Below are positions 1-27,031 of a stretch of 27,031 bases of DNA, in pieces. Under the pieces are notes generated by a model. It ran no database searches. It was not told where the DNA came from and worked only from the letters and a program-made list of their open reading frames with translations. Each line of letters starts with the position of its first letter. The first letter of the stretch is position 1. The position numbers and the translations under genes are program-made. The DNA is from a virus. The stretch is taken from the IMG/VR virus record IMGVR_UViG_3300004806_000080, positions 1-27,031 of that record. One strand, written 5' to 3'.

Positions 1-252
1 CTCACGCTCGGTTTTAATTGCACTGTTAACTAACCGCAAAACTTCTTCATCGCAATCCATCAAACGCTTGAACGCAACAAGGTTTAATTGTTCTTTGTGA
101 AATAATTTGATGTATTCTTCTCTAGTCATTCTTGTCCCCTTACTTACATATTTTTCAGCACAGGCAACGCAATAAAGCGCATGACCCCCACCAACACCAC
201 ACTCTGCGCATGTTTCTTGTTGAGATATCTTTAAGATATCTTTTTTACTCAT
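1..252 (-). CDS. Zn-ribbon-like phage protein, 3' end outside window
   Basis: An open frame starts at the ATG at 252-250 and runs off the window edge, so only the first 84 residues are seen. Two CxxC pairs (Cys14/Cys17 and Cys28/Cys31, in CAEC and CVAC) are spaced as in a small zinc ribbon. The rest is charged and probably helical. The start overlaps the stop of the DNA polymerase gene by one base (TGATG), the coupling seen throughout this arm, so it is the next gene of the same leftward operon. The function is not recognised. A small Zn-binding accessory protein of replication or transcription is plausible from context only. Confidence 0.7.
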   Translation of the reverse strand, partial: MSKKDILKISQQETCAECGVGGGHALYCVACAEKYVSKGTRMTREEYIKLFHKEQLNLVAFKRLMDCDEEVLRLVNSAIKTERE

Positions 253-2063
253 CAACAGTCTCCATAAGCATGGCCAAACCCTGACTCGCAATTAAGCGGA
301 AGCTCCTGTGCCCACTTCGGACGCAAACGCATACACAACTCAACGTATTCTGTTGCCTGCTGTGTTTCACCGCTTGGTACTACGCACATAATAGCATCAT
401 GCACAGTCATTGCAACCTTGTACTTTTTAGCAATCAAAAGCATCTGCTCACCGATAATAATTCGTGCCAAGGCCTGACATACATTCTCTATTACCTTCCC
501 TCCGTATATGCGTGTAGGGATAAGCGCTTTGCCTCTCCTGGTGTCGTAAACCAATTCTGTCTTACCCTCAGTCTGTTGCGTGCGTAGATTTGGGTACTTC
601 AAGTACAAGCCATTGGGTAACTTAATTCCCTTTTTGCCGTCAACCAATAAAACACCCAGTCGGCCAAGTTTTACAGTCTGATTGTTCATTATGGCTTTTA
701 ACGCCAAAGCACCTTCTTTCCATAGCTCGACAATCTGTGGATAAGTACTTCGATAAGTTTCGATGATGCGTTTAGATTCCTCCTCCTCAATATCCACTCC
801 GAACGTTTTAAGTTGCGCCTTAAATTTAATTGCTCCCATGCCGTATCCAGCCCCCAAAATCGTCGTCTTACCCACAAAGCGTTCCGACTTATCGATCTTT
901 TCTTCCGCCTTCGCATAGATAGCAGATGCCATGATTTTGTATACGTCCTGTCCATTTTCAAATGCCTCCACTAAATCGTCTTGCTCGGCTAACCATGCTA
1001 GGGTTCTTGCTTCAATCTGAGATGAATCCGAGTCAATAAGCTGACAATTGTCAGGTGCTACGATCGCTTGCTTAATAGGCGATGACCTTGGTAGGTTTTG
1101 CAAATTGATTTTGTCGTCTCCACCCCAACGGCCTGTGTGTGCGGCGTAATAGCGTAGGGGAACTGGCATTGACCCCCGTTTTGACATCTCCAAAAACCGA
1201 GCGGTTCTTGTTTCTTCTAGCGTAGACTTAGTACCTAACCTCGCTGCCACTAAACTTTGTACTTCTAAGCTAGGGTGATCCAATAGGGCTTTGAACCCCT
1301 CGTCAGTTTTAGAGAACGCAAATGTTTGCTTGCCGTTGGCTAGGCTCGTTTTCATGGGGGGCTCGATGCCGTATCCTTTGAGCAACTCGGCAAACTTGGG
1401 ATTACTCATCAACGTATCCCTGTCAAAGTTTTGTAGTAGCTCCTCTTTGCGTTGTCGTACTTGGAGTAAATGGGCGTGCAGTTTTGTGCTATCTAATGTT
1501 AGCACTGGCTCGGTGAACATCCGCAAGGTTATATCAATCAGGCTTAGCTCCACAGTTGGGAACGGCATCATGTGCTTAAAGATTTGATACGTTAGTGCTA
1601 CATCGTTCTTACAATATTCACCGTATTGTTTTAGTTGGTCGGGAGGGAAGTCAACCCTGCGAAGCCCAAGTGCATTGACTACCTCAGTACCCTTAACACC
1701 TACGCCATAATACTCCGCCAAAACCTTGAGACTTCCGCCTACTTCCGTACCGTGAATAGCTCGTGCCATGCTCAGGGTATCCAACCATTTCTTAGGTTTA
1801 ATATCGAATAGCCAAGTCAGGATCGCCCCATCAAACTGAGCATTGTGGGCTAACACCATGTGCTGATCTAACTGCAAGGACTTGAGAAACAATTGAGTCT
1901 CACTCATTGTCCCTGTGAACCAGACTGGCTCGGCATCATCCACCTGTGCTGATACACCGATGACCTCAAACTGCTCGCTCCTCACATACTCCTCGGTCGT
2001 CATCTTGGTAAGACTGAAATCCTTAGAGTAGTAGGTCTCAAAGTCTATTGTGATGACGCTCAT
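252..2063 (-). CDS. Family A DNA polymerase with 3'-5' exonuclease (phage replicative polymerase)
   Basis: The 603-residue protein replicates the phage genome. Its N-terminal third is a DEDDy proofreading exonuclease: Exo I DFE at 7-9, Exo II NAQFD at 74-78, Exo III Y150-x3-D154. The polymerase part shows TGRWGG (310-315), LQNLPR (321-326), motif A with Asp346 in DSSQIE, motif B R395-x3-K399-x7-YG, and motif C His555-Asp556. It is shorter than T7 gp5 (704 residues), and no 5'-3' exonuclease domain is present. The residue four after the motif B lysine, equivalent to E. coli Pol I Phe762, is Leu403, a variant described for viral PolA. The gene overlaps the upstream 117-residue gene by 4 bases (ATGA) and the downstream Zn protein by 1 base. 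Confidence 0.96.
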   Translation of the reverse strand: MSVITIDFETYYSKDFSLTKMTTEEYVRSEQFEVIGVSAQVDDAEPVWFTGTMSETQLFLKSLQLDQHMVLAHNAQFDGAILTWLFDIKPKKWLDTLSMARAIHGTEVGGSLKVLAEYYGVGVKGTEVVNALGLRRVDFPPDQLKQYGEYCKNDVALTYQIFKHMMPFPTVELSLIDITLRMFTEPVLTLDSTKLHAHLLQVRQRKEELLQNFDRDTLMSNPKFAELLKGYGIEPPMKTSLANGKQTFAFSKTDEGFKALLDHPSLEVQSLVAARLGTKSTLEETRTARFLEMSKRGSMPVPLRYYAAHTGRWGGDDKINLQNLPRSSPIKQAIVAPDNCQLIDSDSSQIEARTLAWLAEQDDLVEAFENGQDVYKIMASAIYAKAEEKIDKSERFVGKTTILGAGYGMGAIKFKAQLKTFGVDIEEEESKRIIETYRSTYPQIVELWKEGALALKAIMNNQTVKLGRLGVLLVDGKKGIKLPNGLYLKYPNLRTQQTEGKTELVYDTRRGKALIPTRIYGGKVIENVCQALARIIIGEQMLLIAKKYKVAMTVHDAIMCVVPSGETQQATEYVELCMRLRPKWAQELPLNCESGFGHAYGDC

Positions 2064-2413
2064 TTGTTTACTGCGTCCATTCTTGAGTAACTTACCGCTT
2101 GCCCTTCAGCTTGAATTTGCGTTTTGCCAAATCCTTTTTTATACACAATCTTCTTTGGTTGTGGCTCTTCGGGCTCATCAAGTAACTGCAACAACACGTT
2201 GTCTTCAAACTTTTTACGCTCAACTTCTCGTATCGCAAGGATAAGCGTTTCTTTTTCTTGGTCGTTCAAAAACCACAAAGCCCCTTCTTTACCCTGTGCA
2301 AGTAAAAGTATATCTTCGTACTCGTCGGAAAACTTGTTACCATACTTGAATTCTTCGGGGTAAGTCTTGAGTCGCTCGGCTAAAATTTTCACTGAGTTTA
2401 AAAATGCCATCAT
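2060..2413 (-). CDS. Hypothetical phage protein, 117 aa
   Basis: I do not recognise this protein. It is largely charged, with predicted helices in the N-terminal two thirds (an ERLKTYPEEF region and a QEKETLILAIREVERK helix) and a Pro/Lys/Gln-rich C-terminal tail (EPEEPQPKK). There is no signal peptide or membrane segment. It sits between the VRR-NUC nuclease and DNA polymerase with 4-base ATGA overlaps at both ends, so it is translationally coupled to both and probably belongs to the replication/recombination group. AAAGGA precedes the first of two consecutive ATG codons. Confidence 0.75.
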   Translation of the reverse strand: MMAFLNSVKILAERLKTYPEEFKYGNKFSDEYEDILLLAQGKEGALWFLNDQEKETLILAIREVERKKFEDNVLLQLLDEPEEPQPKKIVYKKGFGKTQIQAEGQAVSYSRMDAVNK

Positions 2414-2709
2414 TCATCCTTTAAAAGTTTAATAGTCCCCTCAAGAAAATCCATGCTAGTTTCTCGTACTACAATAGCCACACCAAAGCGTTTCTTTATT
2501 TCGCAAAAGTGTTTAGTTTGTAATGCAGTCGGCTGATTAAATCCCGCTTTAGCTTCGATAGCCAAGAACTTGCCGTTAACACAACACAGAAAATCAGGCA
2601 CGCCCGAGTTACCAAAGCCCGATCCTATCGGCATAGCGTAGTACACTCCATGCTTTTCAAGGATGCCCTTGATTTGTTTTTTAACTTTCGCTTCGGGGGT
2701 TTGTGCCAT
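2410..2709 (-). CDS. VRR-NUC domain nuclease
   Basis: The 99-residue protein is a stand-alone VRR-NUC domain of the PD-(D/E)xK superfamily, typically structure-specific endonucleases of the Holliday-junction-resolvase type. The diagnostic parts are GSGFGNSGVPDFL (about 28-40), where the Asp is catalytic, then FLAIEAKAG (about 48-56) with the E-x-K pair, and PTALQ just after. In this arm it would process branched replication or packaging intermediates. A consensus promoter ends 7 bases before the ATG, so the transcript may be leaderless and no Shine-Dalgarno is available to it. The stop overlaps the next gene by 4 bases. Confidence 0.9.
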   Translation of the reverse strand: MAQTPEAKVKKQIKGILEKHGVYYAMPIGSGFGNSGVPDFLCCVNGKFLAIEAKAGFNQPTALQTKHFCEIKKRFGVAIVVRETSMDFLEGTIKLLKDE

Positions 2710-2716
2710 GCGCTAT

Positions 2717-2744
2717 ATTATAGATGCGCATTAGACTTTGTCAA
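2717..2744 (-). promoter_or_regulatory. Consensus sigma70-type promoter for the nuclease/polymerase operon
   Basis: On the minus strand TTGACA (2744-2739) and TATAAT (2722-2717) are separated by 16 bases, a perfect match in both hexamers. The last -10 base is 8 bases from the A of the nuclease ATG (2709), so transcription should start on or within a few bases of the start codon. ATGCGC repeats flank the -10 (2708-2713 and 2724-2729) and could be an operator. Confidence 0.8.
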
Positions 2745-2773
2745 GTAATAAAGTAGCTTAACGTAAATAAAAA

Positions 2774-2789
2774 CCTGACAAATGTCAGG
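2774..2789. promoter_or_regulatory. Palindromic site 1 (CCTGACAAATGTCAGG)
   Basis: This perfect 7+7 palindrome with AA centre is preceded by an A-run. It is one of nine copies in the early arm. This copy lies 30 bases upstream of the promoter at 2717-2744, unlike most others, which lie just before start codons. It is probably a protein-binding operator; a 6-bp RNA stem with a 4-base loop is the alternative. Confidence 0.75.
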
Positions 2790-2802
2790 AATTGGGGGGA
2801 TA

Positions 2803-2896
2803 TACAGATTACGTGCCCCCCTCACGCTTAGGATGTACTATGCCCACAAACTCTCACTGCGGAGAGCATAGTACCACAAGTGCCGTCACATCTGTA
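2803..2896. other. Nested inverted repeats, possible structured RNA
   Basis: This gap between the DUF3310 gene and the nuclease promoter holds stacked complementary arms: TACAGAT (2803-2809) with ATCTGTA (2890-2896), GTACTATGC (2835-2843) with GCATAGTAC (2866-2874), and CTCTC (2851-2855) with GAGAG (2862-2866). A small CGTG/CACG hairpin lies at 2812-2826. The fold resembles a cloverleaf but lacks a T-arm GGTTC, so it is not a recognisable tRNA. The arm at 2867-2879 also contains the same 13 bases as the -10 part of the promoters at 9.89 and 10.75 kb. Confidence 0.5.
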
Positions 2897-2930
2897 AGGC
2901 TAGGCCACTCGTCCAATTATGATTCCGCAG

Positions 2931-3386
2931 TTAAGAATTTAGTTTAGCAATGGCACGATCTAAGTACCATTTAGCTTTATTTAAGTCTTCGAGCGTATTG
3001 CCCTTGTGCTTAGCCCTACTGACGTATTTGACTACGTTGCCGAGGTGATACCCAAGTTGTTTCGCTTCAATAAAGTCAATGGTCTCGATACCACCGACGG
3101 TGTAATGCAACGGATGATTGACACTGTCGGCTTCATCTAATTCAAATCGCTTAGCAAATTCTGCCAACAATGAGGCGGTGTCCGCTTCTTCTTTTGCTTC
3201 GTTCATAGCGTTAATGTTGTCCATGTGCTTGTTTATATTTTTTTCAATCGCTGCGTGTTTCATCTTGTTCCTAACCACGTAGATGTAAGATGGCTCAGCC
3301 TTGGTTGCTTTGACGATCTCCGATGTGGTCGCTTCGGGGTTTGCTTCGATGTAGTTACGAATCTTTTGTGTTTTAGTTAGTTTCAT
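2931..3386 (-). CDS. DUF3310 (T7 gp1.7-like) protein with N-terminal HTH
   Basis: The C-terminal half (about 88-150) is a DUF3310 domain: NHPLHY at 90-95, then GGIETIDFIEA, LGNVVKYVSRAKHKG and a DLNKAKWYLDRAI helix. T7 gp1.7, a nucleotide kinase, belongs to this family, so a role in nucleotide metabolism during phage replication is likely but not proven here. The first 45 residues (TQKIRNYIEANPEATTSEIV, then a second helix) look like a winged or simple helix-turn-helix, which T7 gp1.7 lacks as far as I recall. The start lies inside the end of the ribbon-helix-helix gene (14-base overlap), and no strong ribosome binding site is visible, consistent with coupled translation. Confidence 0.82.
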   Translation of the reverse strand: MKLTKTQKIRNYIEANPEATTSEIVKATKAEPSYIYVVRNKMKHAAIEKNINKHMDNINAMNEAKEEADTASLLAEFAKRFELDEADSVNHPLHYTVGGIETIDFIEAKQLGYHLGNVVKYVSRAKHKGNTLEDLNKAKWYLDRAIAKLNS

Positions 3387-3591
3387 TTGCTATTTCTTTC
3401 TTCATGTGTTGTGTTAATATTTCTCTCATCTTCGCTTGCTTTGTATAAGGATACTTACTCTCGTAGTAATCCAGTACATCTTTAGGTAAACGTAGGCTCA
3501 AGTGAGTCAATGCGGGTTTTTTACCCAAACCACGGCCACTCCGTTTCTTTTCTAATCCTGTTTTTAGTTCATCAATTCGGTCGAATATCAT
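3373..3591 (-). CDS. Ribbon-helix-helix type DNA-binding protein, 72 aa
   Basis: After a basic N-terminus (EKKRSGRGLGKK), the segment THLSLRLPKDVLDYYESKYP followed by TKQAKMREILTQHMKK has the strand-helix-helix pattern of Arc/MetJ/BrnA-antitoxin-type ribbon-helix-helix proteins: alternating residues in the strand LSLRL, then two amphipathic helices. Such proteins bind DNA as dimers at short palindromic or repeated boxes. No toxin partner is adjacent, so it is more likely a phage transcription regulator than an antitoxin. It is therefore a candidate reader of the nine TGACA palindromes (inference). It overlaps the upstream gene by ATGA and the downstream DUF3310 gene by 14 bases. Confidence 0.75.
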   Translation of the reverse strand: MIFDRIDELKTGLEKKRSGRGLGKKPALTHLSLRLPKDVLDYYESKYPYTKQAKMREILTQHMKKEIANETN

Positions 3592-3854
3592 TCGTCACTC
3601 CAATCTGCGTCTTCTACAATTTCCAGCAGTGCATCGCTAGGCCATACCACAATAGGTGTATCTTCGCCAATGTACCCACCCTCAATGTTGTACTCGACAA
3701 ACTCTCGGGCTTCGTCAAATGTCATACCATCCCTGTCGGCCAATACCTTACACATCTTCTCGCCGTCGTAAACTATTGTGGTTACCCGGGATCTGTTTTG
3801 CCATACTGAAGCATATCCAATGATTGCCTCGTCAAACCCATCATACTTTTTCAT
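3588..3854 (-). CDS. Hypothetical phage protein, 88 aa
   Basis: This is an acidic protein that I recognise only as a type common in phage early regions. It opens GFDEAIIGYASVW, has a central YDGEKMCKVL segment and then RDGMTFDEAREFVEYNIEGGYIG, an amphipathic helix typical of this group. It ends in a very acidic tail (EIVEDADWSDE). There are no cysteine motifs, signal or membrane segment. ATGA overlaps join it to the genes on both sides. Function unknown. Confidence 0.8.
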   Translation of the reverse strand: MKKYDGFDEAIIGYASVWQNRSRVTTIVYDGEKMCKVLADRDGMTFDEAREFVEYNIEGGYIGEDTPIVVWPSDALLEIVEDADWSDE

Positions 3855-4129
3855 CGCTCTAACCCCTTCATAATAACCACAGTTGCCATAGCTTCTGCTA
3901 GTGTCTCTCCATCTCTTACAATATACGCTTGATGAGTCCAGTCAGGCCCAGTCGGGTTAGACTTATATGTGCTGATCTCAATGATCTTGCCGTTCAATGC
4001 TTCGATGACCCCAAACTTTACTTCGGTATCAGATTGCAGAGTATTGAGTTGTCGATTAGAGTTTTCAGGAGAACCTAATGTGACCCCATCGATGATACTC
4101 CGAACGTAGGCTTTTAAACTTTTACTCAT
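3851..4129 (-). CDS. Hypothetical phage protein, 92 aa
   Basis: The protein has a mixed alpha/beta pattern: an N-terminal helix (SLKAYVRSIIDG), a central strand-rich stretch (EVKFGVIEALNGKIIEIST), then WTHQAYIVRDGETLAEAMATVVIMKG. It has no motif I can name. Both ends overlap neighbouring genes by ATGA, so it is translated as part of the chain between 3373 and 4843. Function unknown. Confidence 0.75.
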   Translation of the reverse strand: MSKSLKAYVRSIIDGVTLGSPENSNRQLNTLQSDTEVKFGVIEALNGKIIEISTYKSNPTGPDWTHQAYIVRDGETLAEAMATVVIMKGLER

Positions 4130-4497
4130 AGTCCCACCCCATGTTCTTCTTCAATATCCCTAGCGAATTGTCTCCAGTCCATCGTTCTTCTGTACAAGGC
4201 ATGGATACGTTCATCGGATAGTGGCTCTTTGCGTAGCCTTTCGATTAGTAGTGCTTGGTCTTGCAATAGTTTATCTTGCTTGTCTACCAAGTCTTTCATG
4301 TACTCCATGTCTGAAATCTGTGTGTCTTTTCCGTATACTCGTGGGGTATAGTCAGCCTTTGATACACTGATTGCATCTTTAATTGCGGATACTATGCCAT
4401 ACCTAACTATGAAGTCAGTACCTTCTTTATCCATGTTTATCACGCAGTCGGCCGAACCATCCTCATTCTCTTTTATGCGCTCAACTTCAATCTTCAT
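4126..4497 (-). CDS. Hypothetical phage protein, 123 aa, coiled-coil segment
   Basis: The N-terminal 45 residues look like a small beta sheet (MKIEVERIKENEDGSADCVI, then TDFIVRYGIVSAIKDAI). A helical, probably coiled-coil stretch follows (about 64-92: EYMKDLVDKQDKLLQDQALL), and then a C-terminal LSDERIHALYRRTMDWRQFA segment. It is unrecognised. GGAG lies 9 bases before the ATG, and the start overlaps the upstream stop as ATGA. Confidence 0.78.
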   Translation of the reverse strand: MKIEVERIKENEDGSADCVINMDKEGTDFIVRYGIVSAIKDAISVSKADYTPRVYGKDTQISDMEYMKDLVDKQDKLLQDQALLIERLRKEPLSDERIHALYRRTMDWRQFARDIEEEHGVGL

Positions 4498-4676
4498 TTG
4501 TTTTCTCCATCATAAAAATCAAACCACTCACAAATTTCTGCTATCACCGCTTCATCTATACAATCCTTTATCCGTTTTTCATCGGGGTTGGGGTCGTGTT
4601 TGTGGGCTCTCGCCCAGCCCATGTTGATACCCTGTTCTACACACATAGCTAGAACCATGTAATCTTTTGGTTTCAT
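4494..4676 (-). CDS. Small phage protein, 60 aa
   Basis: The frame is open upstream to 4808, but the sensible start is the ATG at 4676, preceded by AGAGGTGGTGAC and overlapping the stop of the 56-residue gene as ATGA. The protein, MKPKDYMVLAMCVEQGINMG followed by WARAHKH, ends in AEICEWFDFYDGENK. Short proteins with an H-K-H segment and a C-terminal EICEWFDF helix are familiar from many phage early regions, but their function is unknown. The upstream 44 codons of the long frame are the shadow of the neighbouring small gene. Confidence 0.7.
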   Translation of the reverse strand: MKPKDYMVLAMCVEQGINMGWARAHKHDPNPDEKRIKDCIDEAVIAEICEWFDFYDGENK

Positions 4677-4843
4677 GTCACCACCTCTTTGCGTTGGACT
4701 TGTTTCAATAAAAGCCAGTTCCCACCATCTCTGACTATGCGGATAGCTCGAACCCACTCCCTCATGTTGTGCCGTTGTTGGCAGTAGGGTATGTAGTCTA
4801 AGCACCACATCTCCCTTGCTCGTTTAAGTATCCTAGTATCCAT
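4673..4843 (-). CDS. Small basic phage protein, 56 aa
   Basis: A frame from the ATG at 4843 (AGGAAT 5-6 bases upstream) to the TGA at 4675-4673 encodes 56 residues beginning MDTRILKRAREMWCLDYIPY, rich in Arg, Trp and Gln. It fills the space between the 259-residue and 60-residue genes, and its stop overlaps the next ATG as ATGA, exactly as its neighbours do. This supports it against the competing N-terminal extension in another frame. No family is recognised. The basic, Trp-containing character would suit nucleic-acid binding (inference). Confidence 0.58.
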   Translation of the reverse strand: MDTRILKRAREMWCLDYIPYCQQRHNMREWVRAIRIVRDGGNWLLLKQVQRKEVVT

Positions 4844-4851
4844 AGTTATTC

Positions 4852-5631
4852 CTATACCACAATTAAGAAATTATCTTTGTCATGCCTACATCCCACGTTT
4901 GATATACACTGCTCGTCTTCGATAAGTTTAAGCATACCGATCTTCGCCTTGTATTCCTCGGGTAGCGTATTATCGTCATAGCTTTGTACATTGTCAAGTA
5001 CCTTCACAATATATTTTCCCTTGTGCATATGGACATATGCCTTGTTACTCGCATCACGAATTTTATTGATCTCATCCCCCTCTGTTCTCGCGCTCTCAAA
5101 TTTCTCCAGATGCGTTACTTCTGATTGCGTTAGATATGCTAACAGTTCATCTCGCTTACGCTCAAACGCAAACCTATACACAGAGTCATGTATCTTGACT
5201 TGATGTTCTCTCGCATCCCTTTCCTTGAATCGTATCTGCATAAGAATAGTATTCTTAATTGAATCTACCGAGTCATCCATCAACTGCTTAAGACTCTTAG
5301 GCATGAATGCTTTCTTAGCTTCCCTTACTGCCTTCTTTATATCCGATGATCTCATCCTCCCACTGGGTAGGTTGTCAGACATAACTCTGATTGCTGGGCC
5401 CCCTGAACGGCTTGAGTGTTCTTGCCTAGCTACACCGATTGTCTCGCCATCTAACTTGACTTGTACTTGCCATACTTTGTCATGATAATCTTTCTCGCCG
5501 ACAAACTCCCACATTGGATTAGTGGTAGCAAGTGTTACGACAAACTCATTCAGGTGCTTGTGCATCTCCACGCCCACCTTGTTTTGATTCTTCTCCAACT
5601 TTACGTTGCTTAGTTCCATTGCGTTGATCAT
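4852..5631 (-). CDS. Hypothetical phage protein, 259 aa
   Basis: The frame opens at 5652, but the ATG at 5631 has AAAGGAAC before it and is preferred. The N-terminal 90 residues are strand-rich (WQVQVKLDGETIGVARQEHS). Lys/Arg-rich helices follow (MRSSDIKKAVREAKKAF and RFAFERKRDELLAYLTQSEV), with a C-terminal YVHMHKGKYIVKVLDNVQSY segment. There is no signal, membrane segment or catalytic motif that I can name. The next gene upstream ends one base before this start, so it lies in the same operon. It may bind nucleic acid given its basic central helices, but this is a guess. Confidence 0.75.
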   Translation of the reverse strand: MINAMELSNVKLEKNQNKVGVEMHKHLNEFVVTLATTNPMWEFVGEKDYHDKVWQVQVKLDGETIGVARQEHSSRSGGPAIRVMSDNLPSGRMRSSDIKKAVREAKKAFMPKSLKQLMDDSVDSIKNTILMQIRFKERDAREHQVKIHDSVYRFAFERKRDELLAYLTQSEVTHLEKFESARTEGDEINKIRDASNKAYVHMHKGKYIVKVLDNVQSYDDNTLPEEYKAKIGMLKLIEDEQCISNVGCRHDKDNFLIVV

Positions 5632-5632
5632 A

Positions 5633-5890
5633 TTAGTTCCTTTCAATTTCATCTTGCTTGTTTAAAAACTGACAATACATATCGGCCTCGTCTTTACTCT
5701 TCGTTCTGTATACCACCTGATCGCTAGAATGAATAAGTCCTAGGGCTACGTCAACTATCTCATAGTGGACAATATAAAACTCATTCTCAGGATTAGTACT
5801 TGTTACCCATCGCACCGCATACTTATGGTATGGTTTATCTGTGCGGATGTTCTCAATCCCATCTGCGTGTGGTCTTTGATATATAGCCAT
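5633..5890 (-). CDS. Hypothetical phage protein, 85 aa
   Basis: The start is fixed by a full AAGGAGG 6 bases before the ATG at 5890; the longer frame to 5923 has none. The protein (MAIYQRPHADG...) has alternating strands (HKYAVRWVTS, EFYIVHYEIVDV, DQVVYRT) and a final helix (KDEADMYCQFLNKQDEIE). It looks like a small alpha/beta domain. It is unrecognised and co-transcribed with the 128- and 259-residue genes. Confidence 0.75.
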   Translation of the reverse strand: MAIYQRPHADGIENIRTDKPYHKYAVRWVTSTNPENEFYIVHYEIVDVALGLIHSSDQVVYRTKSKDEADMYCQFLNKQDEIERN

Positions 5891-5900
5891 ACTAACCTCC

Positions 5901-6287
5901 TTAAAAGTTAAACTCAATTTCACGACGTACGCTGATTAAATGATCGTTGTCATCAGACTCCTGCGTATCAATATCTTCGTACTCTTCACCTATACGGATG
6001 AACTCGTACTCCCATGTACTTGAACCACTGTTGGCTATCTTAGCAAAAGCTTTTATGAACTCCATGAACGCTATGACTTCGGGGTAAGTTTCATACCACT
6101 TGACATCGGGAAATAAGAACTTGACCATCATCTTATCGTCCAAGTCACAAACCTCGTAATAATCCTCGTTGCTCTTATCAAACAACTGATTGTCCTTTGG
6201 TTCGTTCTCATCCATGAACAATTTCATTACTGGATAGTCTTCCTTCGGGCAGTAGAATACTGCACATACTTCGCTTCTGTAACCCAT
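5901..6287 (-). CDS. Acidic hypothetical phage protein (MGYRSEV type), 128 aa
   Basis: AGGAGG lies 6 bases before the ATG. The opening MGYRSEVCAVFYCPKEDYP is a signature I associate with a family of uncharacterised phage and bacterial proteins, possibly of one alpha/beta fold: strand, then a helix (VMKLFMDENE), then VKWYETYPEVIAFMEFIKAF and STWEYEFIRIGEEYEDI. The protein is acidic (many Asp/Glu, especially 85-115). No enzyme motif is seen. It is in the same leftward operon as its neighbours. Confidence 0.76.
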   Translation of the reverse strand: MGYRSEVCAVFYCPKEDYPVMKLFMDENEPKDNQLFDKSNEDYYEVCDLDDKMMVKFLFPDVKWYETYPEVIAFMEFIKAFAKIANSGSSTWEYEFIRIGEEYEDIDTQESDDNDHLISVRREIEFNF

Positions 6288-6296
6288 ACTAACCTC

Positions 6297-7145
6297 CTAC
6301 CAATCAAACTTGCCGATAATTGCATCCACCTTCTTCTTCAAGGTCTCTCGTTCAAACCCATCTTCCTTGATTGCATCCATGCTTACACCTAGGATAGAAC
6401 GCTCAAGGTCTTGCCTAGCTTCCTCCAACTTCGGATCGTTGGTCACGTTGAGCTTGGTCAACAACTCACATAACTCTTGGGCATTCGTCAATAGACTGTC
6501 GTGATACCGCTTCTTCTCGTTGCCCTCATCCTTGAGCTTCTCGGACATTGCAGTTAGCGTAGTATGTAGACGATCCCACGGAGCACGCATAGCATCTGCT
6601 AGTCTCTCTTCAAACTTAGCTTCGTATTGCGTCTTGATATCTTCCAAGTCGGCGTTGCTTACATCCAACCGAAAGTCACCACTCTCAGGGATTGGGTCAA
6701 CCGAGCGACGAAATCCAAACTTGCCCTTGACTTCCTCGATGTCGGGGTAATCACTTAATTTAAACAATGTGCCTAGCGACGTACCCGCATCTTGGATTAG
6801 GTTTGGATACATCACAAAGAAATTCTGACACATCATGTTGAACGTATGCTCAAACCCATCCATCGTCTGCTTGTACTCCATGAATAGCTTCGTAGGTAGA
6901 AGTCTCTGACCCTTGTCTGCCCAAGGCAATGTGTGTTGGTTGTGATACAGACGCACTCGGGCGGCGAACTTGTCGATGTCCTTACGCATACTCGTACCCG
7001 CAAAAAGATTCTTCTTGGTTTGGCTGGCATCTCTGACTGCGGATGCGTTGGTATTGACTGCGTCGGTTGTCTCTTTGTCGACCTTGCTCGCTGGCCATAC
7101 GCTGATATTCAACTCGACTAATACTGCTGATGAACTGATACTCAT
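6297..7145 (-). CDS. DUF3150-like protein of the AAA+/VWA module
   Basis: The 282-residue, mainly helical protein starts with a strand (SAVLVELNISVWPASKVDKE), then has basic helices and ends in coiled-coil-like stretches (about 160-260). The opening LNISVW and the position downstream of a MoxR ATPase and a VWA metallopeptidase are what I know from DUF3150 proteins in phage and plasmid clusters; this family call is from memory and needs a profile search. It could be an adaptor or substrate of the AAA+/VWA pair. The start is supported by AAGGAG 7 bases upstream, and a palindromic operator copy lies 24 bases before it. Confidence 0.68.
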   Translation of the reverse strand: MSISSSAVLVELNISVWPASKVDKETTDAVNTNASAVRDASQTKKNLFAGTSMRKDIDKFAARVRLYHNQHTLPWADKGQRLLPTKLFMEYKQTMDGFEHTFNMMCQNFFVMYPNLIQDAGTSLGTLFKLSDYPDIEEVKGKFGFRRSVDPIPESGDFRLDVSNADLEDIKTQYEAKFEERLADAMRAPWDRLHTTLTAMSEKLKDEGNEKKRYHDSLLTNAQELCELLTKLNVTNDPKLEEARQDLERSILGVSMDAIKEDGFERETLKKKVDAIIGKFDW

Positions 7146-7168
7146 AATTTACTCCTTGGTTTAAAAAG

Positions 7169-7182
7169 CTGACAAATGTCAG
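7169..7182. promoter_or_regulatory. Palindromic site 2 (CTGACAAATGTCAG)
   Basis: The 14-bp core is perfect and the outermost pair is mismatched. The site covers the last codons and stop of the 83-residue gene and lies 24 bases upstream of the DUF3150-like start, so it can act on the downstream gene only from inside the transcript or operon. Confidence 0.7.
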
Positions 7183-7430
7183 GGTCTCTCAGGCTTACCT
7201 GCTAACTTAGCCATTCTGTATTTCTCGTTAGGTATAACCTTCGCACTGACTGTTATGTCATTCTCATACACATGGTATGTGTGATAGGCTTCGCCTGTGT
7301 TGTTGTTCTTAGCGTCTTTGCTTATGTACCGTTCCTCGTACCTCTGCGCATTGGATAGTATCTCCATGATGGTGACGGCGTCTTTTGTTGGTAACGCATA
7401 CTCGGTATAACCAATATTTACGATCATCAT
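7179..7430 (-). CDS. Hypothetical phage protein, 83 aa
   Basis: A long frame continues to 7577 inside the metallopeptidase gene, but GGAGG at 7445-7441 with a 10-base spacer selects the ATG at 7430 (a second ATG follows directly). The protein reads MMIVNIGYTEYALPTKDAVT, then IMEILSNAQRYEERY, then strands (YHTYHVYENDITVSAKVIP). That pattern resembles small strand-helix-strand phage proteins with no assigned function. It sits between the VWA metallopeptidase and the DUF3150-like gene, so it may serve that module. Confidence 0.7.
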   Translation of the reverse strand: MMIVNIGYTEYALPTKDAVTIMEILSNAQRYEERYISKDAKNNNTGEAYHTYHVYENDITVSAKVIPNEKYRMAKLAGKPERP

Positions 7431-7461
7431 TTTGTAGTTCCTCCAGTTTGAATAGTTGATG

Positions 7462-8664
7462 TTAGTTTTTGATGTGAATCGTTTTACCATGTTTTGCAAC
7501 TGCATCATTACCTCCACAAATTGCCCATAACAACGGTGATGGCCAGTCATTGCCCCAGTCACTACCCACATACCCATCGGTTAGCATGACGATGCACTCA
7601 GGCACAATCTTCTTCTCGTTGAGATATGTAGACACGCAACTTGGTGATGTACCACCCCCACCCTTGGGCTTAGTAGAGTTAACGATATCTGCCACTGCAC
7701 TCCCTTCGTATTCTTCGTGACCCGCAACCTCGCCGTCCCAGTAGATGATGTCCACCTTCTCGGGATTGACCTCCTCGGCTACGCCCTTCACTTCGGATAA
7801 GAACTCTGCCATCTCTCTGTTGCCCACCGAACCCGACGTATCTATCGCTATCACAAGATGACCAACCTTCTCGCCAATCATGCTCGGCATATACACATCG
7901 CCCGACAGATAGCGTCGGTTAACCCTACGCCAAGATGAGGTGTCTTTGTTACTGCATGTAGATTTCACAAACTCACGCAACACCTCACGCCAATCCACCT
8001 TGGGTGCAAGCAATTCTTCTAGCTCTCGGTCTCCACCGAGCCCGCCCTTACCCGCAATCTTTTGCTGAGCCATGAGTCCTTGTCTTACGGCTTGGTCAAT
8101 ATCCCTAGCTAAGTCCTTCTTCTCCTCCTCGCTCATACCCTTGGTCGCTTCATCCCAATCATGGACATCGAACCCTTCGCCACCGCCATCTCCGCCCGAC
8201 CCATCATCCTCCTCTTTCAGTATGTCGAACACTTGCTTGCTGTGCATACCTCGGAACCGCTCATCGATAAGACCCATCAACTCGCCACGCTTCGCACCTG
8301 ACTTGTATCTAGGAAATGCTATGACGCTTTCTTCGGTATCTGAGTCGGCGAGCATCAAGTTAATGACGTAGTCACAAGCACCATTGGCCAGCCTTGGATC
8401 TTCTTCGTACAGTTTCCTGTATGTAGTGAGGTGACGATACATCTTGTGTGATGCTTCATGTGCAATTACAAACGCAAGCTCTTTATCAGTAAGCTCGTTA
8501 ACGAATGCACGCCCATACACCTCATCACGCCCGTTAGTCCTAGCCGTCGGTGTGTTATCGTCTACTGACGTACGACCAACCATCAATATGCCAGAGAGCA
8601 ATGCAAACTTGGGGTTACGCATCAAACTAATCTTGGCCTTCTGCACTTTCCGTTCTTCATTCAT
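7462..8664 (-). CDS. DUF2201-type putative metallopeptidase with C-terminal VWA-like domain
   Basis: In the 400-residue protein an HExxH zinc motif (H69-E-A-S-H73) sits in a putative peptidase domain, followed by a Gly/Asp-rich linker (about 151-170). A VWA-like domain starts near 265: MIDAS DTSGS at 275-279, a Thr in GGGTS at about 339 and TDG at 362-364. This two-domain layout is that of DUF2201 proteins, which pair with MoxR-type AAA+ ATPases; the ATPase is the next gene upstream. The frame extends to 8685, but its first codons lie inside a palindromic operator. The ATG at 8664, preceded by AAAGGAAC, is the better start. The cellular target is unknown. Confidence 0.88.
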   Translation of the reverse strand: MNEERKVQKAKISLMRNPKFALLSGILMVGRTSVDDNTPTARTNGRDEVYGRAFVNELTDKELAFVIAHEASHKMYRHLTTYRKLYEEDPRLANGACDYVINLMLADSDTEESVIAFPRYKSGAKRGELMGLIDERFRGMHSKQVFDILKEEDDGSGGDGGGEGFDVHDWDEATKGMSEEEKKDLARDIDQAVRQGLMAQQKIAGKGGLGGDRELEELLAPKVDWREVLREFVKSTCSNKDTSSWRRVNRRYLSGDVYMPSMIGEKVGHLVIAIDTSGSVGNREMAEFLSEVKGVAEEVNPEKVDIIYWDGEVAGHEEYEGSAVADIVNSTKPKGGGGTSPSCVSTYLNEKKIVPECIVMLTDGYVGSDWGNDWPSPLLWAICGGNDAVAKHGKTIHIKN

Positions 8665-8678
8665 CTTCAGTTCCTTTC

Positions 8679-8692
8679 CTGACATTTGTCAG
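8679..8692. promoter_or_regulatory. Palindromic site 3 (CTGACATTTGTCAG)
   Basis: This perfect 14-bp core lies in the 52-base gap between the AAA+ gene and the metallopeptidase gene, 15 bases upstream of the latter's ATG. The ATGTCAGG on the minus strand creates a false Met-Ser-Gly start. No promoter is visible in the gap. Confidence 0.75.
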
Positions 8693-8716
8693 ATTTTGTT
8701 GTGTTGTTTGTGTGGT

Positions 8717-9793
8717 TTACAGTAGGTCTTGGTTCTTGGCAACCCAGTCGCTGAACGCTTTGCAACTGAACGCAATGCCTTGCTTGCTCGGTGTCTTGGC
8801 AATGTTGATCGCAAACACGGCTTGCCACTCGGCATCGAATCGGCTTAGGTATTCCATGAATGGTGTAATGGTTTCCTTAGTCAGTCGGCTAATCGCACCG
8901 AACACCACGATGGCACATGCACCCGCACTTGTAGGTATGGATGTTGTCTTAGGGTTAGTGATGGTCGCTTCCCATGTCGGTAGTTGGTCTGAGAACTCAA
9001 TGTACGCTTGCATATCCCTAGCACCTGACTCGCCGATAGCACCTGTTAGAGCTACGATGACAGTATCAGGGTCTAGTTGTTTCCTCGTTTTCACGATGTT
9101 CGATGCAGTCTCCAATGAGCGAGGGGATACAAACGCCTTCTGATTACTCTTGGGTGAATAGATGTAAGGGTTGTCACCCGCACCGCCATCGGTATAGCTT
9201 GCCAATACTTGCGGAAACCGATTGACCCACGCAATCACCTCGGGCTCGATACCTTTGTTCATCGCCCACTCGATCCACTCCTCGGCATCGGGCTTGCGAA
9301 TACGCACGGGAACCAGTCGGTTACGGCTATGTGCTTTCAGGTTATCGCCCACGCCGTCGGTTGACAAGTTACCAGTCAAGAACACGATAGTCGGAGGGCT
9401 ATTTGGTGCATTTAGTGGGATGTCACCGAGTCTAGGATTGGCCTTCTCTAGCATGGGATGGAGCATATTCTTCACTGGCTCAGCACCCTTAGTAAACTCG
9501 TCGAGCATGATGACCAGTGGTTTGCCTTCATGGATTTTGAACCTAGCATTGGGATAATACTTGGTAGTCTTGGTGTTGTGGTCAATCACAGGCATGGCAA
9601 TGTCACCTAAGTCCATGTTCGGCACATCGATGTAAGCATGCTCGTAGCCCATGCCGTTAGCTATACTCTCCAATAGGGATGACTTACCAATCCCAGGCTC
9701 ACCTTCAAGTAGAAAGCGGGTTGTTGGGTTGGCTTGAATTAATGCGGATGCTTGCTTGAGGGTAATTGACTTACCGAAATTAATTTCTGACAT
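8717..9793 (-). CDS. MoxR/CobS-like AAA+ ATPase
   Basis: The 358-residue protein is a AAA+ ATPase of the MoxR/chelatase clade: Walker A GEPGIGKSS (31-39), Walker B VIMLDEF (94-100), sensor 1 Asn142 in LTGN, and an arginine-containing AHSRNRLVPVRI segment near 155. MoxR ATPases form rings that remodel proteins or insert metals with VWA partners. Here the partner is the DUF2201 gene 52 bases downstream. The open frame begins at 9835 inside palindromic site 4; AAGGAA before the ATG at 9793 marks the likely start. A strong promoter lies at 9881-9909. Its phage role is unknown. Confidence 0.92.
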   Translation of the reverse strand: MSEINFGKSITLKQASALIQANPTTRFLLEGEPGIGKSSLLESIANGMGYEHAYIDVPNMDLGDIAMPVIDHNTKTTKYYPNARFKIHEGKPLVIMLDEFTKGAEPVKNMLHPMLEKANPRLGDIPLNAPNSPPTIVFLTGNLSTDGVGDNLKAHSRNRLVPVRIRKPDAEEWIEWAMNKGIEPEVIAWVNRFPQVLASYTDGGAGDNPYIYSPKSNQKAFVSPRSLETASNIVKTRKQLDPDTVIVALTGAIGESGARDMQAYIEFSDQLPTWEATITNPKTTSIPTSAGACAIVVFGAISRLTKETITPFMEYLSRFDAEWQAVFAINIAKTPSKQGIAFSCKAFSDWVAKNQDLL

Positions 9794-9827
9794 TTTTAGT
9801 TCCTTCTGTTTTGCATTTGATTGAATT

Positions 9828-9843
9828 CCTGACATTTGTCAGG
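9828..9843. promoter_or_regulatory. Palindromic site 4 (CCTGACATTTGTCAGG)
   Basis: This perfect 16-bp palindrome lies about 31-46 bases downstream of the predicted start of transcription from the promoter at 9881-9909 and 35 bases before the AAA+ start codon. It is therefore inside the 5' leader, suited to roadblock repression or to acting as an RNA stem. Confidence 0.78.
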
Positions 9844-9880
9844 TTTGATTTGTTGAAATACACTCGCTAACACAAATAAC

Positions 9881-9909
9881 ATAGTACCACAAAGTAATGC
9901 CTATGTCAA
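9881..9909 (-). promoter_or_regulatory. Sigma70-type promoter for the MoxR-VWA operon
   Basis: On the minus strand TTGACA (9909-9904) and TACTAT (9886-9881) have a 17-base spacer, and TGG before the -10 makes it an extended -10 promoter. Thirty of 31 bases are identical to the promoter at 10733-10761. Start of transcription is expected near 9874, leaving a leader of about 80 bases that contains palindromic site 4. Confidence 0.78.
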
Positions 9910-9921
9910 TACCCTGAGCTC

Positions 9922-10113
9922 TTAGAAGTGTTTGTGATATTTGATTAAGCACTCGGCAAACTCTTTGGTTTTTACAAGTTGAACGAACACATCTCTCAGT
10001 TCCTCGTCCTTGCCTATACGCAAGATCAAATCCACGGCTGGCTTCAGTTCTTCACTCGGTTCCACGTAGTCGTCCCAATGTTTTGGGGCTTCGGTGCATT
10101 TACATTCATTCAT
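9922..10113 (-). CDS. Hypothetical phage protein, 63 aa
   Basis: The protein begins MNECKCTEAPKHWDDYVEPS and is helical and acidic afterwards (AVDLILRIGKDEELRDVFVQ). The Cys-x-Cys near the N-terminus is the only motif. A GTG one codon upstream is in frame, but the ATG at 10113 overlaps the previous stop (TGATG) and is preferred. The gene is the last of a set of three tiny genes upstream of the MoxR promoter. Function unknown. Confidence 0.65.
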   Translation of the reverse strand: MNECKCTEAPKHWDDYVEPSEELKPAVDLILRIGKDEELRDVFVQLVKTKEFAECLIKYHKHF

Positions 10114-10247
10114 CACGGTCTCCAGACGAACATATCTAGTGCTATCACAATGATGGCAAGTAGAAACACCACTCGTGTGACGCAGTCGGTTAACCGATCC
10201 ACTCGGTCTTTTGTGATTTCGTTTGTTATTTCATCGTTGGATTTCAT
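10113..10247 (-). CDS. Small single-pass membrane protein, 44 aa
   Basis: An N-terminal charged part (MKSNDEITNEITKDRVDRLT) precedes one hydrophobic segment at about 25-42 (VVFLLAIIVIALDMFVW). It is a likely inner-membrane peptide with a cytoplasmic N-terminus; no family is recognised. GAGG lies 13 bases before the ATG. The start lies inside the end of the 51-residue gene (17-base overlap), and the stop overlaps the next ATG by one base, which supports coupling. Confidence 0.6.
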   Translation of the reverse strand: MKSNDEITNEITKDRVDRLTDCVTRVVFLLAIIVIALDMFVWRP

Positions 10248-10386
10248 AGGGGTTATCCTCTCGTTGGTCAAGTAAAACTAGCGCTTCGATCACGCAGATA
10301 TGAGCAAAGTCATAGTCGCCATGTGTGAGGTGCTTTTCGCACTCTTTTAGTAGTTCCATTGCTTTGTTGTAGTCGCCTTCAGTCAT
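10231..10386 (-). CDS. Small helical phage protein, 51 aa
   Basis: A short frame with AAGGAG 7 bases before its ATG encodes MTEGDYNKAMELLKECEKHL followed by THGDYDFAHICVIEALVLL. The two similar GDY..A segments give a helix-hairpin look, like a pair of TPR-type helices, but the protein is too short to assign a fold. It follows palindromic site 5 by 19 bases. It may bind the neighbouring small proteins; function unknown. Confidence 0.62.
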   Translation of the reverse strand: MTEGDYNKAMELLKECEKHLTHGDYDFAHICVIEALVLLDQREDNPYEIQR

Positions 10387-10404
10387 TTTCGTTCTCCTTG
10401 TTTT

Positions 10405-10418
10405 CTGACATTTGTCAG
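10405..10418. promoter_or_regulatory. Palindromic site 5 (CTGACATTTGTCAG)
   Basis: This perfect 14-bp core is flanked by T-runs. It lies in the 43-base gap between the 77-residue Zn protein gene and the 51-residue gene, 19 bases before the latter's ATG. No promoter is visible in the gap. Confidence 0.75.
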
Positions 10419-10429
10419 GTTTTGCTTTC

Positions 10430-10663
10430 TCATACTCGGTTCTCCTTGGGGTTGGTTTGTTTGAGTGTTGTGTGTGCGCTCGTAGGTGTTACGAACATAT
10501 AGTTGCCCTTGGTGTATTCTTGGATCACGCACCATGATGCTCGTTCAGCAACGGCTTGGTCTTCACCGCAGAATAGGCAGTATTTGTAGCCGAGCCGATA
10601 ACGATCTATGTGCACGTCGTCTCCGCAAGAGAGACATTCTCTCCAATCTAAGTTAATGGTCAT
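10430..10663 (-). CDS. Zn-finger-like phage protein, 77 aa
   Basis: Two pairs of cysteines, C10-x2-C13 (CLSCGDD) and C29-x2-C32 (CLFCGED), are separated by a basic loop (RYRLGYKY), giving a zinc-ribbon or DksA/TraR-type finger. ASWCVIQEYTKGNYMFVT and LKQTNP follow, a signature I know from an uncharacterised protein of many phages. The frame opens in palindromic site 6 (Met-Ser-Gly). The ATG at 10663, preceded by GGAG, is the supported start. It is the first gene after the promoter at 10733-10761, so it is probably made early. Confidence 0.76.
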   Translation of the reverse strand: MTINLDWRECLSCGDDVHIDRYRLGYKYCLFCGEDQAVAERASWCVIQEYTKGNYMFVTPTSAHTTLKQTNPKENRV

Positions 10664-10683
10664 AGTTTGCTCCGTTTGAAAAC

Positions 10684-10697
10684 CTGACAAATGTCAG
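10684..10697. promoter_or_regulatory. Palindromic site 6 (CTGACAAATGTCAG)
   Basis: This perfect 14-bp core lies about 29-42 bases downstream of the transcription start expected from the promoter at 10733-10761 and 21 bases before the Zn protein start, the same architecture as site 4. Confidence 0.75.
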
Positions 10698-10732
10698 AAA
10701 TGTACAATTGGCGATATCCAACTGACTTATAC

Positions 10733-10761
10733 ATAGTACCACAAAGTAATGCTTATGTCAA
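10733..10761 (-). promoter_or_regulatory. Sigma70-type promoter for the small-gene operon
   Basis: TTGACA (10761-10756) and TACTAT (10738-10733) on the minus strand are 17 bases apart, with an extended TGG. It is a near-identical copy of the promoter at 9881-9909, and transcription should begin near 10726. The duplicated block covers the whole promoter and stops outside the hexamers. Confidence 0.78.
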
Positions 10762-10785
10762 GGATTCTAGGGGTTTGTGGGTTTT

Positions 10786-11240
10786 GCTTAATTTTTAAGC
10801 AGTTCGGTGTGTTATGAAAGCGTGTTATGAAAATATGGGCAAAGTTACAAAAAACGTTATAATGTTATGAAAATTGAAGAAAAGTGTAACGCATGTAACT
10901 TGTTGATTTGCAAGGGAAAAAAGTTTAAAAAGTAGTGATATATATATAAAGTTATAAAATTACAATAAATAGAGTACAAGGGTGGGCGGTTGTGGTACAA
11001 ATTGCACTTGCTGGCTTGCTCAAACAATCTCAGCCAAGGTTATACTCAATATGCCAAAAAAGCATAACATGTAACAATATAGCATCCATGCGGGTTTGCG
11101 GGGAGGTGTTGCGTAACAAAGACATAATTTTCATAACATAACGCATAACATTGCTCGCATAGCCATAGTCACATAGGGAACTGGCATAAATCAAACTCAA
11201 AGTTACAGAAAATTCGGGGGAAATAAAAGGCCAAAAAAAA
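10786..11240. other. Gene-free A+T-rich repeat region, candidate origin or control region
   Basis: No convincing gene lies here. GTTATG occurs at 10811, 10824 and 10864, and its complement CATAAC at 11063, 11132, 11137 and 11144. A 13-base arm (TGTTATGAAAATT, 10863-10875) recurs inverted at 11126-11138. Many GTAAC/GTTAC variants lie between them, beside an alternating TA run (10939-10947) and a GCTTAA-TTT-TTAAGC hairpin (10786-10800). Iteron-like repeats plus an easily melted stretch are typical of replication origins. A binding region for a regulator is the alternative. Confidence 0.4.
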
Positions 11241-11256
11241 CCTGACAAATGTCAGG
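11241..11256. promoter_or_regulatory. Palindromic site 7 (CCTGACAAATGTCAGG)
   Basis: This perfect 16-bp palindrome after an A8 run lies 23 bases downstream of the stop of the 29-residue membrane peptide gene, at the edge of the repeat region. No supported gene starts just downstream of it, so this copy may serve the repeat region itself. Confidence 0.72.
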
Positions 11257-11279
11257 TTCTGTAACTGAGTGGGACAAGG

Positions 11280-11369
11280 TTATAAGATATCCTTAAGAAA
11301 AGTTAAAACACCACCGACTACGATAGTAATCGCAACTGCACAAATTAATTCAATTACTACTTGATCCAT
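11280..11369 (-). CDS. Tiny membrane peptide, 29 aa
   Basis: GGAG 6 bases before an ATG leads into a 29-residue frame (MDQVVIELICAVAITIVVGG, then VLTFLKDIL) that is almost entirely one hydrophobic helix with a Lys-Asp near the end. It would insert in the inner membrane. Tiny hydrophobic phage peptides include holin-like and host-modulating proteins, but nothing here decides. Palindromic site 8 lies 18 bases upstream, the usual distance from a real start codon in this arm, which supports the gene. Confidence 0.52.
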   Translation of the reverse strand: MDQVVIELICAVAITIVVGGVLTFLKDIL

Positions 11370-11386
11370 GTTAACTCCAATTAAAA

Positions 11387-11402
11387 CCTGACATTTGTCA
11401 GG
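11387..11402. promoter_or_regulatory. Palindromic site 8 (CCTGACATTTGTCAGG)
   Basis: This perfect 16-bp copy lies 18 bases before the 29-residue peptide start. Its last two bases are shared with the hairpin at 11401-11420, so the two structures are mutually exclusive or stacked. Confidence 0.75.
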
Positions 11403-11420
11403 TCAGGGTTTCCCCTGACC
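11401..11420 (-). terminator. Hairpin after the 173-aa gene
   Basis: GGTCAGGG (11401-11408) and CCCTGACC (11413-11420) form a perfect 8-bp stem with a 4-base loop, 10 bases past the stop of the upstream minus-strand gene. No U-run follows directly; palindromic site 8 and then TTTTAATT come next. It may terminate partly, attenuate, or protect the mRNA end. Confidence 0.5.
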
Positions 11421-11429
11421 TTCCGCCAA

Positions 11430-11951
11430 TTAAACCTTCAAGTCACCCATTGCACCACCCAATTCAAAGAACAATTCGAACATCAATTTTTTAGCATTGA
11501 TTGATTTCTCAAAATTGACTTTCTTTGTATCATCACCGCACGATAAGGTTCTGTTTAGCATCGTAATCATAACCTTTAGGTGTGTGTCGTCAACGTCTTG
11601 AGTATCGGCCTTGACTTTAGCCGTACCTTCGTAGACTTTGCCCGATGCTTCTTTCACTCGTTGCCAAATTTTATCGATGTTAGACTCAGTAAAATCTAAT
11701 TTCTCCAAACCCGCTTTGAATAGATTACGCTCAGCTTTGATACCCTTTTTAGTATCCTTGTTTTCTGAATCATACCATCCCGCGCCAAATGATAAGGTCA
11801 TATCGCCCGAATAACGTCTGATAATGTCGCCGGTCTTCATTTCAGAATCGGCGAAAACCTTGAACAATTCGTTCCTAGACTCCTCCAAGTAACTCAAGGG
11901 CGCATCGTTCGATGTTACGATTGTCACTGATGTTTGCGTTGCTGTTGTCAT
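11430..11951 (-). CDS. Hypothetical phage protein, 173 aa, first gene of early arm
   Basis: The frame extends to 12020, but GGAG 6 bases upstream selects the ATG at 11951. The protein (MTTATQTSVTIVTSNDAPLS...) is soluble and charged. It has a helix (YLEESRNELFKVFADSEMKT), a GDMTLSFGAGWYDSENKD segment, then mostly helices (KLDFTESNIDKIWQRVKEAS and KVMITMLNRTLSC). No family is recognised. It is the first gene behind the strong promoter at 12011-12039 and is followed by a hairpin, so it is probably an abundant early product. Early host-takeover or DNA-binding roles are possible but unproven. Confidence 0.72.
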   Translation of the reverse strand: MTTATQTSVTIVTSNDAPLSYLEESRNELFKVFADSEMKTGDIIRRYSGDMTLSFGAGWYDSENKDTKKGIKAERNLFKAGLEKLDFTESNIDKIWQRVKEASGKVYEGTAKVKADTQDVDDTHLKVMITMLNRTLSCGDDTKKVNFEKSINAKKLMFELFFELGGAMGDLKV

Positions 11952-12010
11952 AATTACTCCAATTAAAAAGGTTGATTTAAAAAGTATCGATGTGTTGAAT
12001 CGATGGGTTG

Positions 12011-12039
12011 ATAATAACAAAGTAACACACCCATGTCAA
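12011..12039 (-). promoter_or_regulatory. Sigma70-type promoter for the first early gene
   Basis: On the minus strand TTGACA (12039-12034) and TATTAT (12016-12011) have a 17-base spacer. Transcription is expected near 12004, giving a leader of about 53 bases to the ATG at 11951. Its spacer shares the TTACTTTGT block with the promoters at 9.89 and 10.75 kb. Confidence 0.75.
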
Positions 12040-12091
12040 GTACTTTAGGGGACAATGTTATAAATAATTAAAAATATTTTGTAATTAAAAC

Positions 12092-12105
12092 CTGACAATT
12101 GTCAG
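12092..12105. promoter_or_regulatory. Palindromic site 9 (CTGACAATTGTCAG)
   Basis: This 14-bp core has an AT centre and is fully symmetrical, unlike the AA/TT copies. It lies about 90 bases upstream of the early promoter at 12011-12039 and between the divergent arms, where it could control either direction. Confidence 0.72.
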
Positions 12106-12141
12106 ATTTTGCCAACGGGAAAAAAGAGCACCACCGATCGA

Positions 12142-12164
12142 CCCCACTCGCCCCCACCCCACCC
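12142..12164 (-). other. G-quadruplex-capable motif in the divergent intergenic region
   Basis: The minus strand reads GGG-T-GGGG-T-GGGGG-CGAGT-GGGG, four G-runs with loops of 1, 1 and 5, matching the usual G-quadruplex rule. The gap 12040-12393 contains no gene. Further C-runs of 5-6 (12235, 12243, 12273, 12293) and a CCCCCCGGGGGG palindrome (12320-12331) follow on the plus strand. Confidence 0.55.
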
Positions 12165-12355
12165 AAATGCGGGTAAGGGGAGTCCCAAGTCCATACTCTC
12201 TAACTTGCACAAACAATGTTGCATTTTAAAAATACCCCCCTACCCCCTTCGTTAATATCCGCAAGCACTTCACCCCCCTAGATATAAAAACACCCCCCGT
12301 CATCTTTTATTTTTCCCAACCCCCCGGGGGGTATATATTTTTGGTATCATTTATG

Positions 12356-12364
12356 TGTTATAGT
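12356..12364 (+). promoter_or_regulatory. Possible extended -10 promoter for the structural arm
   Basis: TGT-TATAGT is an extended -10 element with no good -35 at 15-18 bases. It would give a leader of about 23 bases to the small terminase ATG. A phage-modified polymerase or an activator would explain the missing -35. Confidence 0.35.
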
Positions 12365-12393
12365 TCGCCCATTCCCGTTTACTCGGTGCACGA

Positions 12394-12993
12394 ATGTTAA
12401 ACATAGAGCCTACTAAAGAACATCCAATACCGTTCGACATATCTGATGATGTACCTGCTACTCAGTCAGATAGCATAGCTGTCGCTGTTAACACCATAGA
12501 TTTAATTGAGTCGCTCGGCGGGAGTATTGATTTCTCTGCTGATGATGCTAAGAAGGCAGTCGACTTAGTTACCAAACCAACCAATACCCCAAGACATTTC
12601 AGTAGCGTAGCGCAAGCTAAAGCTGCGCAGCTCATATTAAGAGAGCACGATTACCAAGCGTTTGAGGACGTTCAGCAAGCACGTAATTTCATAACCAATA
12701 AGTTGATAGTGTTGGCCGACTGCGGGGATCCAAAATTAGAACTCAAAGCTCTTGAGCTACTCGGCAAACATTCCGACGTGGGGCTGTTCACTAACCGCAG
12801 TGAGATAACAATCAATCATAAGAGTCCTGAAACACTTGAGAACTCTATTAAAGAAAGAGTTAAAAGGCTGCTCAATACGCCGGATGACATTGAAGACTTA
12901 ACACCCCTAGATGATCTGGATACGCACCTAGGTGTAATAGATGAGAGTTCGACGGAAGAAGAAACGGGTACTGAAGATGAATCAAGTTCCTGA
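12394..12993 (+). CDS. Terminase small subunit
   Basis: The 199-residue protein is the first gene of the rightward virion arm, directly before the large terminase. The DNA-recognition subunit is inferred from position and from the C-terminal half, where KLELKALELLGKHSDVGLFT then RSEITINHKSPETLENSIKE resembles phage small terminases. The N-terminus is acidic, and PRHFSSVAQAKAAQLILRE may be part of the DNA-binding region. The tail is Glu/Ser-rich. No clear Shine-Dalgarno precedes the ATG. The last 17 bases overlap the large-subunit gene. A pac or cos site could lie in or near this gene or in the C-run-rich gap before it. Confidence 0.82.
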   Translation: MLNIEPTKEHPIPFDISDDVPATQSDSIAVAVNTIDLIESLGGSIDFSADDAKKAVDLVTKPTNTPRHFSSVAQAKAAQLILREHDYQAFEDVQQARNFITNKLIVLADCGDPKLELKALELLGKHSDVGLFTNRSEITINHKSPETLENSIKERVKRLLNTPDDIEDLTPLDDLDTHLGVIDESSTEEETGTEDESSS

Positions 12994-14503
12994 CGTATCT
13001 CTTAAAGACATTGATAAAATTCTGCCCAAGATGACAGAGGCAGATATGCGGGTGCTAGACCGACAGCTTGAGCACTTGGAGAAACTAAAAGAACAGCAAC
13101 TGTGTAGGAACAAGTTTTTAAAGTTCACCCAAAAGGTGTGGCCAACATTTATATCGGGGAGACATCATGCGAGAATGGCTGACGCATTTGAACGTGTGGC
13201 AAATGGTGTATGTAAGCGTCTTATTATTAACATGCCTCCTCGTCATACTAAATCCGAGTTTGCTTCTTATCTTCTACCTGCATGGTTTCTTGGAAGATTT
13301 CCCCATAAGAAAGTAATTCAAACGTCCCATACTGCTGAATTGGCAGTTGGATTCGGGCGTAAAGTCAGGAACTTAGTCGACAGCGACATATATAAAGAGA
13401 TATTTCCTGATTTGCATTTGCAAGCAGACTCTAAAGCAGCCGGTCGGTGGAACACATCCAAGGGTGGAGATTACTTTGCTATTGGTGTCGGCGGTGCCGT
13501 GACGGGTAAGGGCGCAGACATACTGATTATTGATGACCCACACTCAGAACAAGAGGCGGCAATCGCTGCTGGTAACCCCGAAATCTATGATAAGGTGTAT
13601 GAGTGGTACACGTCTGGCCCTCGGCAGCGTCTTCAACCGGGTGGGGCTATTGTTATTGTGATGACTCGTTGGTCTATGCGGGATTTAACGGGTCAAGTAT
13701 TGAAATCAGATGCCCAAAGGGGCGGTGAAGGGTGGGAAGTTATTGAATTTCCGGCTATTTTGCCCTCTGGAAACCCACTTTGGCCCGAGTTTTGGTCATT
13801 TAATGAGCTTTCAGCACTGCGAGAAGAGCTTCCAAACAGCAAATGGCAGGCCCAATACCAGCAAAATCCGGTCGGAGATGAGTCTGCAACGGTCAAAAGG
13901 GAGTGGTGGAAGATATGGGACAAGGATAGTCCCCCCGCATGTGACTTTATTTTGCAGTCTTGGGACACCGCATTTGAGAAAAACAACCGAGCTGACTTCT
14001 CTGCGGGTACAACTTGGGGTGTTTTTACCAATGAAGAAGACCATAATACGCCCAATATTATTCTTTTAAACACATATCACAAGCGTGTAGAGTGGGTTGA
14101 TCTTAAAAAGGATGTATTGAAAGAATACAACTATTGGGAACCTGACGGAATTATTATTGAGAAAAAAGCCACTGGAGCTCCTCTAATATATGAGCTAAGA
14201 GCTATGGGAATACCCGTCCAAGAGTTTACTCCGGGTAGAGGCACCGATAAATTTTCCCGTTTAAGTTCTGTATCGGACATAATTGCATCTGGGAAAGTAT
14301 GGGTTCCCAATACTCGTTGGGCTGAAGAGCTTGTTGACGAGATTGCTTCGTTTCCGTCTGGTGAACACGATGACTTGGTTGACTCAACCACGCTTGCATT
14401 ATTGCGGTTTAGGTTGGGGGGTTTTCTGCGCCTGCCAGATGACGAACCCGAAGAAATTAAATGGTTTAAAGGTCGCCGCTCAGAGCGGTATTACACAGTT
14501 TAA
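12977..14503 (+). CDS. Terminase large subunit (ATPase and nuclease)
   Basis: The 508-residue motor pumps DNA into the prohead. The ATPase shows Walker A PPRHTKS (87-93), Walker B LIIDD (183-187) and the coupling motif MTRW (229-232). The RNase H-like nuclease has acidic residues at Asp330 (QSWDTAF), Glu395 (IIIEKKATG) and Asp465/Asp466 (EHDDLVDSTT). The frame is open to 12941, but those codons are very basic and read through the small-terminase gene. The ATG at 12977 gives the usual N-terminus and a 17-base overlap. Length is normal for the family and all catalytic residues are present. Confidence 0.96.
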   Translation: MNQVPDVSLKDIDKILPKMTEADMRVLDRQLEHLEKLKEQQLCRNKFLKFTQKVWPTFISGRHHARMADAFERVANGVCKRLIINMPPRHTKSEFASYLLPAWFLGRFPHKKVIQTSHTAELAVGFGRKVRNLVDSDIYKEIFPDLHLQADSKAAGRWNTSKGGDYFAIGVGGAVTGKGADILIIDDPHSEQEAAIAAGNPEIYDKVYEWYTSGPRQRLQPGGAIVIVMTRWSMRDLTGQVLKSDAQRGGEGWEVIEFPAILPSGNPLWPEFWSFNELSALREELPNSKWQAQYQQNPVGDESATVKREWWKIWDKDSPPACDFILQSWDTAFEKNNRADFSAGTTWGVFTNEEDHNTPNIILLNTYHKRVEWVDLKKDVLKEYNYWEPDGIIIEKKATGAPLIYELRAMGIPVQEFTPGRGTDKFSRLSSVSDIIASGKVWVPNTRWAEELVDEIASFPSGEHDDLVDSTTLALLRFRLGGFLRLPDDEPEEIKWFKGRRSERYYTV

Positions 14504-14512
14504 GGACACATC

Positions 14513-17017
14513 ATGGCAACAAGTAGTATAGATAAAGCACTTTATCAGGCACCTATGGGCTTGGACGGGATAAATGACGCTGCAATTGAGATACAAATTG
14601 AGATGGAGCCAGATGAAGAAGGGGGCGGAGACTTTGATGTCAGTATGGAACCGCAAAAAGATTCTGATCCAGAATTCGATGTTAATTTAGCCGACTACCT
14701 GCCCGAGAGCTATATTGAGTCTTTGGCGCATGAGTTGGTTGATGACTTTACCAAAGATAATGGAGATAGGAAAGATTGGATACAGACGTACATTGACGGC
14801 TTAAAGTTATTGGGCTTGAAGTACGAGGAAAGAACTGAGCCTTGGAACGGGGCATGCGGCATATTCCACCCCATGTTAACTGAGTCAGTTGTACGTTTTC
14901 AGTCTGAGGCAATTACAGAAACATTCCCAGCGATGGGGCCAGTGAAGACCCAGATTGTCGGTGCGATAGACAAGATGCGTGAAGAAGCCGCTGCTCGCGT
15001 GCGCGAGGATATGAACTATCAGTTGACTGAAGTAATGCAAGAGTATAGGCCCGAACATGAAAAACTTTTATGGTCATTGCCCTTGGCGGGATCCGCATTT
15101 AAGAAAGTCTACTACGACCCAAGTAAAGGTAGACAAGTTGCAACTTTTGTCCCAGCAGAAGATATCGTTGTCCCTTATGGCGCGTCTAGCATGGACAGCG
15201 CCGAGCGCGTCACGCACGTGATGAGGAAGACTAAAAACGAAATCATGAAGCTGCAAGATAAGGGCTTTTATAGTGATATAGATCTAGGCGAACCGAGTCA
15301 TGAACTAGACGACATCGAGAGACAAAAAGCGATGGAGCAAGGGATGACAGCCATACAGGATGATCGGTATAGGCTCCTAGAGATGAGTGTTAATCTAGAC
15401 ATTCCCGGGTATGAACATAAGAATAGCAAGGGTGAAGAGACAGGTATAGCACTACCGTATATTGTTACTATCGAGAAGGGTAGCACTAAGATTCTAGCCA
15501 TCCGTAGAAATTGGTACGAAGAAGATCAGCTTCATATGAAGCGCCACCACTTTGTGCATTACCAATATATCCCTGGGTTTGGGTTTTATGGGTACGGCCT
15601 TATCCACTTGATTGGTGGGTATGCTAAGTCGGCGACGATGATCCAACGTCAGTTAATCGATGCAGGTACTCTATCTAATCTACCCGGCGGTTTGAAATCT
15701 CGTGGCCTACGTGTAAAGGGTGACGATACACCGATTGCTCCCGGAGAATTTAGGGACGTGGATGTGCCTTCCGGAAGTATCCGCGATAATATTTTACCAC
15801 TACCTTATAAAGAACCAAGCCAAGTTTTGTTTGCTTTGCTACAAAATATTGTGCAAGAAGGTAAAGCGTTTGCGTCTTCAGGAGATATGAACGTAAGTGA
15901 TATGTCTAGCCAAGCCCCAGTGGGTACAACGTTGGCTCTATTGGAGAGAACGCTAAAGGTGATGACAGCGGTGCAAGCTAGATTGCACTTTGCGATGAAG
16001 CAAGAGTTCAAGTTACTCAAGGTAATCATAGCCGACTACTGCCCAGAAGAGTATAGCTACGACCCCGCCGAGGGAGATAGGAAAGCCAAGAAGTCCGACT
16101 ACGACATGGTGGACGTGATTCCTGTTAGCGACCCCAACGCAGCAACAATGGCACAGAAGATTGTGCAGTATCAAGCGGTATTGCAGTTAGCCCAGTCAGC
16201 TCCACAGTTGTACAACTTACCCCTGCTCCATCGCCAGATGATTGAGATTTTGGGTATAAAGAACGCAGCCAAGCTCGTGCCTACGCAAGATGACGAGATA
16301 CCAACAGACCCCGTGCAGGAGAACCAGAACTTCCTCACAGGTAAACCCAACAAAGCGTTCATTGAGCAGAACCACCAAGCGCATATCTCTGTGCACCAAG
16401 CGATGATGCAAGACCCCATGATGCAGCAGATCATCGGTCAAAACCCACAAGCGCAGACGATGCAAGCGGCGATTATGGCCCACATCAATGAGCACTTGGC
16501 CTTCTCATATAGACAGAAGATTGAACAACAGATTGGCCTACAGTTGCCCCCGCATGACGATAATGACCCGTCTAAAAACAGGATGGATCCACAGATGGCG
16601 GATCAGATTGCTCAATTGGCAGCGCAAGCAGCCCAGCAGTTACTACAGCAGCATCAAACCCAAGCCGCACAACAGCAAGCTCAGCAACAAGCGCAAGACC
16701 CAATCATCCAAATGCAGCAGCAAGAACTACAAATTAAACAGCAGCAGTTGCAGCTTCAAGCTCAGAAACAACAATCCGAAGCACAAGCCAAAATGCAGCA
16801 GTTGCAGATTGAGCAAGCTAGGATCGAGGCCCAAAAACAAATCGCCGCTATGCAGGTAGGGGCAACGGCTGCCGCAGCTAAAGACAAACTAGATAAACAA
16901 ATGCACCTTGAGGGTACAAGGCTAGGCGTGGATATTAGCAAGCACAAAGCACAGATTAATCAACAGCGCCAGCAATCTTTTATGCAATCTGCGAAAAACA
17001 AACCTAGAGGGGAATAA
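14513..17017 (+). CDS. Portal protein with long Gln-rich C-terminus
   Basis: The 834-residue protein forms the dodecameric portal through which DNA enters and leaves. Typical features are an acidic N-terminus, WNGACGIFHPMLTESVVRFQ (about 115-135), a basic clip-like segment and a YIPGFGFYGYG motif near 360. The place after terminase and before scaffold fits. From about 690 to 780 it is dominated by Gln and Ala (runs such as QQQAQQQAQ), forming a long helical barrel or coiled coil like the C-terminal barrel of P22-type portals, then a basic tail. AAGGA precedes the ATG. Its size exceeds that of most siphovirus portals and suggests a podovirus. Confidence 0.9.
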   Translation: MATSSIDKALYQAPMGLDGINDAAIEIQIEMEPDEEGGGDFDVSMEPQKDSDPEFDVNLADYLPESYIESLAHELVDDFTKDNGDRKDWIQTYIDGLKLLGLKYEERTEPWNGACGIFHPMLTESVVRFQSEAITETFPAMGPVKTQIVGAIDKMREEAAARVREDMNYQLTEVMQEYRPEHEKLLWSLPLAGSAFKKVYYDPSKGRQVATFVPAEDIVVPYGASSMDSAERVTHVMRKTKNEIMKLQDKGFYSDIDLGEPSHELDDIERQKAMEQGMTAIQDDRYRLLEMSVNLDIPGYEHKNSKGEETGIALPYIVTIEKGSTKILAIRRNWYEEDQLHMKRHHFVHYQYIPGFGFYGYGLIHLIGGYAKSATMIQRQLIDAGTLSNLPGGLKSRGLRVKGDDTPIAPGEFRDVDVPSGSIRDNILPLPYKEPSQVLFALLQNIVQEGKAFASSGDMNVSDMSSQAPVGTTLALLERTLKVMTAVQARLHFAMKQEFKLLKVIIADYCPEEYSYDPAEGDRKAKKSDYDMVDVIPVSDPNAATMAQKIVQYQAVLQLAQSAPQLYNLPLLHRQMIEILGIKNAAKLVPTQDDEIPTDPVQENQNFLTGKPNKAFIEQNHQAHISVHQAMMQDPMMQQIIGQNPQAQTMQAAIMAHINEHLAFSYRQKIEQQIGLQLPPHDDNDPSKNRMDPQMADQIAQLAAQAAQQLLQQHQTQAAQQQAQQQAQDPIIQMQQQELQIKQQQLQLQAQKQQSEAQAKMQQLQIEQARIEAQKQIAAMQVGATAAAAKDKLDKQMHLEGTRLGVDISKHKAQINQQRQQSFMQSAKNKPRGE

Positions 17018-17214
17018 TGGAAGCTGATCGAGTGTTACATCACCTTTTACGAGAACTTGACAAAATCGTAAAAGAGCAAACTGAGTTTTTAGGAAGCGGC
17101 TCAGCAAAAGACTTTGCTGATTACCGTTACGTCTGTGGGACTATCCGGGGTCTAGGCCACGCAGAAATTCTTGTCAAAGACCTCGTGCAACGTTTGGAGA
17201 TAGATGATGAGTGA
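17017..17214 (+). CDS. Hypothetical phage protein, 65 aa
   Basis: The ATG shares one base with the portal stop (TAATG) and the end overlaps the GroES-like gene. The helical protein (EADRVLHHLLRELDKIVKEQ, then YRYVCGTIRGLGHAEILVKD) has two amphipathic helices and no named motif. Small proteins of this look often follow phage portal genes, so a head-assembly accessory role is likely but unproven. Confidence 0.8.
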   Translation: MEADRVLHHLLRELDKIVKEQTEFLGSGSAKDFADYRYVCGTIRGLGHAEILVKDLVQRLEIDDE

Positions 17215-17617
17215 GTTTGACGTTAATGCTATTGACTTATCCGGTATTCTTAACAAGGATCCCGAGCAGAAAGCAAAGCAAATTCCAGATCCAAAAGGGT
17301 TCATGCTACTAACCGTAGTCCCTGAAGCAATGGAAGAGTATGCAGACAGTGAGATTGGGATTATTAAATCTAGCCAAGAAATTTGGAAAGAGGAAATGCT
17401 TACCCCCGTCTTATTTGTGATCAAGATGGGCCCCGAAGCCTATTCTGATATTACGCGGTTCCCCAGTGGCCCCCGCTGCAAGGCAGGTGATTTCATTATC
17501 TGCAGACCCAATTCAGGCACACGCTTGAAAATCCACGGCCGAGAGTTTCGTCTAATTAATGACGATAGCGTCGAAGCTGTTGTTGAAGATCCGCGCGGAA
17601 TTACCCGTGCTGCATAA
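17207..17617 (+). CDS. GroES-like co-chaperonin
   Basis: Residues 25-130 of the 136 follow the GroES beta-barrel plan: a first strand (GFMLLTVVPE), a mobile-loop-like stretch (EEYADSEIGIIKSSQEIWKE), then VLFVIKMGPEAY, CKAGDFIICRPNSGTRLKI and the closing EFRLINDDSVEAVVEDP. Phage-encoded GroES-like proteins replace or modify host GroES so that GroEL folds the capsid protein. The place between portal and scaffold fits head assembly. GGAG is spaced 7 bases from the second of two ATG codons, used here. The mobile loop lacks the classical GGIVL, but ...EIGIIK... is close. This call is from pattern and needs a structural check. Confidence 0.8.
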   Translation: MSEFDVNAIDLSGILNKDPEQKAKQIPDPKGFMLLTVVPEAMEEYADSEIGIIKSSQEIWKEEMLTPVLFVIKMGPEAYSDITRFPSGPRCKAGDFIICRPNSGTRLKIHGREFRLINDDSVEAVVEDPRGITRAA

Positions 17618-17627
17618 GGAGTAAAAC

Positions 17628-18572
17628 ATGGCTGATCAAGACTTTAAATTCCCCGATGAAAAGGTGGAAGAGCCCAAAAAGGCTGCTGCTGAAGACGATT
17701 TTTCTTTTGAAATAGAAGACGATACTCCCCCAGAGGATAAAGGTAGGAAGCCAATGGCTGAGCCGCCCGAAGATCCAACCGACGATGAGTTGTCTAACTA
17801 TGACGAAAAAGTACAAGCCCGGATTAAGAAATTTACCCGTGGCTACCACGATGAACGCCGTGCTAAAGAAGAAGCCCTACGCGAACGCGAAGCCGCTGAA
17901 AACTATGCCCGACAAGTAATTGATGAGAATAAACGCCTGCAACAGCAGCTTTCTCAAGGGTCTCAGATCATCATTGACCAGAATAAACATTCTGCAGAAT
18001 CTCTTTTGGCGATGGCTAAAAAGAAATATAAAGAAGCTTATGAGGCGGGTGATACTGATAGTTTGGTTGATGCGCAGACAGAAATTGCTAACGCAATGTT
18101 GCAAATTGACAAAGCTCAAAATTTAAAACCTTTACAAGTTGAAGAAAGGGTGGTACAAACACCACAACGTACTCAACAAGTGCAACCGCAAGTTACAGAA
18201 CGCGATAGCGAATGGCAAGCGGACAATCCTTGGTTTGGACAAGACGATGAGATGACTAGCACCGCACTTGGCTTACACCGTAAGCTATTAAAAGAACGGG
18301 GTCAAGAATTCGTTGGAACTAAAGAGTACTACAAATTAGTTGACGCGACCATGCGAAAACGATTTCCTGAGAACTTTGAAACTCAGAGCGAAGAACCGGC
18401 CGAAGATACACGCCGTGCACAAAAACCCGCTAATGTTGTAGCTCCTGCTACACGTAGCACACCACCTAACCGTATTAGGTTGAAGGCATCTGAAGCTGCG
18501 ATTGCTCGTAGGCTTGGGGTTCCTTTGGAACTATATGCGAAACAGGTTGCTCAACTTAGAAATGGAGAATGA
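17628..18572 (+). CDS. Capsid scaffolding protein
   Basis: The 314-residue protein fits a scaffold: very acidic N-terminus (PEDKG..DPTDDE), a long Lys/Glu/Gln-rich coiled coil from about 60 to 160 (ERRAKEEALREREAAENYAR), an unstructured middle and a basic C-terminal helical end (ASEAAIARRLGVPLELYAKQ) of the kind that binds the capsid protein. It lies between portal and capsid genes. AAGGAG 7 bases before the ATG. Scaffolds assemble inside the prohead and leave before DNA enters; no protease gene is seen, so exit rather than cleavage is likely. Confidence 0.88.
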   Translation: MADQDFKFPDEKVEEPKKAAAEDDFSFEIEDDTPPEDKGRKPMAEPPEDPTDDELSNYDEKVQARIKKFTRGYHDERRAKEEALREREAAENYARQVIDENKRLQQQLSQGSQIIIDQNKHSAESLLAMAKKKYKEAYEAGDTDSLVDAQTEIANAMLQIDKAQNLKPLQVEERVVQTPQRTQQVQPQVTERDSEWQADNPWFGQDDEMTSTALGLHRKLLKERGQEFVGTKEYYKLVDATMRKRFPENFETQSEEPAEDTRRAQKPANVVAPATRSTPPNRIRLKASEAAIARRLGVPLELYAKQVAQLRNGE

Positions 18573-18574
18573 AA

Positions 18575-19033
18575 ATGACTGCTACTGCACAAAATAGATT
18601 GGCTCGTGAATTGGATGACAGAATTGCCGCTGGTAGACCCACTAGTTGGCAAAATCCGGATAGTCTACCAATGCCAAACGACCGACCCGGCTGGAAGCAT
18701 CGTTACATTCGCATTAGTATGATGGGTGTTTCTGACGCCAGTAATATTTCTTCTAAGTTGCGCGAAGGATACGAACCCGTTAAAGCGGAAGAATATCCTG
18801 AGTTAATGATGCACGCCAATCAAGAAGGCCGGTTCAAAGGCAATATTGAAATTGGTGGTTTGTTATTGTGCCGAATCCCAGAAGAATTTCTGAAACAGCG
18901 AGCCGAGTTCTACAACAATCAGAACAAAGCTCAAATGGAATCGGTAGATAACACGTTTATGAAAGATAGCGACCCTAGAATGCCTCTCTTTGCTGAGAAG
19001 CGCTCAAAGGTTTCATTTGGTTCAGGTTCTTAA
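18575..19033 (+). CDS. Virion-associated protein of unknown role, 152 aa
   Basis: Two starts are in frame. GGAG is only 2 bases from the ATG at 18569 but 8 from the one at 18575, which I choose. The protein is conserved-looking: MTATAQNRLARELDDRIAAG, then RPGWKHRYIRISMMGVSDAS, SKLREGYEPVKAEEYPELMM, and IEIGGLLLCRIPEEFLKQRA. It ends in a Ser/Gly-rich tail. Proteins with a PGWK..YIR and EGYEPV pattern commonly lie between scaffold and capsid genes. Their role is not known to me; capsid accessory is the best guess. Confidence 0.8.
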   Translation: MTATAQNRLARELDDRIAAGRPTSWQNPDSLPMPNDRPGWKHRYIRISMMGVSDASNISSKLREGYEPVKAEEYPELMMHANQEGRFKGNIEIGGLLLCRIPEEFLKQRAEFYNNQNKAQMESVDNTFMKDSDPRMPLFAEKRSKVSFGSGS

Positions 19034-19050
19034 TTTTTTAAGGAAAAAAC

Positions 19051-19911
19051 ATGGCTTATCCGCTTATTCCAGCCCCTTATGGGCTTAAGCCTGTTAACTT
19101 GATCGGTGGTCGAGTATATTCGGGTTCAACCCGCATGTTCCCCATTGTGACTGGTTACAGCACTTCGATCTTCAACGGTGACGTTGTTGATATTGGTACA
19201 GGCAACAACATTGGTTGCGTGACACCTACACAACTTGCATATAACACTACTTCAGCCCAAGCTGGAACTATTGGTATTTTTGTTGGTTGTGAGTACTCTA
19301 CTACTGGCGGCCCAATTTACGGCAAAAACCGTTTCCAATATTGGCAAGGTGGTACAACTGCTCCTGACGCTATTGCGTACGTCGTAGATGATCCTCAAGC
19401 TGTGTTCAAAGCTGTCGTTGTTAACGGTGGTTCTGCACAAAGCCAAACGGTTCTATACGCTAACCAAGCATACGTTGGCGCTAACATGTTGTACACAGGC
19501 CCCGGTGGTTTGACTACTACAGGTGACTCACTTGGTGGTGTTGCTTTGTCAGCCTCTGCTACAACTACTTCTGCCGTTACACCATTGACTACTAGCGCTC
19601 CTTTCCGTTGCGTTGGTGTGGTGCCTGACACAGCAGTGAGCGTGGCTCAAAACGCTACTTCCAGCTCTACGACAATTACTTTGTCTTCAGCTAATAGCGC
19701 TATCTATCCCGGTATGGCTGTTTCTGGCCCCGGCATTAACGCAGGTAGCAATACCTATGTTACAACCGTAAACGGTACAACAGTGACGATTAACCGTGCA
19801 GTTGCTACTGCTCAGTCTACCGCTACTGCGTTTACTTTCACTGGCTATCCCGAAGTATTGGTGACATGGAACTTCGGTTACCATAGTTATTTCAATGCTA
19901 CTGGCGTTTAA
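19051..19911 (+). CDS. Virion structural protein, probable head decoration, with beta-domain insertion
   Basis: The 286-residue protein is almost all beta strand. The start MAYPLIPAPYGLKPVNLIGG then RVYSGSTRMFPI and VVDIGTG is typical of phage head-associated proteins placed just before the major capsid gene. Residues about 195-264 (SVAQNATSSSTTITLSSANS, then PGMAVSGPGI and NGTTVTINRA) look like a small Ig-like/beta-sandwich surface module. They interrupt the sequence before the conserved end (YPEVLVTWNFGYHSYF). AAGGA precedes the ATG. Head decoration or fibre-attachment is the inferred role. Confidence 0.72.
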   Translation: MAYPLIPAPYGLKPVNLIGGRVYSGSTRMFPIVTGYSTSIFNGDVVDIGTGNNIGCVTPTQLAYNTTSAQAGTIGIFVGCEYSTTGGPIYGKNRFQYWQGGTTAPDAIAYVVDDPQAVFKAVVVNGGSAQSQTVLYANQAYVGANMLYTGPGGLTTTGDSLGGVALSASATTTSAVTPLTTSAPFRCVGVVPDTAVSVAQNATSSSTTITLSSANSAIYPGMAVSGPGINAGSNTYVTTVNGTTVTINRAVATAQSTATAFTFTGYPEVLVTWNFGYHSYFNATGV

Positions 19912-19926
19912 TTAAGGAGCTAACAA

Positions 19927-20838
19927 ATGGCTATTTCACGTGCACAACTATTGAAAGAGTTGCTCCCAGGTTTGAACGCATTGTTCGGTCTAGAGTATGC
20001 TCGCTACGGCGAAGAACACAAAGAGATCTATGAGACTGAGACCTCTGAGCGTTCTTTTGAAGAAGAGACAAAATTGTCTGGTTTCTCTGCAGCACCTGTT
20101 AAAAACGAGGGCACCGCCATCGCTTACGACAATGCGCAAGAAGCATGGACAACACGTTATAACCACGAAACCATTGCTTTGGGTTTCTCAATCACTGAAG
20201 AGGCGATTGAAGATAACTTGTACGACAGCTTGTCTGCTCGTTACACCAAAGGTTTGGCTCGTGCTATGGCATATACCAAGCAAGTTAAAGCTGCTTCCGT
20301 TCTAAACAACGGTTTCACTTCTAGCTATGTTGGTGGTGACGGCGTGTCTCTATTCAATACTTCTCACCCCTTGGTGAATGGTGGTACAAACTCCAATACT
20401 CCTTCTACCCAAGTTGATTTGAACGAGACTTCTTTGGAAGCCGCCGTTATTCAGATCGCCGCTTGGACAGATGAGCGTGGTCTTTTGATCGCTGCCAAAC
20501 CCAAGAAATTGGTGATTCCTCCCTCATTGATGTTCGTTGCAAAACGTTTGTTGGATACCGAACTCCGCGTAGCCACAAACAACAATGACATCAACGCTAT
20601 CAAGCAAATGGGCGCGATTCCTGAAGGTTACACAGTTAACCACTTCTTGACCGATCCCAATGCTTGGTTCTTGACCACTGATGTGCCAAACGGTATGAAA
20701 CATTTCATCCGTACTCCCTTGGCTCAGTCAATGGACGGGGACTTCGACACTGGTAACGTGCGTTATAAATCACGCGAGCGTTATTCTTTTGGATGGTCTG
20801 ATCCTCTCGGAATCTGGGGTTCTTCAGGTTCATTCTAA
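19927..20838 (+). CDS. Major capsid protein (Mu gpT-like, HK97 fold expected)
   Basis: The 303-residue protein is recognised from YGEEHKEIYETETSERSFEE, the SGFSAAPVKNEGTAIAYD segment, RYNHETIALGFSITEEAIED, then TSHPLVNGG and the closing YKSRERYSFGWSDPLGIWGS. These are features of Mu gpT-type major head subunits, which adopt the HK97 fold. The place after scaffold and the strong AAGGAG before the ATG fit its role as the most abundant virion protein. A strong hairpin terminator follows. No N-terminal delta domain or protease site is obvious, consistent with a separate scaffold. Confidence 0.92.
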   Translation: MAISRAQLLKELLPGLNALFGLEYARYGEEHKEIYETETSERSFEEETKLSGFSAAPVKNEGTAIAYDNAQEAWTTRYNHETIALGFSITEEAIEDNLYDSLSARYTKGLARAMAYTKQVKAASVLNNGFTSSYVGGDGVSLFNTSHPLVNGGTNSNTPSTQVDLNETSLEAAVIQIAAWTDERGLLIAAKPKKLVIPPSLMFVAKRLLDTELRVATNNNDINAIKQMGAIPEGYTVNHFLTDPNAWFLTTDVPNGMKHFIRTPLAQSMDGDFDTGNVRYKSRERYSFGWSDPLGIWGSSGSF

Positions 20839-20860
20839 TTGGTACTATAGTACTAATACT

Positions 20861-20883
20861 AGGGCCCTTCGGGGCCCTTTTTT
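20861..20883 (+). terminator. Strong intrinsic terminator after the capsid gene
   Basis: AGGGCCC-TTCG-GGGCCCT forms a 7-bp stem with a c(UUCG)g tetraloop, followed by TTTTT. It lies 23 bases past the capsid stop. A 12-bp palindrome GTACTATAGTAC lies just before it (20842-20853). Confidence 0.9.
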
Positions 20884-20887
20884 ATGC

Positions 20888-20915
20888 TTGATTTGTCATA
20901 AATTTTAAGTAAGAT
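20888..20915 (+). promoter_or_regulatory. Possible promoter after the capsid terminator
   Basis: TTGATT (20888-20893) and TAAGAT (20910-20915) are 16 bases apart. A small hairpin (GATGCT/AGCATC, 20913-20929) overlaps the expected start of transcription. It would drive the acidic protein gene at 20960. Confidence 0.4.
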
Positions 20916-20959
20916 GCTACTGCAGCATCCCCGACTGCGTTAATTTTTTGGAGAATTAC

Positions 20960-21262
20960 ATGTTTACTTTTAGCATTCAGTCCACTATTGGGGACACAAC
21001 GATTACTTTTAAATCTGAGAGTTTAAATAAGCTTGCCGAAATTATGAATCGTTTTAACGAAGCATTGGGCGTTGAGTTGGATGACTCTGACGAACTAAAA
21101 GAAATCGGTGGTATCGATATCGACGAGTTGGAGTTTGACGAAGAAGGCTTTGCTTGGTGGTATGACGAGGGTTTTGATGAGTGGTTTTGGTATAACGAAG
21201 AAGGCGACTATTGGGAAGAAGCCGAGTACGAAGACGAAGAGTCTGAAGACGACGCAGAGTGA
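20960..21262 (+). CDS. Very acidic Trp/Tyr-rich protein, 100 aa
   Basis: GGAG 6 bases before the ATG at 20960 sets the start; an in-frame TTG upstream is ignored. The N-terminal 40 residues look like a small alpha/beta unit (FTFSIQSTIGDTTITFKSES). The rest is highly acidic (35 Asp/Glu against 4 Lys/Arg in 100 residues) with five Trp in the segment 66-85. It has its own possible promoter and a strong terminator, so it may be made in quantity. DNA-mimic proteins have such charge, but a capsid or scaffold-related role is equally possible. It is unrecognised. Confidence 0.82.
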   Translation: MFTFSIQSTIGDTTITFKSESLNKLAEIMNRFNEALGVELDDSDELKEIGGIDIDELEFDEEGFAWWYDEGFDEWFWYNEEGDYWEEAEYEDEESEDDAE

Positions 21263-21263
21263 T

Positions 21264-21650
21264 CTAGGGGGCTACGGCCCCCTTCTTTTTGCGCTGTTTG
21301 GCTTGCTTTTTGTTTTGTAAATCGTAGTGCAATATGCGGTGACAGTTTGAGCAAAGAACAATACACCTAGTAACTTCTTCATGCGCTTTTTTATATGACC
21401 CCATACGCGCCCATTCATGCACGCCTTTAACTTTAGTCTTTGGGTCTACGTGATGGAAGTCCATAGCGGCAGGATGCTTGAACCCGCACAAGCTGCAAGA
21501 TAGGGTAGCTTTATAGTCTTTCCAAGCTTTTTTCTTGTCTTGATTTGATTTTTTTAATTTTGTACTACCGGCAGTTTTACTTTTTTCATAGTTATTTTTA
21601 GAATAAATTTTGTGCATTGCCTTGCGTTTTTCTGGGTCTTTATACGGCAT
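21264..21650 (-). CDS. HNH endonuclease, reversed in the structural arm
   Basis: The 128-residue protein has the HNH zinc-finger nuclease layout: C52-x2-C55, H66-H67 in MDFHHVDP, then C100-x2-C103-H104 in VLCSNCHRILH. The N-terminal half is Lys-rich, suited to DNA binding. The ATG at 21650 (MPYKDPEKRKAMHK) is chosen over the open frame to 21731, which lies inside the acetyltransferase gene; the two real genes overlap by 11 bases. The last residues (KGAVAP) are encoded by the arm of the terminator shared with the acidic gene. It is probably a homing-type mobile nuclease in the structural arm. Confidence 0.88.
   Translation of the reverse strand: MPYKDPEKRKAMHKIYSKNNYEKSKTAGSTKLKKSNQDKKKAWKDYKATLSCSLCGFKHPAAMDFHHVDPKTKVKGVHEWARMGSYKKAHEEVTRCIVLCSNCHRILHYDLQNKKQAKQRKKKGAVAP
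21267..21290. terminator. Terminator shared by the acidic gene and the reversed HNH gene
   Basis: GGGGGC-TACG-GCCCCC with a 6-bp stem and c(UACG)g loop is followed on the plus strand by TTCTTTTT. It lies 4 bases past the acidic gene stop, and the HNH gene on the other strand ends inside it. On the minus strand no U-run follows, so it terminates mainly the plus strand. Confidence 0.85.
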
Positions 21651-22080
21651 GGATAATTTTCTTTCTCCAATACAGCGTCCCCTTTGCGCCCCAAGGATCG
21701 GTTGGCTCAAACATTTTAAATCCACAAGCAATTAAATTATTGGCGGAAGCTGGGTTATGGTAAGTATCCGTAACCACCCAATTCATTCCCAGCGCCCGCG
21801 CTTTTTGGAGCCGTACTTGAATAAGTTTTTTTTGTAGTCCATGCCCCCGATGAGCGTTAAGAACTCCAGCACGACACATGTACATACAGTCAGTCCAACG
21901 AGTAGAAGAAACAAGACCGCAAAAACCAGCGAGATTACCGGACTCAGTATAAAGAATCCACCAATGACCAGAGCTCGTAGCATATAGGGTATCTCCCGGC
22001 AGACACGTTTTTTGAAGATAGCGCAAGTTTTCCTGAATTTCAGGCAAAATAGTATTTACTTGACGAGCATTGTACTTCAT
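21640..22080 (-). CDS. GNAT-family acetyltransferase
   Basis: The 146-residue protein has the GNAT core: HWWILYTESGNLAGFCGLVS (strands 2-3), then CRAGVLNAHRGHGLQKKLIQ, where R78-G-H-G81 is the acetyl-CoA-binding motif A (the last position is Gln rather than the usual Gly/Ala). A MNWVVTDTYHNPASANNLIA segment and FKMF end the fold. Substrate unknown. Such phage acetyltransferases act on host or phage proteins. It is transcribed against the virion genes and coupled to the HNH gene. A good minus-strand promoter was not identified. Confidence 0.86.
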   Translation of the reverse strand: MKYNARQVNTILPEIQENLRYLQKTCLPGDTLYATSSGHWWILYTESGNLAGFCGLVSSTRWTDCMYMCRAGVLNAHRGHGLQKKLIQVRLQKARALGMNWVVTDTYHNPASANNLIACGFKMFEPTDPWGAKGTLYWRKKIIHAV

Positions 22081-22121
22081 GGTAGGGACTGTATCTTTTT
22101 AATGTGACAGTTAAATTATTG

Positions 22122-22149
22122 TTGACACACCCTAAATTTAGTGTATATT
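22122..22149 (+). promoter_or_regulatory. Sigma70-type promoter of the second structural segment
   Basis: TTGACA (22122-22127) and TATATT (22144-22149) are 16 bases apart, close to consensus. The spacer holds the palindrome CTAAATTTAG (22132-22141), a possible operator. Transcription should start near 22156. The promoter restarts rightward transcription after the reversed HNH/GNAT island. Confidence 0.75.
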
Positions 22150-22169
22150 TCGCTTATCTGGGACTTTTT

Positions 22170-22218
22170 CTCTTGTTGCCAACCCGCCCAGGGGTCACGA
22201 TGCAACGATTAACAAGAG
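22170..22218 (+). other. Possible structured 5' leader
   Basis: CTCTTGTT (22170-22177) pairs with AACAAGAG (22211-22218), and GTTGC (22175-22179) could instead pair with GCAAC (22202-22206), two mutually exclusive stems. The region lies between the promoter and the ribosome binding site (AAGGA) of the next gene. Alternative stems hint at regulation, but no known riboswitch is recognised. Confidence 0.4.
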
Positions 22219-22239
22219 GCTTTTGCATAAGGAATTATC

Positions 22240-22950
22240 ATGTCACGCAGTACATTTGAAGGCCCAATCCTATCGGGCGACTCACGTTTTGGCCCCCTAC
22301 GTAATGTAGGATATACCCAACTCGTTCAAAACGTTGATTTTAATTTTGCCAATACAACTGGTAACGGTTCTGCTGGTTATCCCGGTGGTAATGGTCAATT
22401 TGTTAATGGCAATTTGATCCCCAACACCAATGCAGTTGTGTATACACCTTCTGCTTCTGTATCCCCCCCAGTAGCGGCAACAATTACTGCTGACGCAGCT
22501 ACAACCGTGTATCGTGGCGCAGTGATGTATCTCCCACAAGGCTGCCAAATTGTTGATGCAATTGTCGATGTTGGTACAGCGGTTGGCACTTCAGGCGCTA
22601 CATTGACTGCAGCTTCTGTGTTGATCGGTAATGCGTTTAATGCTTCTACTTACGCTACAACTACTTTGACTGTAGCTACAAACGCTATTACTGCTGGTCG
22701 TTATACACCAACTTATTCAGGCGCTAATTTGATTGCATTGCAGTCTACAACTCAAGATATTACACAAACTGTATATCAAGGTTCAGGCCCCGGATCAAGC
22801 ATCATGTCGCAAGTTGTATTTACATTGGTGTTGACAGGTACAACAACCCCTGCGCCTAATGCCGGAACTATGTATTTTACACTCCGCTATGTACAGCCTG
22901 ACAATAACATTGGTACATTGACAACTTACCCCTACGGTAATTTTGATTAA
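22240..22950 (+). CDS. Virion structural protein, beta-rich, 236 aa
   Basis: The first residues MSRSTFEGPILSGDSRFGPL are a signature I associate with phage structural proteins encoded after the capsid gene. The rest is strand-rich and dominated by Thr, Ala, Ser and Gly (for example TITADAATTVYRGAVMYLPQ), with no cysteine-rich or catalytic motif beyond isolated Cys. Likely a head-surface or tail-associated structural protein. AAGGA 6 bases before the ATG. Its own promoter and a strong hairpin afterwards suggest a separately adjusted, abundant product. Confidence 0.78.
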   Translation: MSRSTFEGPILSGDSRFGPLRNVGYTQLVQNVDFNFANTTGNGSAGYPGGNGQFVNGNLIPNTNAVVYTPSASVSPPVAATITADAATTVYRGAVMYLPQGCQIVDAIVDVGTAVGTSGATLTAASVLIGNAFNASTYATTTLTVATNAITAGRYTPTYSGANLIALQSTTQDITQTVYQGSGPGSSIMSQVVFTLVLTGTTTPAPNAGTMYFTLRYVQPDNNIGTLTTYPYGNFD

Positions 22951-22954
22951 TCTC

Positions 22955-22972
22955 TAGGGGCTTCGGCCCCTA
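22955..22972 (+). terminator. Hairpin after the 236-aa gene
   Basis: TAGGGGC-TTCG-GCCCCTA has a 7-bp stem and c(UUCG)g loop. No U-run follows (TCTTCAACC), so it is more likely a partial terminator, processing site or mRNA-end protector than a full stop. Confidence 0.6.
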
Positions 22973-22997
22973 TCTTCAACCTTTAAGGAGATTATTC

Positions 22998-23846
22998 ATG
23001 GGACAATTTGTTGGATCACCATCTTCGGTTACCCAAAGAGGTCAGTACGAACCTTTTGATTTGCAAGTTTCTCGCAATCAAATTGCGTATCACACGCCGT
23101 TAAATATTTTTGGTTATGGCACAACTGGCACAACAGCCGGATTGTTTGTAACCATGTGGGAGAACTCTCCTACAACCAACTATGTATTTCCATCAAGCGC
23201 CGCAGTCATGTATGTGGCTAGTACCGTTGGCGCAGGTGATGCTGGGGCGTTGATTCAAGTCACTGGGCTCGATGCGAATTACAACCCTCAATCTGAAATA
23301 GTTGCATTGGGCGGCACTGCTGGCACAGGCGTAGCAACAACTAAATCGTATTTTAGAATTAACAACATTTCTGTTGCATTGGCTAGTACAGTAAATCCTA
23401 CTGGTCAAATCACGATTCAGAATCAAGCTGCTACTTCTGGTGCTGTTGAGTACGCACAGATCAATACAACGACCTATAACGGTAGCACTGTGAGTTTAGG
23501 TACTTCACAGATGGCTGTGTATACAGTTCCAAACAACTACACGGCTCAGTTTACTAGATTTACTGCAAACAGTTCTTTTACAGGCAATACTGCGAATTAC
23601 ACAACTTATAGAGCAGTTGCACAGTATCCGTCCGTATTAAACTCTTCAGCTACATTGGTTAAACGTGTTGTTCTAAATACACCATTTGTTCAGCAATACA
23701 ATATTCAACGTACATTCCCATTCGCTTACCCAGCTGGAACAGACATCCAGTGGCAGATTGCACCTAGCGCAACTACTGCAGCAACAGTAGGAATTAATAT
23801 TGGTGGGGTATTGATCGCAAACAGTGTGGATTCTGGAAGCAAATAA
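22998..23846 (+). CDS. Virion structural protein, beta-rich, 282 aa
   Basis: The protein MGQFVGSPSSVTQRGQYEPF then DLQVSRNQIAYHTPLNIFGY is rich in Thr, Ser, Ala and Asn, with strand-like alternation throughout and no enzymatic motif. It resembles the type of the preceding gene and may be its partner. A surface or tail-related virion role is inferred from composition and position before the holin. AAGGAG 7 bases before the ATG. The stop shares one base with the next ATG (TAATG). Confidence 0.75.
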   Translation: MGQFVGSPSSVTQRGQYEPFDLQVSRNQIAYHTPLNIFGYGTTGTTAGLFVTMWENSPTTNYVFPSSAAVMYVASTVGAGDAGALIQVTGLDANYNPQSEIVALGGTAGTGVATTKSYFRINNISVALASTVNPTGQITIQNQAATSGAVEYAQINTTTYNGSTVSLGTSQMAVYTVPNNYTAQFTRFTANSSFTGNTANYTTYRAVAQYPSVLNSSATLVKRVVLNTPFVQQYNIQRTFPFAYPAGTDIQWQIAPSATTAATVGINIGGVLIANSVDSGSK

Positions 23847-24091
23847 TGGCAACGACTCCTGCATGGCAACGCAAAGAGGGAAAGAATCCGAAGGGCGGAT
23901 TAAACGCCAAAGGAAGAGCATCCGCAAAGAAGCAAGGGATGAATTTAAAACCTCCACAACCCGAGGGCGGCTCAAGAAAGAAATCGTTTTGCGCCCGAAT
24001 GGAGGGGATGAAGAGCAAGTTAACGTCAGAGAAGACGGCGAAAGACCCAAACAGCCGGATTAACAAAAGCCTTCGGGCGTGGAATTGTTGA
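23846..24091 (+). CDS. DUF6321-type small basic protein, 81 aa
   Basis: The segments PAWQRKEGKNPKGGLNAKGR, KKSFCARMEGMKSKLTSEKT and the ending RINKSLRAWNC match the DUF6321 family as I know it, a short basic phage and bacterial protein. Function unknown; the basic residues suit nucleic-acid binding. It is coupled to the structural gene upstream by TAATG. The C-terminal residue is Cys, shared by two further proteins of this cluster. Confidence 0.82.
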   Translation: MATTPAWQRKEGKNPKGGLNAKGRASAKKQGMNLKPPQPEGGSRKKSFCARMEGMKSKLTSEKTAKDPNSRINKSLRAWNC

Positions 24092-24092
24092 T

Positions 24093-24293
24093 ATGACAAA
24101 CGCACACGACACTAAAAATATGGTCGATGGGGCTGTTGTGGTTATTGGCCTCGGCGGTTTCATGGAGTGGTTTCCACCCATTGTTGCATTGGTTGGCGGT
24201 ATACTAACAATTGTTTGGATGTGTATTCGTATTTGGGAAACCGACACTGTTAAATTTTTAATTGGCCGCAAAGGTATTGATGATGCCCAGTAG
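24093..24293 (+). CDS. Probable holin
   Basis: The 66-residue protein has hydrophobic stretches at about 12-24 (DGAVVVIGLGGFM) and 28-46 (PPIVALVGGILTIVWMCIRI), a short Pro turn, and a charged tail (WETDTVKFLIGRKG). Two membrane helices and small size are typical of class II holins, and the IRIWETDTV segment is familiar from holin annotations. It would permeabilise the inner membrane at lysis. No endolysin is seen in this window. The end overlaps the next gene by 14 bases. Confidence 0.78.
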   Translation: MTNAHDTKNMVDGAVVVIGLGGFMEWFPPIVALVGGILTIVWMCIRIWETDTVKFLIGRKGIDDAQ

Positions 24294-24825
24294 TTCAGCA
24301 AAACAACATAAGTTCATGGAAGCAATTGCCCATAACAAAGCATTTGCTAAAAAAGTTGGAGTATCGCAGAATGTCGGTAAAGACTTTAGCGAAGCCGACA
24401 AAGGTAAAAAGTTTGGTCGTGGTGGAGTGTCCCGCCCTGATTTGGAAAAATTAAACTCTGCCAAAACGAGACACGGCGAAATGGCTTTAATGAAAAAAGG
24501 TGGAATCATGAAATCGGAAAAAGCAAGCGAAATGCGTCAAGCTAAAACTTTGGAAAAACTCGCTAAAGAAGAGCGTGCTGAAGCCAAGGGCATGAAACGT
24601 GGTGGCCACACTAAAAAGATGGCTTCTGGTGGTATGACTACTGGCAAACATGGCATTTCTGAAAAAAGTGGTTTAACAACCGCTAAGATGGGTAAAGCCG
24701 AAGTGGGTGGTAAGCTCAAACACGGTGAACACAGTATCCAGAAAAAAGGCCATACACGTGCTATGGAGCCTAAGATGGGCGCAGGTAAGCCCTTGGGTAT
24801 GAAACGCGGCGGAAAAGCCTGTTAA
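24280..24825 (+). CDS. Basic MxKGG-motif protein, 181 aa
   Basis: Of the two consecutive ATG codons (24280, 24283) the first follows AAAGG at normal distance; the TTG further up is unlikely. The N-terminus SSSAKQHKFMEAIAHNKAFA then KKVGVSQNVGKDFSEADKGK is a conserved phage type of unknown function. The C-terminal half is Lys/Gly-rich with repeats MKKGG, MKRGG, MASGG and the terminal MKRGGKAC. It is probably disordered and nucleic-acid binding. Packaged DNA-associated or assembly role is a guess. The terminal Cys is notable. Confidence 0.78.
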   Translation: MMPSSSAKQHKFMEAIAHNKAFAKKVGVSQNVGKDFSEADKGKKFGRGGVSRPDLEKLNSAKTRHGEMALMKKGGIMKSEKASEMRQAKTLEKLAKEERAEAKGMKRGGHTKKMASGGMTTGKHGISEKSGLTTAKMGKAEVGGKLKHGEHSIQKKGHTRAMEPKMGAGKPLGMKRGGKAC

Positions 24826-24838
24826 TTAAGGAGTTATC

Positions 24839-25183
24839 ATGAAGCATCACGACCATATCGCAGACCATAAGCATCCATTTCATAGCGGTGGAGAAAAGCA
24901 TCACGGCAAGACCGAGTTGCACCACGCTCAACACCCCCATCCCGAAGAGCATAGCCACATTCATGCTATGAAACACGGCGGGCACGTTAAGCACCATCAC
25001 GAGCATATTGCCGAGCATATGAAAAAGCACGGTAGCCACCACGCTGAAGGCGGTCATATTCACCATCATGATCACGTTGCTAAGCACTTGGCACACCACG
25101 ATGGACACCATATGGCTAAAGGTGGAATGGCTCATCACCATGAGCATGTTAAAGCTCACATGAAGCATCACGACCACAAGTAG
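24839..25183 (+). CDS. Histidine-rich repeat protein, 114 aa, 38 percent His
   Basis: AAGGAG 6 bases before the ATG. Counting gives 43 His in 114 residues, with no cysteine. Three imperfect copies of about 22 residues (HHH[ED]H[IV]..H[ML]..H..HH..GG) are visible from about 50 to 114, with a shorter copy at the start. Motifs AMKHGG and MAKGG match the Lys-Gly-Gly signature of its neighbours. No similar family is known to me. Such a sequence would bind Zn, Ni, Cu or Co ions; a virion metal store, a pH switch or a structural cross-linker are all possible. Confidence 0.85.
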   Translation: MKHHDHIADHKHPFHSGGEKHHGKTELHHAQHPHPEEHSHIHAMKHGGHVKHHHEHIAEHMKKHGSHHAEGGHIHHHDHVAKHLAHHDGHHMAKGGMAHHHEHVKAHMKHHDHK

Positions 25184-25192
25184 GAGTTAATC

Positions 25193-25735
25193 ATGGCCAC
25201 AAGATGGGATAGAGTACCTAAGTTTGATGATGATGTTGTCAAGAGTACTATGGAAGATGCTCGCAAAGTCGGCAAAAGTACTTCCAATCTTAGAGGAGCT
25301 GCAGTTGATGCAGTTAAAGAAGCCGGTAGCCGAGCAGCTAGTCGCTTGGTTGGCCGTGCCGGTGCAGCAGGTGCTGCCCTTCAAGGTGGTTATGATATAG
25401 GCCGTGCCATCGATGAGTCTACAGGTCTTGGTAAGGCTATGGTTAATAAATCTGGACTTGGGGATGCGGCAGCTAAAGCAGCTACATCTGGAGAGCGAGT
25501 CACTTTGACCAAAGATGCGCAAGAACGTATTGACAAAGGAGCTTTAGATAAGAAGCCCATTAAACGTTCTGTGTCTAAAACAACGGTTAAGGCTGAGCCT
25601 GCAACCAAGTCCGATGATTACGAGGGCGACGAAGGCTATACAACCCTCAATATGAAAAAAGGTGGCATGGCCTCTGCATCTAAACGTGCTGATGGTAAGA
25701 TTACCAAAGGCCACACAAATTGCAAGGTGTGCTAA
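25193..25735 (+). CDS. Ala/Gly-rich basic protein with MKKGG motif, 180 aa
   Basis: The middle (about 32-100) is Ala/Gly-rich and could form amphipathic or membrane-active helices (GAAVDAVKEAGSRAASRLVG, then GRAGAAGAALQGGYDIGRAI). The C-terminus is disordered and basic, with NMKKGGMASASKRADGKITK then GHTNCKVC ending in Cys. TAGGAG precedes the ATG. Phage proteins with an A/G-rich helix and such tails are sometimes ejected or internal virion proteins; that is only an inference here. The next gene begins immediately after the stop. Confidence 0.78.
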   Translation: MATRWDRVPKFDDDVVKSTMEDARKVGKSTSNLRGAAVDAVKEAGSRAASRLVGRAGAAGAALQGGYDIGRAIDESTGLGKAMVNKSGLGDAAAKAATSGERVTLTKDAQERIDKGALDKKPIKRSVSKTTVKAEPATKSDDYEGDEGYTTLNMKKGGMASASKRADGKITKGHTNCKVC

Positions 25736-26014
25736 ATGATGGCGAGCCGGGGCATGGGCGTAATCAGCCCTTCAAAAATGCCCAGCAAAAAAACTATACA
25801 TCGTAAGGATAGTCCCCAAGATGTTGAAATGTATAAAAAAGGCGGCGGAGTAAATGCTGCTGGTAATTACACTAAACCCAGTCTGCGTAAACGGATTGTG
25901 TCGCAAGTAAAAGCCGCAGCAACTCAAGGTACAGGTGCGGGTCAATGGTCAGCCCGCAAAAGCCAACTAGTTGCAAAAAAATATAAAGCAGCCGGAGGCG
26001 GTTATCGTGACTGA
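25736..26014 (+). CDS. Basic phage protein (GQWSARKSQ type), 92 aa
   Basis: The gene starts directly after the preceding TAA and has no separate ribosome binding site, implying reinitiation. The C-terminal half (AAGNYTKPSLRKRIVSQVKA then GAGQWSARKSQLVAKKYKAA and GGGYRD) is a conserved unit found in many phages, which I recall as DUF5872 (name from memory). MYKKGGG repeats the neighbour motif. The gene overlaps the endonuclease gene by 8 bases. Function unknown; strongly basic, so DNA or RNA binding is plausible. Confidence 0.8.
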   Translation: MMASRGMGVISPSKMPSKKTIHRKDSPQDVEMYKKGGGVNAAGNYTKPSLRKRIVSQVKAAATQGTGAGQWSARKSQLVAKKYKAAGGGYRD

Positions 26015-26465
26015 GGCTATAAAAACTTGTACAGATTGTGGAGAATCAAAACCTTTGTCTGCTTTTCGCAGTCGAGGTGGAGAAATGAAACATCTTTACA
26101 AAAGCCACTGTAACACTTGTCTATACAAAAGACACAAAGATTGGGCTGAAGATAATCCACATCGAATTGCTGAGTATCGTGAAAAAGATCCTTGGACATT
26201 AGCTAAAAGATGCAACCGTCGCGGGATAACGCCTGAACAACTTGTTGATTGTTATGAACGACAAGAAGGATGTTGTGCAATTTGTAAAAATGAAATTGCT
26301 CTAATTGGTAGTGCAATAGATCATAATCACGATACTGGAGAGTTTCGCGGTGTGTTATGTAAACAATGCAACAGAGCTTTAGGTATGTTTAAAGACAGCC
26401 CTATAGTATTACGTAATGCGCTAGAATACTTAGAAGAATTTGGGAACTATGGAAATGGCGCTTAA
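26007..26465 (+). CDS. Endonuclease VII-like HNH nuclease
   Basis: The 152-residue protein combines an N-terminal zinc finger (C8-x2-C11 and C35-x2-C38) with a C-terminal endonuclease VII/HNH core: C90-x2-C93, then AIDHNHDTGEFRGVLCKQCN with D105-H-N-H108 and C118-x2-C121, followed by RALGMFKDSP. Endonuclease VII cuts branched DNA before packaging in T4; this homologue may do that or be a mobile nuclease. The start is a GTG at 26007, supported by GGAGG 8 bases upstream; the TTG at 25971 has no such site. Confidence 0.88.
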   Translation: MTEAIKTCTDCGESKPLSAFRSRGGEMKHLYKSHCNTCLYKRHKDWAEDNPHRIAEYREKDPWTLAKRCNRRGITPEQLVDCYERQEGCCAICKNEIALIGSAIDHNHDTGEFRGVLCKQCNRALGMFKDSPIVLRNALEYLEEFGNYGNGA

Positions 26466-26694
26466 ACCCACCCAGCAATCGCTCAAAAATTGGGGCGATC
26501 AAAAATGGCGAACCAAAAGCGGTAAGCCATCAAGCAAAACGGGTGAGCGGTATCTTCCGGAGGCCGCAATTAAATCTTTGTCTCCTTCAGAGTATGCGGC
26601 AACGACAAAAGCAAAGCGTAAAGGTAAGGCAGCAGGTAAACAATTTGTAGCCCAACCCAAGACGATTGCAAAGAAAACAGCAGGATTTAGATAA
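26455..26694 (+). CDS. Basic phage protein, 79 aa
   Basis: Three in-frame starts exist. GGGAA is 8 bases before the ATG at 26455, chosen here (ATG at 26449 is possible). The protein, MALKPTQQSLKNWGDQKWRT then SGKPSSKTGERYLPEAAIKS and SEYAATTKAKRKGKAAGKQF, is a conserved type in phages of this kind, Lys-rich and probably nucleic-acid binding, of unknown function. The start overlaps the nuclease gene by 11 bases, and the stop shares one base with the next ATG. Confidence 0.78.
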   Translation: MALKPTQQSLKNWGDQKWRTKSGKPSSKTGERYLPEAAIKSLSPSEYAATTKAKRKGKAAGKQFVAQPKTIAKKTAGFR

Positions 26695-27031
26695 TGGCCA
26701 CTTCTCCTAGTACATCTGGAACCGCTGCGTTTAACCTAGACCTCACAGAGATTGTTGAGGAGGCTTTTGAGCGCATTGGTTCTGAGGTTCGTACTGGCTA
26801 TGATTTGCGTAGTGCTCGGCGTAGCCTTAATATTATGTTTGCGGACTGGGCTAATCGTGGCATTAACATGTGGACGATGGATTCTGGCGTTATTAACCTA
26901 GTCCAAGGTCAAACTACTTATGCTTTGCCCGCCGACACCGTCGATCTTTTGGATCATGTAATACGTACTCAGGCAAACAGTTCAAGCAATCAAGCAGACT
27001 TGACCATTACCCGTATTAGTATTTCTACCTA
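26694..27031 (+). CDS. Probable head-to-tail adaptor or tail protein, 3' end outside window
   Basis: The frame starts at the ATG overlapping the previous stop (TAATG) and stays open to the window end (112 codons). The N-terminus has the pattern LDLTEIVEEAFERIGSEVRT then GYDLRSARRSLNIMFADWAN and RGINMWTMDSG, followed by QTTYALPADTVDLLDHVIRT. I know this pattern from neck/adaptor-type proteins of short-tailed phages, in the position of P22 gp4 or T7 gp11. The assignment rests on recall and position. Confidence 0.7.
   Translation, partial: MATSPSTSGTAAFNLDLTEIVEEAFERIGSEVRTGYDLRSARRSLNIMFADWANRGINMWTMDSGVINLVQGQTTYALPADTVDLLDHVIRTQANSSSNQADLTITRISIST

Follow-up and report, generated by a model that had tools for sequence, protein, structure and literature searches.

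Comparative sequence evidence indicates that a small gene in the late region of a phage genome is genuine and encodes an evolutionarily conserved, hitherto undescribed protein of which more than one third is histidine. The gene lies in the window, i.e. the whole stretch of 27,031 nucleotides that was analyzed (IMG/VR record IMGVR_UViG_3300004806_000080), and the putative function of its product is probably metal-ion binding or an acidity-dependent change of charge. The features of the locus are:

24828–24833, plus strand: ribosome binding site AAGGAG of the His-rich gene, read from the sequence; AAGGA is kept in relatives
24839–25183, plus strand: His-rich protein gene, 114 aa, 43 His; ATG at 24839, stop codon ending at 25183
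24971–25042, plus strand: repeat 1, KHGGHVKHHHEHIAEHMKKHGSHH, residues 45–68 of the His-rich protein
25043–25114, plus strand: repeat 2, AEGGHIHHHDHVAKHLAHHDGHHM, residues 69–92
25115–25180, plus strand: repeat 3, AKGGMAHHHEHVKAHMKHHDHK, residues 93–114

The content of 43 histidines in 114 residues, with no cysteine, given in a preliminary description was confirmed for this frame, as was its normal ribosome binding site, located 5 nt before the ATG. The same description had reported repeats of about 22 residues; three full repeats and a weaker N-terminal copy were indeed found, and the period, close to that estimate, is exactly 24 residues. Gly-Gly pairs head the repeats at residues 17, 47, 71 and 95, and self-identity at a lag of 24 reaches 41% across residues 45–114. 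Across the remaining late genes of this stretch, histidine represents 1.6% (66/4117) of the encoded residues, a rate at which 43 in 114 has a binomial P of about 1e-46. Neither a signal peptide nor a membrane segment was seen in the sequence of the protein.

Scanning of IMG/VR with degenerate patterns identified 31 loci holding a relative of the 114-aa form, five of which (L001–L005) are essentially the window's own virus. Seventeen distinct full-length long-form proteins showed 75–100% identity to the window protein, and their length of 113–114 aa was constant across every full-length copy. The median pairwise dN/dS of the 114-aa genes was 0.07 (26 pairs with usable dS), and CAT/CAC codon swaps were observed at 23 of 29 invariant His positions, so that the DNA varies while histidine is retained. 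As judged from these comparisons, the gene is under strong purifying selection that retains both its length and the positions of its histidines. The earlier view of a translated, real and undescribed phage protein is supported by this conservation and selection, by a conserved genomic slot and by the lack of matches in Pfam, PHROGs and PDB sequences. An antisense frame at 24770–25177 (minus strand), hydrophobic and open for 135 codons, could be taken for the real gene, the His-rich frame then being an artefact. The probability of this is negligible, and the frame was rejected as a by-product of the His codons: CAY on the opposite strand reads RTG (Met/Val), so that its openness is a consequence of the sense codons, substitutions at sense third positions would alter the antisense Met/Val codons, and both the ribosome binding site and the operon are on the plus strand. 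In a 5.5-kb contig (L006), two different long-form alleles were observed about 1.8 kb apart (1–243 and 2030–2380), possibly a tandem copy or alternatively an assembly chimera.

A neck adaptor protein (L012:1499–2488) used as query retrieved 80 related contigs. The closer adaptor relatives carried, upstream of the adaptor gene, a shorter His-rich protein of 61–81 aa with 17–43% His, which the more distant ones lacked at this place. Searched against IMG/VR, a short-form profile (A2) brought up 133 relatives, and 80 of them were retained. After filtering, both forms pooled amounted to 60 distinct proteins with 19–43% His, a few of them trimmed by script at a later start, and looser family matches extended down to 17% His (L208 and L211). 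The core of low-His members reads GGH[VKM]HHxxx[YF]xxH[AS]AGHxxH[HD][DE]H[VI]xxMCGGG; relatives with 17–25% His retain the fixed positions GGH-HH...H.AGH..H plus MCGGG, which argues for defined ligand positions rather than bulk histidine. Long and short forms have slot and motifs in common (26-row alignment), and as the match between their profiles was modest (probability 75%, E 2.6e-5, 43 columns), their orthology leans on synteny as much as on sequence. Most short forms end in a GG(K)AC or MCGGG tag, which is absent from the long form of 113–114 aa. A pattern-only scan for the repeats revealed no new distant member, the extra contigs L053 and L060 having no His-rich frame of the family, and the zero obtained with profile A3 in the genome of L030 reflects a limit of this profile, which missed the long form there.

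Searches outside this family were negative. Neither Pfam nor PHROGs nor the PDB sequences contained a match to the His-rich protein of the window, which bears out the earlier statement that no described phage family explains it, and the short forms gave no significant match to Pfam or PHROG profiles. Searches of isolated phages by tblastn and blastn gave no match, a result weakened by the low-complexity masking of BLAST. Two scans of bacterial and archaeal genomes (84,980 prokaryote species genomes) found no relative and thus no clue to a host or prophage, and no described case was found in the literature on His-rich proteins of phages. Phage proteins with such a richness in histidine therefore appear to be undescribed as a family, in structure or in the literature. 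What is new is the phage setting, His-rich and presumably metal- or pH-responsive polypeptides being known as a class.

The genomic context of the gene was analyzed from the portal gene onwards:

14513–17017, plus strand: portal protein, with relatives in phages HTVC023P/027P, CRP-901/902, Pag-Yong1, DSL-LC04 and 023Pt_psg01
19927–20838, plus strand: major capsid protein (Mu gpT-like)
22240–23846, plus strand: pair of presumed accessory proteins of the capsid (cement-like), encoded behind the major capsid protein, the second matching phrog_8198; synteny with DSL-LC04
23846–24091, plus strand: DUF6321 protein, first of a small-protein cassette
24283–24825, plus strand: QH-domain protein, 180 aa, directly upstream of the His-rich gene (phrog_16759, 4e-19)
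25193–25735, plus strand: small cassette protein with a C-terminal KKGGMASASKRADG..KGHTNCKVC tag
25736–26014, plus strand: small cassette protein phrog_17747, common to HMO-2011, Pelagibacter, Roseobacter and Methylophilales phages
26440–26694, plus strand: small cassette protein phrog_14910, followed in identical contigs by the neck adaptor gene (L004:11856–12791)

The small-protein cassette spans from the DUF6321 gene (23846) to phrog_14910 (26694), and the slot of the His-rich family lies between the capsid/cement and neck-adaptor genes, next to the QH-domain gene. The gene had been placed in a translated cluster near the holin; the supposed holin (24093–24293) has no Pfam or PHROG match and its label is only plausible. 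The neighbourhood fits the capsid-to-adaptor part of the head module better than a lysis region.

The same cement-adaptor slot is occupied in HTVC023P-, CRP-901- and DSL-LC04-like phages by other small proteins with GG motifs, and the GGKAC or MCGGG endings of these GG-tagged proteins are also found on short His-rich forms. Unlike the His-rich family, however, these cassette proteins are rich in Lys, Met and Gly and contain 0–6 His (0–2 in those of DSL-LC04), and only one of 77 further contigs with the tag motif (L255) held a member of the family. Within this interval of L076–L139 and related contigs, several unrelated small proteins in each genome were seen to share a C-terminal tag of the type GG..SSASKRADGIAQRGKTKG..., often ending in MKxGGKAC or MCGGGM, which is possibly a targeting or packaging signal; one tag-bearing protein searched in isolated phages had no match.

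The QH-domain gene lies directly upstream of the family gene, with a gap of at most 60 bp in most cases, as counted where it was on the contig and recognized by its pattern; minus-strand rows agreed. The N-terminus of the window's QH-domain protein matches the larger virion structural families phrog_22033 and phrog_25121, and the match in two E. coli jumbo phages, 121Q and JP4, falls inside genes whose annotation is structural protein or virion structural protein. The domain, of about 43 residues, is common to these podovirus-like phages and to jumbo phages, either alone or fused to virion structural proteins (window 24283–24825; phiKZ gene 165.1; 121Q genes 50/51). The tail of the QH-domain protein had a median of 10.5% His in carriers of the His-rich gene versus 2.5% in non-carriers, a contrast given without a P value as the contigs are related to each other, and one that shifts only slightly with the counting of the low-His carriers L208 and L211 as non-carriers. 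Since the adaptor contains 0.6% His in both groups, this enrichment does not reflect genome-wide composition, and similar proportions of Lys plus Arg in the tails (20.7% in carriers versus 22.3%) indicate that histidine was added rather than swapped for these residues. The window's own QH tail has only about 4% His, so that co-enrichment is a tendency of the clade to which single genomes need not conform.

A tree built from 99 adaptor proteins placed all 39 carriers inside one clade of 43 rows (support 97/96), which holds four non-carriers. Three of these contigs (L073, L074 and L077) include no more than about 330 bp ahead of the adaptor gene, leaving the slot out of view; in the fourth, L080, the slot is present and the His-rich gene is absent. 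Loss in relatives, which the preliminary description had named as counting against its proposal, was thus found once, evidencing that the gene is dispensable in at least one relative, while all other clade members with a readable slot retain it. The tree would be explained most simply by a single gain, at the base of the clade, and a single loss. In it the two forms are intermingled (L023, a long form, is placed among short ones), implying that the form changed or was exchanged more than once. The largest carrier contigs are of about 60–63.6 kb, and the carriers constitute one clade of freshwater (lake) phages, apparently lytic in lifestyle.

Among representative members, His pairs at i,i+4 were over-represented (z 4.6) and those at i+1 and i+5 depleted, in statistics drawn from related, non-independent sequences whose repeats count one pattern several times; for the window protein alone, only the depletion at i+5 gave a strong signal. 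The copper-type motifs HxxM and MxxH were tested and showed no enrichment. AlphaFold predicted a mostly disordered chain with short helices at low confidence (pLDDT 49 and 54), so that the helices, at residues 60–63, 74–85 and 99–107 of the window protein, represent weak evidence; they cover the HHHEHVxxH segments.

As to habitat, metagenomes 3300000439 and 3300000553 correspond to the epilimnion and hypolimnion of Trout Bog Lake, of pH 4.8, and 3300002835 to Lake Mendota, of pH 8.5 (PMC5636890), in which humic substances and iron are much lower than in Trout Bog (PMC6344600); 3300004806 (L205) is a McMahon-lab metagenome described as freshwater bog (PMC7449369). Carriers were found in 3300000439 (L014, L016, L162, L163 and L175) and 3300000553 (L173). 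In 3300002835 there were none, nor any verified non-carriers, and among the contigs from a tag-motif scan aimed at relatives in neutral lakes, none was verified as coming from Lake Mendota. The link of carriers to acid, humic water, drawn from few metagenomes of known source, is suggestive only. Metal binding, pH sensing or cross-linking, named as possible roles in the preliminary description, would be compatible with the i,i+4 spacing of histidines, with the core histidines retained in low-His relatives and with the acidity of source lakes.

Several known systems resemble the family in part. Tail fibre or spike tips of phages bind iron through HxH motifs, as in T4 gp37 and as proposed for Alteromonas phage R22Y (PMC11705849). 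The likeness consists of a phage protein with clustered histidines, His-X-His pairs and possible binding of iron or another metal; however, those are long trimeric fibres or spikes with isolated HxH pairs, whereas the His-rich family comprises mostly disordered proteins of 61–114 aa in the head/neck module with 17–43% His overall. Despite the presence of HxH pairs, identity with tail fibres or spikes was rejected on the basis of a size of at most 114 aa and a location between capsid and adaptor genes. Bacteria contain His-rich metal stores such as Hpn of Helicobacter pylori and the His-rich tails of SlyD, HypB and UreE, which are likewise small and cytosolic, with His runs and a similar His fraction. 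By contrast, the phage protein belongs to a late head cassette with no link to nickel enzymes; no homology of the Hpn type was detected in Pfam, PDB sequences or bacterial genomes, although the protein may work like such a store. Among eukaryotic pH- or metal-responsive His-rich proteins, which include hisactophilin, Plasmodium HRP2 and squid-beak and Nereis jaw proteins, hisactophilin (about 118 aa, about 31 His) is of comparable size and the structural ones have His/Gly repeats like those of the window protein. Homology was not detected in this case either, and the window chain is predicted to be disordered or helical, in contrast to the beta-trefoil of hisactophilin.

Our preferred reading, with a tentative probability of about 0.4, is that of a late head/neck accessory protein that undergoes metal-dependent folding or cross-linking and acts with the QH-domain protein. 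The product would be small, soluble and largely disordered, and its GGH-x-HHHEHVxxHMxxH units would form short helices with one face lined by histidines at i,i+4. In the host cytoplasm the helices would bind a divalent metal, most likely Zn, Ni, Cu or Fe, whereupon the chain would fold or cross-link to itself and to its His-enriched QH-domain partner, and the pair might then become part of the particle, or be enclosed in it, close to the capsid or neck. We infer this metal, partner contact and virion location from the fixed core histidines and the helical i,i+4 spacing, which favour ligands over bulk charge, from the head-module slot directly downstream of the QH-domain gene, the domain being one also found in proteins annotated as virion structural, and from the enrichment in histidine of the QH tail but not of the adaptor. 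Against it stand the lack of HxxM/MxxH enrichment, the low pLDDT, the non-independence of the spacing statistics and the loss in L080. At the lake pH of 4.8, histidine would be protonated and metal lost, which would limit any role of metal to the cell interior, a consideration that favours a role based on charge.

Such a role is the main rival, though a somewhat unlikely one: a pH-switched polycation of the virion, with little net charge at cytoplasmic pH but a strong positive charge in acidic water, would condense or neutralize DNA or adhere to surfaces when the pH is low, with release in the neutral cytoplasm. The computed net charge, from model pKa values that ignore repulsion, is indeed about +44 at pH 4.8, +3 at pH 7.0 and +0.5 at pH 7.5, several source metagenomes are from Trout Bog Lake or, for 3300004806, also from a bog, and neighbouring cassette proteins are Lys-rich and His-enriched. 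The habitat link, however, relies on few metagenomes and a heavily sampled lake, histidine did not replace Lys or Arg in the QH tail, and the specific His positions kept in low-His members are unneeded for bulk charge. It is less likely still that the protein remains outside the virion as a late cytoplasmic metal buffer or chaperone, like Hpn or nickel/zinc chaperones, holding metal for metalloproteins of the particle or buffering metal freed during host takeover. A small, soluble product lacking a signal peptide, encoded in a late operon and about as rich in histidine as known metal stores would suit this role, which accords poorly with the fixed place among small head-module proteins, with short-form tags suggesting the same destination as the tagged proteins there, and with the absence of a metalloenzyme gene beside it. 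A low-complexity linker or bulk protein enriched in histidine by neutral drift of repeat expansion could account for the range of 17–43% His and for the different repeat numbers of short and long forms; the low dN/dS, the silent variation of invariant His codons, the conserved length of the long form and the parallel enrichment in the adjacent gene make it improbable.

On a wider view, held with considerable doubt, the QH-domain and His-rich proteins might constitute a phage metal-loading or pH-sensing system of acidic, humic, iron-rich lakes, in which the virion head/neck would switch state between lake water of about pH 5 and a neutral cytoplasm. With its graded content of 17–43% His, a constant partner in the genome and a sister clade from which the gene is missing, the family provides a natural experiment on the reasons a virus could have for a histidine-laden head module. 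If particles do load metal or switch with pH, this would represent a new form of environmental sensing or metal carriage in phage biology and would bear on the idea of phages as metal carriers in natural waters.

Three further features of these genomes were observed. HNH-type endonuclease-like frames, identified by reading of the sequence only (window 25971–26465; L030 9034–9534), interrupt the series of small cassette genes, at sites that differ between genomes. A GroES-like co-chaperonin gene (window 17204–17617, phrog_3188), also annotated in related isolate phages, lies between the portal gene and the scaffold region. In the early region, adjacent genes on the minus strand (window 7462–8685 and 8717–9835) encode a DUF2201 metallopeptidase/VWA-like protein and an AAA ATPase.
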